A DNA stretch of 64,000 nucleotides from Aurantiochytrium sp. KH105 (Eukaryota; Sar; Bigyra; Thraustochytrida; Thraustochytriidae): contig BGKB01000002.1 of assembly GCA_003116975.1 (NCBI GenBank), positions 248,001 through 312,000 of the forward strand, written 5' to 3'. Positions within the stretch are counted from its first letter, which is position 1, and each line of letters starts with the position of its first letter. Both the position numbers and the translations under genes were made by a program. Positions 1-64,000 of the stretch are shown here, one piece after another. Below the pieces are notes generated by a model. It was not told where the DNA came from and made no database searches. It saw only the letters and a list, made by a program, of their open reading frames with translations.

Positions 1-1
1 C

Positions 2-2638
2 GCGTCCTCGGTAGACTCGCGCGAGGTCGGCGAAGTGCTGCAGCAAAAGGTGGAGGAGCAAATGCTCGAGATTATTCGACTGCAGACGGAAGTGACGCTC
101 CGAGAAAAGCGCATTCTCGAAGTCAAGCAAGAGGCCCAGGAAGATATCGCAGGGGCCAAACTTGCAGCCATGTCATTACGAGGAAATTCTATGCGAACTC
201 TCTCTGACGCTGCCACGAGCGGGGACGAGGCGGAGAAGGACGACGGGGTCGAGGACGCTTCGGATCAAAAGTCTTCTTCGGGCAATGCAGAGGACGTAAA
301 CGAAGAGGACACCAAAGACAACGAGGCCGCGAGCGCTGCTGAAGATTCTGCGCGCTTGGAAGAGATTTCGCGCCTGGAATCCAGAGTGCATTCGCTCGAG
401 GCAAGCTTGCAGCGTGCCCGTGCCGAGGCCTCCAAGTTGCGTAAAGATCTTGCGTCCCGGAGCGAGCACGAGCTTCATTCTCAAAAGGAAATCGTCGCTC
501 TCAACGAACGTCTCTTGCACCGCGAGAGGGAGCTCCAAGACGCCATGCGCGAGCGCGAGGCTCAGGACGCCCTCGAGCTACAAGAAGCGCGCGAAATGGC
601 CAACGAGCTACAGGCTGATATGGACACGCGTCTGCTCGAGGTCGCGAGGCTCCAGGCTGCTCTGTCAAAAGCGCAAAACGAGGAGCTCCGGGCTCGCAGT
701 GTGGCTCGAGATGCCGAGCAAAAGTACGATGACCTTGTGGCGGAAAAGGCTTCCGCTGCCGCTACCTCAGTGGACCGCGCAGCAGCGGCCTCAGATACGA
801 ACGGCGGTGGCACTGTGTCCCCGGCCGTAATGGAAGAGATGCGCATGCTTGCCAAGCTTTGCCAGAGCCTCTCTTCCGAGGCCGCGACACTTCGTGCGCA
901 GTTCCAATCGAGCGGAGACGAGCTTGCGCAAGAATGTCGCGAGCTTCGTGATCAGAGTCTTGCCCAGGCAGCCGACGCAAAGCGACTCCGAGACCAGTTG
1001 AGCCAGCTGCAACATCTTTACGCAGAAAGCCGTCAGGAAAACGAAGCACTTCAAGCTTCGCTTCGCGACGAGGCCCTCGAAATTCGTAATGAGGCCTTGC
1101 GAATCAGTGGCGCCACGCGCCAGGTTCTTCAAGAGACTGCAAACTTTCAACGCAGCAAACAGGCGAACGGGCCGGCACGCGCGATGGGCAGCATGAGCAA
1201 CGGGGCGGGAGTTGGCAAACCATCCTTGTCGACGCTGTCAGCGCGTCGGAAAAAACAGGTTCGCGCCGATGAGCCTCAACAAGACGATCAGGCGGACTCG
1301 GAGGGGAGCGATCACAAGGCCTGGGACGATGAGAGTGAGGACGGCGATCTTGGCATCAACGAGGCTGCGCCGGGATTTCGCGCCCGCGGTGAGTCCGCCG
1401 CTGACAGACTTTCACAGATTGAGGCCGAGAATGCTCGCAATGCTGAACTTCCAACGCCCAAGTCGCCTCTGGAGGAAGGGGAGGAGTACGCGCACGGGGA
1501 CGGAGACAACGACATTGACGTTGGCAACCAGGGTGACTTTGATGGCGAGGACTTTGACGAAGAAGGCGACGCCGATGATGCCGCTTCAGCATTCGGCGTG
1601 TCGAAACCCTCGCCAAAGACACGCGTGATTCTGAATGGCTATCTCCAAAAGGCGCCTCGTAGCACGGGCAACAAACCATACTGGGCCCGATGGGCCCGGC
1701 GCTGGTTCACGCTCACGTCCACCGCGCTCTTGTATTTTCGTTCGTCTTCAAGCAAAGCGCCGCGCGCCGTGTTGGACCTTCGATACATCCAAGTGTATGG
1801 TCCCAAAAATGAGCTCGACGAACGCGGGTGCAAATTCTATCTGCGCACGCCAGACCGAATCTATCAGCTTTGCGCGGAGAGCCAGTCTGTCTTGCGCGCA
1901 TGGCTCGATGCGCTCGAAGATGCTATTGCGGACCTTGCCGCCCAGGGCCGTTCAAGAACCACATCGCAGGTTTCCGTCCCTGGCAAGTCCAAGAATCTGT
2001 ACAAGGTTCTCGGCGTGTCCAAGAAGTCTTCGATTGAAGATATCACGTCGGCGTACGAATCCAAGGCGGCGAAATTCCATCCTGATGTGAATCCTGATCC
2101 AGACATGGAAGCCTTTAATCTTCTCGAAAAGGCTTTTAGTGTGCTCAGCACGCCGAGTCTGCGAGCCGATTACAATGTGAGTCTTGACATTCGCAGACTT
2201 TTCGAGGGCGGTTTTGTCGCGCTGCTTCATCCAGAACCGCCAACGGGACGTCAGTCGGGGAGTTTTAGAATGCGAAAACCTCTCTACCGTCGCTTCCTCA
2301 CAGACCTTGGTTTTCAAAGCATCATGTGGGGTCCGCCTGCTGGAAACCCGGAAAACTTTGCGGCGGATGACGCAGGCTGCGGCGCGCTTCCCTGGACCGA
2401 GATCGACAGTGTTCGGAACGGCGAGGAAGCCGTGGAGGGGGTCATGCTCCGCCTACCATCTTCGCGGAGCGCCCAGTGTTTTTCTCTCGTGTCCTCTTCG
2501 TCGAGGCCTTCCGGCGAGCCCCCGCTTGTAGTGCACATTGAGGTCGACTCCCCTGTTGAACGGGACAAGATTGTGCACGGCCTTCGCATTCTTGTGCAAG
2601 AGTCGCGGGATGCTCCGCCTGAACTTCCGAGTCCTTAG
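2..2638 (+). CDS. Coiled-coil / PH / J-domain protein (5' truncated by window edge)
   Basis: The frame is open from the window edge, so the true start lies upstream and only the last ~878 codons are visible. Residues are counted from position 35. Residues 1-380 are charged, heptad-rich coiled coil. Residues 380-525 are acidic and low in complexity. A PH domain spans about 531-630 (GYLQKAP near its start, RRWFTLTSTALLYF, and a final Trp in LRAWLDALEDAI). A J domain spans about 653-715 with an intact HPD motif in FHPDVNPD, so it should be able to stimulate an Hsp70. The last 150 residues are unrecognised. By family knowledge, PH domains bind phosphoinositides or proteins and J domains recruit Hsp70. 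A membrane-tethered cochaperone is my inference. The gene converges with the exchanger gene downstream. Confidence 0.85.
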   Translation, partial: ASSVDSREVGEVLQQKVEEQMLEIIRLQTEVTLREKRILEVKQEAQEDIAGAKLAAMSLRGNSMRTLSDAATSGDEAEKDDGVEDASDQKSSSGNAEDVNEEDTKDNEAASAAEDSARLEEISRLESRVHSLEASLQRARAEASKLRKDLASRSEHELHSQKEIVALNERLLHRERELQDAMREREAQDALELQEAREMANELQADMDTRLLEVARLQAALSKAQNEELRARSVARDAEQKYDDLVAEKASAAATSVDRAAAASDTNGGGTVSPAVMEEMRMLAKLCQSLSSEAATLRAQFQSSGDELAQECRELRDQSLAQAADAKRLRDQLSQLQHLYAESRQENEALQASLRDEALEIRNEALRISGATRQVLQETANFQRSKQANGPARAMGSMSNGAGVGKPSLSTLSARRKKQVRADEPQQDDQADSEGSDHKAWDDESEDGDLGINEAAPGFRARGESAADRLSQIEAENARNAELPTPKSPLEEGEEYAHGDGDNDIDVGNQGDFDGEDFDEEGDADDAASAFGVSKPSPKTRVILNGYLQKAPRSTGNKPYWARWARRWFTLTSTALLYFRSSSSKAPRAVLDLRYIQVYGPKNELDERGCKFYLRTPDRIYQLCAESQSVLRAWLDALEDAIADLAAQGRSRTTSQVSVPGKSKNLYKVLGVSKKSSIEDITSAYESKAAKFHPDVNPDPDMEAFNLLEKAFSVLSTPSLRADYNVSLDIRRLFEGGFVALLHPEPPTGRQSGSFRMRKPLYRRFLTDLGFQSIMWGPPAGNPENFAADDAGCGALPWTEIDSVRNGEEAVEGVMLRLPSSRSAQCFSLVSSSSRPSGEPPLVVHIEVDSPVERDKIVHGLRILVQESRDAPPELPSP

Positions 2639-3051
2639 CCGGCCCGCCAGATCATCTCTTTGTTTATTTATGAATCAGACGACAAAGCCTCGCCTGGGGG
2701 TGATCGGTAACACACACAAAAGAGACGGAAAGGTGGTGCTCATACTCTAATGATGGTCCCTGAAAAGAGGCAAGCACATTGAATAAGAAATTTTTTTGAG
2801 CTGCTCTTCAACGTTACAAACAACCCGAGGCACTGCGGCTGACGCACTCACTTGTCGATCTATGCTGCCTGCATAAGTCACAATTTTCAAGCAAAAGATA
2901 AGCAAGGCCAGCCACTCGGCAAAAATGAATAATTCGTCATTCTGTCGTGCGCTGTGGCCCAGCGTCTGAAAACAAAAAGGAAAAGCGGACAATGTTCTGG
3001 TAAATATTCCGCTTGTAGTTCCCATCAGTACGATTCGTTTTTGTTTGTTTA
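2639..3051. other. Convergent intergenic spacer (3' UTRs)
   Basis: About 410 bp between two converging stop codons. It is AT-richer than its surroundings. No gene, repeat or RNA could be supported. Confidence 0.5.
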
Positions 3052-5163
3052 TTAGATAGGTGGCTCGTAGAAGTCCTCATCAGAGCGATCGTTCATGCCG
3101 AGAAGCTCAAGCTGGTGCTCGTCCTCATCGACATGACCAATTCGTAATTCGTCATCGTCATCGTTGTCGTCAGCATCGCCAAATACTCGGTCATCGGAGA
3201 GACCGCGTCGGCGCGAGTCCACGCCGCCACCAATCTGCAAAGGAGCGGCGTTCCCCTGGCTTCGCGCATCTCCTCCATTGCTGCTGCCATGCGCAGGATA
3301 GTGTTCCCGCGAGGAAGCGCCATTGATGAGTAGACTCGAACGTCGACCGCCATCCACGTCATCGTCATCAGCGCCGCTCGATCGGCGCGCAAGGAGGAAC
3401 TCGCCACCAGCGCTGCCACCATTTGATCGGGTCACCGATCCATTGCCGTTGACCACGAACTGAGAGATGTCGCCCTCCTGGATCGCGTTGAAGAGCTCTG
3501 GGGAAATGCGGCTACGCTGGTGTCGCTTGCCTCCAAATAAACGCTTCATGTATTGGTCATCAATGCGACGCCAAAAGGAGTCAACTTTGTTGCGCACCAT
3601 GCGCATGCGTGTGGCCTGTGGCCCGAGGTGGCTGAGATCCTCCTCGGCGTCGCCGTCGGCAGAAGAGACCGACCCACGGGGCGCCGGAAGCTCGTGGTAG
3701 TTGGCAAAGTCCTCGCGCAGACCCTCACCTCCAGAAGGCCCGTCGGAGCCGCGCAAGTCGAGCTTTTCCAGCATGTGCGAGGTTGTGCCGCCTAGAACAA
3801 AGGTGGTGAGAATGGTGATGCCCAGCGTAGTGGTCTGAATGACCTCGATGGAGCGCGAGGAACCAGTTGCGCTGCTGAGCTGCTGCGAGAGCGCGTACGA
3901 GACGGCGCCGCGAAGTCCACTAAAAAACATAAAGAATTGCATGCGGTTACCAATCTTCTCGTTGCGGCACATGTTGGCAAGGTACGTCATGGGAAAGATA
4001 TTGGCCGCCCGTCCCGCGATGCAGAAGCCGGTTGCCAGCACCAAAAAGATGGGATCCCACGACGACTTGGACGTGAAGATGCTCACGCCCATGTACGTAA
4101 AAACGACCGTCTCGGACGTTTTCGCGAGCGACTCAAACACGTAGCGACTGGAGATCTTGGTTTGCACCGAAAGATTGTAGTAATTGTAATGGGAGAGCGT
4201 GAGCGCGCAGAAAAAGAGCGCCACAACGCCCGACATGTGCAGGAGCTCTGCTAGAGCAAAGCAGCCAAAGGAAAACAGAAAGAGCATTTGAATCTCGTAC
4301 GCGTGATACTTGTGCAGCGAAGAGAACTTGAAGACAAAGGAGCAAAGCAAGCCAGTGAAGACGCCAATGCAGACAGATGCGATCGTCATGGCGCAAAAGC
4401 GCAGCAGGACAACGAAGATGTCCTTGCCCTCAAAGCTCCGGCTCTCCTCTGCATACGCATTCATGACATGAAAGAGAACAATGGCGACAGCGTCGTTGAG
4501 CACGCTTTCGCCAAAGACGAGCGAGTAGAGAAGTGGATCGCAATTGGTCTCTGCGCTTCCAAGGATGGCCAGGGTGGCGACAGGGTCAACACTCGAGATG
4601 AGGCTGCCAAAAAGGAGCGACTGCAAGGGCGACGAGCTGTCGACGCCGATGAGGCCGATGAGCGCCGCGAGGTAGGTGAGGAATCCGACGGCAAAGGTCG
4701 ATATAAAGGTGCCGACCACGGCGTAGAGACCGATCGCCACGAGATTCGAGAAGAATCGTTTCTTTTTGAGCGTGTATCCTGCCTCAAAGATGATTGGCGG
4801 CAGCAGGACAAAGAAGAAAATGAGCGGGCTGAACTGGAGCATCTCGAGTTCGCCGGTCTCATCGTCGCCGGCCACCAGGCGCACGATGCCCCCGGCGACG
4901 GCGCCGAGCAGCATGGATGCCCCGCTCTCCGGGAGGTACTTGAACCTCCGCTCCTGCAAAAAGTACCCCACCAGCACGCACAGCAGGAGCAGCACCACCA
5001 GGAGCAGCGTGTTGGCCGCCCCGAACGCGTGGCTCACCTGCGCGGCCGTCGGCGCCTCCGTGGGCAGCACCGACGGCGCCGCCGACGCCGAAACGGCGCC
5101 CTCCGCCGCGGCGCCCGCCGCCTCGCTCGCCGCCGCCATCGCGCTCGCGCTCGCGTCCGCCAT
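3052..5163 (-). CDS. Na+/H+ exchanger, NHE/SLC9 (CPA1) family
   Basis: 703 aa. This is an integral membrane antiporter exchanging Na+ or K+ for H+, most like the endosomal or plasma-membrane NHE group. An Ala-rich N-terminus (1-45) precedes about 11-12 hydrophobic segments between residues 50 and 460. The amiloride-region motif LLPPIIFEAGY is at about 120-130. The ion-binding ND pair lies in FGESVLNDA (N223, D224). A later Arg-containing helix reads FFSGLRGAVSYAL, another NHE signature. The cytosolic tail (about 465-703) is hydrophilic with Ser, Asp and Gly runs and is presumably regulatory. The length matches eukaryotic NHEs. The start is the first ATG, with G at -3. The gene is divergent from the acyl-CoA synthetase across ~580 bp. 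Isoform and compartment cannot be fixed from sequence alone. Confidence 0.95.
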   Translation of the reverse strand: MADASASAMAAASEAAGAAAEGAVSASAAPSVLPTEAPTAAQVSHAFGAANTLLLVVLLLLCVLVGYFLQERRFKYLPESGASMLLGAVAGGIVRLVAGDDETGELEMLQFSPLIFFFVLLPPIIFEAGYTLKKKRFFSNLVAIGLYAVVGTFISTFAVGFLTYLAALIGLIGVDSSSPLQSLLFGSLISSVDPVATLAILGSAETNCDPLLYSLVFGESVLNDAVAIVLFHVMNAYAEESRSFEGKDIFVVLLRFCAMTIASVCIGVFTGLLCSFVFKFSSLHKYHAYEIQMLFLFSFGCFALAELLHMSGVVALFFCALTLSHYNYYNLSVQTKISSRYVFESLAKTSETVVFTYMGVSIFTSKSSWDPIFLVLATGFCIAGRAANIFPMTYLANMCRNEKIGNRMQFFMFFSGLRGAVSYALSQQLSSATGSSRSIEVIQTTTLGITILTTFVLGGTTSHMLEKLDLRGSDGPSGGEGLREDFANYHELPAPRGSVSSADGDAEEDLSHLGPQATRMRMVRNKVDSFWRRIDDQYMKRLFGGKRHQRSRISPELFNAIQEGDISQFVVNGNGSVTRSNGGSAGGEFLLARRSSGADDDDVDGGRRSSLLINGASSREHYPAHGSSNGGDARSQGNAAPLQIGGGVDSRRRGLSDDRVFGDADDNDDDDELRIGHVDEDEHQLELLGMNDRSDEDFYEPPI

Positions 5164-5745
5164 GCCGAGTCTCGCGTTCTGTCTCGTCTTCGCCGCACCA
5201 TCTTCGCGCCCCTCTCCGCCCTTGCACCAGGAACCGGCGAGGAACAGATACGGAACGTCAGGCCCGACGCCCGCGGAGGGCAGCGCAGGCCAGGCCAGGC
5301 CAGGGCGACCCGGAGACGCGACGCGAGGCGAGGCGAGGCGAGGCGAAGAGCGAGGGCGTGGACCCGCGCGGGTTCGGTCTCGCAGGCGCGACGCGGCGCG
5401 ACGGAGCTTGCGTAAAGTTCTAGTATATACCTAGCTTTCTCAACATGTGTGCGTCGAACTTTGCCAATAGGCTGCGTAGGACTGTTCGTGCGTATAGTGC
5501 AATAACAGACGCTCTGCTGGCAGACTCCCAAGCCAAATCCAAAGCCAAGCCTCGAACCTTGAACCTCGAACCTCGGACCTCGGACGAAGCGGATATACTT
5601 CTGCTGCCTCGAAAGCGGAGCGTCTCCGCGGGACGTGCGCGGCGAGTGCGCGCGAAAGGCCTCGCTCTCGAGCACGCCGACACGCGGCCACCAGACCGGG
5701 CTGACTTACTTACCTTGGGGAGGGTATCTGGGAGACAAGAAGACC
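5164..5745. promoter_or_regulatory. Divergent promoter region, exchanger / acyl-CoA synthetase
   Basis: A 582-bp head-to-head spacer that must hold both promoters. It contains a GGCGA pentamer run at about 5320-5346 and a degenerate AACCTCG/ACCTCGG run at about 5551-5585. A strong minus-strand GTAAGTAAG donor-like site lies at about 5709-5717, but I could not pair it with an acceptor. No TATA box was convincing. Confidence 0.4.
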
Positions 5746-8232
5746 ATGGCGACGACCAAGGCGGTGACCAACATGGCCGTCGCGTCGGTCGGCACAGGCA
5801 GCGTTGTGCTGGTTTTTGCGGTCACGCTTCGCGTCGTGGGTGCGCTAGGCAAGGTCCCTGGCGATGCGGCATGGGTCTGGGCCCTCATGGCCTGGGTCGC
5901 GGCGATGGTCGTCCCGCTCCTCGCGTACGACGGGTTCTCTCAACACCGCGAAGTCTCTGACGCGGATATCGTCGTCTCGCTGGCCTTGGCGACACTCATA
6001 GGCGTGGCCACATGGTTTGCGACGCTGGGCGACGAACTCGTGCTTCCCGGAGAGGCGTGGCTCAAGACACAGCTCAGCAAGCAAACCGTCTTGCAGTCCG
6101 TCGCGGTGGACTCGGACGCGCGAACCGAAACGACGACCTTTCCGAGACGCCACAAGGGCTTCGAAGGCGAGCTCATGCAAACGCACCCGGATTGCGGGCC
6201 AAAGTGCCGGACCGCGCGGGCGGTTTTGGATCGGGCTCAAATGCTCTTTGCTCGCAACAAGCTCTGCGCCACGCGCACTGTGAACCCAGATGGCACATAT
6301 GGGCCATACGTGAGTCGCACCTACGGGGAGTTCTTGGGAGACATGCGCCTCTGTGCGCAAAAGCTTGGGCACGGCAAGCGGCGTCTTGAGCGCATTGGCC
6401 TCTTTGCCAAGAATTGTGAGGAGTACGCGGTCGCAATGCTCGGCGCCTTGCACGCAGGCGTGGTCGTGGTGCCCCTTTACGCGACGCTTGGCTCGCAGGC
6501 CATTCGCCACATTGTTCGACATGCCGAACTCAGCACCGTCTGCGTGAGCGAGGAAAATCTTGAACTTGTGCTCCGCCTCAAGTCTACGGCGAGCGCCGAG
6601 CCTACGAATGAAGCGACGCGATGCGAGTGCCTCGAACGTGTCTATGTCTTCAAAGACCGCACGATTCCTGAGACTTCGCCGAAACATGTGAACCGCGGCC
6701 CGCGCCACTTTCTCGGGGTCGATATTCTGCCTTTCGAGGTGCTTTTGCGCGAGGAAGATGAGGCAGAAGACGACAACGGCGAAGAGCTCAAAGGCACGGA
6801 GAGCACTGATGGGTACACGGAGCGCCACGTCGACGAGAACGACCTTTCATTTATCCTATACACGTCTGGCACAACGGGCGACCCCAAGGGCGTCATGCTC
6901 ACACAAGGCGGCATCATTGCCTGTGCGTCTGCGCTTTGCACGACCGTAGTCGTGCGTGAAGACGACGTCCATCTTTCGTACCTGCCTTTGGCGCATGCCT
7001 TTGAGATCGCTGTCATCCTCGCCGGCATCATTCGTGGCGCTTCGGTCGGATGGTATCATGGCAATGTGAAGGAGCTCATCGAAGATGCTGCCGCCTTGCG
7101 TCCGACGCTTTTCATTGGCGTTCCCCGCGTCTTTCAACGCGTGCAACAGGTCGTGCAACAGCAACTCCAGCTCAAACCTCTGCCAATTCGCCGTCTCTGC
7201 TTCCACGCGCTGCGGCAGCAAATGAGGAGCACGCGCAAGGGACACCGGTTGTACCTGTGGGATGCCTTGGTTTTTCGTCAGGTCAAGGCGGCCCTTGGCG
7301 GCCGTGTGCGTCTCATGTGCTCGGGATCCGCACCGTTGGCGCCTTCTGTGATGGAATTCGTGCGCGTGTGCTTTGATGTGCCTCTCGTCGAAGGCTATGG
7401 ATTGACTGAAACTCATGGCGTGTGCAGCGCCATGTATGGCGGCGTTGGCGGCAAGTTCGACCAAACCGTTGGCCATGTTGGTCCGCCGCTCGCATGTTCC
7501 GAGTACAAGCTGGAGAGCGTGCCTGATCTCGGTTACACCATCAAGGACCCAGAGGGTCCGCGCGGCGAGGTTTTGGTTCGTGGCCCAAACATCTTTCGGG
7601 GCTACTACAAGAACGAGGAGCTCACCAAGGAGGTCTTGGTGGATAACTGGTTCCACACTGGAGACATTGGCCGTTTTAATCCGAATGGTACGCTCACCAT
7701 CATTGATCGGAAAAAGAACATGTTCAAGCTCAGTCAGGGCGAGTATGTGGCCGCGGAGAAGCTTGAGATCTTGCTGCAATCGGTCCCTGTCGTGGGTCAA
7801 ATCTTTGTCTATGGCAACTCGTATGAGTCTGTGCTTGTTGCCATTGTCGTTCCTGACCCCCAAGAGCTGCTTCCGCGTCTCAGGAGGGGCGCAGTTCCGG
7901 AGATCCCCGTTTCTGCGTTGCCGGTCTTGTCCAAGGACCTTGAAACGTGGCTGGGACCATACCATGAGCTATGTTCAGACGCCAAGTTTGGCCCACTGAT
8001 CAATCAGTATGTCTTGCAAGAAATAACGACGGCTTGTGAGATCGAGGAGCTTGCCAAGTTTGAGTATCCGCGCGCGATCTATATCGAGTCGCGACTCAAC
8101 GAATTGCTGCAAGGCTTCAGTGAAACAAATGGAATGCTCACGCCAACATTTAAGACCAAGCGCAACAAGATTTACGAGGCGTACCAGGACAGGATTGATG
8201 GCCTCTATACGTCTTTGAAAAAGATGCGCTAA
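5746..8232 (+). CDS. Long-chain acyl-CoA synthetase (AMP-binding)
   Basis: 828 aa. It should activate fatty acids to acyl-CoA through an acyl-adenylate, feeding lipid synthesis or beta-oxidation. The ATG at 5746 is chosen for its ACCATGG context; upstream in-frame codons are probably 5' UTR. Residues about 8-95 hold two or three hydrophobic segments, suggesting a membrane anchor. The AMP-binding P-loop YTSGTTGDPKG starts at Y372. The A5-type motif GYGLTETHG is at about 551. The ATP-binding aspartate motif WFHTGDIG is at about 635, and the LACS-type linker DRKKNMFKLSQGEYV follows. All core motifs are intact and the length is slightly above the usual 650-720 aa because of the N-terminal extension. 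Substrate chain length cannot be told from the sequence. Confidence 0.96.
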   Translation: MATTKAVTNMAVASVGTGSVVLVFAVTLRVVGALGKVPGDAAWVWALMAWVAAMVVPLLAYDGFSQHREVSDADIVVSLALATLIGVATWFATLGDELVLPGEAWLKTQLSKQTVLQSVAVDSDARTETTTFPRRHKGFEGELMQTHPDCGPKCRTARAVLDRAQMLFARNKLCATRTVNPDGTYGPYVSRTYGEFLGDMRLCAQKLGHGKRRLERIGLFAKNCEEYAVAMLGALHAGVVVVPLYATLGSQAIRHIVRHAELSTVCVSEENLELVLRLKSTASAEPTNEATRCECLERVYVFKDRTIPETSPKHVNRGPRHFLGVDILPFEVLLREEDEAEDDNGEELKGTESTDGYTERHVDENDLSFILYTSGTTGDPKGVMLTQGGIIACASALCTTVVVREDDVHLSYLPLAHAFEIAVILAGIIRGASVGWYHGNVKELIEDAAALRPTLFIGVPRVFQRVQQVVQQQLQLKPLPIRRLCFHALRQQMRSTRKGHRLYLWDALVFRQVKAALGGRVRLMCSGSAPLAPSVMEFVRVCFDVPLVEGYGLTETHGVCSAMYGGVGGKFDQTVGHVGPPLACSEYKLESVPDLGYTIKDPEGPRGEVLVRGPNIFRGYYKNEELTKEVLVDNWFHTGDIGRFNPNGTLTIIDRKKNMFKLSQGEYVAAEKLEILLQSVPVVGQIFVYGNSYESVLVAIVVPDPQELLPRLRRGAVPEIPVSALPVLSKDLETWLGPYHELCSDAKFGPLINQYVLQEITTACEIEELAKFEYPRAIYIESRLNELLQGFSETNGMLTPTFKTKRNKIYEAYQDRIDGLYTSLKKMR

Positions 8233-8675
8233 GACATCTCATCTGTGGCTCGGTCCGGGCCTAGCGGTCTCCTGTGTTCTCTATTTGCCGGGGGGGGGGT
8301 GGGGGTGGGGGGGGGCAAGGTGAACGTACAACGGAAGACAGTAGTCGCTAGAACGGGCCAAGAGCTTTTGGCGATGACGCAAGGCAGCTTGAGGGCAAAG
8401 ACAGTTAGCATTTAGTTTGAGATTACAACTGCCTAGGTGCAACAGGACCTCAGTCGGGATAGCATTTGACCAACCCCGTCCATCTGAAGCGCAAATGACT
8501 CTCATATGAAGAAAGCATAGACTTGCCCACGTTCTTTGCTCCTCCCATCACACTTGGCACGCATCAGCAGAATACTCTACCGAAATATAGAGCAAAGGAC
8601 TTGAAGGTTTCTTTTTCCCCCTTAAAAATGCGATTGCAACTCTCCTTTGACAACATTTGGACTATCTATACCACC
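8233..8675. other. Convergent spacer with G-rich run
   Basis: About 440 bp between converging genes. The one notable element is a near-continuous G tract at 8290-8315. No coding potential was seen. Confidence 0.5.
8290..8315 (+). repeat. Poly-G tract (quadruplex-prone)
   Basis: 26 bp of G interrupted only by T at 8300 and 8306, giving G runs of about 10, 5 and 9. It lies 57 bp past the acyl-CoA synthetase stop, in the 3' region of converging transcripts. Such tracts can form G-quadruplexes, and they are also frequent sites of length errors in sequencing. Confidence 0.8.
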
Positions 8676-9719
8676 TTACTTTTTCTTACCCGGCTCTTGA
8701 TGTACCTTGTGCGCCTTGACCTCGACAATCTCGCCCTGTGGCAAGAGGAGTGCTGAAAGCGAGCCGCCATATACACAACCGGTGTCGAGTCCAGTGACGA
8801 GATCCGTGCGCTGCAGCTTGCGCAAGGCGTCGTGGCCAAAAATAATCTTTTGGGGACCTTTCCACAGCTCAATCCAGGGTTTGCCCTCGGTGGGATTGCT
8901 TGTAGCAGTTCCATCGTCTGTGATGTTGCGCATGTGAAGCATGTCATCGAGACTATTTTCGGTGCGGTCAAGACCTGGCTTGAGACCCGCATGGACCACG
9001 GTCGTGTCGTATTCTTCAATGTGCAGTGTCAATGGCAAAGCCTTGAGCCAATCGAGATCTTCCTTGGAAAGAACATCCTTGGCAAGCTTGGTGTGCTCGC
9101 GCTCGGGGTAAAGACCATCATTGATGCGGAGAATGACGTAGTGGTCGTGATTACCGCGCACGCCCAGCGCCTTAAGTTCTTGCGCGCGACGTACAACCTC
9201 GAGTGACTTGGGTCCCTTGGCGCAGAGATCTCCGACGAAAATGAGCTTGTCTTCATCTTTTTTGAAGTCCACCTTTTCCAACAGCGCGTCGAGCTCGTCA
9301 GCGCATCCGTGTACGTCGCCCACGATGACGAGACGTCGGCCTTCGGTTTCCTGCAAGGGAAGCGTATGGTGCGCAGCCTCGAGAGAAGCATAGCCAGGCA
9401 CAAGGTCCTCAAGTGACGCAGCTGTTATTTTCCCCTTCGCTTCTCCAGGTGATGCCTGCGTAGTGAGGCCAACGCTCTGCCCCGGCGAGCTCGACGTCTC
9501 GGCGTCCTTGGTGCCGAGGCTCTGGATCAAGCCCATGGTGGTGCTTCTTGTGCTGCTGCCGGTGCTGTCGCTGGTCCTCGTCACTACTGCTCTTCTCCGA
9601 AGAGCGCTTTTGCTTGCGAATGATCGTTGTGCTCCGTAGCTTTTGCGCGCGACGCTCGCGTATCTGCGTGCGGCGCCTGCCGCCGCCAGTCGAGTCGTCG
9701 CGACGTGCATAGCGAACAT
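8676..9719 (-). CDS. ApaH-like metallophosphatase (ALPH)
   Basis: 347 aa. This is a calcineurin-like phosphoesterase of the bacterial ApaH (diadenosine tetraphosphatase) type. Eukaryotic ALPHs hydrolyse dinucleoside polyphosphates, polyphosphate or, in trypanosomes, mRNA caps. Metal-binding motifs occur in order: GDVHG (about 134-138), GDLCAKGP (about 163), GNHD (about 189-192), VVHAG and FGHDA, followed by the ALPH-like TGLDTGCVYGGSLSALLLP. The first ATG (9719) gives an Arg/Ala-rich, acid-free leader typical of mitochondrial import. A second in-frame ATG at 9536 has a near-perfect ACCACCATGG context and begins MGLIQS, a possible N-myristoylation site. Both products would keep the catalytic domain. 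The codons further upstream begin only with TTG. Confidence 0.9.
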   Translation of the reverse strand: MFAMHVATTRLAAAGAARRYASVARKSYGAQRSFASKSALRRRAVVTRTSDSTGSSTRSTTMGLIQSLGTKDAETSSSPGQSVGLTTQASPGEAKGKITAASLEDLVPGYASLEAAHHTLPLQETEGRRLVIVGDVHGCADELDALLEKVDFKKDEDKLIFVGDLCAKGPKSLEVVRRAQELKALGVRGNHDHYVILRINDGLYPEREHTKLAKDVLSKEDLDWLKALPLTLHIEEYDTTVVHAGLKPGLDRTENSLDDMLHMRNITDDGTATSNPTEGKPWIELWKGPQKIIFGHDALRKLQRTDLVTGLDTGCVYGGSLSALLLPQGEIVEVKAHKVHQEPGKKK

Positions 9720-9958
9720 GCTTTTTTGGCTTGGGCCTCGCTTGCTTGGGCAAACGCACAAGCAACAAATTGCAGGAAAGAAGAAGGAGCTCGTTTTGCC
9801 TCCGCGGGCGCGTTAAATGGATGAGAGTGGACGGAGGCTTGACCGCTTGCAGCGCCTCGATTCTTTTGCAGGAGGAAATGATGTTGTTGATGAGTTCTTG
9901 TGGGTCGATAACGAAGAAAACGAGCATGAATTTCTTTTTTCTCTCTATAAATGCAGTA

Positions 9959-11764
9959 TTAGTCGATCTCAAGGCACTCGACGGCGCGCGCGCTGTAGTA
10001 GCGGACATCAACGTCAGGGTCGTCGGTGAGGCGGTCGAGGACCTGCCTGGCGCGCTCGACGAGCTCAGGCTGCTCGAGCCCGCCGCAAGAGTGGATTTGC
10101 TGAATTGTCTTGGCGACGTTGAAGCGGACATTCGGGACAGGATCCTCTGCCATCTTGAAAACAATCGCAAGAAGCTTGTCTTCAAGCAAGCCCTGTTTGC
10201 CCGTGGAAGCAACGACCTCGACGGCGCGGAGGGCAGTGAGTCTGCATAGGTAGCTTGGGTTTGATTGAAGCTCGATGATTCGCGGAACAATGTTTTTGCG
10301 GGCCCACTCCTCGCCAAAGGTCTCTGTCAACTCTTTGAGGTTCTTGGCTGCGGCCTGGCGCACGGCGAAAATCTTATCCGAAAGCCAGCCCAGGCAAAGC
10401 TCCGAGAGCGAATCTTCAAAGAATTTAACGCCAAGCTGCTCTGCGAGGAGAGGAATGTGCTCAATGATGGCAAGACGAATGCGCCACGTGTTGTCCTCGG
10501 CCAGCTTTACAATGGCGGGCATGAGGGACTGCGAGAGCAGGTCGATGCCAATGACCTTGTTGAGAGCACTGAGCGTGGAGATAATGTTGAGCCGCACCTC
10601 GGGGTTATCATCCTTGAGGAGTAAGAGATAAAGTGGCAGGAACGAGGTGATCGTGGCGGAGCGGCCGACCAAGGGGGCGATGCCCATGACGACGAGCGCC
10701 AGAGCGCCACGGACGTGATCGTTGGGATCCTTGACGAGCTTTTCGATGGGCGGAAGCAAAATTTCAATGATGAGCTGGTCAGGGAGGCACTTTGCCACGG
10801 CGGTGACCTGGCCAGCGGCGGCAGTCCGTACCTCTGCTTCGGCGTCGACGAGCAGCTTGACAAAGGCAGATGCCAACTCTTTCTCGGTGAGCTCTTCGCC
10901 CATGGCTGTGGCGACCTCGGGAAAATGGTCGGCAACAGAATAGCGCACGCGCCAGGACTTGTCGGTGGCAAGGGACAAAACAACGGGCAGAATCTCGTCC
11001 TCCTTGGCGTCCTTGTCCAGAAGCGAGGCAAATGCGACGGCATTGGAGACAGCGAGCAGACGCACAGAGTCCTGGTCCTCGCTGGCGAGTTGGGCAAAGA
11101 GGGGCATGAGCTCAGACTTGAGGTAGTCCTCCTCGACCTGCTCCGCGAAGCTGCCGAGGTTGCTGGCGGCCGCGCGACGCACCATGGGCGTGTCATCGCG
11201 GCAGAGTTGGCCGTACATGCCTCTGAACTCTGCCTTGGTGGCGGTGGAGACACGCGGGTACGCCACCGCAAAGAGATAGCATGAGGACAGGCGCGAGGTG
11301 AACCAATCGCGCTGTGCGAGCCTGCGGAGCATGGTGACAAAGTGTGCGGCGAGGTTGCCCTGGTCCATGCTATCTGCGAGTCCCTTGAGCGACTTGATTG
11401 CGGCCTCGCGCACCGTGGGTTCCTCTACGGTCGCCAGGGCCTCAAGTGGGGGCAAGAGCACATGCAGGTGGGAAGGGCCACCCACATAGGAGCCAAAATC
11501 TCCGAGCTGCTGGGCGAGAACCAAGAGGACCTCGTCCTCATCGTCGATGCTTTCGTTGAGAAAGGGCAGGAGCTCGTTCCGGGTGCGTTCGGGCCCGAGG
11601 GCCTCGGCGATGACAGCCAGCTTGTTCATGGAGTTGAGCCGCAGCTGCATATCCTCATGCTTGAGCTCGTCGATCAGCGTCGCTACTGTGTACAGCCCGC
11701 CCTCATCGTCCGCGGGGCCTCCATCGCCCTCCACGTGCATCGGGCTCGTCGCCGCAGAGGCCAT
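9959..11764 (-). CDS. PPP2R1A: PP2A 65-kDa regulatory subunit A (scaffold)
   Basis: 601 aa, close to the 589 aa of the animal PR65 protein. It is built of 15 HEAT repeats that hold the PP2A catalytic C subunit and a variable B subunit. HEAT helices run from about residue 20 to the end; segments diagnostic for PR65 include [20 protein letters not shown] and [10 protein letters not shown]. The start at 11764 (MASAATS) is preferred over an upstream in-frame ATG that would add 31 Arg/Gly-rich residues. The gene is divergent from the TPR gene across ~970 bp. No truncation or missing repeat was noticed. Confidence 0.97.
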
Positions 11765-12736
11765 AGGTCGTCCTCCTTCTCCTCCTCCGCGCTGGCGCGA
11801 GCGCTCGCTTCCCGGCGCCGTTTCTCGCCTGCGAGGTCTTCGAGGCGACCCGATCAATCAAGCAGATCTCCTCGAGCGCCGGAAGCTCGCCCGAGCGCCG
11901 AGACTCGCGCCGCCGCCGCTCCTCCCGGCGTCTCCTCCTCTCCGCGTCTCCGCTCTGCGCTGCGCTGCCCTGCGCCGTGCTGCCGCCGCACACGCGAGCG
12001 CGTCTCGCGTTGCCTGCTTGCTCGCTTACTTGCTTCTCCGCGCACGTTGGCGAGCCCGGCCCGGTTAGGTTTGCAACCGCGCCGGTTAGGGTCGGCGCCG
12101 GGGTGTGCACCGGGCGGCGGCGCGTGCACAAGAAGAGGTAGGCTAGAGTCGGCGTAAGTAAGTCACACAAGAGAGAATCCATCCATCCACTGCCACGCGC
12201 ACGCAGAAAGGGCGCGCGCCTGCCAGTGGGGCGGAGGACTGGATCCCGGCGCCGCACTTCCCTCGCTCGCCCATGCTCGCGTCCATCTCGCTCGCTCGCC
12301 CGCCCGCCCGCCCGCCCGCGCGAGGTACGGCGGCGCTGCGCGGAGCAGATCGACAATTGCCGGGACAGCAGAGCCGCCAGCGGAGAGCTGCAGCGCGCGC
12401 GTGCTGGCCGGCGGGAAGGAAAGCAAAGCGACGGAGAGACACGCGCCGAGCGGTAAGTCCCAGCGGCAGAGCTGGAAAGGAGACGAGAGGAGAGGAAAGG
12501 CAAGCCCTGTTCGGCCGGAGAACGCCGCGCCCTGCTGGCCGAGCGAGGGAGAGAGCGAGGGAGAGAGACCAGGGACGAGCGGCACGACGACCTCGCTCTC
12601 CTTTTCTCTCCTCGTGCTTGTGGACGAAGAAGCGGACGAGGTTGAGGTCGTGTACGGGCTGTCGGTCCAAGCCAAAAAAGAAGCAAGGAAACTGATCGAC
12701 TGACCAAGTCCTTGCTGCAGCAGAGAAAAGAAGACG
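11765..12736. promoter_or_regulatory. Divergent promoter and 5' UTR region, PP2A-A / TPR gene
   Basis: A 972-bp spacer without a supported gene; it is GC-rich with CGCC/GCTCG simple repeats (about 12285-12320). Two splice-like pairs suggest 5' UTR introns. The better one is on the plus strand (listed separately). A weaker one is on the minus strand, donor near 12029 and acceptor near 11829, ahead of the PP2A-A start. Confidence 0.4.
12454..12720 (+). other. Candidate 5' UTR intron of the TPR gene
   Basis: A GTAAGT donor at 12454 and a CTGAC branch-like element about 22 nt before a TTGCTGCAG acceptor ending at 12720 define a 267-nt intron. Splicing would place the ATG at 12737 just 16 nt into the second exon. 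Found by motif only; no transcript was available. Confidence 0.4.
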
Positions 12737-14230
12737 ATGGCCAACCTCGCGGACCTGGCGAACGCGGCGGCAGAACTGTCCGCAGCTGGCAAGTACGCCG
12801 AAGCCGTCGAAAAGTATGATGAAATCATCGCGATCAACGATGGTATCGGCGAGATTTTCTTGAACCGGGGCGTCTCCATGTACAAAGACGGCGACTTCTC
12901 GGGCGCCGCGAAGTCTTTCAAGCGCGCCGCAGAGCTCAAGCCAGAGCTCACCATGGCCTTTCCAAACCTCGGAAACGCTTACCGGGAACTAGGCCGCCAC
13001 AAGAAAGCCGCCGAGGCGTACAGACGCGCGGTTGATGACGATCCCGACAATTTGCGAATGTGGCACAACCTTGCCACGGAGCTTACTGCAGCCGAGGAGT
13101 ACGAAGCGGCCATCGATGCTGCCGAAGAGGGCATCTCGCATGCTAGCGAGACCTATCCGCCCCTTCACAATGCGCGCATCGTTGCGCTTTTTAAGATTGA
13201 CCGTGTCATGGACTCACTCGAAGACATCGAGGCCATTCTCGAGGTATCGCCCATGGGTGAACTCTCGGACAACCAGCGCGAAGTTTACTCGATGGTCCTC
13301 AGCCGAAAGGGCTACGAACTCATGGAGGCAGGTAATGCGGAGGAGGCTATCAGCTACCTCGAGCGCGCCTGCGAGGGCGACAGCTCGGACGCCAACCTGT
13401 ACACGTACGGTGTTTGCCTCATTCAGCTTGGCAAGGACGACGAGGGCACCGCAGCTCTCGAGGAGTCCCTCGCGGTGAACGATTCGAACTGGCGTGCTCA
13501 CGTTGCACTCGGCACGGTCGCGTTGCGCAAGCGCGAGTTTGAGGCTGCTGTCGAACACTTCGAGATGGCCATGAGCCTTGATGAACGCCCGCGCAAGGAC
13601 TCTACCATCAACTTCAATTACGCGGTGGCGCTGTTGAACCTCGGTCGCGAAGAAGAAGCCAAAGAACCTCTCGAGCTTGTTATTGCAGAGGAACCGGACA
13701 ATCACGTTGCGCGCGGTTTGCTTGGCACCATCCTAATTAACGAGAAGGACTTTGGCAGCGCCGTCGATGTGCTCGAGCAGGCGGTTGGCTTGGAGGGCGC
13801 CAAGGAAGATTCCTCGATCCACTACAATCTGGGCTATGCCCGTCTCATGCTGGACAAACCGGACGAGGCCCTCGAGAGTTTCGAGGAGGCCCTCGAAATT
13901 AACCCCGAAAGCCAGCAGGCGCAGGCCGCAGTCGAATCACTGCGCGGCGTTGTGGGTTCAGGATCATCTGGAGGCAACGATGGCGAAGTGTCTCTTGAGG
14001 ATCTTCTCGAAGCCTCGCACTCGCGCTCGGCGGCCCCGATTTTGTCCGAATCAGAAATGCGCGACAAGGCTGCCAAGGCAAGGAACCCTATCGACCGCAT
14101 CAAGGTCGCCCTCTCTCCGGAAAGGCCCGAATTTCTTCGTCGCAGATCGATGGAGGGCATTCGCGCTGGATATGTCTTGGCCCTTGCCGAGGTGTATGAT
14201 GAGATGACGCAGGAGAATTTGCGGAACTAG
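12737..14230 (+). CDS. Tetratricopeptide-repeat protein
   Basis: 497 aa. TPR units cover most of residues 1-400, with classic repeats such as AFPNLGNAYRELGRHKKAAE, LGTVALRKREFEAAVEHFEM and NLGYARLMLDKPDEALESFE. Their spacing resembles OGT/Ski3-like superhelices, but no catalytic domain is present. A Gly/Ser linker near 405-415 leads to a C-terminal segment with DRIKVALSPERPEFLRRRS and a short helix, which I do not recognise. TPR superhelices are protein-binding scaffolds; the partner is unknown. The start has an ACGATGG context, 16 nt after a probable 5' UTR acceptor. Confidence 0.9.
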   Translation: MANLADLANAAAELSAAGKYAEAVEKYDEIIAINDGIGEIFLNRGVSMYKDGDFSGAAKSFKRAAELKPELTMAFPNLGNAYRELGRHKKAAEAYRRAVDDDPDNLRMWHNLATELTAAEEYEAAIDAAEEGISHASETYPPLHNARIVALFKIDRVMDSLEDIEAILEVSPMGELSDNQREVYSMVLSRKGYELMEAGNAEEAISYLERACEGDSSDANLYTYGVCLIQLGKDDEGTAALEESLAVNDSNWRAHVALGTVALRKREFEAAVEHFEMAMSLDERPRKDSTINFNYAVALLNLGREEEAKEPLELVIAEEPDNHVARGLLGTILINEKDFGSAVDVLEQAVGLEGAKEDSSIHYNLGYARLMLDKPDEALESFEEALEINPESQQAQAAVESLRGVVGSGSSGGNDGEVSLEDLLEASHSRSAAPILSESEMRDKAAKARNPIDRIKVALSPERPEFLRRRSMEGIRAGYVLALAEVYDEMTQENLRN

Positions 14231-14616
14231 GGTGGGTGGCCGTTTTGTTCCACATAATTGAACCTCCCCGGCATACTGTGTCTGGCCGGTGCGCAGATCA
14301 AGCTCAACATATCACGTGCATGTTTGTGTCATTCTCTCGCTTCCCTTGTTTCAGCATCCGAGTCCATCGAGAGTCCGTCATGGTTGGTTGGACCAGGCAA
14401 AATTCGAACACGCTTATCATTCTACTTTTTTCTTTTTCTCTTTTTCCCCTCTTTTTCTTTTCTTCTCTTCTTGGTTTTAGCCGGGCAAGATGACGGAAGG
14501 CCAGATGACGCAAGGCCTGAGCATACAGTCAATCGAGACATATATCTTTTTACAACCATTTTATAAACATAGGCCTACCTGCGAGCAAGCACGGTCTTCT
14601 GCTTCTGAGCTTGCAT
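14231..14616. other. Convergent spacer with pyrimidine tract
   Basis: About 390 bp between converging genes. It carries a long C/T-rich stretch at about 14425-14473 on the plus strand. No gene was seen. Confidence 0.5.
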
Positions 14617-16965
14617 TCACAACGCTCGAAAAGCCACATCGAGAAGCAAAAACCCAATGTCTTTACCCAGCTGGCCCAAATCATCCTGGTGGACATGCGC
14701 CCCTTCAACGTCCGTAGTGTGAAAAAGCTGAGATAACAAATACATGTTCACCACAGTTTTCACAAGTAAAACAACGGGGTAAGACTCAAAGTACTCGGGC
14801 TTGATAAATTGCTCGACAATGAGGACAACCAAAAGCGCGCCAATCTCCATACCAAGTGCAATCAGTGCTGCCGAAGCGCCAAAGCTCGGCTGAAAGCCCG
14901 CAAAAAAGAGCAAAAAACCGCGCGTAAGAATGCCCGCAACTTCTCGTGGAAGCACCTCTGCATACCAACGATGGCGCAACTCGCAAAGCCGTCGATCCCG
15001 AAGGCTCTGCCAACGTGGATCACCGTGCCACCGCACAAGACACGTGACGTGGCAGAGCTCGCTTTGGTCATGCGTCTCCATTGCGTATCCAAGAGGCTCG
15101 AGACGGTCCGCATGTGATAGGCGGCCCGAGATGGCCAAACCATCGTGCAAACCGCTCGGCACCATGAGATCACCGCACTCGACCGGCCCCATGCACTTGA
15201 CAGGAATTTGGCCAAGAAAACCGCACAAAACACCTCGTTGGCGTCTTGTGAGGTCGCTTGGGACGCCAGCCGCAATCGAAGGAGACGAGCTCACCACCAA
15301 AATGGGTCCTTTGCCATCCGTTCTCTTTGTTACACATTGCTCGGGGGAACGAAGCTGGACCACGTCGCCCGCTTCGATCAACTCGTTTGGATCACAGAGC
15401 TCGAACCACTCTGCATAATCGGCTTTTTGCGAGGAGGTCGTCAAACGTCCGTACACGCCTTTCGTGGCGTGCAGTTGATTTTGCGTTTGGACGGCCGCAC
15501 ACTTTGTCTCACCCACAAGAATTCCTCGTCCCAGCACGCGGAGAGCCCCATTTATGCAAAGGCACCCCTCGCGCATGGTAAAGAGCTTGGACGAGGGACT
15601 TTGTGTGTTGTCCCCTTCATCTTGAATTTTATCCTCCTCTTGTGATTTTGATGCAAGTGAGTCAAGTAGCGCCACGGGCATCTTGTTTACACTGGCTAGG
15701 GTGCGATCAGGAGTGAATCTGTAAGGTTCAGTTTCAACTTGTGCTTTCAGCAACTTTGGAAGTGGCGGCACCGTCTTTGCCGATGCAGAGCTTTCCCAGG
15801 TGTATACAAGTGATGGCGCATGCGCAACTACGGCTGAACGACATCGCGCGCCCTTCACCTCGATGGTAACGTTATCGCGTGTGACGAGAGAGAACCACCG
15901 ACCCGAAAATCCATGTTTCGCACCCAAAACGCCTGACTTGCGAACGCCGCGATTCATTGCGCGTGCAACGATGCCGGCACAGCCTCTGGCTCGTGGAGAC
16001 CACCAGACCTTGCCGCTTGCAAAGCTTTGGTACTTGACACTGACCAGATCATCGTCTTCATATAGATCGGCCGTGTCGTGAACTCGGTCTGGTGCAACGA
16101 GAAAGCACCCTGCATCCTTGGGTACTGGCGACGCCGCGCTGCGCACATCTAGGTCCGCTGGCGACTGTCCTCGAAGAGCCGCAACGATAATTTCAAACGC
16201 TTGTTCGAAGACGTCCTCGCTCGCTTCATGAGTCTGATTTCCATAGACGGCGAGGAAATGCTCGAGATCAAAGCTTTCATCTGCTCCATCACCATTTTCC
16301 TCGCTTTCATCCTCCTTTCGCTTCTGTTCCAAGACTCGACCTTGGCTTTTGCCTGTCAACGACTCTGTTGCATGCATCAATGGCTCTGCTGAGGATCCAG
16401 GAGATGTCGACGTGGATTGTTCCAGTCTATCCTGTGACGTTAAAGTTGATTTGTCTTCGTGGACAAACCTCGAGTGTGTTCCGCACTTGTTTCGTTCGAG
16501 TTGGGCCTCGTCCGCGGACCCCGGGAGCAGCTCCGCTGAGGGATCGTGGTCATATTCCTTGTCCCAGATCTCGGGCAATATGGAGGCGTCTTTGCACTCT
16601 TCGGTCAGCTCCCAATCTTCGACCTCGCCTGGGCAAGAAGCCAACGTGATTGTGTTCTTTGCATTTAGAGATGGTGAAGAGGACGACCTTGACGTGATCG
16701 TCCCTTCGCTGGATGAGTTCGCAGTGGTTGACGCTTCTGTCGAGGAGGCGGATGAGGCCGCCGAGGCGGACGAAGAGCACTCTTGCGTCACACGGTCGTC
16801 CTGCGCGTCTCCAGACTCGACGGAGGGGGCCGCAGACGCTGTTGCGGCACGAGCGTCCTCTTCCCTCGCCCGCATGCTCATTCTTGCCTCTGGTCGCGCA
16901 GCTCGAGCTGGCGCAGGCTGTGCAGCAGGTTGCGCAGGTCGCGCGGGCTGTCGCTCGCCAGCCAT
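14617..16965 (-). CDS. Membrane protein with Peptidase_G2-like module, function unknown
   Basis: 782 aa, single exon. Residues 1-230 are low in complexity and rich in Ala, Ser, Glu and Asp. A central region (about 290-620) contains two segments that look like the C-terminal processing/chaperone module of phage appendage and tail-spike proteins (Peptidase_G2 type): a DYAEWFELCDP element followed by a Val-rich strand, and FLGQIPVKCMGPVECGD followed by MVPSG. The last 150 residues contain two or three hydrophobic helices (RGFLLFFAGFQPSFGASAAL, ALLVVLIVEQF, VVLLVKTVVNMYLLSQLF), so the protein is probably anchored by its C-terminus. The start has a G at -3 and +4. The family link comes from recalled patterns, not a search. 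No catalytic claim is made. Confidence 0.8.
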   Translation of the reverse strand: MAGERQPARPAQPAAQPAPARAARPEARMSMRAREEDARAATASAAPSVESGDAQDDRVTQECSSSASAASSASSTEASTTANSSSEGTITSRSSSSPSLNAKNTITLASCPGEVEDWELTEECKDASILPEIWDKEYDHDPSAELLPGSADEAQLERNKCGTHSRFVHEDKSTLTSQDRLEQSTSTSPGSSAEPLMHATESLTGKSQGRVLEQKRKEDESEENGDGADESFDLEHFLAVYGNQTHEASEDVFEQAFEIIVAALRGQSPADLDVRSAASPVPKDAGCFLVAPDRVHDTADLYEDDDLVSVKYQSFASGKVWWSPRARGCAGIVARAMNRGVRKSGVLGAKHGFSGRWFSLVTRDNVTIEVKGARCRSAVVAHAPSLVYTWESSASAKTVPPLPKLLKAQVETEPYRFTPDRTLASVNKMPVALLDSLASKSQEEDKIQDEGDNTQSPSSKLFTMREGCLCINGALRVLGRGILVGETKCAAVQTQNQLHATKGVYGRLTTSSQKADYAEWFELCDPNELIEAGDVVQLRSPEQCVTKRTDGKGPILVVSSSPSIAAGVPSDLTRRQRGVLCGFLGQIPVKCMGPVECGDLMVPSGLHDGLAISGRLSHADRLEPLGYAMETHDQSELCHVTCLVRWHGDPRWQSLRDRRLCELRHRWYAEVLPREVAGILTRGFLLFFAGFQPSFGASAALIALGMEIGALLVVLIVEQFIKPEYFESYPVVLLVKTVVNMYLLSQLFHTTDVEGAHVHQDDLGQLGKDIGFLLLDVAFRAL

Positions 16966-17116
16966 CCCACGCAGCGTTCGATCCCGCGAGGGAGGAACGC
17001 GCTGCCTGCCCAGCAGCCTCGAGCAACAAGTTCTGCTACTTCAAGTTGCTAGCCTGAGACGAGACGTGGAACCAAAACCCAACACGGGCTGTTTTCCTCA
17101 CACCGTGGAGGACTGA

Positions 17117-17329
17117 CTACACGGGAATCGTTGACTCACTCAGCAAGTACACGAACTCATCAAAGCCCAGACGAGAAGAGAGTGTGCTTGAAGGGCCAAT
17201 GAATACGGCGCTTGACTCTTCAAAGATCGTGGGGAACAAAGCTTGACGCAGAACGAGGCATTCATCTTTGCATGAATCTGTTGCAGCACCATTCGTGGCA
17301 CTTGGTCCTCCAAACAAACGAAGAGTCAT
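17117..17329 (-). CDS. Small hypothetical protein or terminal exon
   Basis: 70 codons from an ATG with A at -3. The composition is protein-like: a hydrophilic start, then DECLVLRQALFPTIFEESSA, VFIGPSS and GFDEFVYLLSES, an amphipathic pattern unlike the basic, Ser/Arg-rich chance frames nearby. It may be a real small protein, the last exon of an unresolved gene, or a remnant. No family is recognised, and no upstream exon could be joined. Confidence 0.28.
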   Translation of the reverse strand: MTLRLFGGPSATNGAATDSCKDECLVLRQALFPTIFEESSAVFIGPSSTLSSRLGFDEFVYLLSESTIPV

Positions 17330-17596
17330 GTATTTCGCCGAAAAACAAGTCTTGCTGACGATGAGTTGACAATGAAAATGAACATCTTTAAAATAACAAA
17401 GGAATGGCCGCCGCCAGAGGGGTTTCCGCCCAAGTCATGGTGTCTAGGCTTTTTCCCTTCCGGTAACGAGCCTTAATCGTCTTCTGCAGCGCAAGTATAG
17501 GACTTTGATCATCATTGCTAGGGCATAGCTCCGAACAAGTCATTCGTTATGTGCTGCTGCGTGTGCAAAGTTGATAGTTGGACATCTTTCAACGAT

Positions 17597-17807
17597 TGAT
17601 GCAAAGAGAGCGGTTAAAGGTGAGCGCAAGATGATCAAGAGCTGACTATTGGATGCCCAGCTCGAAGCCTGACGAGTCGTCCAGCAAGTGCTGTTGCGTG
17701 AGTCAAGGTACAAAGCTAGGCAACTTTTACGATGCAAAAAGAGCGGTTGAAGGTGAGCGTGCGATGTACAAGTGCCGACTATTGGCTGCCCAGCTCGAAG
17801 CTGGACA
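17597..17807 (+). repeat. Diverged direct repeat, two ~74-bp copies
   Basis: Copy 1 (about 17597-17672) and copy 2 (about 17732-17807) share AGAGCGGTTRAAGGTGAGCG, then GACTATTGG and TGCCCAGCTCGAAGC, with scattered substitutions. The copies are 135 bp apart. A fragment of the first motif recurs near 18006. This looks like an old local duplication; no element family is recognised. Confidence 0.6.
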
Positions 17808-19226
17808 AGACTTTGCGTGCAGGGAGAGGAACCAACTCGTTTGCATCCACTCTTGATGCAGCAGGTGGTAGTGAAATGTTGCTTCCGATCTTGGAGCTGA
17901 TTTTGAGCATTCTTTTCACAAAAGACGATGATGCGCCGAACGATCGATTGTCCGGGGGCTGTCGATTGTGCAAGATTCAAAATTTGACAAAAGCATTGCT
18001 GCTGAGAGCGGTTGAGTGTCCTTGCGTGATCGCTCGGCCAATCGATAGCTTGATCGCTCGCTAGCTAGCTACTGCTGCGGATAAGCTGCTCTCCTTGTCG
18101 GTACAACGATAGCGGTTTCTCCGTGATCGCACTCATAAGTTCCTGTGGTAGTTGTAAAAGAGGGTGGGGCGATGAAATGCTTCCGATCATGGCGCTACGT
18201 TACCTTTTCAGCCTCCTTCAAGGTTAAACAATGACACCTCGGTTGATCTGTCGCTGCTGTCGCTGCTGTCGCCGCAACGAATAAAAGAGGATGTCGCGAC
18301 TCCCGGCCACAATGTCCGGACCCGGACCATTGTCCCTTGCAAGCGCATCTTCCTTCTCTGGAGGTAACGGCCGCGAATCTGGGGCCGCGGGCCGGCCACG
18401 CGTTCGTCGGGGCCTTGGGCAAATGGCGTTTACCTCGTTTCTCATCGAGTCGTTGTTGTCCGCATCCAGTGACACATGCCTGAAGAACTTCCTCTCTGCT
18501 TCGGAGATAGTCCAACGATGTTTGTTGTCCCGGCGTGGTGTGGGCGAAGCGGTGAGGACGACTTCGCGTGGCCCGCCTTGTTTGCATGCAAAACATCTTC
18601 GCAAATTCTTCTACCCCCTTTCTTCACTTTTGCGATGATAGTCTACGAGCATAAAAAGCGCGCGAGACTGTGCAGCATCTTTGTAACGACACGCGCAGAG
18701 GCCTGTGTAGCATCCTGAAAACGGCACGCAAGCTGCCAGCTCCAGTGTCAAAAAAGCCTTTGCCGCCGCAGGTTGTTGTTGCTGCTCTTTGCGGTCTGTA
18801 AAAAGACCCGCGTCGCGTCATATGTCGCTACTCGCTGGCTGTCGCTGGTTGTCGGCGGGACATATGAAACGGCTCAGAGAGTGAGAGACCTTTCGAGCGC
18901 CTTGGCCTCGCACGTCCCTTCTCTGCTCTTTTCCTCCGCACATTCCGGCACCACCATGATCGTGCCGAGACTTTGCGGCTCATGCAGCGGCGACGGCGGA
19001 TGAATCTCCCGCGGTCTGCATAGCCTTTCGCGGCCGTGCCGCCGCCGCCGAAGCTTCGTGAGGAGACGCCTTTATCCAGGCTGAGGCCGCGGTGGCAAGA
19101 GCAGCCAGGTCCTCTGCATTCAATCCAAGTCTGGCTGGCTGGCTGGCTGGCAGGCTGGTCACAGGTGGGCTGCGCCCAGCTTCGCGGGGTCGTCGTGGTC
19201 GATTGGGCCACCCTCGCTCGCCAGCC

Positions 19227-19227
<1 letters not shown>

Positions 19228-19315
<88 letters not shown>

Positions 19316-19330
19316 ACAAGCAAGCAAGCA
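19228..19330 (+). repeat. (AAGC)n microsatellite
   Basis: About 25 tandem copies of a tetranucleotide, almost perfect apart from one AAAC variant near 19313. It is followed by GCATGCATGC. The same unit recurs at 22275-22310 and 22420-22500 and in shorter form near 30288, 35194, 39352 and (inverted) 53244. Confidence 0.95.
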
Positions 19331-19339
19331 TGCATGCAT

Positions 19340-19440
19340 GCCAAGCCAAGACAAGTTAATCCCAACAAGCCAAGCAAAACAAGCCAAGCAAAACAAGCCA
19401 AGCAAAACAAGTCACACGAAACAAGCCAAGCAAAACAAGC
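19340..19440 (+). repeat. AAGCCAAGCAAAAC minisatellite
   Basis: Imperfect tandem copies of a ~15-bp unit built from AAGCC, AAGC and AAAAC, directly after the AAGC array. It looks like a derivative of that array. Confidence 0.8.
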
Positions 19441-20619
19441 CAGCTGCTGTGCAACACAAACGCGGTCAGTCGGTCGGTCGGTCGGTCGGTCGGTCGGTCG
19501 GTCGGCCGGCGCCTCGCTAACATTCGCGCGTCCGACCGACCGAACGTGCCGCTGCGCCTCCGGACATGTGTCGCCACGCCCTGCTCCTCCCTCCGCGACG
19601 ACCTGTCCGCAATCCATCCACACACGCACCCACGCACCCATCCATTGGCCATCGATCCATCGACAAGCCAGCCAGCCAGCCAGGCCTCGCCCGAGTCGCG
19701 CCGCGTCGCCGTCACGGCCGAGACGGTCGTCGTCATCTCCACCGGACACACCTAGAGAGCGTCAGACGCACACACACCGCGGCGCACGCACGTTACAAGC
19801 AAGCTGCGCCCGCCACTGGCGGCGGCACGCAGTGCACACCCTCTTTTTGCGCTTCGGCCCCACACTTGTCGTTCTGGCTGTTTCTGCCCGACTGGCTGGC
19901 GCAGTGCAACTACTTTTTGCTGATAACCAAAGCCAACTTGGCTCACGACTTCTCCATCGGCGGCTTACGATACTAGCAGCGAGTCTGCGTGCCGCGCTGG
20001 CTGCGGCGGCCAGCTGGAGTGGCTGCCTCGCCTTCCCTCTTTTCCTTTGCGTTCCGGTGCACCCTGCAGGGCCCGGCCGCGCCGCCGCACCGCGATCGCG
20101 TGCATTCGCGCGAGGAAGGACGTCGCCGCCTTTGTGCGTTTTCCATTTTCCCTGCCGGCGTTGGAGCGTGCATGCACGCACGCGCGCACTCCATTGGCCG
20201 TCCGTCCAGCGTGCGCATTGATTGCTGTTGCAGCAGCCATGGCAGCTGCCACTGCCGGCAGCTAGCTAGCTAGCTAGCTAGCTAGTATGCCAGTGCAGCT
20301 AGCACCGGTCCGGGTTTCCTCGGTGCGCGCTGGACCGGGTTTCCGGGTTTCCCCGGTCTGTGAAGCGGCGCTCCTTCCCGAGGCCGCTGGACCCCGGGGT
20401 CGCACCTAGCCACCCGCCTCGGCCCCTGCGCCCGACGGGCCGGTCTCTCCCTGCCGCCGCTAGGGGCGCTCGCCAAGCCCGCTGCCGCTGCGCGGCCCTT
20501 TCTGGCGAGCGCCCCGCGAGCTTGGCGCTGCCGCGATGGCGTGTAGTATGCCATCTTGCCGTCTCGGGTCTTGCGTGCGTGCTTGCTTGCTTGCTCTATC
20601 TAAAAAAGCAGGCGGAACA

Positions 20620-20761
20620 CAAGCCAAGCAAGCCAAGCAAGCCAAGCAAGCCAAGCAAGCCAAGCAAGCCAAGCAAGCCAAGCAAGCCAAGCAAGCCAAG
20701 CAAGCCAAGCAAGCCAAGCAAGCCAAGCAAGCCAAGCAAGCCAAGCAAGCCAAGCAAGCCA
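20620..20761 (+). repeat. (CAAGCCAAG)n 9-bp array
   Basis: About 16 near-perfect copies of a 9-bp unit, so every frame reads through it without stops (for example Lys-Pro-Ser repeats). A GCTTGCTTGCTTGCT run at about 20580-20595 lies just upstream in the opposite sense, so the pair could fold back. Confidence 0.95.
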
Positions 20762-22274
20762 AAAAAATCCGCGTCTCCCGGTCGGCAAGCGCGCGCACCC
20801 GCTGGCCCGCGCCTGCGCCTGCGCCTGCGCCTGCGTCGCCGCCCGCGCCTCCGCCTCCGCGCGGGGGTCGACGCTGTCGAGTCGAGGCGGCGCCTGCTGC
20901 ATCGCCGCCCATGCGTCGACCTTTCACACCCACCCCGCGGGCGGCGCGCGCGTCCACTCCGGGGCCTCCCCAGGCCGCGCCGCGCGGGCCACTCCGCGCG
21001 GGCCACTCCGCGCCGCGGCCCGCGCGGCCGGCCTGCCCGTGCGCGAGCGCGAGCATGTGCACGAGCGCGAACGAGCGCGAGCACGACGAGCACGAGCGCG
21101 AGCACGACGAGCGCGAGCGCGAGCACGAGCGCGAGCACGTGCACGAGCTCTGCTCTCTACCCTAGAAATCCCGGTCTCTCTCTCTCTATCTTTCTGCCTT
21201 CTCTTTTTTTCTTTTTTTCCCTCTTTCCCCCTGGACCCGCCCTCCGGCCTCCGCGCCCGCTCTCTCCCCTGCCGCACCGCTCGCTCTCCGCGAGCCCCCC
21301 GAGGCAGGATCGAGGCAGCGCGGGCGGAGCGAGAAACCGGCGGAGGGGCGGGCGGGCGCGCGGGCGTGCGGGCGGGGCCGAGCCCGGGTCGGCGGCGGCG
21401 GGCGGCGCGGGCGTCTTCTTCTCCGGACGCGGCCCGCGGCCCGACCGCGCCTGTCCCACGCGCCGCCGCAGCTGCGGGAGGGAGCCTCTTGCTCTCCCGC
21501 AGCGTGCGGGCTGTGGGGCTGACCTGCGAGCGGGGGGCGGAAAAAATAAGTTGAACGCGGCGGGCCAGCGCGCGCGGCTTCGTGTGAATGAACGAGCTCG
21601 AACCGGCTGGAGCTCGCTCGAGCTCGCGAGCTCGAACCGGCTCGGCTCGGCTCGGCTTGGCTTGGCTTGGCTGCGACCGGTCGGATTGGTTTGCGGAGCG
21701 AATTGTTCGTGTCTGCGAGCTCAGGTGGTGGATGGGTGTCTGTCCGGCCGGCCGTGTTCTTGTTAAGGTAATGAGATTGAGAGCCTATCTGGGCGCGCGC
21801 TCGCTCTCGCGCACGCACGGATAAGCACGCGCTGACCCTCGAACCCACGGTACGTTTCGCTCCAGCCTGCATGCCCGCACGCCTGCCTCGTCCAGCGAGC
21901 GAGCGAGCGAGGGGGCATCGGAGGCACTGCGCTGCTCTGCGTGGCGACACGCGGGTGAGGCGACTTTGATTCGTTGGCGAGCGGGCGAGGCGAAGAGGCG
22001 AAGCAGCGAGCGCGTGCTCCCTTCAAAGGGTCCTTTTGCGGCGTGTGCCATCTACGAGCGAGCAGCAGCCGCACTCTTCAGCCACCCACGATCGCAACCA
22101 GAATTGAACGAAGAAACAAGCCAGGAGGCTGACGAACGTAGTGACGCGGGCCGCGAGTAAACGTGCGTGCGCGCGTGCGTGCGTGCATTGGCCAACGGAC
22201 GAACAAGCGACCGGGCAATTCTCTGCACTCCTTCCCCCTCAGAAGGAAGAAAGGACGAAAGGAAGAAAGGGAGG

Positions 22275-22504
22275 AAGCAAGCCAAGCAAGCAAGCAAGCA
22301 AGCAAGCCGAGCAAGTGGACAAGGAAGGCCAAAGCGTAGCCTTCCCAGACGCCAAACCAAGAAAGGAAGCAAACACTTTTCTCTCCACCCTCGCTCGGGA
22401 CTCCGAGTCGCGGCGAGAGACCAGCAAGCAAGCAGGCAAGCAGGCAAACAAGCAAGCAAGCAAGCAAACAAGCAAACAAACAAGCCAATAAGCAAGTGGG
22501 CAAG
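22275..22504 (+). promoter_or_regulatory. 5' flank of the GPCR gene with AAGC repeats
   Basis: AAGC-type repeats at about 22275-22318 and 22420-22500 end four bases before the receptor ATG (22505). They therefore lie in its 5' UTR or core promoter. A length-variable repeat in this position could affect transcription or initiation; that is inference. Confidence 0.5.
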
Positions 22505-25039
22505 ATGGTGATGACAATGAAGCAGGGGCTCTGCGTAGCCCTGCTGGCCATGGCGCTGGGCGTCACATACGCGCAAGAAGACGAGTATGGTGTCTGCGAG
22601 AACAACAGCTGCAATGATTACGTCAAGGACCGGGTCTGCAACGTGTCCACCGTCGCTGAGAACGCGTACATTCCGACGGTGACCACCTTCAAAATTGGCG
22701 TCATGCGCGACCTACGCGACACCAACGGCGCAGATTTTGCGGCAATGTGCGCCTTTCAGCACGCCCAAGACGATGGGATCCTCGCGAGCGTCACCAATCT
22801 CGACATGATCTGGCTCGACGAAGGCTCAGCGCAGGACGTACCCGGCGGCGTCGAGGCCGGCCTCTGTATGGCCGAATCGGGACTCAATCTTGCCATCGGC
22901 CCGTCTTCCAGCTCTGTCTCGCAGGGCGTTGCCATGGTCAGCAACGTCTACGAGCAAAACAACATCGCCACTACAGCAACCTCCCCGTCTCTCAGCAACG
23001 CAGACACCTACAAGTTCTTTTCTCGGGTCATCGCAGCGGACACATACCAGGGCTCCATGCTTGCGCGGTACGCGGTGACCATCAACGATTGGCGCAAAAT
23101 TGCCACCCTCTCAATCGCATCAAACACGTACTTTCAGGGCATCACCACCGTCTTTGAAGATGAAGCCACGGCCCTTGGCGCCGAAATCACCACGTACACC
23201 ATCCCGTCAGACTTCACCTCGCTTCAGATCGAAGAGGCTCTGCGCAAGATTCGCGACTCGGGCGTTCGTGTCATCATGGCGGCAATGAGGCCTATGCACG
23301 ACACCCTCGTTGTGGCCAACCAGACAAGTATGCTCGACGAAGGATGGGCCTGGCTGACCACCGAAACGACCATCTCCATCCTCTTTAGCAACATGCTGGG
23401 CCTCCCCGCCTCCAAGCTCGAAAATATGGACATTCTTCTTGACGGCGTCATTGGCCTTGTGCCCAAAATGGACGTCGAGGGCGAGGCCTACCAAAAGTGG
23501 ATGGCCTGCATTGATGAGCACTACAACGATACCACAACGGGTGGCATGTTCGACGACATGGGCGCCCAATCCACCGCCCGCGCCGGATCCTACGAAGAGG
23601 GTGTCGCTGCAGCAAAGATCATGTGGAACGGATACTACTACGACGCCATGCAGGTTGCCCTCCGTGCCCTCGATTCCGTCACGGCAGCTGAACGATCCGA
23701 CGCTGTCGTGGTGCGTGAGGCCATTCGCAGCACCGTGTACAACGGCACGACTGGTACGGTGGAGATGAACGCCGACGGTGATCGTATTGGAGTCGAGTAC
23801 GAGATTCTCAACATCTTCAACCGGACCACGAACGTAATTGGCACCATTGATGTCTCCACCGAGTCGATTATTCTGTCCCAAGATGCGCATTTCCCCGGTG
23901 ACACCCTGACAGTTCCAGCTGATTTCGTCATGAGCTGTGACCTTCAAGTTGACTACCACCAGACCGTCAGCGAATGTCGCGGCTCTACGCGCACAGTCAC
24001 CTACGAGCAAGATTCTGAAGAGTCTATTCGCTACTGCCCGGACATTGCGCCCTTTGAGGTAGACTGTGATCACGCTCTCTTTACGGGCCCCGGCATGCCT
24101 TTGGTCTGCGTTGGTTTGGCAATCGTACTCATTGCCACACTGGTGTTGCTCTTGCGCTGGAACCACAAGATCATTCGGCTTTCGCAGCGTCAGTTCCTGC
24201 TCATCATGATGATCGGCGCCTTTGTGTCTCTCGTCGGCCCGCTTGTCGCAATCGGCGAGCTCAACGACTTGCGATGCGCCGCGCTGCCGTGCTTCACCAC
24301 GCTCGGCTACGTTCTCCTCTTTGGTCCTCTCTTTGTCAAGACCTGGCGCGTCAACGTGCTTGTGCACAACACGCGCATGCGCATTCTGAAAATCTCCAAC
24401 CAAATGCTCTATCGACGCCTTTTTGTTCTCGTGCTTCTCACTGCAATTATGCTGGCTGTCATGCTCATCATTGACCCGCCGCGCAGACAAGCCAGCGCGC
24501 AGCCGGTGCAAGCCAACGGTGTGACACACCTGATTGACTTCGAGACCTGCGTTGTGGAATCGAGGCTCATGGGCAATCTTCTCATTTCTCTTCTCGGACT
24601 CATGACCCTGTACGGCTGCTTTGTCTCGTTCCAGATCCGCAACGTGAGCTCTGAGCTCAGTGAGTCGCGCTGGATTTTCTTGTCCGTCTACAATGGTGCT
24701 CTGCTCTCCACGGTCACTCTTGCTGTCGTCCTCGGTCTCGACCTCTCTTACGCCCAGTTGCATCTCTTTGCAACGCTCGGTATTGTGCTCACCTGCGTCG
24801 TCACGGTTCTTCTCATCATGGTGCCCAAGCTGGTCAACATTTATAAGAACGTGGCCATTTTTTCTTCCGGATCGTCGGCTGGAACAAAGCGCATCACAGT
24901 TCCGTCTGCGCCCCGCGGCATTCAATACGTCGACAAGAAGGAGCCGTCTCAGCTTGCAGACACCGCCGAGGGCTCTGCCGCCGAGACGATCGACGAGAGC
25001 ATCCGCCCTCCGCCGTCTCGCACTTCCTTCTCTGTGTAA
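22505..25039 (+). CDS. Class C G-protein-coupled receptor, GABA-B-like
   Basis: 844 aa, single exon. A signal peptide (MVMTMKQGLCVALLAMALG, cut near YAQ) leads to a type 1 periplasmic-binding-protein/ANF-receptor ectodomain (about 45-460; FKIGVMRDLR, IGPSSSSVSQGVA, TTATSPSLS). A short Cys-containing linker leads into a class C 7TM bundle (about 530-790). The bundle starts PLVCVGLAIVLIATLVLLLR, has the GABA-B-like loop WRVNVLVHN between helices and ends in TM7 near VTVLLIMVPK. The long cysteine-rich domain of mGluRs is absent, which fits the GABA-B group and the Dictyostelium Grl proteins. The ligand is unknown; amino-acid-like ligands are usual for the fold. The start is the first ATG, with A at -3. 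A possible AATAAA signal lies near 25153. Confidence 0.95.
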   Translation: MVMTMKQGLCVALLAMALGVTYAQEDEYGVCENNSCNDYVKDRVCNVSTVAENAYIPTVTTFKIGVMRDLRDTNGADFAAMCAFQHAQDDGILASVTNLDMIWLDEGSAQDVPGGVEAGLCMAESGLNLAIGPSSSSVSQGVAMVSNVYEQNNIATTATSPSLSNADTYKFFSRVIAADTYQGSMLARYAVTINDWRKIATLSIASNTYFQGITTVFEDEATALGAEITTYTIPSDFTSLQIEEALRKIRDSGVRVIMAAMRPMHDTLVVANQTSMLDEGWAWLTTETTISILFSNMLGLPASKLENMDILLDGVIGLVPKMDVEGEAYQKWMACIDEHYNDTTTGGMFDDMGAQSTARAGSYEEGVAAAKIMWNGYYYDAMQVALRALDSVTAAERSDAVVVREAIRSTVYNGTTGTVEMNADGDRIGVEYEILNIFNRTTNVIGTIDVSTESIILSQDAHFPGDTLTVPADFVMSCDLQVDYHQTVSECRGSTRTVTYEQDSEESIRYCPDIAPFEVDCDHALFTGPGMPLVCVGLAIVLIATLVLLLRWNHKIIRLSQRQFLLIMMIGAFVSLVGPLVAIGELNDLRCAALPCFTTLGYVLLFGPLFVKTWRVNVLVHNTRMRILKISNQMLYRRLFVLVLLTAIMLAVMLIIDPPRRQASAQPVQANGVTHLIDFETCVVESRLMGNLLISLLGLMTLYGCFVSFQIRNVSSELSESRWIFLSVYNGALLSTVTLAVVLGLDLSYAQLHLFATLGIVLTCVVTVLLIMVPKLVNIYKNVAIFSSGSSAGTKRITVPSAPRGIQYVDKKEPSQLADTAEGSAAETIDESIRPPPSRTSFSV

Positions 25040-25719
25040 GATGTCGTGTATGTTTCATGGTCCTCGAGCGAGGCCTCTTTCTTTAGCCAGGTGGGGACTG
25101 GGCAAGCTGTAGCTGTTTCATTCATGACCACGTGTAGTGTCATTGTTCGAAAATAAAATTAAATTGAATTCCGTAAGTCCAGAATGCACCTCGTTTATTG
25201 TCTTGGGCTGCCTTCTGGCGCGTATGTTCTTCACAGTCCGTCGGCGTGTGGATTTGAACATGAACTACACACTAAGTCACACCCATAGCTTCTTCAATCT
25301 CGGCCATACTTGCATCGTCCTCGATTCTAACATGTGAGTTCATCCTCAATCTCGGTCAAATCTCGATCGCCCCCAACTACTTTAGGCCGAAACGCTTTGA
25401 ATGACCAGCAATTACGAGACCATTCCGCGCGGCAGCGATAGGCATCGACCGCGTTGCATTTCGTCAGCGGCCACGTCTCACGGCCCGTGCGTGCGGGCGG
25501 GCGACCGTCTGACCATGTTATTCTACCGCCACGAGAGTCGTGGTATACACCTCGCAAGACAAAACATCATCTCAAGGAAGAAAGAATGAAAGCCGGGGTG
25601 TGGGTATAGGTAGGTGAAGAAAGAGTACAGTTGCAAGGCGGTTACGGCGTTATGGTTTTTCTCGTTTCAGAGCCGTGACGTCTTGCCGGCGCTCCAGAAC
25701 TCGAACTCACTTTCAAGCC
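25040..25719. other. Spacer between GPCR and P450 genes
   Basis: 680 bp between two genes on the same strand. It must hold the receptor 3' UTR and the P450 promoter. No RNA gene, repeat or open frame could be supported. Confidence 0.45.
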
Positions 25720-27159
25720 ATGTCCCACAAGCGCACGGAGACCGGCGCGGGCGCGGTCGCGGCCCGCATGGAGATGCCGGGGCTCCTGCGAGGCCCGGCA
25801 GACACAGCAGGGTTTGCGCGAGATGCAGAGGCTTTCCTCACGTCAAGGTTCGAAAGGGAAGGCGAGGTCTTTGCCGCGCGAATTCTCCAATGGCCCGTCG
25901 TCTTCGCTGCGTCCCACGAGGCCGTCGGCGAGGCGCTCCATCCGGAGCGCGAGCTCTCGAGCGCCCAGGGGTACAAGTCTTTCGCGGGTCTCGGCCTCTT
26001 TGGCCCTGCCGTTCTCTTTCAGGATGGGGAGCAACATGCGTTGACCAAAGCACAGTTACGAGAAAGCCAATTTGCGCACCCTGAGCGCCTCGAGGCCAGC
26101 GGCACAGCGGCCAAACTACATCAAGAAGTCAGAAAACAAGTTCTAGACTTGCGCTCACGGTGCGATGCAGCAGGAGCAAAAGGTCTCGAAATCGGTGTCT
26201 ACGAATGGGCCAAAACGCTCTGCGCAGATCTTCTGCACCTTGTCTTTCTCGCCCAGCACATCAAGACTGACGCAGACGACGCCGCCAACTTCCAAGCGCT
26301 CCACCGCACGCTATGGCGGGGAACCGTGTCCTCTGGAATCAATTTTAATGTCGATCTCGGCGTCTTTGGCCTAAAGAAGAAAAGCGCTTTTCGTGAGGCC
26401 AAGGATGCGCGCGCGGAGCTCGCGCGACTTTTTGCTGACGCGGATGATGCGCATGCAGATACGAATCCGCCGACATGTCCCTTCCGTCGCGAGATCTCTG
26501 CAAAGCAGGACCGTGTTGACCATTATATCATGTTCACCAGCTCCATGGTCGGTAAAGCAGTTGGGAGCGTCGTCTCGTCCTTTGTCATGCTTCTCGCAGA
26601 AAACCCTTTGCTTCGCGAGGAACTTGCGTCGTCGCTGCAGGGCAGTGAGACGCGGCAAAATGATACTGAGGCTGCTGGCGATAAAAATGACTTGCTTGCA
26701 CGCTGTCTCCTCGAAGTCGAGCGATTGTACCCACCGGTGATCGGATGTTGTCGCACAACCACAGCAGCGACTGTCATTGGCAAACGCCAATTAGCGGCAG
26801 GCACAAAGGTTTGGTGCAGCTTTCTCACTGCAAATCGGGACCCCAAGGTTTACAAGAACCCGACTCACTTTGATCCAGAACGGTGGAAAGCATCTTCTTC
26901 CGACCCAGCGCACTTATCCTTTGGCGCCGGTGCACATCAGTGTCTAGGTCGACCTCTTGCCCGTCAGATTCTCCGTGCCATTTGTGGTGAGCTCGTTCGC
27001 AGCTTTACTGCCTGGGAGGTTTGTGGCAGCCGCGAGTACCGCTGGCTTCCGGTGGCGAGACCAGTGTCCGGTCTTCCTGTGCGCTTTCATACCGCAACAA
27101 CCCAGACAAATGCTTCAACTTCCGCTTCGGCCTCGAAATCGACGGCGACAGCGACATAG
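25720..27159 (+). CDS. Cytochrome P450
   Basis: 479 aa. The heme-binding loop FGAGAHQCLGRPLA is complete, with the ligand Cys at about 408. The K-helix ExxR is EVER at about 332-335, and the meander reads FDPERW. No N-terminal membrane anchor is obvious, so the protein may be soluble or loosely attached. The central helix lacks the usual (A/G)Gx(D/E)T(T/S) oxygen-activation motif; the region reads MVGKAVGSVVSSFVM. P450s without that threonine include fatty-acid hydroperoxide-metabolising CYP74-type enzymes, but I do not assign the family. The ATG at 25720 is preferred over a GTG-like extension; a second Met 16 residues later is possible. The C-terminal Ser/Thr/Ala tail is low in complexity. 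Confidence 0.92.
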   Translation: MSHKRTETGAGAVAARMEMPGLLRGPADTAGFARDAEAFLTSRFEREGEVFAARILQWPVVFAASHEAVGEALHPERELSSAQGYKSFAGLGLFGPAVLFQDGEQHALTKAQLRESQFAHPERLEASGTAAKLHQEVRKQVLDLRSRCDAAGAKGLEIGVYEWAKTLCADLLHLVFLAQHIKTDADDAANFQALHRTLWRGTVSSGINFNVDLGVFGLKKKSAFREAKDARAELARLFADADDAHADTNPPTCPFRREISAKQDRVDHYIMFTSSMVGKAVGSVVSSFVMLLAENPLLREELASSLQGSETRQNDTEAAGDKNDLLARCLLEVERLYPPVIGCCRTTTAATVIGKRQLAAGTKVWCSFLTANRDPKVYKNPTHFDPERWKASSSDPAHLSFGAGAHQCLGRPLARQILRAICGELVRSFTAWEVCGSREYRWLPVARPVSGLPVRFHTATTQTNASTSASASKSTATAT

Positions 27160-27657
27160 ATAGAGATAGAAGTCCTGCTTTTCTACCTCTCTACATTCTG
27201 CTTCGAGGATGATGATGACGACCTTTTCTGCTTCTTCTTTTTTCTTTTCTCTCTTCCGAAATTACACGCATTCGCTAAGCCGCTTAGACCGGAGAGCGCG
27301 TGCCCTTGTCGACGAATAAGACGAGACGGAACGCGGCATGATCGCCCGCTTGCCCATTCGTCGATAATGTCTTCGCTGCTCCAAGAAAAGAACTTCTTTA
27401 AATTGACCAGTGCGGCCTCCTTGCACCGATAATGCACACACCATTTGTATTCGGAGAGCCGCAATGCTTTTGGGCTTGCCATCATGACGGCGTCATGCAA
27501 CAAGTAGTACCTTCATGCACGCGCCAGCAGAACGCGAAGAAGCGTATGCCCTGGGGCGAGCGATTACGCAAGAGTCGCGAGTGAGGGGAGCTTTCTCGCG
27601 CAACGACGAAGTAGCCGCGTCGGCAAGCGAACGAGCAAGCTCGTCAGCACAACAAGG
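27160..27657. other. Spacer between P450 and hydrolase genes
   Basis: About 500 bp with a GATGATGATGACG stretch near 27207 and a pyrimidine-rich run near 27228-27256. No gene was seen. Confidence 0.45.
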
Positions 27658-28674
27658 ATGGGCTTTGTTGGCGCATTGCTCATGGTCGCAGGATGGGTGT
27701 GCGTGCTTGCGGGGCTCGCGTGCGCTCTAGCTTGGGTGCTGCAAGACCGTTTCCTCTACATGCCCCTGGTCCCAGGGGTTATCTCAAATCGAGACCCTCG
27801 CGACAACGAAGACCCTAGTTTGCAGTCGCCAGTGTTTTATGGTCTCGAGTTTGAAGAAGTCTTCATTCAGACTCCAACGTCCGGCGTCGAGCTGCACGCG
27901 TGGATCATCTTTGCACCTGCGCAGGGGCCACCCAAAAGTTTGCCTACAGTACTCTTTTTACATGGCAATGCCGGCAATATTGGTCATCGCTTGCCCTTTG
28001 CAGAAGACGTGGTGCTCTATGGAAACTGCAACATCATGTTGGTAGACTATCGTGGCTTTGGACGCAGCACCGGCGCCCCGTCAGAGGAGGGTCTCATTGA
28101 AGACGGCATGTCTGCCCTTTCGTACTTGCGCGAGTGTCCAGACGTAGATCCGGAAAATATCTTCCTCATGGGTCGGTCGCTCGGCGGCGCGGTGAGCATT
28201 GCGCTGGCGAGCAAGCTCGCCACGCGCGCGGGCCTTGACCTTGGGTTCCGTGGCCTCATTCTCGAAAACACCTTTTTATCAGTGCCCACGCTTGTGCGTG
28301 ACCACATTCGGGACACGCTCTCTCTCGATCGCGGTCTCATGCAAGAATTGTGTACTGGAGCGGTCAACACTGTTGTATGGCTTGACTGGAACAGTGCTTC
28401 ACGTATCAAAGCATTACCGGAGGAGCTCGATGTTTTGCTCATTTCCGGTGTGCTTGACGAAATTGTCCCGAGCTCGCACATGACCAAACTTTATGCTTTG
28501 GCAGGCCCGAACGTGGTCAAGACCTTGTTGCGCATTCCCGGCGGTGACCACAACTTTTCTTGGGCACGCCCAGGTTACTTTCGTGGTCTCAAGGCTTTTT
28601 TGCACGAAAAAGGCAAGTCCAGCGTGCCTTCGTCTGACACGTTGGGCAGCCAACCTCTGTCGGTCGAGAAGTGA
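27658..28674 (+). CDS. Alpha/beta hydrolase, ABHD13/Bem46-like
   Basis: 338 aa. An N-terminal hydrophobic segment (4-30) acts as a signal anchor, then an alpha/beta-hydrolase fold. The oxyanion-loop motif LFLHGNAGNIGHR is followed by VDYRGFGRSTG, the nucleophile elbow GRSLGGA (Ser at about 174), an acid in SGVLDEIVP and the His in GGDHNFSW. All triad members are present, and order and length match the Bem46/ABHD13 family. Those proteins are membrane-anchored serine hydrolases of poorly known substrate; some family members act as depalmitoylases. The ATG has a G at +4. Confidence 0.93.
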   Translation: MGFVGALLMVAGWVCVLAGLACALAWVLQDRFLYMPLVPGVISNRDPRDNEDPSLQSPVFYGLEFEEVFIQTPTSGVELHAWIIFAPAQGPPKSLPTVLFLHGNAGNIGHRLPFAEDVVLYGNCNIMLVDYRGFGRSTGAPSEEGLIEDGMSALSYLRECPDVDPENIFLMGRSLGGAVSIALASKLATRAGLDLGFRGLILENTFLSVPTLVRDHIRDTLSLDRGLMQELCTGAVNTVVWLDWNSASRIKALPEELDVLLISGVLDEIVPSSHMTKLYALAGPNVVKTLLRIPGGDHNFSWARPGYFRGLKAFLHEKGKSSVPSSDTLGSQPLSVEK

Positions 28675-28871
28675 TTTGATGAGGACATGAATTACCAAAA
28701 GCGGTTTTTCTATTTGTCCATTCATTTATTCACGTACGCCTTGGTAGAATCGGATTTGACCCCCTTTGACGTGATGGAATAAAGCAAAACAGGAGGCCGC
28801 ATCGGTATTTTTTAAAGAGATGATGAGCTCTCGATTGAACAATGAAAAGTGCATTTATTTGCAACTCTAGA

Positions 28872-30242
28872 TTACACAAGCTGGAGAATATCAGACTTTT
28901 GTGCATGCGACTCTGTAAGAGGAGTTTCTAACTCGCCAACGCCTGCCACAGACGCACTGGGGTCGTCTTCCGCAGGTCGAAATTGGAACACCTCAAAGAG
29001 AGTGGCTGCGAGCGTGGCTCCCAGGATCGGGCCAGCAATGAAGATCCACATCGACGGAACCCAGATGTTCTGTTTACATGACAATAACATTCGTCAGCTG
29101 CGTCCCTTCTCACAAGATCGACCCAACCCGCCTGTCGTCAAACTTACGTGACCCATGAACAAGTGCACAGCCACAGGCGCGAGCGTGCGTGCGGGGTTGG
29201 TGCCGCAGCTTGTCTGTGCTTCGAGCAGAATGTGTGCGATGAAAGTCGTGGCCGCTACCGGTAGAGGTGCCGTTTCGGGTTTTCCTCGAAGAACCAGGTC
29301 GGGGATGACCACCGTCGCGAGCACCGTGACGCAAATCATGCAGGTCGCGGTCAGCTCAAGAAGGAAGCCATTCTGAGGGCTCATGAGCGCGCTCAGGTAG
29401 TTTTCGCCGAGGTCGAGCGTCCAAATTCCAAAAATCATATCCAGTTCGGTATCGTGCACCGTGACGCTCTCGCGGGAGGCCAAGAGAAGGATAGATCCGA
29501 AAAAGGCGCCGATAAACTGTGCCACGGCAAGCATGGCGCCAAGCAGCTTTGGGCATTCGCCCGACATGGTCAATGAGAGCGTGATTGCAGGACTGCGCGA
29601 CGCAAATGTATCGTCATTGACGAAGGGTTAGTATTCAATATTATCGTGATGAGATAAACGACACTCGAGCGTGTGTTTATGGAAGAGAAGAAGAACTTAC
29701 TTTCCGTAGGCTCGTGACGAATTGCCCACAATGAGCACGCCAAGCGCGAATGCTGCAGCGGGCGGGAATGTGCGTCGAGCCTATGATTATCGAGATAAAA
29801 TGAGCAGGAATGGAAAATTTAAACCGTCAGACCCTTGGATGTTCAGAAATGTGCGATGTGGGCTCCCGCCAAGACCTTGGAAAGGACAACGTACCACTGT
29901 GGCCATAAGACTCTCCGGGTTGTAATAGCTAGCACCATGATCAATGATCATGTCTCCGGAGGCCCTGAGCGCGTCGTTCACCAATGCTACGGCGCCTGTT
30001 CCGGTCCAGGTCATGAGAGCGGAAAACATGCATTCTGTTGCTGCCTCTCTCCAAAACTTAAAGACCTTCTTCTCTCGCGAGCTCGTGCAATCTTCCGAAA
30101 TCTCTCGCTCTGCCGCGGCGTCACAGCCCTTTTCCTCAAGACGGGTGTAGACCATTTCTTGGTCCATGCTTTCGAGACGTTGAGCTTCTGCGTTGCCAGC
30201 GGTTTGCTGCGTTTGGTGATTTGAGATTTGCTGCGTCTGCAT
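28872..30242 (-). CDS. Aquaporin (MIP family), four exons, copy 1
   Basis: Exons on the minus strand: 30242-29895, 29780-29701, 29592-29148 and 29069-28872; introns of 114, 108 and 78 nt with GTACGT or GTAAGT donors and AG acceptors. The spliced product is ~356 aa. A hydrophilic N-terminus (about 60 aa) precedes TM1 (ECMFSALMTWTGTGAVALV). The first NPA box is created across the exon 2/3 junction (AA|T), reading AYG-NPAITL. The second box is CGTNPARTLAP. The residues before NPA1 are AYG instead of the usual SGGHI. Water or small-solute transport is expected; the selectivity filter was not fully resolved. The other aquaporin gene lies 1.6 kb away on the same strand with matching introns. The start could also be the Met 25 codons later. 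Confidence 0.88.
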
Positions 30243-31889
30243 CGTTCGTTCGATCGTTCGATCGATTGATCGAACGCAAACAAGTGATCAAGCAAGCAAG
30301 CAAAGAAGTTCTTCGTTTCCTCCTTCTTCTTACGTTGTGCCCTGCCGTTTCACTGGACTTGCCCACGGGGTGTCGCGCAAGTGAACAGCAAGCGCCAGAA
30401 GACCGTTGATCGTCTCGGGTGCTTTGGGGCAGCTAGCTGTTCATCCACCACAGCGTGCCGCGCCAAGTCAAGTTACTTGCGTCTCGCGTCTCGCGTCTCG
30501 CGAGCGTTTCACGCGGGTTCACGAAAGCTCTTTGCGGTTTGCGGCGCGCAGCGTCCACGGGCCATGCGACATGTCCGTCCTCGAAGCGGGACTCGCGCTT
30601 GGGACTGAGATTAGGGAGAAGAGCGGCGGCATCTTCACGCCAATGCTAATTTTTGGCCTCCCTGCAGCGGACAGCAGCGGCACCTCCTGCCTAGCCCTCT
30701 CCCTCACTCTATACCTGGCTGTCGTCTCGAGTGTGATCCAGGGTTTGACCATCCTCCCTGCCTGCCCCAGACACCGATAGAGCCCCCCGTCGTTACCAGC
30801 CGCAACGCAGGCCCTCGGTGCGGGTCTGAGTTCAACGAGTTCAACCACTGTAACGCGCAGTCGCAGTCGCAATCGAAGTCGAAGCGATCACCGGTGATTG
30901 TGCTGCACGAGCTCCTGTCGCTGTCGAGATCGATGCCGCTCTCAGAAGGCCGAAGGATGATCATCATAAATCGGACTCGGACTCGGACTCGGACTCGTGG
31001 GCCCTAACATTGATCTTATGATTGATCGAGTCACAACGGACAACTTCCAGGATCTCGAAAGACCCCCCTTGGGCCAGTCGAGCGGACCGGGCTCGCTGCA
31101 GCTGCCACGACCGGCGGCTCCGGCCGTCCGCGTCGAGCCGAGCCGAGGTCGGAGAGGAAGGGGTCCGAGGTTGCCTTTTCGGACGCAAGGGTAGGGCTAG
31201 CTTGCTCTCCGAGCGAGCGAGCGTGCGTGCCGTGCGCGTGCGAGCGAGCATGAATGACCCCCCTTTTCCCGCTAACGACATAAAATCGCACCACTGGGGA
31301 CATTTTCGATGTCCCGATTCCCGAATGGGCGCTGCGAGAGGGAAGAGTGCACATGTGTACATGGCGTGCCATACGAAAGAAACGGCGCGTTGCAAGTTTG
31401 ATTCCACACGCCTCGTTGACGTTTCACGCGGGACGGAAAGCAGAATGAAATGCGGCGTGCGCGCAAGATGTCGAGCAGGCTGGCTGGTGGCACGTGCCAC
31501 GCGTACGCGAGACGGAAAACAGTCATAGCCGCAAAGAGGTGAGTCTGGAAAAGACAAAAGAGAAAGAAACCGTCTTGAGAAGAAAGCAAATTGGCCAAAG
31601 GGAAGCAACGAAAATTGGAAAAGAAACAACAAGCGTGTCGCCATCGCCATATTGTTGCTCGTTCGAGCGCATGTGGCACTTCTCTGTATCATTTTATCTC
31701 TAACCAATCAATCAGGACCGACCAATGCCTTTTAAAATCGTTGCGGGAGAGGATGGGGGCCCGTCGTTGATTCTCAACGTGCAAACTCCTGGCCCATTTC
31801 TTAATTTTAGCCAGAACAATGCTTTCACTTTCCGGGCCAGCGGGAGTTTGGCCTCAGAGTCATTCATCTTTCAGATGTTCATGAGCAGC
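30243..31889. other. Spacer between the two aquaporin genes
   Basis: 1.65 kb holding the promoter of copy 1 and the 3' end of copy 2. Seen inside: a perfect palindrome at 30255-30276, a short AAGC run near 30288, three CGTCTCG copies near 30480-30503 and a CGGACT run at about 30970-30995. A 247-codon minus-strand frame (30964-31707) has Arg/Ser-rich chance composition and no domain. Confidence 0.45.
30255..30276. promoter_or_regulatory. 22-bp inverted repeat upstream of aquaporin copy 1
   Basis: Arms CGTTCGATC and GATCGAACG around a GATT centre, 13 bp upstream of the proposed ATG. A dimeric protein site or a 5' UTR hairpin are both possible. It is embedded in a TTCGATCG-rich stretch, so simple-sequence origin is also possible. 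Confidence 0.35.
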
Positions 31890-33007
31890 TTAGACCTTGG
31901 CCATCATGAGAGGCCGGCCACTCGTGTCTTGCTGGACAGCAGTCTTTGGCACTGCGGCAGGCTCGTTGGGGTGGAGGAGCGTCTTGTGCAGTCCCGCCGC
32001 CGCAAACGACGCCATGAATGGACCGACAAAGTAAATCCAGTACGTGGAAGCCCAGACGTTCTGAAAATCGATGCAGAATCGTGAGTTAGCAAAGGCTTTC
32101 GCTCGTTAGCACTAAGAAAGAAGAAACTTACATTGCCAGCCATGGAATTCACAAGCGCAGGGCCGAACGTGCGGGCTGGGTTGATGCCGCACCCCGTTAG
32201 AGGAATGAGAACAACGTGCGACAGAAAGACTGCAAAGCCAATCGCAATTGGGGCATTTGCTGGCTTGCCCTGAGCCAAGCTGTCAGGGTGAAGAACTGTG
32301 CTGAGAACGGTAATGCAAAGCAAGAAGGTACCCAAGAACTCAAGCACAAAGCCATTGCCTGCGTTGAGAGTGGCATTGAGTCCGTTTGCACCAAGGTCAA
32401 AAGGTGGGTTGCCCACAAGAGACTCCACTTCTTCCTGTCGGCCATATGACATGTTGCTCGTGCATGCCCAGACAAGCAAGGATCCAAAGACAGCACCAAG
32501 CAACTGCGCGGCAATGTAGGCACCGCAGCGCAAAGGCGAGCATTCGCCCACAAGCGTAAGGCACAGTGTGACAGCCGGGCTATTGCTGCGGTCAGTCATT
32601 TCTTCTCCTTCGGCGATAACAATGTGTGCGTGTATGTGTGTGAGAGAGAGCGCGCGAGAGAGAGAGATCGACTTACTTGATGTGCCCTCCGCTCACATGG
32701 CCAAAGGCATAGACGAGGACGAGGATTCCAATGCCGAAGGCAAAGGCGATGGGGAGAATGCGTGCAACCTGCGAAAAGAAATCAATGAGAGAGATATTTT
32801 CTCGATTGTGAGAGGTTGAATGAGGGCAATAACTCATCGCCAATAATAATCACGTACCGTCTTTTGATTCGGTGCGTCGCTAAGCGCCAGAAATTCTCCT
32901 GTCGAAACCGCTGACCCGGTACCAATCCAGATAAAGAGCGTCATCGCAAGGAGCTCGACAAGAACATCCTTGACGAAGCGCGCGTCGACCACATCCTGTT
33001 TTGCCAT
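31890..33007 (-). CDS. Aquaporin (MIP family), four exons, copy 2
   Basis: Exons on the minus strand: 33007-32858, 32768-32677, 32579-32132 and 32060-31890; introns of 89, 97 and 71 nt, all GT-AG. Spliced length 286 aa, the usual size for the family. TM1 includes ELLAMTLFIWIGTGSAV. NPA1 is formed across the exon 2/3 junction as SGGHI-NPAVTL and NPA2 is CGINPARTFGP; both boxes are canonical. Without splicing the region falsely reads SPA at the first box. The C-terminus after the last helix is short. Intron phases (0, 2, 0) and positions match copy 1, so the two are ancient duplicates. Water or small-solute channel activity is expected. Confidence 0.93.
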
Positions 33008-33815
33008 ATTTTCTCACTCCGCTGGCACCCTTCTTCGCTCGGCAAAGGTCTCGCAGCACTTGCTCTCTTGTGTATTGCAGGTTTGCGTTTTGCTCTTGCC
33101 GAGGTTTTGCATCGGCCCATGCCTTTGTTCTTCTCCGGTGGCGCGAGAATCGGCGCGGAATCTTAAGCAGTCTTTCTCGCCGCGCCGCCTCCGCGCCGCC
33201 AAATGCTCATACTCACTGTCAATGTCAACCTGACCTGACTGTGAGATCCGTTTCGTGGGACATTGTGCATGTGTCTCTGCACGTGTGTATAGTACGAAAA
33301 TGAGGGAGAAAGGAAATGCTGGCGATACAGTCAGTGATTCGAGCAGCAGCACCCAGAGCAGCACTAACTGTAAGAGCGATTTTTTATAATACCAGGAAGA
33401 TCGAACATTCATTCAATGCGCACGCGCATGATTTGCGGGACCCCCCCCCCCCAAAAAAAGGGAAAAAGAGGGAGAAAGGAAGAGGGAGGGTGGCCGGCGC
33501 GAGGATAAAGGAAAGATCCGGCGAGCTCAGATTGAAGTATCAAAATACAAAGACACGACATGTCTTATAATTCGGTTTATTTGCACGCGCATGCCTCGCA
33601 GAAAAGAAAGAGGGCAGCTGGCATTCGAAAGCTCGTAAAAACGTCGAGGAACTTTATTTTATTATAAAAGTAAAAAAAGCCGACGCGTGTAGAATGGAGC
33701 AAAACGCACGACGTGTATACGCACGGGCTGCACAGTGAGCTAGTTTTCGAGAGAAAAAGGTGTCGTCGTTTACACGTTTCGATGTGTTTTGGTTTTTCAA
33801 CAAAAGAAGAAAAGT
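33008..33815. other. Spacer upstream of aquaporin copy 2
   Basis: About 800 bp between two minus-strand genes. It carries a 12-C run followed by 7 A at 33441-33459. No gene was seen. Confidence 0.45.
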
Positions 33816-34868
33816 TTATGAGGTTGAGGGATATGCCAAAGCGAGTCCGTGCGCAAAGGATGTGAGGCTGATGTCGAGGTCCGTGGCAATGCGTGAGGAG
33901 TCCATACCTGTGTCAAGGGGGCTTTTGACGCCGCGATCAAACGATCCTGCGAGGGCATCCTTGATGAGGGACATGTCGCGTCCGTTGTGAGCGCAAACCT
34001 GACGCGCCATTTCGAACCGTGAGAGCCGATTAGGACCGCCAAAATTATAGACCTTTTGCAAACCGTCCAGCGCTTGAGAGGATGGCTGTCGTGCTGCACG
34101 CGCACAGATGATTCTGGCAAGTAAAGCTTGAATAACGGCGAGAAAGTCACCAATAAAAATAGGGGACCGATACTCGTCAACGAAAAAGTCCGTCTCGAGG
34201 TTCTCGCGGAGGCGAGAGTCGACGAACTCGGGAAAGTAGTTGCAGGAGCCTTCGGCAGGCGGCCGACCATAAATTGCGCTCGATCGCAGCGCAAGATAGG
34301 CAGGCCAGCGCTCCGCAAGAAGCATTTCCGCTTCAATCTTGGATTGGCCGTACATGTTAACGGCGTTTGTTGGGGAAGATTCCGTGTAAAGCTCGCTCGT
34401 TGCACCATCGTAGACGAGATCTGTAGAAATGTGCACGATTACGCATTCGTTCTTGGACACAGTCGCCTCGAGGGCGTCAATAAGCTTTGTAGGCACATTG
34501 ACGGCGCGCGCGAGCGAAGGATCATCCTCACAAGTTTTGGGGCGCGCGATTGCAGCCGCGTTGATGACGAGATCAGGTTTGACTTCTTGCACACAGGCTT
34601 CGAGACCCTCACCAGTAGCAAAATCCACTTTGAAACCCTTGACAGCAATTGCTGCTGCTGATTTCTCGTCGCGTCGTCGGCGCCAGCCGTCGTCGTCGGG
34701 CTCGCCGAGGCTCTCCAGGCCGGCGAGCTCCTGCGCATGCTGCGTGTACGCAATGTGCAGCGGCAGCTCGGCGTTCCCGCGGCCGATCTCCACGCGAGGT
34801 CCCTGCAAGAGCTCGCGGACCAGGAACCCGCCCAGCTGGCCGCCGCCGCCCGTCACGAGCACGCGCAT
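33816..34868 (-). CDS. RmlD/MAT2B-type NAD(P)-dependent reductase
   Basis: 350 aa. An extended short-chain dehydrogenase of the RmlD-substrate-binding family. The nucleotide-binding loop VTGGGGQLGG is at residues 5-14. The active-site sequence HISTDLVYDG is followed by MYGQSKIEAE with the YxxxK pair at about 170. Relatives are bacterial dTDP-4-dehydrorhamnose reductase and the eukaryotic MAT2B regulatory subunit of methionine adenosyltransferase. Sequence does not separate these. A ~30-residue insertion (about 45-75) follows the first beta-alpha unit. The ATG at 34868 (AACATG context) is chosen because it starts directly on the Rossmann strand; an upstream in-frame Met adds 36 basic residues. 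Confidence 0.88.
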   Translation of the reverse strand: MRVLVTGGGGQLGGFLVRELLQGPRVEIGRGNAELPLHIAYTQHAQELAGLESLGEPDDDGWRRRRDEKSAAAIAVKGFKVDFATGEGLEACVQEVKPDLVINAAAIARPKTCEDDPSLARAVNVPTKLIDALEATVSKNECVIVHISTDLVYDGATSELYTESSPTNAVNMYGQSKIEAEMLLAERWPAYLALRSSAIYGRPPAEGSCNYFPEFVDSRLRENLETDFFVDEYRSPIFIGDFLAVIQALLARIICARAARQPSSQALDGLQKVYNFGGPNRLSRFEMARQVCAHNGRDMSLIKDALAGSFDRGVKSPLDTGMDSSRIATDLDISLTSFAHGLALAYPSTS

Positions 34869-35255
34869 GTTGATTCCGCGGCCTTCACAAACTCGTTTTG
34901 GCTTTGCAACACGTCGTTTGCAACGCTTTGCAATCTTTTGGCAGCATAGTAGTGCCTGCGAATGCCCACCGGTCACGTCAACATTATGATCAAGCGCGAC
35001 CTGTTTTGGGGGGGCATGGGGATCGCAGACACGCTTCGCGAGCCTCTAGGGCGGGGCAAGAACGATCTCCGCGTCGTGGACACCCCTCTACTTCTGCGAA
35101 TACAATGTTGATGAAGCAGGGCTTTCTCCTTTCCATGCTTGCTTGCATTCATGACGAACTGTCGCTTTGGACCACCGAAGCCGCCGAGAGCAAGCAAGCA
35201 GTCTGGGCATAACGAGAACGAGGAACGTCCGTCTGACCCATCGCCGCCTGCCACG
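34869..35255. promoter_or_regulatory. Divergent promoter, RmlD-like / DUF1279 genes
   Basis: 387 bp between two divergent starts. A short AAGC run lies near 35194. No other element was recognised. Confidence 0.4.
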
Positions 35256-35421
35256 ATGCTTATGCTGCGAGCCGCGACGCTGCGCCGGGCGCTAGCCTCG
35301 GCTTCTTCGTGCGGGCCCGCGCAGCAAGCAAGGCCGTCCGTCTTCGAGGGACCAGCGCAGACCTTCTCATGGCGAGCCATGACTTCAGGCCAGCGGCCGC
35401 CCTCCTCGTCGCCGCCGCCGC

Positions 35422-35471
<50 letters not shown>

Positions 35472-36146
35472 GAGGGAAAGAAGGACGGAAATGCAGCAGC
35501 AGGGACGGGGACGGAGACGCCCGCGAAGAAGCAGACGTTTGGTGACATGATGCAGCGGCATGGACCTGTGTTTCTGGTGAGCTGGGGCGCCTCGTGGGCA
35601 CTCTCTGGTCTCCTCGTGTACACGGCCATCGAGTTGAACGGCCCCGAAACCGCTCTCAACATCGCGCAGTCGGTGGGGCTCGACAAGCTTGTCCCACTCA
35701 ACAACATGGACCCCACGTTAGGCAACGTCGCGCTCGCGCTCGCGCTTAATGAGGCGCTCGAAATTGTCCGCTTCCCGCTCGTGGCGGCACTTACGCCGAG
35801 CATTACCAAAGTCGTGGAAGGCCGCTTTGGCGCGTCGATGCAACGCAAGCCAGGAAGATTTTCAACACTCATGAAAGAGCACGGTGTATTTTTTCTCATC
35901 TATTGGTCGGGACTTTGGGCCGTAACGGGTGTAGGGTGCTATGTTGGAATCAAGACTGCTGGCCCAGACGCGGCCTTGCAAGCCCTCTCTGCAATTGGTT
36001 TGGACCGCATTCTTCCCTTGGACAGCATTGACCCGACGATGGGTAACGTGGCGCTCGCTGTCGCGGTCAATGAGGCCATGGAGATTGTGCGTTTGCCCTT
36101 TATCATCGCGACCTTGCCCCTTCTCAAGCGCGCGTTGAAACGCTGA
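35256..36146 (+). CDS. Mitochondrial DUF1279 (FAM210-like) protein with two DUF1279 domains
   Basis: 296 aa. The start at 35256 (CACGATGC) gives a leader MLMLRAATLRRALASASS, Arg/Ala/Ser-rich and acid-free, as for mitochondrial import. A 16-Gln run encoded by 15 CAG and one CAA lies at about 57-72. Two homologous DUF1279 copies follow: MMQRHGPVFLVSWGASWALS with NALNEALEIVRFP-like end (about 95-190), and LMKEHGVFFLIYWSGLWAVT with VNEAMEIVRLPF (about 205-295). FAM210A/B proteins, which act in mitochondrial translation and organisation, normally have one copy. Each copy has two hydrophobic segments. The stop lies 34 bp from the end of the converging Dpy-30 gene. Confidence 0.9.
35424..35471 (+). 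repeat. (CAG)15-CAA trinucleotide run encoding polyQ
   Basis: Pure CAG run inside the DUF1279 gene, just after the predicted mitochondrial leader. Purity suggests recent length change and probable polymorphism. Confidence 0.97.
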
Positions 36147-36180
36147 TTCTGACGCTATTTTTCTTACAAAGGCAATCGAC

Positions 36181-37368
36181 TCAAAAGGCGAGACAGGCTG
36201 CTCCCGAGGAGGCATCTACTTCTAGGCGCAAGGGCCGCAGCATCTCCCGGACCATCGTATCTGTGTCGTGCTTGTAGACGCTACGCAGCGCACTATAATC
36301 CACACCTTGGCACTCGAGGTAGTGCCGCTCACCGCTTGCGAGGTTGAGCGCGTCTAAAACGAGGCTTCCTGTCGCTTCGACCAGGCTTGCTTTGAGAGCA
36401 AGCGATCGTCCGCTGATTCGCATAGCCAGCCGCACGCGGACAGTTTCGTCCTCCGAGTTCTCGTTCTGCTCTTCTTCTGACGATGCCTCTATAGGTTCTG
36501 ATGATGTTAGATTTTCTGAGTCGCCGGCCGACGTGCGGGGCTCATCATCTTGTAGAGCTGTCTCGGTGCCATACTCCTCCGTATATTCTTGCTGAACAAA
36601 CATAGCATTCGTGTGATCGAGACTGCTTTCCTTGTCCTCGTTGAATGTGACGTCGGCATGTACCGTTTGATCTTCATTGACTTCGAACGAGGCATTGTAG
36701 CCATGCGCATCCGCCTCAGAATCAGTCAAGTGGTCGCTCGCATCTTGCTCCAAGATGTCCTCCGCAAGAGGCTGACTTTCTTGGTTCATTGCATAGCGGT
36801 TCTCTTCTTCTTCTATAACTACCTGCTCTTGCTTATGATGCCCAGGGCTATCGACAAGGGCCATGCTCTCGATACTTTGGCCCTTGGACAACTGCAAGTT
36901 CCCCGTTGTCGGGTCCCCAAGCCCCCCTGTGCTGGGACCCAAACTCCGTGCAGCCTGAATGGCAGCTCCAGCGGGAACGATCTGTTGTTGCTGTTGCGAA
37001 GTCATGACCTCATGGCGGGGCGAGTAGTCCCGAGCATTGGCTACGGACCGCTCAAGGTCTGCCTTGCGTCTCAAAACGTACTCGTCACGTTGCGGCGAAA
37101 GAGCAAGGAGGAACTCGGCTAGAAAAAGGTATGGGTCGCTTGGACGCACGATACCGAGCCGGGTGAGGCCTTCCGTGAGCGCTGGCACGACATTCTTTTC
37201 GCCGTCAATGACGTTTCATGCACGTTCGAGTAGGTTAGTCTCATCGTAAACGACGACGATAGTGCATGCAGGTGCTGCTGGTGCGCACAAACGCGATTTT
37301 GCTATCCCACGTACCGCTGACAAGTATGCCTTGGTTCCGCTGCGCAGCGGCGTCGCGAGTCTCTCCAT
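36181..37368 (-). CDS. Dpy-30/RIIa-like dimerisation-domain protein, two exons
   Basis: Exons 37368-37315 and 37194-36181 with a 120-nt GTACGT...AAAAG intron carrying a CTAAC branch-like site; product 355 aa. Splicing joins TKAYLSA to NVVPALTEGL and so completes a Dpy-30 motif (about 10-50: VVPALTEGLTRLG, then PSDPYLFLAEFLLAL). Without the first exon the second has no ATG. The Dpy-30/RIIa fold is a helical dimer that docks amphipathic helices, for example in Set1/MLL complexes and radial spokes. The rest is acidic and low in complexity (about 60-270), then a compact C-terminal region (VRVRLAMRISGRSLALKASL, ECQGVDYSALRSVYKHD) of unknown family. Confidence 0.82.
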
Positions 37369-37877
37369 TGGGGCCCACGAGTCGAGACGAAACGAAACAA
37401 GGTCTCGCGTCGGAGATCCGGTCTGCCCAGACGGTTCGCGCGCTAGCTCACTCCCCCTCTTGCTCCACTTTTGCTTCGTGTCTCGCTTGCTCGCATGCTT
37501 GCCTGCTCCGGCAACTTCGCGAGTCCCATTGCTGGGCTCCGGCGCGGAGTCCACGGTCCTACAAGATGGACGCGCCAAACCTCTCTTTGTCTACTTCTGT
37601 GTCCCCACGGGGACTCTGGTGTGTACTGCTTGCCATTGCCTGTTGCAATAACTAGTATCGAGTCTAGTTTTGCGCTATCGCGTGTGATGTAGAGAGCGAA
37701 TGAACGGCTGCAGCAGGAGCAGAGCCCGAAGCGAGTGTGCGTGAGGAGGTCCGTGCGCGCGCAGCGGGTGCGCGAAAAGACGTAAAGGGGCGCGACGCAG
37801 AGGGCGCCGCGTCAGACAGGAAAGGAGGAAACGCTCGCAGCTCGCTTCGGCGGCTGGCGCGAGGTCGCGTGGCCACC
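37369..37877. promoter_or_regulatory. Divergent promoter, Dpy-30 / CDV3-like genes
   Basis: About 510 bp between divergent starts. Open frames here lack ATGs or domains. No further element was recognised. Confidence 0.4.
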
Positions 37878-39224
37878 ATGGCGGATATGGACGCCCTGTT
37901 CAAGAACAGGAAGAAGAAGAAGGGCAAGAAGACCTTGAACAAGAATTTTAACGAGGTGCTCGAGGCCTCGCAGAAGGACGAAAGCACGTATGAGCCCGCC
38001 ACGCAGCTTTATCACAAGACAGATGAGGACGGACGCACGGTCGTCGTCGAGGAGGCCGTCGAGAAGAACGCCGCCGCCGCTGCGGCCCCGAAGAAGAAGA
38101 TCGGCGGCCTCACGGCGGCCGTGAATGCGTCCAAGGGCATAAGTGGCGCCTCTGGCAAGGTCTTGCAGGTCGATGGCGCCGACCTCGTTGGCGGTGAGTG
38201 GGTCGACGACAGCCGCTCCAAGCCGCAGGGCACACAGCTGGCGGCGAACAAGGGCGTGGCGGACATGGATGGCCTTACCTCGTCTCTGCCGACGGAAACA
38301 AAGTCGTACGCCACTCTCCAGGCCGAGGCGTACAACCGCCAGATGTTTCATCGCGCTCGTATGCAAGCCCAGATGGAGGCCGAGGGCAAAACCAAGAAAA
38401 AGGAGGAAAAGAAGAAGCCTGAAGACGATAAGCCAAAGGTCTTTCGTCCTCGCGCTCTGGTCGAGGCCCGGGCAAACCGGGAGGGCGCCCACGCGCTCAA
38501 GGAGCTCGACAACGATGCCATCTTCCCCACTCTTGGTGCCGGCGGTGCCGGCGCCTCCTCCTCCAAGACGCAGCTCCCCGCATCGGCTTGGGGTGTTGTC
38601 CAAAAGAGTATTGTGGAGGACCTCTTGTACAAGCAGACCGAGGGCGAGTACCTGGGTGAGGATTTTATTCCCGCCGAGACTTTCGACGGGCAGAAACTTG
38701 GCTACTCCTTCAAGCTTGGCGACGAGGGCCAGGGCTACTACTGGGAGTGCAAACCGCCTGGCGAGGACGACGACGAGGATGAGGACAATAAGACAGATGA
38801 GGCTGCTCAGGACGGCGAGGCTGCCGCTGCTGCGGCCAAGGCCAAGGGAGAAAAGGAGGAGGAGGAGGGCACCGCTGCCGCCAACGCCAAGGAGACCGAG
38901 GCGAGCGGAACTGCTGCCGGCGAGGAACCCCCTGCAGAGCCCGAGCTGTCTCCTGCCGAGATCGCCGCCCGTGAGGAGAAGGAGCGCAAGCGCCTCGAGA
39001 AGAAGAAGATCAAGGAGCAACAAAAGGCCGAATGGGAGCGTCAGAACGCTCTTGCTCTCGAGCGCGAAAAGGAGGAGCAGCTTGCCAAGGAAAAGGCCGC
39101 AGCAGAGAGTGCCGCTGCTCCTGCCCCGGATGCCGCGGCTGCCCCTGCCGGCGAGGCTGCCCCGCCCGAGGATCGCTTCAGCGGTCTCAAGAAGAAGAAG
39201 AAGAAGAAGCAGCCCGCTGCCTAA
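37878..39224 (+). CDS. CDV3-like lysine-rich protein, function unknown
   Basis: 448 aa from an ideal GCCACCATGG start. The N-terminus MADMDALFKNRKKKKGKK and a later GGEWVDDSRSK element resemble CDV3 homologues. A separate element near 262-290, FIPAETFDGQKLGYSFKLGD followed by GQGYYWE, matches a recurring eukaryotic pattern (PGYVFK-like, then GxGYY) of unknown role. The C-terminal half is charged coiled coil with Ala/Glu/Lys repeats, ending in FSGLKKKKKKKQPAA. The basic ends and helical charge suggest RNA or ribosome association, but that is inference. CDV3 itself has no settled molecular function. Confidence 0.75.
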   Translation: MADMDALFKNRKKKKGKKTLNKNFNEVLEASQKDESTYEPATQLYHKTDEDGRTVVVEEAVEKNAAAAAAPKKKIGGLTAAVNASKGISGASGKVLQVDGADLVGGEWVDDSRSKPQGTQLAANKGVADMDGLTSSLPTETKSYATLQAEAYNRQMFHRARMQAQMEAEGKTKKKEEKKKPEDDKPKVFRPRALVEARANREGAHALKELDNDAIFPTLGAGGAGASSSKTQLPASAWGVVQKSIVEDLLYKQTEGEYLGEDFIPAETFDGQKLGYSFKLGDEGQGYYWECKPPGEDDDEDEDNKTDEAAQDGEAAAAAAKAKGEKEEEEGTAAANAKETEASGTAAGEEPPAEPELSPAEIAAREEKERKRLEKKKIKEQQKAEWERQNALALEREKEEQLAKEKAAAESAAAPAPDAAAAPAGEAAPPEDRFSGLKKKKKKKQPAA

Positions 39225-39652
39225 GGTCAAGGGGAGTAGGGCGCGTCTCATTGCGCCTTCAAACCCGTACGCTTCGTTTCGATGCGTCCTTTTCTGCGTT
39301 GCTATTCTACACACAACCCTACTTTACCTTCCATTTGAGACTTGGACACCAGCAAGCAAGGTCAAGGAGATACTGATAGGGCCAGGTTATGCATAGGCCT
39401 AGATCTGGACAGAGCAGGACGCAGGGCATTGGTAAGAATTGGTCTTGCCTAGGTGCTTGCAGGGTGCCCAGGACGTGACGCATGTGCAAGCAGCCTGTTC
39501 TGTTTGTGTGCGTGCGCTCTCCATTCATTCATTCGTTCATTCATCCACCCATCAACTCAAGTTCCATGACATGTTTTGGCGTTCGTACTTTTTTTTTAAA
39601 AGATCCATGAATGGACTTTTTACCATGATTATCCTTTGCTGTGCCTACTTTC
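39225..39652. other. Convergent spacer, CDV3-like / MsrB
   Basis: About 430 bp between converging genes, with an ATTC tetranucleotide run near 39521-39545. No gene was seen. Confidence 0.5.
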
Positions 39653-40312
39653 CTACATCTTGCTGTCCTTGAGAACCTCCTCGGCGGGGCCCGACGACGT
39701 CTCGCCGTCGTTCTCTTCGCCATCTTGTTCCTCGGATGATGACGGGACAGGGCCCTTCATGAACTTGACCGAAACTGAGTTGACGCAATGTCGCTCGTTC
39801 GTGGGCGTCAATCCTTCACCGTGAAAAACGTGGCCCAGGTGGCCGCCGCACTTGGCGCACATGATCTCCACCCGCTTCATGCCGAATGAGGTATCAACCT
39901 CGACCACCATCGAGTCCTTGATGCACTTGTCGAACGCAGGCCAGCCGCAGCCGGAGTCGAACTTGGCCGCCGCCGTGTACAGCGGGTTCTTGCACGCCCG
40001 GCACGCAAAGTAGCCCTCGTCGGCCGCAGGATAGAACTTGTCATACTCGCCGGTGTACGCGCGCTCGGTGCCCTTCTCGCGCAGCACGTGGTACTCCTGC
40101 GGCCGGAGCTCCGCGCGCCATTCCTCCTCGCTCTTGCGCACCTCGAAGCCGCTGCTCTTCGCGGCGTCCGCCATGAGCCCTCGCGTCGCCGCCGGGACCC
40201 GCGCCGACCCCCTCGCGGGCCGCTCTCTGCCGCCGCCGTGCGTCGCCGCGAGCGCTCCTCTGCCGCGCGCGCTCCGGGTCGCCCGCGACCACGCCGCTCG
40301 CACGTGTTGCAT
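39653..40312 (-). CDS. MSRB: Methionine-R-sulfoxide reductase B
   Basis: 219 aa from the ATG at 40312 (A at -3), which gives a basic leader MQHVRAAWSRATRSARGRG suited to mitochondria or plastid-like import. An internal ATG at 40174 (MADAAKSSG) would give a ~173-aa cytosolic form of normal MsrB size. The MsrB core is complete: EEWRAEL, GYFACRACKNPLY (zinc CxxC), SGCGWPAF, MCAKCGGHLGHVF (second CxxC) and the catalytic Cys in RHCVNSVSVKF. It reduces methionine-R-sulfoxide using thioredoxin. The C-terminus adds ~30 acidic residues. Confidence 0.95.
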   Translation of the reverse strand: MQHVRAAWSRATRSARGRGALAATHGGGRERPARGSARVPAATRGLMADAAKSSGFEVRKSEEEWRAELRPQEYHVLREKGTERAYTGEYDKFYPAADEGYFACRACKNPLYTAAAKFDSGCGWPAFDKCIKDSMVVEVDTSFGMKRVEIMCAKCGGHLGHVFHGEGLTPTNERHCVNSVSVKFMKGPVPSSSEEQDGEENDGETSSGPAEEVLKDSKM

Positions 40313-41057
40313 CTTTGCCGCCCGTCCCAGGTCGCACGTATCCCGCGCGACGAAGCGATGCGATTCCGGCGAGCGGGAGTCGCTTTCTGCCGACGACGAT
40401 ATCGTGCGCGACAAAAAGCAACACGGGTCCAGGCAGAACAGAACCAGCGCGCAAATCGCGATCGGGCGGCGGGGCGTTTCGTCCCTGCCCGAGCGAGCAG
40501 CCTCGGCCGCGCGGAAAGCGACGCGGTGGCCGGAAGGAAGGCGCCGGAAGGCCGTCTCGCGACTGCAGCGGCTTCCTTCGACGAGTGGGGGGGAAAGGAA
40601 ACCGAGTTGAGCCCTGCACAGCCTCAGCAGGCTCGGTCGGCCTCAGTTGGCACAGCGAGCAAGTGCAAACTCTGCAGCCTAACTTTTAAGAAGAAGCAGC
40701 TGCAGATCGCGTTCGTTATTCTGCATCCGATACGGCGTAAAACTAGTTCGGGTTGGCGGTCTCGGCTTCGGCAAGATTGCAATTGCTCGACGAGCCAGCG
40801 TGCCATTGCCATGGCTCTCGGCTCTCGTCGGACGAGCGGGACAACCTTTTGCGATCGGTTGAGAAAGGAGTCTCAAGAAGTCCACGACTTGTTGGTCGGA
40901 GAGTGCTGGATACGCCGCTCTTGCGGGCCTCGCAAAACAGGGTATTTTTTTTTAATTCAAGGGGAGATATGGATGAAGGTTGCAGTTGATATCGTCAGTG
41001 TCGACGGTCGTCATCATCGTCATTGTCATCATCATCATCATCATCGCACCATCAACA
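40313..41057. other. Spacer upstream of MsrB
   Basis: About 745 bp between two minus-strand genes. Long plus-strand frames here (for example 40088-41086) are Arg/Ala-rich and overlap MsrB. A CAT trinucleotide run is at about 41009-41045. Confidence 0.45.
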
Positions 41058-42560
41058 TTACACGAGCTTCTCAGTCTTTGTCTTGAAAAAGTAGCCGCCA
41101 GCCAAGCAGAGGAGGCCCAAAAGGAAAAACATCGCCTTGTGCGAGGTGCTTGATCCCTGTTGGGGCTTTTGGGACGTCGTCGCAACGTCTGCAAGTTCGA
41201 CATCAATACTGTCGGCCGGAGAGACGCGGAGCGCGGCCTCATTTTTGGGTGGCTGAGGCGCCATGATGGACTCCATGCGCGAAAGCTCCTTGAGCAAGGC
41301 ACGAAATCCAAGGAGGATCTCATTGGCAATGGGCTTGATCTCGGAACAACGTTCCACAAATTTGCCGCGAAGCTCGACCACATATGTAAAAGGAATTCGC
41401 GCCTCCTGATAGGCCCAAGAGCTAGAGATTCCCGACCCCGATGCAGACGATACGGGACGCGGACGCCACTCGTACTTGGCGTCAGGAGGCGACTTGGTGT
41501 TGATGGCATCTATCACGACCTGACCCGTCTTGAACACATAGTCTGGCGCTTTGCCTTCGCGAGAAAAGGGCTCGAGCAGCGCGCCAATGCAACAATGCAC
41601 ATCAAAAAAGGAGACAATCCTCTTTTTGTGTTTCTTGTGGTAGTCGCGCAAAGCTCGAGTCTCAGGCTCAGAGAATCCCCCGGTGCCCTGGTAAATGTCG
41701 CTCTCCGTAAGATTGATGGACTTACTCTTCTTGTCAGTGCCCCAAATGGCAGACGTGGATCCAAAGTTGCGATTCAAGTCGACGCCGAGAGTCATATCCG
41801 GATTAACCCGGCGATTCTTGCGCCAGTACCGCGCCTCCACTTCGTCCTCAACCACGGCGCCCTTTGACCATTTCTTCTTGATTTGCTTCTCCCCGGACCA
41901 TGTGTACACATAGCCATCAGGATTGATGACAGGAATTGCAAAAACGCTCACGTCTGTAACGTCAATGCGCATAATGGTGAGCAGCACCGAGGTCGTGCTC
42001 GTCCATTCGCGCGCATGAAGGCTGCCGGTGATCAGGGCCGCCTTCTCCTTCTTTTTCGTCTTACCGCTCGCTTTGGCCGCGGCGAGGGCCTCCTCATTGC
42101 GAATCTCTACGGCCAGTATTGGTCGACCCTCGACGCTATGGCCAATCTCCACCACCTCGCAAGACGATCCTACAGAGCCGATCTCGCGCCGCAGCTGACA
42201 GAGACGATCTCGCAGAAACTTTTCGATTTCTTCGTACGTGCGGAACCTAGCGAAAAAGTCACTGTCCTTCGGGTCAGAGCAGCCTCCCGGCGGCATCACC
42301 TGGCCGGCCTTGAGCTTGGAGATTTCACGCTCCGTGTACCCAAAGGCACGGGCGAGGTCGGTCTCCTTGCGAAGCGCCTTTTTCGCCGCTGTGAGCTCCG
42401 GCGCGCTCAGCACCAAGACAGCTAACAACAGAACGGCTACCCACGTGAACGTCCACGTCGCAAATACCGCACGGCCGCGCCTTCGAGGGCCGCGGCGACA
42501 GCGCAAACGATTCGCGTGGCACGGCGACACGCCAGCTTCTGGGCGCCACCATGGCAACAT
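41058..42560 (-). CDS. Zinc carboxypeptidase, M14 family, membrane-anchored
   Basis: 500 aa. The N-terminus has a basic stretch then a hydrophobic anchor (about 38-53), and the C-terminus has a second hydrophobic helix (FFLLGLLCLAGGYFF) followed by Lys residues. In between is an M14 peptidase. Zinc ligands are H182 and E185 in LHAREW and H322 in FFDVHCC. The substrate-binding NR pair is in GVDLNRNF (about 263-264). The catalytic Glu is E396 in YVVELRG. All are present, so an active metallocarboxypeptidase is expected. A Lys-rich insertion (about 162-173) precedes the zinc motif. Topology with helices at both ends is unusual. It shares a 196-bp divergent promoter with the next gene. Confidence 0.93.
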   Translation of the reverse strand: MLPWWRPEAGVSPCHANRLRCRRGPRRRGRAVFATWTFTWVAVLLLAVLVLSAPELTAAKKALRKETDLARAFGYTEREISKLKAGQVMPPGGCSDPKDSDFFARFRTYEEIEKFLRDRLCQLRREIGSVGSSCEVVEIGHSVEGRPILAVEIRNEEALAAAKASGKTKKKEKAALITGSLHAREWTSTTSVLLTIMRIDVTDVSVFAIPVINPDGYVYTWSGEKQIKKKWSKGAVVEDEVEARYWRKNRRVNPDMTLGVDLNRNFGSTSAIWGTDKKSKSINLTESDIYQGTGGFSEPETRALRDYHKKHKKRIVSFFDVHCCIGALLEPFSREGKAPDYVFKTGQVVIDAINTKSPPDAKYEWRPRPVSSASGSGISSSWAYQEARIPFTYVVELRGKFVERCSEIKPIANEILLGFRALLKELSRMESIMAPQPPKNEAALRVSPADSIDVELADVATTSQKPQQGSSTSHKAMFFLLGLLCLAGGYFFKTKTEKLV

Positions 42561-42756
42561 GGTTGTCTTCCCCAGAGCCTGAGCTCCTGCGACTCCTGGC
42601 GCCAGGCAACAACGGGCTTGTCAGTGTGCTCCTCGCTCGCTTGCCGACCGCCTCACGCCGCGCCGCGCCGCGCCGCGCAGCACCGAGAAGGAATATCGCG
42701 GTCCAAGTCCGAGTCGTCGCAGCAGAGCCAAAACGGTCTGCGCCGCCACCACGACG

Positions 42757-43509
42757 ATGACGGCAGGACCGTCTCGACCTCGGTCCGCGCGGCGTAGCGA
42801 GGAAGAGTTCGCGGGCAACCCAGACTCGCACGCTGCCTACTCCGTCGCCCTCAAGACGCTCGCGGCGCGTGCGGCAGCCTCGACGCCCAAGATGGCAGCA
42901 GCAGCAGAAGGAGCAGCAGCAGTGGGACCAACGCCACGTCTCACCGTGACGGGCTCCTCGACATGGACGACGACTTCTTCAGCGACGGCCAGGACGACGG
43001 AGCTAACGCCAATGACTGCAATGCACGGACGGCCTGGCACGTTGGTCCTGCCCGTGGAGCTTGTGGACAGGGCACGAATGGGGATTCTTGCCAACAAGGA
43101 CCCCGAGGTCTTTGCGCGAGCTTTTATGGATGACGCACAGCACGAGCTCGAGACCTCGCGCAAAAAAGGAAGCGTTGAGCTTTACGTGGCGGATAAATTG
43201 CAAAAGATACGAGCAGAGGCGGCGCAAAGACGAAATAGAGATCGATATGACCGAGGAGACTTTTCTCGTGCAGCGGACGGCCTTCGCCTTCTCGGTGAGA
43301 TCCTTCAAGAGGGTCCAAGGCCTGGAAACGGCAATCTCATTCACAATGATGACTACAATGATGATGATGGCGATGATGGAATGGACAATGTGCCCGGGTC
43401 TGCGCGCATGAATCCAACTGCCGGGCTGGCGCAGCTTTTGCATTCTCGAGCTACCTTGGCGGACGCAGATCGGATTCTCGGACGACAAACAAAGAAACAG
43501 CTGGCTTGA
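42757..43509 (+). CDS. Hypothetical protein
   Basis: 250 aa from an ATG in ACGATGACG context. Residues 1-90 are Ala/Ser/Thr-rich. Residues 95-170 look like a folded helical region (LVLPVELVDRARMGILANKD, FARAFMDDAQHELE, VADKLQKIRAEAAQRRNRDR). An Asp/Asn-rich patch follows, then a short helix. No family is recognised. It is supported by its length, codon-like composition and placement opposite the carboxypeptidase start. Confidence 0.6.
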   Translation: MTAGPSRPRSARRSEEEFAGNPDSHAAYSVALKTLAARAAASTPKMAAAAEGAAAVGPTPRLTVTGSSTWTTTSSATARTTELTPMTAMHGRPGTLVLPVELVDRARMGILANKDPEVFARAFMDDAQHELETSRKKGSVELYVADKLQKIRAEAAQRRNRDRYDRGDFSRAADGLRLLGEILQEGPRPGNGNLIHNDDYNDDDGDDGMDNVPGSARMNPTAGLAQLLHSRATLADADRILGRQTKKQLA

Positions 43510-44151
43510 GCTTCTGACGCGTATCCTCTCAATCTTTGCATGTGACACAATGGCCTGTACGTGACTGATTGTCCAAACACGATTGTAACAAAACAGAATT
43601 CTGTACAATAGCTCTTCTTGGCCTGCTTGAACCCGTACATGTACCTTGCGTGAAACTACCTCATTCGTATCTTATTTATCCCAACTGACCGTCACCTGCC
43701 GCTTCGCAATGCTGCTTTCCCGCCATCATCATCATCATCATCATCAGGCACGGCGAACATCCCTGTCCTCATTCATCTTCAACATCAATCCTTCAACGCC
43801 ATAGAATGTGCCATTTATTTTGCCGTCGTCTCGTCAATCTCCAGCCTCACGTTCCCTCTGCAGACCGCTCGCGCGCCCTCGGCACGGCAGACTCCTCGTT
43901 TCGCTTCGCTTCGCAGTGGCCCGGGATGCTTCCTCGAGGCCTCCGCCACCTTCGCGACACGCTCTCTCCTAGCGTTGCCAGTAGGTGAGCGGTAAGGTGC
44001 CCCGATCGCCGGTGTGGGACAATCAAGAGCACCTCGAGTCGTCGAAGAGCCAAAACGGAGTCGACGTGGCCGCCGCACACAACCGCAGGCGGCTTGTGCA
44101 GCTCGCGCAGGGCGTGGCGGCAGAGCCAGGTCGCGCGGGAGGGCGGGCAGG
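43510..44151. other. Spacer upstream of the PT-repeat gene
   Basis: About 640 bp between two plus-strand genes. A CAT run is at about 43725-43746. The long minus-strand Gly/Val frame at 43815-44546 is only the antisense of the PT repeats. Confidence 0.45.
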
Positions 44152-45651
44152 ATGAGGAGGCACTCCGCGCGGACCCGCTCGCGATCGGAGCTGATCGCGC
44201 GGGGCGAGCGGCTGCAGCAGTTCTCCTCGAACCGGCGGCGCCTGGCGGCTTTGCTGGGCTTTCTGCTCTTCGCCTTCGTGGCCACCTCGGAGGAGAGCTT
44301 GCTCGGGGCGCCGCTGGGCGGCGACGGCGCTGGAGCGTGGCCGTGGTCGCCCGCGTACTGGGGGGCCGTCGTGAGCACTGCGGCGCCCACGAAGAAACCT
44401 ACGCACTTTCCAACCAAGCCTCCAACCTTGCCACCTACCAAGCCGCCCACCAAGCCGCCAACTTCGCCACCGACGAAGCCGCCCACAGCAAGGCCTACAG
44501 CAAGGCCTACCGCAAGGCCAACGCAGCGTCCCACGGCCAGGCCCACCCCATATCCGACCTCGAGACCTACGCCATTACTGACGCGCCAGCCCGCGTCCCT
44601 TGCCGTGAATCACACAACAAAACCATCGTCGGGAAAAACTACAACAAAATCGTCATCACGCCAAAATGCAACGCCCCGCGAGTCTCGTGCATCGCTGCCA
44701 CCATCATCCAAGAAGTCAAAGAACTACACGCACGATGATGACCCCGTAGATGCCAATCTGGACGAGATTTCAGGTCTACTGGAGGTTGCCAACGCCAAGC
44801 TTCGTGAGCAGGGGCTCGCTCATTCGACCCCAAAAGAACGACCTGCATACCCAAACAAAACCATCGAGGCGCTCAAGACGACATCAGCAGCCCCAGCTGC
44901 GGCAAAACCAGCAAATGACGATAGTATTCCAGCCACGAGTGCCACAACAAAGCAAGCTTTGCCGGACAACAAGAAATCGACGGCGTATTATGGTGAAGAG
45001 GGCCACGTTTCACAGGCCGCAAGCATTGCAGAGGGCAAGGACGCCACGTACGGCGATGAGGCCACTACAAAGAAATCGACTTCGGCGTCAAATAACGCCA
45101 ACGCGGGCAAATCGCATGCCAGCGTGCTCGAAAATGGCGAGACCGCGGGAGAAGACGATATTCTTGATACTTCGGACGAATCAGAAGAGCCTGTCGAGGC
45201 AGACGAGCTTGAGAGTGGTAATGTGGACTATGATGGCAATGATGCCCACGTGGCGGCCAGGAATCGAGATGCGCAGAAAGGGGACAACGAAGAAGCAGGA
45301 GAAGAACAAGATGATGATGATGATGATAATAAAGGTGGGGAAGACAACGAGGGAGCATCCGAGCTTGACGTCGCCGACGACGAGGATGAAGAGGACGAGA
45401 CATCTTCAACCCCGTCGAAATTTAAGACCGCCGTCCCCTCAAAATCGTCAGCGAGCATCAAGCATACCCCGAAAAAGACTAGCAAGGCAAGTGCCAGTAG
45501 TGAGAGCGAGTCTGGTGAATATGAAGACGATGAATCGATCGACCAGGGCCACGACAAGTTCGATAGTATACTTAACGAACTCGCGGAGCAAGTAAGCCAG
45601 AAAAATGACGACCTGCAGCTCATGAAGGACGATGATCACGAGAGTCATTAA
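44152..45651 (+). CDS. Proline/threonine-repeat surface or secreted protein
   Basis: 499 aa. The start at 44152 (A at -3) leads to a basic N-terminus and a hydrophobic signal or anchor (LAALLGFLLFAFVAT, about 27-46). Residues about 78-142 are KPPT and ARPT-type Pro-Thr repeats, a pattern common in stramenopile cell-surface and wall proteins and a good substrate for O-glycosylation. The rest is hydrophilic and Ser/Thr/Asp/Glu-rich with a long acidic segment (about 340-430). No catalytic domain is seen. Wall, scale or matrix function is inference from composition. Confidence 0.75.
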   Translation: MRRHSARTRSRSELIARGERLQQFSSNRRRLAALLGFLLFAFVATSEESLLGAPLGGDGAGAWPWSPAYWGAVVSTAAPTKKPTHFPTKPPTLPPTKPPTKPPTSPPTKPPTARPTARPTARPTQRPTARPTPYPTSRPTPLLTRQPASLAVNHTTKPSSGKTTTKSSSRQNATPRESRASLPPSSKKSKNYTHDDDPVDANLDEISGLLEVANAKLREQGLAHSTPKERPAYPNKTIEALKTTSAAPAAAKPANDDSIPATSATTKQALPDNKKSTAYYGEEGHVSQAASIAEGKDATYGDEATTKKSTSASNNANAGKSHASVLENGETAGEDDILDTSDESEEPVEADELESGNVDYDGNDAHVAARNRDAQKGDNEEAGEEQDDDDDDNKGGEDNEGASELDVADDEDEEDETSSTPSKFKTAVPSKSSASIKHTPKKTSKASASSESESGEYEDDESIDQGHDKFDSILNELAEQVSQKNDDLQLMKDDDHESH

Positions 45652-45805
45652 TGAAAAAGAATGCTCGGATCAGGCACATGTTCAACAAGATTCTAGACAA
45701 GATTGCTGAGTAGCCGAGATTCATGAGAGTATCTCACTGTAGGTGGCTTAGACGCGCACCGCAGGTTATTCGCCCTTCTATACTGACAAGATCTTTTAGT
45801 AAAAT

Positions 45806-46875
45806 CTATCTGATGAATTTCAGAAAAATAAAAATGCAAATGAGCAAACTGAGCAGAATGATGATTGCCCAAAGGAGTACGCGATTGTAGCAAGTGCGGC
45901 GCGCCATACGTCGAATGGCGCCACGTGCTTGACTTGCCGCAGAGTTCGTGTCATTCACCTTGTCCGTGGCGCGAAGCAACGTCTCTCGCTGTCGATCCAG
46001 GTCGCCCAAAGTACCGATTCCAATCTCTTCGGTCTCATGCAAAGAGCGTTGCGTCTGCGCAAGTCCAGCATTAGCCTCTGTGAGATTCTTTTGACGTGCC
46101 CTCGCACTTTCTTCTCCTGTTTGTCCTTATTCATGTGACTTACATCGTTGAGCAGACCTGCCGAATTTGTTACGCTTTGCATCGTTGTCTGGAGCAGGCC
46201 TGACTCCTCGTCGGTGCCGTTATCAGCACCCGCTCCGCGCGAGGCAGCTGCCGCGCCGAAGGACCCTTCGTCAAGGCCTTGCGAAGCGCCAAAGAGCTCC
46301 TGGCGATCGAGATCCCCTTTAATGGACGCGACGCGAGCCTGTACGTGGTCGATGCGGTCTCGGGCCTGCTCGCATTGGCTTTGGAGAGCGCCCTGATCTG
46401 CGCCACGATGCTGATTAAGCGCGACTTCACTGCGGCGGAGCTGTGTCAGACATGCAGGTAGCCAGGCCCGGTGGATATGGGATATCGTCACATTCGCACC
46501 CAAAATAACGCGTGTCCAAAAATCGACACCATGTCGTCAGTTTCCAGGCGATAACATCAAAGCGGACACAGAAACAGAGAGAGAGAAAGTTATGGAAAGG
46601 CCTACGTACGCTTTGATTTGCGAGCACAGTGGCCTGGTTCACATTGCGCAGCAATTTCCTGCATCGTGGGACATCTGCGAGGGGAGTTCCAGCGGCAAAG
46701 ATCGTCCAGAGAGTCCTTTTGTCAGCAACAAGACTCCTCTTCTCTTCTTCGGGCGTGCACGTCGGCACTCTCAGCCTGTGCCTAACCTACCGCGGGCTCT
46801 GTGTGTGGCCTCCAGGTCCCCCAAAGCGCGCTCGAGAGCCTCGACGGCACTTGCGAGCTGCTGCGGCTGCGACAT
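45806..46875 (-). CDS. Qb-SNARE, VTI1/NPSN-type, four exons
   Basis: Exons on the minus strand: 46875-46791, 46674-46610, 46440-46144 and 46087-45806; introns 116, 169 and 56 nt. Product ~242 aa. The N-terminus MSQPQQLASAVEALERALGD and the following exons form a helical bundle region; RQELFGA resembles NPSN proteins. The SNARE motif reads ETEEIGIGTLGDLDRQRETL with the zero-layer Gln, then a basic juxtamembrane segment and a C-terminal anchor (VLLWAIIILLSLLICIFIFL). It acts in vesicle fusion as a Qb helix, tail-anchored in endosomal, Golgi or plate membranes. The third intron is the least certain: a GAG|GCT acceptor would drop four residues. VTI1 versus NPSN cannot be settled here. Confidence 0.83.
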
Positions 46876-47489
46876 GATGCCGGTTCGAGAGCTCCGGGCT
46901 CGTCAAGCCGAGCGCTTCCGTACGGCACGCGAGTGTACGCTTGCGTCGGAAACTCCGTTTAGAGCCCGACGCCTCGCTCGCCAGGTCGCAGACTTCGCCG
47001 TCGCGGTCGACGTGCGAAGCGTGTTTGCCGTAGCTTCTTCAAGTTGCCTGACAGCAGCAGAAACGCATCTTGCCGCGGCTCGCGTCGTCGCAAAGGAGCC
47101 CTGGAGCCTCTTCGAGGCCTTTTCGCGGCGCGAGGGCTGCCCGTGGCGGGATTCCAGGCAGGCAGCGCTGACGCTTCGGTGTACAAGGTCTTCTTTCTCC
47201 AAATCGTAGAGAGAGTGAGAGAGAAAGGGAGGGAGCGCGCAAGTAACAGCTACAGCAGCAGCTGCAGCAGCAGCACCAGCAGCAGCAACAACAGTAACAA
47301 CAAAAACTCAAGCACAAAGATATGTGACAAGGGTTACCTCCGACCTTGATAATCCTGGGGACAGTTCTTGGCCAAGTGCTTGATCAGATCCCATTTCAAT
47401 GCAAAACAAAGTGCAGGGTGATCAAGCAAAAAGGCATTTCTTAGCGATAAGAGTTGGTCTCCAAACCTTCGTCTCGTCAGTCACCAGAT
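46876..47489. promoter_or_regulatory. Divergent promoter, SNARE / phosphoesterase
   Basis: About 610 bp between divergent starts, with an AGC/AAC-rich trinucleotide region at about 47246-47305. Short frames here lack domains. Confidence 0.4.
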
Positions 47490-48593
47490 ATGGCAACAGC
47501 GCGTTGGGCTCGCGTGGCGCTAACGGTCGTTCTTAGCCCAATCGTAGCCATTCTAGTGACTGAATGGCTCGCATACGCCTGGGTCGGCATTTTGGGCTGC
47601 GAGCAAGTACTGACGTTGCAACGACCGTCTTTGGGGGGTCCCGAACGCATCCTCGTTGTAAGTGACGTACACGTTCTCGGTGAAAAGCGCAGGACGCGTC
47701 TCGATCGATGGTGGACAGACCGTCAGCTCAACAAAGCTCTCGCGGCGGCAAAGTTTTGGACCAAGCCAGATCTCGTTGCGGCACTCGGCGATCATCTTGA
47801 CGAGGGCTACGTGCACACGACACAGGCTCAATGGGACGCATATGTCTTGCGTCTTCGGGGTGCCCTTGGAGAACCGAATCCTATTTTGGGTGTGGTGGGA
47901 AATCACGACGCACATTCGGCCGCCCGGATATCAGAACCCATGGTGGATCGCTTTGAGCGGTCGTTCGGAAAATCCAACGAGATCATTCGCAGAGACAAGA
48001 CAAACGTAGACGTGGTGGTGCTTAATGGAATCGGTCTCGAAGCTTGCTCAAGGCATGGAGAGCAAACCAGAATGCCCGCCTTTTGTAGAGAGATCGATGA
48101 CCTGCGCGCCAAAGTTCGCGCCAACCAAACGAGGACAAATATTCTCCTTTTGCATGTTCCTTTGTATCGCGCAAATGATGCGGATTGCGGTCCAACACGA
48201 CTGCGCGAGGGCGCGCATGTCACATACGTGGGTCCACACGATGCTCTCCGCGCTGGAGAAGATGTATTGTCCCCATTGACCACGCAACATATCCTTGATG
48301 ATGTACGGCCCATGCTCGTCTTGAGCGGCCACACACATGCTCAATGCGTGCGCGAGGTGGCTCAAGGTTCCTGGGAAGTGACGCTGCCCACCTTTTCCTG
48401 GCGTATGCGCCCCGATCCTGCTTTTGGAGTGGTCGACGTTGATGTCGACCATCTCAAGATCAGCATTTGCAAGTTGCCGCACGAGTACTGGACCATAGCA
48501 GCCTATGCGATCGCGGCCCTCTCAGCCCCGTTGGCCTGCGCGTGGACTGCAGGAGCGCTAGCTCGCGGCTCGCCAAGTCAAAAGCACGAATGA
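47490..48593 (+). CDS. MPPE1/Ted1/Cdc1-type metallophosphoesterase
   Basis: 367 aa. N-terminal (about 8-33) and C-terminal (about 337-358) hydrophobic helices flank a calcineurin-like catalytic domain. Metal motifs: SDVH (D59, H61), ALGDHLDEG, GNHD at about 139-142, LLHVPL and SGHTH. Topology and motif order match the Cdc1/Ted1/MPPE1 (PGAP5) family, which removes ethanolamine phosphate from the mannose chain of GPI anchors in the ER or Golgi and helps GPI-protein export. Length is near the usual 390. The ATG at 47490 is the first in frame; the longer frame begins with TTG. Confidence 0.87.
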   Translation: MATARWARVALTVVLSPIVAILVTEWLAYAWVGILGCEQVLTLQRPSLGGPERILVVSDVHVLGEKRRTRLDRWWTDRQLNKALAAAKFWTKPDLVAALGDHLDEGYVHTTQAQWDAYVLRLRGALGEPNPILGVVGNHDAHSAARISEPMVDRFERSFGKSNEIIRRDKTNVDVVVLNGIGLEACSRHGEQTRMPAFCREIDDLRAKVRANQTRTNILLLHVPLYRANDADCGPTRLREGAHVTYVGPHDALRAGEDVLSPLTTQHILDDVRPMLVLSGHTHAQCVREVAQGSWEVTLPTFSWRMRPDPAFGVVDVDVDHLKISICKLPHEYWTIAAYAIAALSAPLACAWTAGALARGSPSQKHE

Positions 48594-48665
48594 TGACAAA
48601 AAAAAGAAAAGAATCAGATCAGAGTGAGATTAATTGTGAAGAAAGAAATATGAAGACGTTGCAAA

Positions 48666-51600
48666 TCATAGAAGTGCACTGAGGTCGAGACGCTTGCGCT
48701 GCACATCCACAGAAAGAACTCGGGCCATAAGCACAGCCGAGGGTTTGAGGACCTGGTCAGGTTCCTGCTGATCATCGTTAAAGACAGAGTCGAGGAAGTC
48801 GATGTCACGGGACAGCTGCGCACAGAAGATGTAACCGCGCAGTTTGCGTGACAGCGATACAATGACACCGTCGTCGTGGATTTTAGCTACATAGCAAGGA
48901 TGAACTTCACCGGTCTTGATATTTTCAAAGCCCAGCGCGCGAGAGTCGTCGACGCCGTCCTGCTCGGCGGCCAGCGACAACCATACATTGACGATCTCTT
49001 GGCCCCTGGCGTCCGTCTTTGACTCCAAATCGATCACCACAGCCTGCACGAAATCGCCCACACTGTAGTCGTGGAAGGCGCCTTGGCGCTGCGCAGCAGC
49101 TTGCTGCAGCGCTGCGCGGCCGAGCGCATTACTGACATGGACCTGGCCATTCAGCCGCTTGCCTGCGTGTGGCGAGTTTTCGGGGAGCTGGGCGTTGTGA
49201 AGAGCCACCTGCATATACTGCGCGGCCATGTTGGTTACCTTGCCCTGTACGAGGGCGCCAATCTCAAGCGTCACCTTGCCACTGCGGAGACTGCCTTCGT
49301 CGATGCTTGAGGCCCGCGACCGGCTCCTGCCTCGGCCAGGCAAAGCTGGCGGCAAAATGCGACCGAGTGCAAGGCCCGGTGCCTCGTCCTGGAGCGTGCG
49401 CGCAAGGCGCATCTCGCACGTCGAGTCCATGAGTAAGCCGGGGGGCAGGTCCGAGAGCCGCTTGCGGGACAGGCCTTGCAGCGGTGCCTTGACAAGGTGT
49501 GCGCCGGCGTCTGCTACAGAAAGAATGGCGTAGCGTCCAGCATCCTGGACAAGCTCTACGCTGGCACGGAGAGCAATGCCGCTTTGAAAAGCCTTGACGA
49601 GCTTGGACTGCGCCGTGGCGCCATTGCCCTTCTTCACGGGGTCGATCAGGGACGGCCGCAGTGAAAGATCATAGCGGCTGTGGGCGAAGTTCACGTCCAG
49701 CACCCGGCATTCGACCTTGTCGCCAGCCTGAATATCAGACTTGTTCGGCACATGCTCGTTCATGCACAAGCCGGCGGCACCGGAGCCGTCCAGCGTCACC
49801 TCAACGCCAAAACTCGTCACATCCTGAACTTCGGCCTCGACAACGTCGCCAATCTTGGCCAGCGAAAGCTCCGGACACGGATGCAATTGCGAGGCTTCGC
49901 TCTGGCGCTCATCGAGAAGAGCCATCAGCAAATCCGTCGGGTACTCAACAGCGGACTGCTTCATTGAAAGTGTCATGTGACCCTTGGCCTCGTCGACACT
50001 CAGCACAACGCAGCAAACGGTCTGGCCGACGTGAACAAAGTCCTTCGGGTCATTGACAAAGTCGTCGGCCACGTTAGCACGCGGAACAAGACCGACGAGC
50101 GAGCCGAGAAAGTTCACGAAGACGCCGATGTTGGTCACATTCTGCACGTAGCCCACCACCGTCATTCCTGCCTGCACGTTCTCCAAGCTCGAAGGTAGCC
50201 AGCCGCGCCGTTGCGCAAGAATGAGCGCTGGCTTTCGCGTCACCAGAGGCGACCCATCGTCTCCCTTCTTGAGGACCATAAGCCGCTGCACAGCCGTACC
50301 GCTGGATCGAAGGCTCTTGTACAGCGCTGCGAGCTTGGTTTCGTCGCCTTCATCGGAAAGATGCGTCATGGGCAGGGCTGCAAGAGCGCCCCTCTTCTTT
50401 TTGTTTTTCTTCTGTTTCTTCTTTGCCTTTTTGGACGATTCGTCTGCATCTTCGTCGTCATCGTCATCGCCCTTGACTTCAATGCGAACATGGGCTTCTG
50501 ATTTGGCAAATGTTTGAACCTTGCCTGCGACGATCTCGCCCTCTACAAGTCCGGTCTCATTCGCGTTTTCCGACGCGAGTGTGCGAAAGGAAATCTTCAT
50601 GCATTTGCTGGAGTTGCGTAGCACCTTGACCTTGACCACCTTGCCAACCTGTACCAATAATCATAAATGAACAATAAGCGAGGAGCGCTACGTCAGTATG
50701 CTGTTGTTCCCACCATCTCGAGATACACGCCTTCCCCACCTTGTCACCCTGCTCAAATACCCTGCGCACGGGTCCAGCCAAGAGAGGACCCTAATTCTCT
50801 ATCGGATATGGGGAGCTCTTCTACGATGCACGAGTGCGGCTGAAAGCCTCTCTGACAAGCAGAGGTCCCGTGACTCGACTCTCAAGAGCCCACAGAGAGC
50901 CCGCACGACAAATGAGGCAACGCGATCTCAGAACGAGACCGTGCAAACCTCGCGCGCAGACCCATGAAATTTACTTTACCACATTCGTAACAGACACGCG
51001 CGTAAAAGAAACTGACGCGCACCCTGACAGGAAAATGTGGAATTATAACCATTCTCTCTCTCTCTCTCTCTCTTTCTGTGTGAATAGATGGCCAGCCCCC
51101 TTTCTCTCCTCTTCTCTATTCTCTTCAAGATACGTACCGGGTATGCTTCTGCGGGGTTCTGAATGCCAGTACTCGCCAGCTCCTGGAGAGAAACCTGACC
51201 AAAGGCACTTCCGAAAAATGACACGTAAACGCCGCGATCCGCGTCAACCTTAGTGACAAAGCCTTGCGCGAGCATGCCCGGCTTGGCATCCTCGTTGCAA
51301 GTCACCAGCGGTAGCGAGGTTCCGACGAGTGAGCGCTTCAGCGTAAGCACGACCTTGGGCTTGGTCGCATCATCAAAGTTGAGCGAAAGGACACGTGCAG
51401 ACACGGTCTGGCCCACCTTGAAGCGCTTGCTGGGGTCGCTGATGAGAACTTCAGCGAGATGCTGCTGTGGAACAATTGCGCGCACATTGTCGCTGAGAGA
51501 AACAAGAATTCCAAAATCAGCAACCTTGAAGACCTTGCCGTTGACCTTTTGGCCTTCCTTCAATTCGTCATGCAACAAGATGGTGGCCTCGATGACCGAT

Positions 51601-53027
51601 TTGGACAGGCTTACGTTGAGCACGCCATCCGCTGCCGAATACGCCAACACCTTGCAACGAGTTTTCTGCCCGACCTTGAAGCGCTTGTCCAGCTGGACAA
51701 TCTTGTCGCTTCCAGCGGCCTCTTCGCGCACAAAGCGACTGCGCCACGCGTACGCGTATAGACCATCCGAGGTTTCCAAGAGAACGCCCGCCGTCGGGTC
51801 TACGCGGCGTACAACCACGTCCGAAAGCACACGGCCGACCTGTTTTTCCATGATGTTTGCATCGTTCTTTTTCGACTCCTCGGATCTGTTGGTGATGTGG
51901 TCTGCACACGAAAGCGCGACGCGCTTATCGGCGAAATCGACGAAAAGCACGCGTGCATCGATCATGAAACCCTTGGACGCGACGGGCCCCATCTTAGCCG
52001 CATAGTCGATTTCGGGCGTCTTGCCGTGAAAAGCGTCAATTGTTCCGTAAAAAGAGTCGAGAAAGAACACGCACATGCCCTCGCGCAGATACGAGCTAAT
52101 TTGGCATTTAACGCGCATACCTGGCTGCAGGCTATCAAAACTCAGCGAGGATTTCAACTTGGCCAACTCCGCCTTGGCTTCATTCAGCTCTAGCTGGAAG
52201 ACCATGCGACCTTTGCCGGCCGCAACAGTCTTAATGACTGTCTTGATGCATTGGCCGACCTTGAGCTTGGGCTCGTCAAGGGAATCCCCGGCGTCTGCAT
52301 ATCGCAAAAACCCATTGGCGATCGAGGTACGGCCCACGTTAATGTGGTAACCGTGGTCCTCCACGCTGCGGACACTACCGTGCAGTACCATGCCAGGCTT
52401 CATGGCCTCAAGGGCTTCCCGACGGTTGACAAGCGAGGCCGCCGTGGAGACCTCTACGGTGTTTCCTTTTCCATTTTCGTTTTCTACGACGCCAAGAATG
52501 GCACAGAAGAGCATGTCTCCGACGCTGACCAGACCTTGCGTCAGATCCATTACAGCGTTTTCGACGCCGCTGGCATGCTCATCGGAGAAATTCTCGACGC
52601 GCAAAATTGCGTTGATGTTGCAGGGAAGAGAGACCTGAGCCACTGTCGCCGTCACCTTGGTCACCACGGCAAGGGTCAGCGTGCCGGGCTCGAGTTTGCT
52701 TCGGCTGAGGCGATGTACAAACTTGGGCCGGGTCATGCCCGCGAGCATGTCCTCGTCGTCGGAATCGTCGTTTGCGCCGCGCCCGCGGCGCAGCTTCGTT
52801 TGACGCTGCAGGCTGGCAAAGACGGGGTCCTCCTCGACCTCATTTTCGGGTCCATCGCTGGCGCGCCGTTTCTTCTGAGCTTTGTGCTTGGGGGCCGGCT
52901 TGGCCACCTTGAACAAGACATTCTCGTTCGAGGCAGCCCGGGAGGCCTCGCTTTTCTTGCCCTTGGTCTTGACGCTACCGGCGGCGGGCGCCGGCGTCAA
53001 CTTGAGCGAGCCTCCGCGAGGAAACAT
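48666..53027 (-). CDS. RRP5: rRNA-processing protein RRP5 (PDCD11), S1 part only, two exons
   Basis: Exons 53027-51138 and 50648-48666 with a 489-nt intron (GTACGT donor, TACAG acceptor); product ~1290 aa. A basic N-terminus (KKRRASD) is followed by about 12 S1 RNA-binding repeats, for example MKPGMVLHGSVRSVEDHGYH and LKEGQKVNGKVFKVADFGIL. The intron falls inside the sixth repeat and splicing restores EAYP-VGKVVKVKVL. A Lys/Asp-rich insertion (about 720-740) sits in repeat 7. RRP5 is a nucleolar factor needed for both 18S and 5.8S rRNA processing. Fungal and animal RRP5 end in a HAT/TPR helical domain; here the frame stops directly after the last S1 strand (RLDLSALL), 72 bp from the converging gene. 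The HAT half is missing at this locus. Confidence 0.9.
50649..51137 (-). other. Long intron of RRP5 with CT run and small hairpins
   Basis: 489 nt, several times longer than the other introns here. It contains a (CT)n run at about 51053-51073 and two short perfect stems: 50770-50791 (GGGTCC arms) and 50850-50864 (CTCTG arms). No C/D snoRNA boxes were found; a box H-like AGAGAA lies between the stems on the sense strand. Confidence 0.55.
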
Positions 53028-53679
53028 ACTGTTATGACGCAGTCTCGCGGCACGACGTCCAGCTGTGCAGTCGCGAGTATTTTCCAGCCGTCCGGGGTCT
53101 CTAAGCGTGGCTCTCGCGCGACCGACCGCCTTCTGGCCGCAACCTCGAACAGCCTCTGCCGCCCACCTTCCGCGACGCTTTTCTCCCTCCCTTGGTCGAG
53201 AGGATTGCCTGATTGATTGGTTGGGCGGCTGCTTGGGTTGCTTGCTTGCTTGCTTCGCTTGCTTGGTTGGTCGCACGGAGTCCCAGGTCTTCGCAGCGCC
53301 AACCATCCGCAAATTGGGGTTGCGCACAGCAGCCCCATTTCGGGTTGCGCACGTCAACGGATACGAGTAGACCGCACAGACCGAGACGGATGATGTATAT
53401 ATACATGCCTGCGGACCTGGAGACGGTGCATTGTCCAGGGCAAGGTGGATCGCATGCATGCGCCAGGCACACGGACCTTGCTTGGGTCGCTTGTACTTTT
53501 TAGCGAGAGTGAAGCCGTCTCGCGACAAGCGAAAAGTGGCGCGTGGCCACGCAGGCTGCCACAGGCTCACAGACATTCACTTGTCGACGTCCGCTCACTC
53601 GCTCGCTCGCTCGTCCGTTTCTTGGAATCGTTGATATATCGATCGATCGAGTCTTGAAGCGCGCGCGTCTGACAAGACC
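53028..53679. promoter_or_regulatory. Divergent promoter, RRP5 / membrane protein
   Basis: About 650 bp with an inverted-sense AAGC run (GCTTGCTTGCTTGC) near 53239-53257 and GATCGATCGATCG near 53638. No gene was seen. Confidence 0.4.
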
Positions 53680-55164
53680 ATGCGCGTGGAACGCCTTGCG
53701 CGCAAGGTCAAGAAGAAAAGTAGCAGGGCGCTCGATAAAATGAAAAAAGCCTATGATGCAAGGCTCACCGATGATGGCGGATTCACGTCCGAAGAGGACG
53801 ATGAAGATGACAACGACCACGGCAGTCAGTTGACCAATAAACGCATTTCACGCAGAGTACAGCCCATGCATGCACAAGGGCAAAATCATGCAAACGAGAA
53901 CGATGAGGACGACGATGACGAACAACAAGAGGATAGGGATGACAATGAAGATGATGACGAGGACGATGAGGCATATGAAAACGGTGCCAAGCTACGCATG
54001 CATGAAAAGATGGAGTTTGAAAAGTGGGTCCGAGAGGTAATTTATGCGAAACGCATCAAACAGAAACCCATGCAGGTGGTGAAAAGTCGCATCATGCACG
54101 GTGTCACGGTTACTTTGGCAACGAGCTGTATCGTCTTTCTTATCGGACTCCGCGCAGACTATAGGTATGTCATGTCAGTGCCCATGCGAGCGACAACGAG
54201 CGGAGCGCGCGTCACCGACCTTTTATACGCCAAAGCCTCGATGGGCCTCATCGCGGGCTGCTGGGCCTTGCGCGCGTGGTTCACGCGGAATCTACTACGT
54301 GAGAGTGTCTTGCGCGTCTACGCCTTCTTGCGATGTGTCGAGTGGATCGTCACGCTTTGGCTCCTCTTTGCGTTGTGGGTGGACTTTGGCGCTTTGCCTT
54401 TTCAGAGCGATACCGGACTGGCTTCTGGAGAAAAAGCGATTTACTTCTTTAGTACCTTTATTTGTCTCTTTGGTCTCATCAATACTGTCGTGCATTTCTC
54501 GCGACTACGACGCGAATGGCATGAATACGAAGATCGCGCACTGCGGGCGTACTTGGACGCCAAGGAGGCCGCAAAATGGCGGAAGCGTCCGGCACGCGGC
54601 TTCGATCCGCAAGAGCTTCTTGCCTTCAATTCGACAGAGGTGGTTCCACATTCCACATACTGGGCCAATGGCGATGCGACCCTTACACATGCAGAAGCAG
54701 AAGCCTTCGTCCAGACTGCCGTGCCCGCTGGGGCGGGAGGCGGTCGCGAGGACGAAGTCGAACTTTTCGTTGGCGACGGCTTCATTGACAAGTTTGCGAT
54801 CATGTCGCTTGAGGAATTCATGCTTCGCTGGGATTCCATGGCCGAATCCGGTGATTTCGATCGTGACATCTCCTATGTGCCAAGTGTCCAAGAAATGGAC
54901 CTGCACCTTTCGCAGCGGGGTTTCCACTTGGTTTACTCTGACGAACAGGACGTCGAGGTGGGCCCAGCAGTTCGCATGTTTGCCTTTGCTCAGAGTCAGG
55001 GTGCCGTTTTTCTCATTGAGTTCCTTTTTGATATCACAAACCGTCTTTTGCACGCATCTTTCCGAAGTCAGGACGATTCCAAAACTCCTAATTTTGTCTC
55101 ACGTCTCGAATTGCAATTCATCCTCATGGACTCTGAACCAAGTGGTCCATCATTACAACAATAA
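53680..55164 (+). CDS. Four-helix membrane protein with possible adaptin-appendage-like C-terminus
   Basis: 494 aa. A basic start (MRVERLARKVKKKSSR) and an acidic segment (about 30-105) precede four hydrophobic helices (about 133-155, 185-205, 215-240, 245-268; for example VTLWLLFALWVDFG). A basic cytosolic stretch follows. Residues about 355-490 resemble the C-terminal appendage of beta-adaptins: EEFMLRWDSM, LHLSQRGFHLVY, AVFLIEFLFDI and a final strand. Such appendages bind accessory proteins in clathrin and AP coats. The similarity is to pattern only and I hold it as tentative. No family name is offered for the membrane part. The start has an ACCATG context. Confidence 0.78.
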   Translation: MRVERLARKVKKKSSRALDKMKKAYDARLTDDGGFTSEEDDEDDNDHGSQLTNKRISRRVQPMHAQGQNHANENDEDDDDEQQEDRDDNEDDDEDDEAYENGAKLRMHEKMEFEKWVREVIYAKRIKQKPMQVVKSRIMHGVTVTLATSCIVFLIGLRADYRYVMSVPMRATTSGARVTDLLYAKASMGLIAGCWALRAWFTRNLLRESVLRVYAFLRCVEWIVTLWLLFALWVDFGALPFQSDTGLASGEKAIYFFSTFICLFGLINTVVHFSRLRREWHEYEDRALRAYLDAKEAAKWRKRPARGFDPQELLAFNSTEVVPHSTYWANGDATLTHAEAEAFVQTAVPAGAGGGREDEVELFVGDGFIDKFAIMSLEEFMLRWDSMAESGDFDRDISYVPSVQEMDLHLSQRGFHLVYSDEQDVEVGPAVRMFAFAQSQGAVFLIEFLFDITNRLLHASFRSQDDSKTPNFVSRLELQFILMDSEPSGPSLQQ

Positions 55165-55635
55165 ATCATGGAAAATAAAATTCTTTCCCTCCCACCTCCT
55201 GACTGTGAGTCCCTTTCGATGTCGATTTGGCACATTACGCGTCATGATCGCGGTATAGTCTCTGGTTCGTTCGATCCGAATTCGCCTCGCCTCGCCTCGC
55301 CTCGCCTCTCCATCCACATATTCTCAAGATCGTCCGAGAATTGCGAGTCGCTCTAGCAGCAGGCGCAGCAGCAGCAGCGGTAGCGGTAGCGGCAGCGACG
55401 ACGACACATTTGGCGCGCCACTAGGGCTTAAATCTACTGCCTTCGAGCAGCCTACAGGCGTGCCATCACAGCCAGAAAGAAAGAAGAAGGTCGGCGCCGA
55501 CCAGTTTTTTTTTTGGCGCGGCGTCCGCCCGTAAAGGGTAGCAAAGCGGGGGCCGAGCCGAGGGCTCCTGGCAGACCCGGAAGCGGAATCGGTGGACGCT
55601 CGTCGCTGTGCGCGGTGGAGAGCGCGCCCGGCGCG
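55165..55635. promoter_or_regulatory. Promoter region of DCAF1
   Basis: About 470 bp between two plus-strand genes. It holds a CGCCT pentamer run at about 55288-55310 and a GCAGCA/GGTAGC-rich stretch at about 55355-55405. Confidence 0.4.
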
Positions 55636-58600
55636 ATGGCGGAGACGGCGCGAGCCCGCGGCGGCATCGGCGGCGGGCCTGACGATGCTGGGTCGCTGGA
55701 GCACATGATGGAGACGTGCGTGCAGACGCTCAAGAACCTGTCGGCGTACGACCTCGCGGCGAGGCTGGCGGTGAACGACCGCAAGGTGCAGGAGGCCGTC
55801 GATATGATCGACAAGATCGCGGAGGCCATGGAGAGGCTGGAGCAGGACTATCTCGAGGAGAAGAATCGGTCTCCGGTGGAGATTCAACGCGAGTACGCGC
55901 CCATCGGGCAGGTCGTTCGCATCCTTATGGACGCCGACGAGTGGACCTCGATTCTGACGGCCTGTCTTTCCTGGGAGAGTGCTAGCATGCGCCCCAATCT
56001 GACGATCAAGCTCGCAGCCATGCGAATGCTCGTGGCCTTTCTTGCCGCGACGGACAATGACGGCTTTTACTACGAGGTCTTTTTGCTTGAGCGCATTGTG
56101 CCATACCAAGAGCTTCTCGCCTACGCGTACGGCGATGCCTATCTGTCTACGGTGAGCAGCGCTGAGATCTCTGCTGCAAGCACGAGCTCGTCGGCGGCGA
56201 CACCAAATGCGCGTCGGAGGCGACGTGCGCCCCGAGCACCCGCGCGCGTTGAGGATGAGATGGCCAAGCAGGTGATTCGCTGGTGGAAAGAGCGGCCATC
56301 AGAGGCTCGCATTTTACGGCTGCGCGCGACCGCGCTCCTTCGCGCCTGGGTTGAGGATGACCGTGTTGCTGCCGACTACATTGTTGAGCCTCATGGTGAT
56401 CGTGGAATGTTGTCACCTTTTCCGCGGGTGTTGCTGACTCGACTGCGGACAGAGCTTATTGATGCCTACGAGCACGGCACGCGTCGTCTTGCGGGGCATC
56501 GCATCGCGCGACGCGGGTGCGCCGAGATTAAAAAGTTTCACAACTTCAACGCGGAGATTCGCCACGTGTGCCGGCTATTTGTTGTGCTCTCTGATGCAAA
56601 TGCGGCCGTCATTCGACCAGTCTTGCAAGAGGACGGTGTGGGTATGCTGTTGCGTCTACTCAAGATTGACCGCGAGGACGCAGCGCTCCAATGGGATGTC
56701 GTGGATCTATTGACGGCTCTCATGGTCTTTCGCAAGTTTGCCAACGAGTTTATTGATGCAGGCGGTGTGTCACTCCTTTTCAATCTTGCGAAAGGCACGT
56801 CCGTTCCGGGATTCATGATTCCAGTCGTCACGAATTGCTTCACCAATCTTGCAGCGACTGGTATGGGTAAGATCTGCCAGACGCAAAAGCCCCTCGTGGA
56901 GCCGCTGAACGCTTTCATGCTTGAGCAAGTGAGCAATCCGCAAGCCCGCGAAGGCGCGCTTGGGTACTTTCGCGATGCACTCAAGTGTCCTGTCAATCTT
57001 CGCATCTTTGACAACCTCAAGGGCGTGTATGAGGTCTTGAACGCACTATCGGATGTATACGATCAAAATTTCGTTGATGGTGCCTTTGATATTGCCAAGC
57101 AGGAGGGACTCATTGCCGCCTCCCTGGGCGCGCTGGAGTCTTACTTTCGCATGCATGTTGCGATTGCGGCTCACATCGCTCGTTTCGACCTTGTTTCGCA
57201 CCGCAACAAGCAACAAGGCGCAAGTAGCATTAGCAACAAAGCGAACAGCCACGTTCACCACCACCACCACCACCATCATCACCAGGGTCGGCCACGAAGC
57301 AGTAGCATCGGTTCACGGAGCAGCATGGGAAGCGCAGGGAGCCACGGTTTTCATCGCGCGCGCGAGCTCCCGGAGGACAAGCCCGTTGAAATTGACGACG
57401 TTGCACATGCCAACGACATGTCTTTCTTGCAGTCCAACATGGACGCCGTGATGCGTCTTCTTGCGCGATCGAGCTGGCCCCCTGTGGAAACTCTGCTTCG
57501 CTACGAGCTCCCCGTGCGTTCTACGACCACACGTTCGCGGGAAAACTCGAACGAGGGCATCTCCGCGGCAGCGCGAGCACGACGCGGCAGCACAAGCGCA
57601 GAGCAGGACAGGGGGGCTGAGACCGCGCCGGCCGAGAACCAAGACGGTGACAATGAGGAGCCTCTTTCAAAGCAAGGGCAGGCGCATGACAATTCCCATG
57701 CCTCGGACGACGCGATGCATAGTCAGACGCTTGCCTCCTATTCAAACGCGACGGCCACGACCGGGGGCGCGGGAGCTGGGCTCCCAGCCAATCGCAAGCA
57801 TGCCCTTTTACTACTGCTTGATGTGGTGCGCTCTGGCCTGGTTACCTCGATCAAGGCGCTGCAGATCCTTCGCATCATTACTTTGGTCCCATCGACGTAC
57901 AAAATGGTCTGCGAGGCAAGTTTGCCCAATCAACATCCACTGACGATTCCACTCAACAGCACGGAGCTCCAGACACTGGAGGACGAGAGCGTGCTAGGCA
58001 TCTCTGTCTTGCTCGAGGCGATGGCGACCTTTGAGGCGCGTGAAGCCGAGGTCCTGGTTGCCGCGCTTGAGGTCTTGTGCAATTGCTGCACGCCCGCTTA
58101 CGGTGACGACCGCGCGCAACGGCCCGTGCGCCGGCTGGCACGTGACAACAATGCCCTCATGACTCTCTTGGCGCTTCTTCGCTACGATGAAACGCCCAAA
58201 CTGGCAGATCAGATCCGATACCTTGCGTGTCTCGTGCTACAGGGCTTGGCCAAGGATCACCATGTCGCGCAAGTTTTAGAGACGCTGAATCTGTCGCAGG
58301 CGCTCACCAAGATCGCGCGCACCGAGCCGGTCCTTGTGGAGAACAAGAAAATCCACAAACGGCTGAAGCGCGAGGCCCTCAAGTTGATTGAGCACATTTC
58401 TGGAACAGATATCGGCGACGTCGCCGATGCGACAAACAAGCGTCTTTTGCGCAATTCGATCGTTGACCGCACGCAAATCTCCTTTGATTCGCGCGAGCTT
58501 CTGGGGCTGATTGAAGGTCACCTTCGCGACCACGGTTACGGGCGCGTGGCCGATGTCCTGGAAAGCGAGCTGCATTCAAGGTACAAGGAAAATTCTGCCA

Positions 58601-60573
58601 AGGGATCCTCGCCTCGCTTTAGCTGGCCAGCCAAATATCTTGGTGTCCCCAAAGCGAAGAAGGAGAAGGAATCATCGAAGGGCGCCGTACTGCTTACGCC
58701 TCCGCGACGTAGCAGCAAGTCCAAGGAGCGCGGAGACTCGGATGCGCAGGATGAGAAGGAGAGCCTCGGACTCGAAGGCACCGCTGGCCACGATGGCGAT
58801 TCCTCGAAGAAAGACGGCAAGCTTGTTGTAGGCAAGAAACGTCGATTTGGCTTTGTGGGCCAGGGAAGCATGCAGAAACGCCGCAAGGTGAGCAGCAAGG
58901 TTGCAGCCACTCCAGTCAAGACCGAGTCGTGCATTGCGCGCCAGCAAGTGAGCAAGGTGATGCATAGCAACTCGGGCAATAGCACCGCACTGGAACGCAT
59001 CGTCCAAGACTATCTTCGCGAGCAGCATCGCAAGTGCCTCGAGCCCGTGACGATTATTCCTCCCATGTCTCTGCACGGGGATCGACACGAGTGTACAGCG
59101 GACAAGAAGCATGCCACGGGTGCGCCGATCAACGTCACGCAGCGATTATTCCAGCGTGAGACTACCGGGTCGCCGGGTAACTCGGGCTGTTTGGCCCAGA
59201 ATGCACGCTTTGTGCATGGACGTTCCAAGTGGGTGAAAACCTTTCGCAACATCACCCGCAACGAAGACACTGATCCTGGCGCGGACATGAACAACCCGGA
59301 GTTCAGTCAAATGTACACGTGCGTTTCGTTCTTGCAGCCTCTGCGCGCAGGGTATGAGGATCTCTTGCTGGGCACGAGCGGTGGCGACCTAGTGATGCGG
59401 AATACGCACACGTGTCAGACCTATGCAAAGTGGGCGGTGCACGAGTCTCCACTTACGAGCGTCAATGTGGTCGGAGATCGAGTCCTCACGCACGCGGAGT
59501 CAGGCAACGTTGCGCTGTCCAAATTTCCCGCCTCGGTCGTCGAAGCCTATGCGGACGACGAGGATCGCGTGTATGCGTATGCGCAGCGTAATCGCAACGG
59601 CCCTGACGATGAGCTTGTGCAGCTTTGGCAGCACGAAAATGTCATGAACGTGGAGATGGATCAGGCTTGCGTTCGCATGGTCGCCACGACATCGATTGAG
59701 CGTGGACGGCATGAACAGGCTGCAATCGTGTACGACCTGCAGACGGGGCGATTCGTGTCACGCCTCTCACACGTCAAGCTTTCAAGCCGCTATCAGTGGC
59801 ATCGCGCATGCTTTGCGCCGCACGATAGTAATTTGGTTCTGCACGATGGTTTGCTGTGGGACGTACGAGCACATCGGCACATTCACAAGTTCGACAAATT
59901 TACCGAGTATGGCCGAGCAACCTTCCGACCCGACGGGACACATGTCGCGATCGACACTGCTGTCTGGGATATGCGCACGTTCAAGCTCTTTGTCATGTGC
60001 GAAGCCTTTGCAGGTGCTGTCGTCAAATTCGACAGCACGAGCTCGGTGGCATACAGCTACTACCCGCCCCTGTTCGAGGAGAAGCAAATGTCGGTATTTA
60101 CGGTGACCGACGCCTCGGACTACTCTAACATTACCACACAGGACTTGCAGCCTCATCGTATCGTGGACCTTGCGCTTGACACCACGGCTCGCAAGCTTGC
60201 TGTTCTCACGGAGCGCTCGCTCAATCACGAAGAGGACCGAAGCAAGATTTGCACGTGTCGACTCTACGAGGCTGGCCGAACGCAAATTGCGGATGACGAT
60301 GAGTACAAGGACGATGACGAGCTTTTGGACGATGAGGATGATGAGGACGATGAGAACGACATGGATTCTGACGACGACATCGACGACGACGATGACGACG
60401 ACGATGAGGATGAGGACGAGCATGAGCATGAGCATGACGACGACGATATGGCCAACCATCCTGATGATATGGATGATTTTGACGACGACGACGACGACAT
60501 AGATGGTTCGTTTGTTCGCGATATGATTGAACCGTTTGGCTCACTTGAAGCGATGATGTACGGTCACCTCTGA
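55636..60573 (+). CDS. DCAF1: DCAF1 (VprBP), substrate receptor of CRL4 ubiquitin ligase
   Basis: 1645 aa, single exon. The start MAETARARGG has GCGATGG context; upstream codons begin with TTG. An armadillo-like helical region covers about 40-900, with a His run (about 540-550) and Ser/Gly-rich linker inserted. A LisH motif (LIEGHLRDHGYGRVADVL) is at about 955. DCAF1-specific LERIVQDYLREQH and APINVTQRL lead to a WD40 beta-propeller. Two DWD boxes for DDB1 docking are intact: WDVR at 1408-1411 and WDMR at 1444-1447, with DGLLWDVRAHRHIHKFDKF. The last ~90 residues are almost all Asp/Glu, as in animal and plant DCAF1. It recruits substrates to CUL4-DDB1. Confidence 0.96.
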   Translation: MAETARARGGIGGGPDDAGSLEHMMETCVQTLKNLSAYDLAARLAVNDRKVQEAVDMIDKIAEAMERLEQDYLEEKNRSPVEIQREYAPIGQVVRILMDADEWTSILTACLSWESASMRPNLTIKLAAMRMLVAFLAATDNDGFYYEVFLLERIVPYQELLAYAYGDAYLSTVSSAEISAASTSSSAATPNARRRRRAPRAPARVEDEMAKQVIRWWKERPSEARILRLRATALLRAWVEDDRVAADYIVEPHGDRGMLSPFPRVLLTRLRTELIDAYEHGTRRLAGHRIARRGCAEIKKFHNFNAEIRHVCRLFVVLSDANAAVIRPVLQEDGVGMLLRLLKIDREDAALQWDVVDLLTALMVFRKFANEFIDAGGVSLLFNLAKGTSVPGFMIPVVTNCFTNLAATGMGKICQTQKPLVEPLNAFMLEQVSNPQAREGALGYFRDALKCPVNLRIFDNLKGVYEVLNALSDVYDQNFVDGAFDIAKQEGLIAASLGALESYFRMHVAIAAHIARFDLVSHRNKQQGASSISNKANSHVHHHHHHHHHQGRPRSSSIGSRSSMGSAGSHGFHRARELPEDKPVEIDDVAHANDMSFLQSNMDAVMRLLARSSWPPVETLLRYELPVRSTTTRSRENSNEGISAAARARRGSTSAEQDRGAETAPAENQDGDNEEPLSKQGQAHDNSHASDDAMHSQTLASYSNATATTGGAGAGLPANRKHALLLLLDVVRSGLVTSIKALQILRIITLVPSTYKMVCEASLPNQHPLTIPLNSTELQTLEDESVLGISVLLEAMATFEAREAEVLVAALEVLCNCCTPAYGDDRAQRPVRRLARDNNALMTLLALLRYDETPKLADQIRYLACLVLQGLAKDHHVAQVLETLNLSQALTKIARTEPVLVENKKIHKRLKREALKLIEHISGTDIGDVADATNKRLLRNSIVDRTQISFDSRELLGLIEGHLRDHGYGRVADVLESELHSRYKENSAKGSSPRFSWPAKYLGVPKAKKEKESSKGAVLLTPPRRSSKSKERGDSDAQDEKESLGLEGTAGHDGDSSKKDGKLVVGKKRRFGFVGQGSMQKRRKVSSKVAATPVKTESCIARQQVSKVMHSNSGNSTALERIVQDYLREQHRKCLEPVTIIPPMSLHGDRHECTADKKHATGAPINVTQRLFQRETTGSPGNSGCLAQNARFVHGRSKWVKTFRNITRNEDTDPGADMNNPEFSQMYTCVSFLQPLRAGYEDLLLGTSGGDLVMRNTHTCQTYAKWAVHESPLTSVNVVGDRVLTHAESGNVALSKFPASVVEAYADDEDRVYAYAQRNRNGPDDELVQLWQHENVMNVEMDQACVRMVATTSIERGRHEQAAIVYDLQTGRFVSRLSHVKLSSRYQWHRACFAPHDSNLVLHDGLLWDVRAHRHIHKFDKFTEYGRATFRPDGTHVAIDTAVWDMRTFKLFVMCEAFAGAVVKFDSTSSVAYSYYPPLFEEKQMSVFTVTDASDYSNITTQDLQPHRIVDLALDTTARKLAVLTERSLNHEEDRSKICTCRLYEAGRTQIADDDEYKDDDELLDDEDDEDDENDMDSDDDIDDDDDDDDEDEDEHEHEHDDDDMANHPDDMDDFDDDDDDIDGSFVRDMIEPFGSLEAMMYGHL

Positions 60574-61288
60574 AGTGAGTGTTTCCGTCCAGGCCGTGAT
60601 CCGGTTCAGCATTTGTGGACAGTGTGCCATCCTCTGCGTGGGTGATAGATCACTTTGTGATTCTAGGGCAGATGAAAGAAACCAATCTACGTTTTTATAA
60701 CAATTTTTATAACAAAAGAAAGAACAACAGGTTCGTGTCGATCCACATGATCACTTTTTTGATCGAATTCATCAAGCAAATTGGCTTTGTGATTTGTCTG
60801 TTTTGTGGGCCAGATTTTGCTTGTCGATTATTTTTCTGGCTATCACGCGCTTCCAGAGTCTTGGTGCTAGTTACTGTAAATCTCGCGTCGGAGAGAGGAA
60901 GTTTGCCCCACATGTTGATTTCATTGGGAATAGGTAAATGCACTGACGGTGAGAGCAAGGTAATTTCGGGCTCGTCGATTATTTTTCAGGCTATCACGCG
61001 CTTCTGGAGTCTTGGTGCTAGTTACTGTAAATCTCGCGTCGGAGAGAGGAAGTTTGCCCCACATGTTGATTTCATTGGGAATAGGTAAATGCAATGACGG
61101 TGAGGGCAAGGTAATTTCGGGCTCTTTTGCCATAATGACGGCGAGAGAGCGAGTGAGCTCGCTTCAGTGGTCAGAGACAAGTCCGAAAATGACATTCATT
61201 TTATAAAAGATTACTTTTTACGAACGTCGCTCTCGTTAAAAAAAAAAGAAAAGAAAGAAAGTGTGTGCGGGAGGATCTGTGTTTGGCT
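60574..61288. other. Convergent spacer with tandem duplication
   Basis: 715 bp between converging genes, AT-richer than elsewhere. About 300 bp is a two-copy tandem repeat (listed separately). No gene was supported. Confidence 0.5.
60824..61124. repeat. Tandem duplication, two copies of a 151-bp unit
   Basis: Copy 1 is 60824-60974 and copy 2 is 60975-61124. Each begins TCGATTATTTTTC and ends near GTAATTTCGGGCTC. I count only about half a dozen substitutions, so the duplication is recent. Neither copy has a recognisable gene or element. Confidence 0.93.
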
Positions 61289-63814
61289 TTAAACAACGCG
61301 GATGGCAGCCGACGCGCTCGCGCCCGAACCCTGCGAGAGATTGTCATCGTCGATGGGGCGACCGGTCTGAGAAACACGCTTGGCGTTACGCACAGAAGAG
61401 CGGACCTTGCACATCATGACAAGCACAATGACGAGGATGATCATATCAATGACAGCAAAGATGAGAGCCGCCACAGCAATGGCGATGGCGGTGTCGACTT
61501 CATGGTGAATGTGGGAAGAGCTGTCATCATCATCATGGTCATCATCGTCCTCGATCTCCGCAACTTGAGCAGAGAGTTCAGACGTGGTTGCGGTGAGGGC
61601 CTCATACTTGGTCTGAAGGTCCTCAATCGCCTGCTGAGAGACGACCTCGCGCTTCTCACTGATGACGTAGGGCCCGGCACCGGTGATAACCTGAGTGTCG
61701 GTCTCAAAGATGAATTCCTCGACGTCGTCGGGCATCTCGAGGTTGGCGAGGCCATTCTCGCAGAGCTCGCGAATCGAGTCGGTAAGGGGCGAGAAGCTGT
61801 AGTCTTGCATGAGGGTCTGACCGAGATCCGCGTCAAGAACATAGGTGAGGAAGGCCTTGAGCAGAGCGGCCGAAGAGCCCATGGTGCTGAGGTCTTCACG
61901 CACGTAAATGTACGAGACAAGAACGATGGGCCAGGCGCCTTCACCATCTGTGTCAATGAGGTTGACGCCGGAAAAGTCGGAGGTAACGTTCGAGGGCCAG
62001 CCGTTGAAGGCGTCAGCGGCAGCGGCAATGCCGTCCGCGGAGGCCTGGACGAGGTCCCCGTTTTTGTTGTACATGTGAATCTCCGTTAGGGAGTCCGGGT
62101 AGCCATGGCTGACGGAGAGGTATCCAATCGAGTACTCGGTGTCCTCGAGGTGGTCCTGAATGCCGCCAGAGCCGGCATCGGACTCGCAGGTGCCGGTGAG
62201 ATCACAGGGCCAGGTAGAGAGCTTGGAGCCAACAATATCCGCGATCCACTCGCTTTCGCACTGACTGTTCATGTAGGTGGTGAAGCCCGAGGTGCTGCTC
62301 GAGCCCGAGGTGCGGTGGACAGCCTTGATGTCCTCATCGATGTCACGGATCCACTCGTTGTCCTCGTGCTCGTCGGCAAGTTCACTCCAAGTGGAGTAGC
62401 CGCCGTTGTAGATCTTGGCGAGGCCACAGGCGGAAATGACGAGCTTGCGGTCCTCTACGCTGCGGAGCTCCGGGATGTTGACGTAAACGGAGATGGCGCC
62501 AAAGGCAAAGGGGAACTGCGCAATGTTGTGGTGCTCAGTGATGGTCTCGTAGTCCTCGTTATCAAAGGGGATATCACCAGAGCCGAACTGCGTGTAGGGG
62601 AGGTAGGCCGTGGAGGAGTCGCCGAGCATCTCGGCCTGACCGTCGCCACTGCCAATGGCACGGTAAGACATCTTGATGGGGATGCGGGTGCCCGAGTGGA
62701 AGAGGTCAAAGACGTGCCAGAAAAAAGAGGACGGGTTCGTCGTACCACTGCCGTGAAGGGTAATGGTGGACGAGGAGTAGAGATCCGAGACCTCGGTAAA
62801 GGCAATGATGGTACCAAGGAGCGTGACTTCGGCATCAGCGTTACTCTCGACATCCTTTTGGTCGCCGACCACGTGAGCGCCACCGAAGAGATAGACGGTG
62901 TCACCAATGGTGGCGGCGGGGAAGCGGAAGCGCTGCTCGTCGAGCTCACCGGCGTGACGCCACTCGTCCTGGTGCAGGACCTCGATCGTCTCGAGCTCGG
63001 CGCCCGTGGTCTGGCCGCCAAAGACGTAGAGGCGGTCGTTGAGGACAGCGGCAGCCTTGTCACCGCGAGGCTTGGTGAGCGAGGCGCTCTCGAGGGTCCA
63101 CGTGTTCTCGTTGGGGTCAAAGCGCTCCAGACTGGCAATGTGCTCGTACGATGCGCCGTAGCCGCCAATGACGTACGCCTCGCCGTCAAAGACGACGGAG
63201 CCAGCATCGGCGCGGGCCTCGTTGAGTTCGGCGCCGGTCACGTTGATGGCAGTCTCGGTGATGGCGATGGTGCTGCTGACCGGAGTCCAGTCAGCGCCCC
63301 AGCCGCCGGTGTAGTAGACGGTGTCGCCGAGACCGAAGGCGGTGCCGTCGGCGATGCCGGAGTCAAGCTGGAGGGCCGAGGGGGACTCCCAGGTGTTGGT
63401 CGAAGGATCGTAGATGTCGACCTCGACGGGGTAGTCGCTGTTGTCCGTCGATACGCCGCCGACGACGACGACCTTGCCGTTGGACAGGGCAGCGGCGCCA
63501 TGGCGGAAGCGCGGGCGGGGTGCGTCCGCCACCTCAACGAGGATCTCATCCGAGGTGAGCGCGTTGGGGTCAAATAGGTAGGCCTTGGCGGAAACGTCGG
63601 TGCATTCGCCGTCGACCTTGACCTGCGCAAAGCAGCCTCCGAAGAGGAAGACCTTGGTGCCGTCCTCGACGAGGGTGGCGGTGAAGTCAGACATTTCTTG
63701 GGGAAGCGTCGTGCTCAGGGACTCTACGGTGTGCTGCATGGGCTCCACGAAAGCCGCCGCGGCGACCTGTGCGAGCGCGCCGGCCGCGACGGCCAGGACT
63801 GCGCCCTTGGTCAT
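61289..63814 (-). CDS. Kelch beta-propeller fused to PstS-like phosphate-binding domain, membrane-anchored
   Basis: 841 aa, single exon. A signal peptide (MTKGAVLAVAAGALAQVAAA) is followed by a kelch propeller (about 45-315: VFLFGG, VVVVGGVS, AYVIGGYG, RLYVFGGQ, VYLFGGAH). Residues about 345-700 match bacterial PstS, the phosphate-binding protein of the Pst ABC transporter. All three phosphate-contact loops have counterparts: HGSGTTNPSSFFW (about 354-366), YRAIGSGDG (384-392) and HRTSGSSSTSGF (about 520-531). QFPFAFGAISVYVN and KIYNGGYSTWSEL are also typical. A coiled-coil (about 715-750), Asp-rich patch and one TM helix (about 772-800) lead to a ~40-residue cytosolic tail. An outward-facing phosphate or anion sensor/receptor is my inference. 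No ABC partner lies nearby. Confidence 0.93.
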   Translation of the reverse strand: MTKGAVLAVAAGALAQVAAAAFVEPMQHTVESLSTTLPQEMSDFTATLVEDGTKVFLFGGCFAQVKVDGECTDVSAKAYLFDPNALTSDEILVEVADAPRPRFRHGAAALSNGKVVVVGGVSTDNSDYPVEVDIYDPSTNTWESPSALQLDSGIADGTAFGLGDTVYYTGGWGADWTPVSSTIAITETAINVTGAELNEARADAGSVVFDGEAYVIGGYGASYEHIASLERFDPNENTWTLESASLTKPRGDKAAAVLNDRLYVFGGQTTGAELETIEVLHQDEWRHAGELDEQRFRFPAATIGDTVYLFGGAHVVGDQKDVESNADAEVTLLGTIIAFTEVSDLYSSSTITLHGSGTTNPSSFFWHVFDLFHSGTRIPIKMSYRAIGSGDGQAEMLGDSSTAYLPYTQFGSGDIPFDNEDYETITEHHNIAQFPFAFGAISVYVNIPELRSVEDRKLVISACGLAKIYNGGYSTWSELADEHEDNEWIRDIDEDIKAVHRTSGSSSTSGFTTYMNSQCESEWIADIVGSKLSTWPCDLTGTCESDAGSGGIQDHLEDTEYSIGYLSVSHGYPDSLTEIHMYNKNGDLVQASADGIAAAADAFNGWPSNVTSDFSGVNLIDTDGEGAWPIVLVSYIYVREDLSTMGSSAALLKAFLTYVLDADLGQTLMQDYSFSPLTDSIRELCENGLANLEMPDDVEEFIFETDTQVITGAGPYVISEKREVVSQQAIEDLQTKYEALTATTSELSAQVAEIEDDDDHDDDDSSSHIHHEVDTAIAIAVAALIFAVIDMIILVIVLVMMCKVRSSVRNAKRVSQTGRPIDDDNLSQGSGASASAAIRVV

Positions 63815-63904
63815 TATCTTGTCTTGTCTTGCCTTTCCTTACAAGGCAACGATCGACGGAAAGAAAGAAAGAAGGAAAGAAAGAAGCCAAATTCGCCTCC
63901 CGCT
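63815..63904 (-). promoter_or_regulatory. Short 5' flank of the kelch-PstS gene
   Basis: About 90 bp separates the kelch-PstS ATG from a possible stop codon upstream on the same strand. It is CTTT-rich on the sense strand. The promoter must be here or inside the upstream gene. Confidence 0.3.
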
Positions 63905-64000
63905 TCACCCGCGCTTGCGGCGCTTGCTGCTCGCCCCGGAGCTCGAGGCCGCCGGCGAGCGCTTGCCGTCGCCTTTCCCCGCCGCGCCCACGACCGCGAG
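63905..64000 (-). CDS. Possible 3' end of another gene (cut by window edge)
   Basis: 31 open codons from the window edge to a TGA, ending in KRSPAASSSGASSKRRKRG. The Ser/Ala linker and terminal basic cluster look like a nuclear-localisation tail, but the fragment is too short to be sure. It could equally be chance in GC-rich DNA. Confidence 0.3.
   Translation of the reverse strand, partial: LAVVGAAGKGDGKRSPAASSSGASSKRRKRG

Follow-up and report, generated by a model that had tools for sequence, protein, structure and literature searches.

A kelch–PstS membrane protein and PstS-bearing class C receptors as candidate phosphate sensors in Aurantiochytrium sp. KH105

The kelch–PstS gene and its second copy

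The 64-kb stretch of DNA analyzed here (hereafter the window) carried on its minus strand a frame of 841 codons without internal stop (61289-63814, ORF translation), predicted to encode a membrane protein with a kelch region followed by a PstS-like domain. Its features are as follows.

61289..63814, minus strand: kelch–PstS type I membrane protein, 841 aa in a single frame, stop codon at 61289-61291
63752..63814, minus strand: signal-peptide-like N terminus (residues 1-21), on the basis of hydropathy
62855..63751, minus strand: kelch region (residues 22-320), six GG-motif repeats, by Pfam Kelch_1 and Foldseek
61745..62770, minus strand: PstS-like domain (residues 349-690), by PBP_like_2, TIGR00975, phmmer and Foldseek
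61505..61714, minus strand: stalk (residues 701-770), a long predicted helix and then an acidic/His-rich stretch
61412..61504, minus strand: single transmembrane helix (residues about 771-801), hydropathy maximum 3.24
61292..61411, minus strand: C-terminal tail (residues 802-841), 40 aa, no Pfam match

The signal peptide, kelch repeats, PstS region, single transmembrane helix and short tail of the original prediction were all seen by Pfam and hydropathy. The signal-peptide-like segment covered residues 4-24 by hydropathy, and the sole further strongly hydrophobic segment of the protein lay at about 771-809. GG kelch motifs were located at residues 59, 119, 170, 217, 266 and 311 (n=6), with Pfam matches to Kelch_1 (2.2e-28, 97.9 bits vs a gathering score of 20.1) and to KLHDC2/KLHL20-type repeats (1.8e-25) within about the first 320 residues. 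In the predicted model, DSSP assigned a stalk helix at 722-759 and a helix at 766-816 spanning the transmembrane segment. Pfam detected no recognized effector domain in the 40-aa tail and no 7tm_3 domain in the protein, which has one transmembrane helix instead by hydropathy. The letters DING, of the N-terminal DINGGG motif of DING proteins, were absent from the protein in a motif search.

Several other features were observed around the gene. A tandem duplication (60819-61124, 151-bp unit, 2.0 copies, 96%) followed downstream of its stop codon, and the adjoining frame (55636-60573, plus strand, 1,645 aa) matched no Pfam model up to 0.001 and had an extended acidic region towards its C terminus. 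A pair of aquaporin-family (MIP) gene pieces lay near each other (29094-29567 and 31904-32599, minus strand), and long low-complexity frames with LAC and AKQ repeats at 18828-21165 looked like repeat-driven artefacts. Placement of the host among the labyrinthulomycetes is plausible: a PfaA-like PUFA synthase match in the genome scored 930 bits, under the model cut-off of 1010. Weaker matches, all below the cut-off, turned up in 11 of the 14 control genomes, and LABY-Y, a primer site of labyrinthulomycete 18S, had no match in the genome.

The kelch–PstS gene was located on a 657-kb contig (C2) of a 76-Mb genome assembled in 367 contigs. Contig C125 harbored a collinear, 98% identical copy with an intact frame, along with a near-identical copy of the neighboring gene, and the class C GPCR found about 37 kb from the gene on C2 was matched on C125 by a near-identical one, at a distance of about 38.5 kb. 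As the gene, its neighbor and the GPCR were all collinear, C2 and C125 were read as haplotypes. Searched against its own genome, the whole kelch protein matched only itself and the C125 copy. The acidic stretch of the stalk differed in length between the two copies. The single intronless frame claimed at the outset was confirmed, with 841 aa free of stops and the frame intact in the second copy.

The protein would be an artefact if it stemmed from contaminating bacterial DNA, from an assembly error that created the fusion or from two genes being read as one, which is considered very improbable; these candidates were ruled out by the copies, the dN/dS and a gap in methionines. The identical frame occurred in two collinear copies, on a 657-kb contig bearing eukaryotic-type genes (e.g., the class C GPCR and RRP5-type S1 repeats), and no close relative was confirmed when prokaryote contigs were scanned for peptide patterns. 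No methionine lay between residues 41 and 382 of the frame, which leaves the PstS part without its own start codon upstream of its first conserved strand, so that it cannot be a separate gene of the ordinary kind. By Nei-Gojobori count between the two copies, the whole gene displayed a dN/dS of 0.113 (dS 0.071, dN 0.008).

The PstS-like domain and its phosphate site

Sequence profiles placed the second half of the fusion with PstS. PBP_like_2 (PF12849, Pfam) matched residues 349-661 (6e-24, 85.7 bits vs a gathering score of 27), and the best NCBIfam model was PstS TIGR00975 (residues 353-689, E 2.4e-38), with a score of 132 bits that lay below the equivalog cut-off of 205 and left the protein outside the equivalog. 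Up to E 1, the only other substrate-binding models retrieved from NCBIfam were two more PstS models. Among the best 60 of 126 phmmer matches to PDB sequences, kelch chains and PstS chains were obtained, one kind per half, and the domain was 22-29% identical to 49 bacterial PstS rows.

The full protein was aligned with these 49 rows as input to AlphaFold2, which gave a model with a mean pLDDT of 64.8, mostly 75-94 in the PstS part (with dips to 55-65) and lower in the kelch part. PstS structures were the top Foldseek matches (best 8ods, E 1e-20, TMt 0.85). Ranks 22-27 were taken by DING and HPBP structures (E 3.3e-13 to 3.5e-12), and kelch propellers, matched by a part of the model of low confidence, appeared from rank 29 (E 3.3e-11). 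Folded alone without an alignment, the kelch part reached a mean pLDDT of 39.7 and was uninformative. Structure prediction and a profile search had been proposed as checks on the PstS domain, and Pfam, NCBIfam and Foldseek all gave PstS, the fold result not being independent of the sequence result as the PstS rows in the alignment ease reaching a PstS fold. On sequence profiles and the predicted model, the domain is related to PstS. Among viral structures (BFVD), Pandoravirus proteins were ranks 1-4 for the window model (E 7.4e-17 to 2.3e-15); two of these top matches were named kinases, three of the four top alignments had a large rmsd, and these viral proteins may be PBP-type receptor kinases.

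The phosphate site was compared with that of E. coli PstS, using the eight contact positions of the E. coli structure. The counterparts, in an alignment in which the Nonomuraea row stops short of positions 10 and 11, are listed below.

62735..62740, minus strand: T359 N360, counterparts of T10 (kept) and F11 (changed to N)
62648..62650, minus strand: S389, counterpart of S38, kept, invariant over 50 rows
62573..62575, minus strand: D414, counterpart of D56, kept, invariant over 50 rows
62312..62314, minus strand: R501, counterpart of R135, kept, invariant over 50 rows
62294..62308, minus strand: S503-S507, with D137 changed to S, S139 kept (S505), G140 changed to S and T141 changed to S

Five of the eight contact positions matched those of E. 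coli PstS, and F11, G140 and T141 were changed. All three phosphate loops had been predicted to have counterparts, which holds by position, but the third loop is altered, reading R-T-S-G-S-S-S in the kelch protein vs R-x-D-G-S-G-T in PstS, and F11 is replaced by N. The second-shell residue D137 is also replaced by S, a change that need not abolish binding since E. coli PstS D137N, D137G and D137T have been solved with phosphate bound (entry titles of 1quk, 1qui and 1qul). Judged from these residues, phosphate or a closely related oxyanion is the likely ligand, with one oxyanion-gripping loop altered, and the changes of G140 and T141 to S and of F11 to N could shift specificity or affinity.

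The dN/dS ratio varied along the gene. Between the two copies, dN/dS was 0.04 for the PstS part (residues 331-700; 24.5 synonymous and 3.5 non-synonymous changes), 0.24 for the kelch part (14 and 11) and 0.15 from stalk to tail (2 and 1). Although the changes are few, constraint looks stronger in the PstS half than in the kelch half, which suggests that a ligand function has been retained.

Kelch propellers are common protein-binding modules, and the protein might instead serve in adhesion or in a matrix, its kelch part binding glycans or surface proteins and its PstS-like fold binding another anion or having a structural or protein-binding role. The changes at three of the eight contact positions and at D137 fit such a role, as do the long tree branch and unusual residue make-up of the domain described below. 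The constraint on the PstS part (0.04 vs 0.24 in the kelch part, again on few changes) and the conservation of S38, D56, R135 and S139 argue against it, and we regard it as unlikely.

PstS-bearing receptors, phosphate transport and origin

The Aurantiochytrium genome encoded further PstS-like domains on predicted class C GPCRs. PF12849 was found at 10 places. The two kelch genes account for two of these, and the remaining eight, on contigs C51/C123, C140/C30, C59/C214 and C31/C14, are interpreted as four loci, each present in two haplotypes. The frames of all eight (1,137-1,326 codons) were also recovered, with equal frame lengths, in the 7tm_3 search. Six of them were scanned at full protein length (1,125-1,154 aa, counted from the initial Met), and each displayed PBP_like_2 and 7tm_3 over the cut-offs. 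In a phmmer search with one of these proteins, the 7TM part had GABA-B receptor subunit 2 as its top match, and the N-terminal part matched PstS. By hydropathy, the C30, C59 and C31 proteins each had seven hydrophobic segments beyond residue 780, and the C51 protein had seven once two overlapping ones were merged.

These receptors harbored a second, diverged PBP-like region, located after the PstS domain and ahead of the 7TM core. In the two proteins of the C140/C30 pair, out of the six scanned, Pfam recognized this region as a further PBP_like_2 stretch, and a profile comparison matched the first region to the second with 96.1% probability (E 3.3e-9). The site alignment took in five of the eight GPCR places, and all five displayed a complete phosphate site, with nine positions as in E. 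coli. A quick 7tm_3 tree covered 30 of the 69 places, and the seven rows with a PstS domain that it included were separated from all others by a single branch (SH-aLRT 97), a grouping that fits one fusion followed by duplication, at a point where the program warns of long branches meeting. The dN/dS between pairs ranged from 0.10 to 0.25, that of C59/C214 being computed on the shared frame only (the C214 frame extends further).

The domain of the kelch protein and those of the GPCRs were 21-23% identical and homologous by hhalign (95.1%, E 3e-8), and the whole kelch protein used as query recovered none of the eight GPCR places in its own genome. Given this identity and the missed places, a pathway shared by the kelch protein and the GPCRs is a guess. 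Ten other GPCR pieces, most of them clipped at locus ends, displayed an ANF_receptor ectodomain (three), a Cache-type one (two, one over the cut-off) or no recognized ectodomain (five, two of them with a PT disordered-repeat match). A class C GPCR with an ANF_receptor ectodomain was also present in the window (22505-25039, plus strand; 7tm_3 1.8e-35), with a near-identical collinear copy on C125.

The lack of a transporter near the gene, noted in the original prediction, extended to the whole genome for the Pst-type permease BPD_transp_1 (PF00528), which had no match in the Aurantiochytrium genome vs matches in all 14 control genomes. PHO4 was likewise not found in this genome, with matches in 10 of the 14 controls. 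Na_Pi_cotrans (SLC34-like) gave 20 matches, two per frame, and G-alpha was over the cut-off at 27 of 46 places. Phosphate uptake would thus be possible without PstS, and the receptors would have G proteins available for coupling.

Sensing and scavenging of phosphate had both been put forward for the protein, and the eight PstS-7TM places, all outside the window, make sensing the likelier and scavenging the less likely of the two; their occurrence in the same genome favors sensing over uptake as well. As a scavenger or reservoir, the anchored domain would concentrate phosphate at the surface and pass it to a Na/Pi cotransporter without signaling. The mostly kept PstS-like site and the SLC34-like transporters are compatible with this, and a secreted bacterial DING protein (Psp) has been proposed as a scavenger of extracellular phosphate (PMC2225411). 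One binding site per membrane anchor would nevertheless make a poor reservoir, and the remaining PstS-like domains recovered from this genome ride on 7TM receptors, so that scavenging is held to be rather improbable.

The origin of the domain was approached with a PstS tree of 39 rows (21 from a second prokaryote scan, 11 from phage and plasmid collections and seven from the Aurantiochytrium genome). This second prokaryote scan used a cyanophage and enterobacterial-type PstS query, and the best 80 of its 506 confirmed matches also supplied the 49 rows of the fold alignment. Long branches led both to the kelch pair (4.9) and to the GPCR rows (3.4), and constraining them to one clade was neither rejected nor supported (p-AU 0.37). 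Support for the sister row of the kelch domain was weak (54/90), long branches meet in this tree, and the kelch rows stand apart in residue composition. Peptide-pattern scans with the window domain against prokaryotes (13 pattern matches) and with the eukaryotic alignment against viruses (63 pattern matches) gave no confirmed match; such scans need short exact peptides and therefore miss relatives at 25% identity. With tblastn, 24 phage-collection records (two of them Salmonella contigs) and 36 plasmid records were matched at 21.5-29.6% identity, many, not all, annotated as PstS.

With the other PstS rows bacterial or phage, and the Aurantiochytrium genome alone representing eukaryotes, transfer from bacteria is the natural reading. 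The proposed gene transfer followed by fusion is plausible on these sequences, but the domain sits on a long branch among bacterial and phage PstS and the donor is left unplaced by the tree. The PstS in the record of Campylobacter phage A11a (marked UNVERIFIED) is almost the same as the Salmonella protein, a likeness suggesting that bacterial DNA has contaminated that record.

Proposed function and comparison with known systems

The kelch–PstS protein is proposed to be a phosphate-binding, phosphate-sensing co-receptor of the cell surface rather than part of a transporter, a reading that we give an even chance. The PstS-like Venus flytrap would lie outside the cell, bind inorganic phosphate or a closely related oxyanion and presumably close on it, while the kelch propeller and the helical stalk would mediate protein contacts. 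As the 40-aa tail carries no known signaling domain, the signal would be relayed through a partner, most simply a PstS-7TM receptor, which could couple to the G-alpha proteins of the cell. In a broader form, which we rate as somewhat less likely than not, the genome would encode a dedicated extracellular phosphate-sensing system in which PstS-ectodomain class C GPCRs signal and the kelch–PstS protein acts as co-receptor.

Bacterial PstS (TIGR00975; 2abh, 8ods) resembled the window domain in its whole-domain fold and most phosphate contacts. The window protein differs in being preceded by kelch repeats, membrane-anchored, eukaryotic, below the equivalog cut-off and altered in the third loop; bacterial PstS moreover works with the PstC/PstA permeases, and PF00528 had no match in this genome. 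DING proteins and HPBP (2q9t, 4f1v, 2v3q) are also PstS-fold phosphate binders, but their fold match was weaker and the window protein lacks the DING motif. DING proteins have been found in animal and plant tissue, and eukaryotic DING genes were reported to be absent from eukaryotic genome and EST databases at the date of that paper (PMC2225411). Venus kinase receptors (PMC4026697) likewise place a Venus flytrap ectodomain on a single transmembrane helix; they carry a tyrosine kinase, whereas the window protein ends in a 40-aa tail without Pfam match.

The same Pfam extracellular domain occurs on eukaryotic membrane proteins of Plasmodiophora brassicae and on SPPG_06488, whose tag we take to denote Spizellomyces punctatus, a chytrid. 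In a 2016 paper, the PBP_like_2-7tm_3 proteins of P. brassicae were called transporters and their fusion was reported from no other eukaryotic genome (PMC4815078), and a 2012 listing for fungi gives one PBP_like_2-bearing Glutamate-family receptor, SPPG_06488 (PMC3251606). PBP-like N termini have also been described for class C GPCRs of diatoms (PMC3727952). The P. brassicae-type architecture was present at eight places in the Aurantiochytrium genome, and the PstS-7TM receptors reported here extend this known architecture. The window protein differs from these proteins by its one transmembrane helix and its kelch domain. No kelch–PstS fusion was found in the literature searched, mostly outside subscription papers, and the kelch–PstS single-transmembrane protein appears to be a new architecture.

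The sensing of extracellular phosphate by eukaryotic cells is poorly understood. The occurrence of related domains on a kelch protein and on GPCRs suggests a bacterial phosphate-uptake module turned sensor, and PstS-like domains on receptor bodies would make extracellular phosphate sensing testable. The PstS type would be a second kind of bacterial binding protein used as a class C ectodomain in this organism, besides the ANF-receptor type, and it is further suggested that the "transporters" of P. brassicae may be receptors. If true, the proposed sensing would be a eukaryotic counterpart, different in mechanism, of bacterial PstS-linked phosphate sensing.
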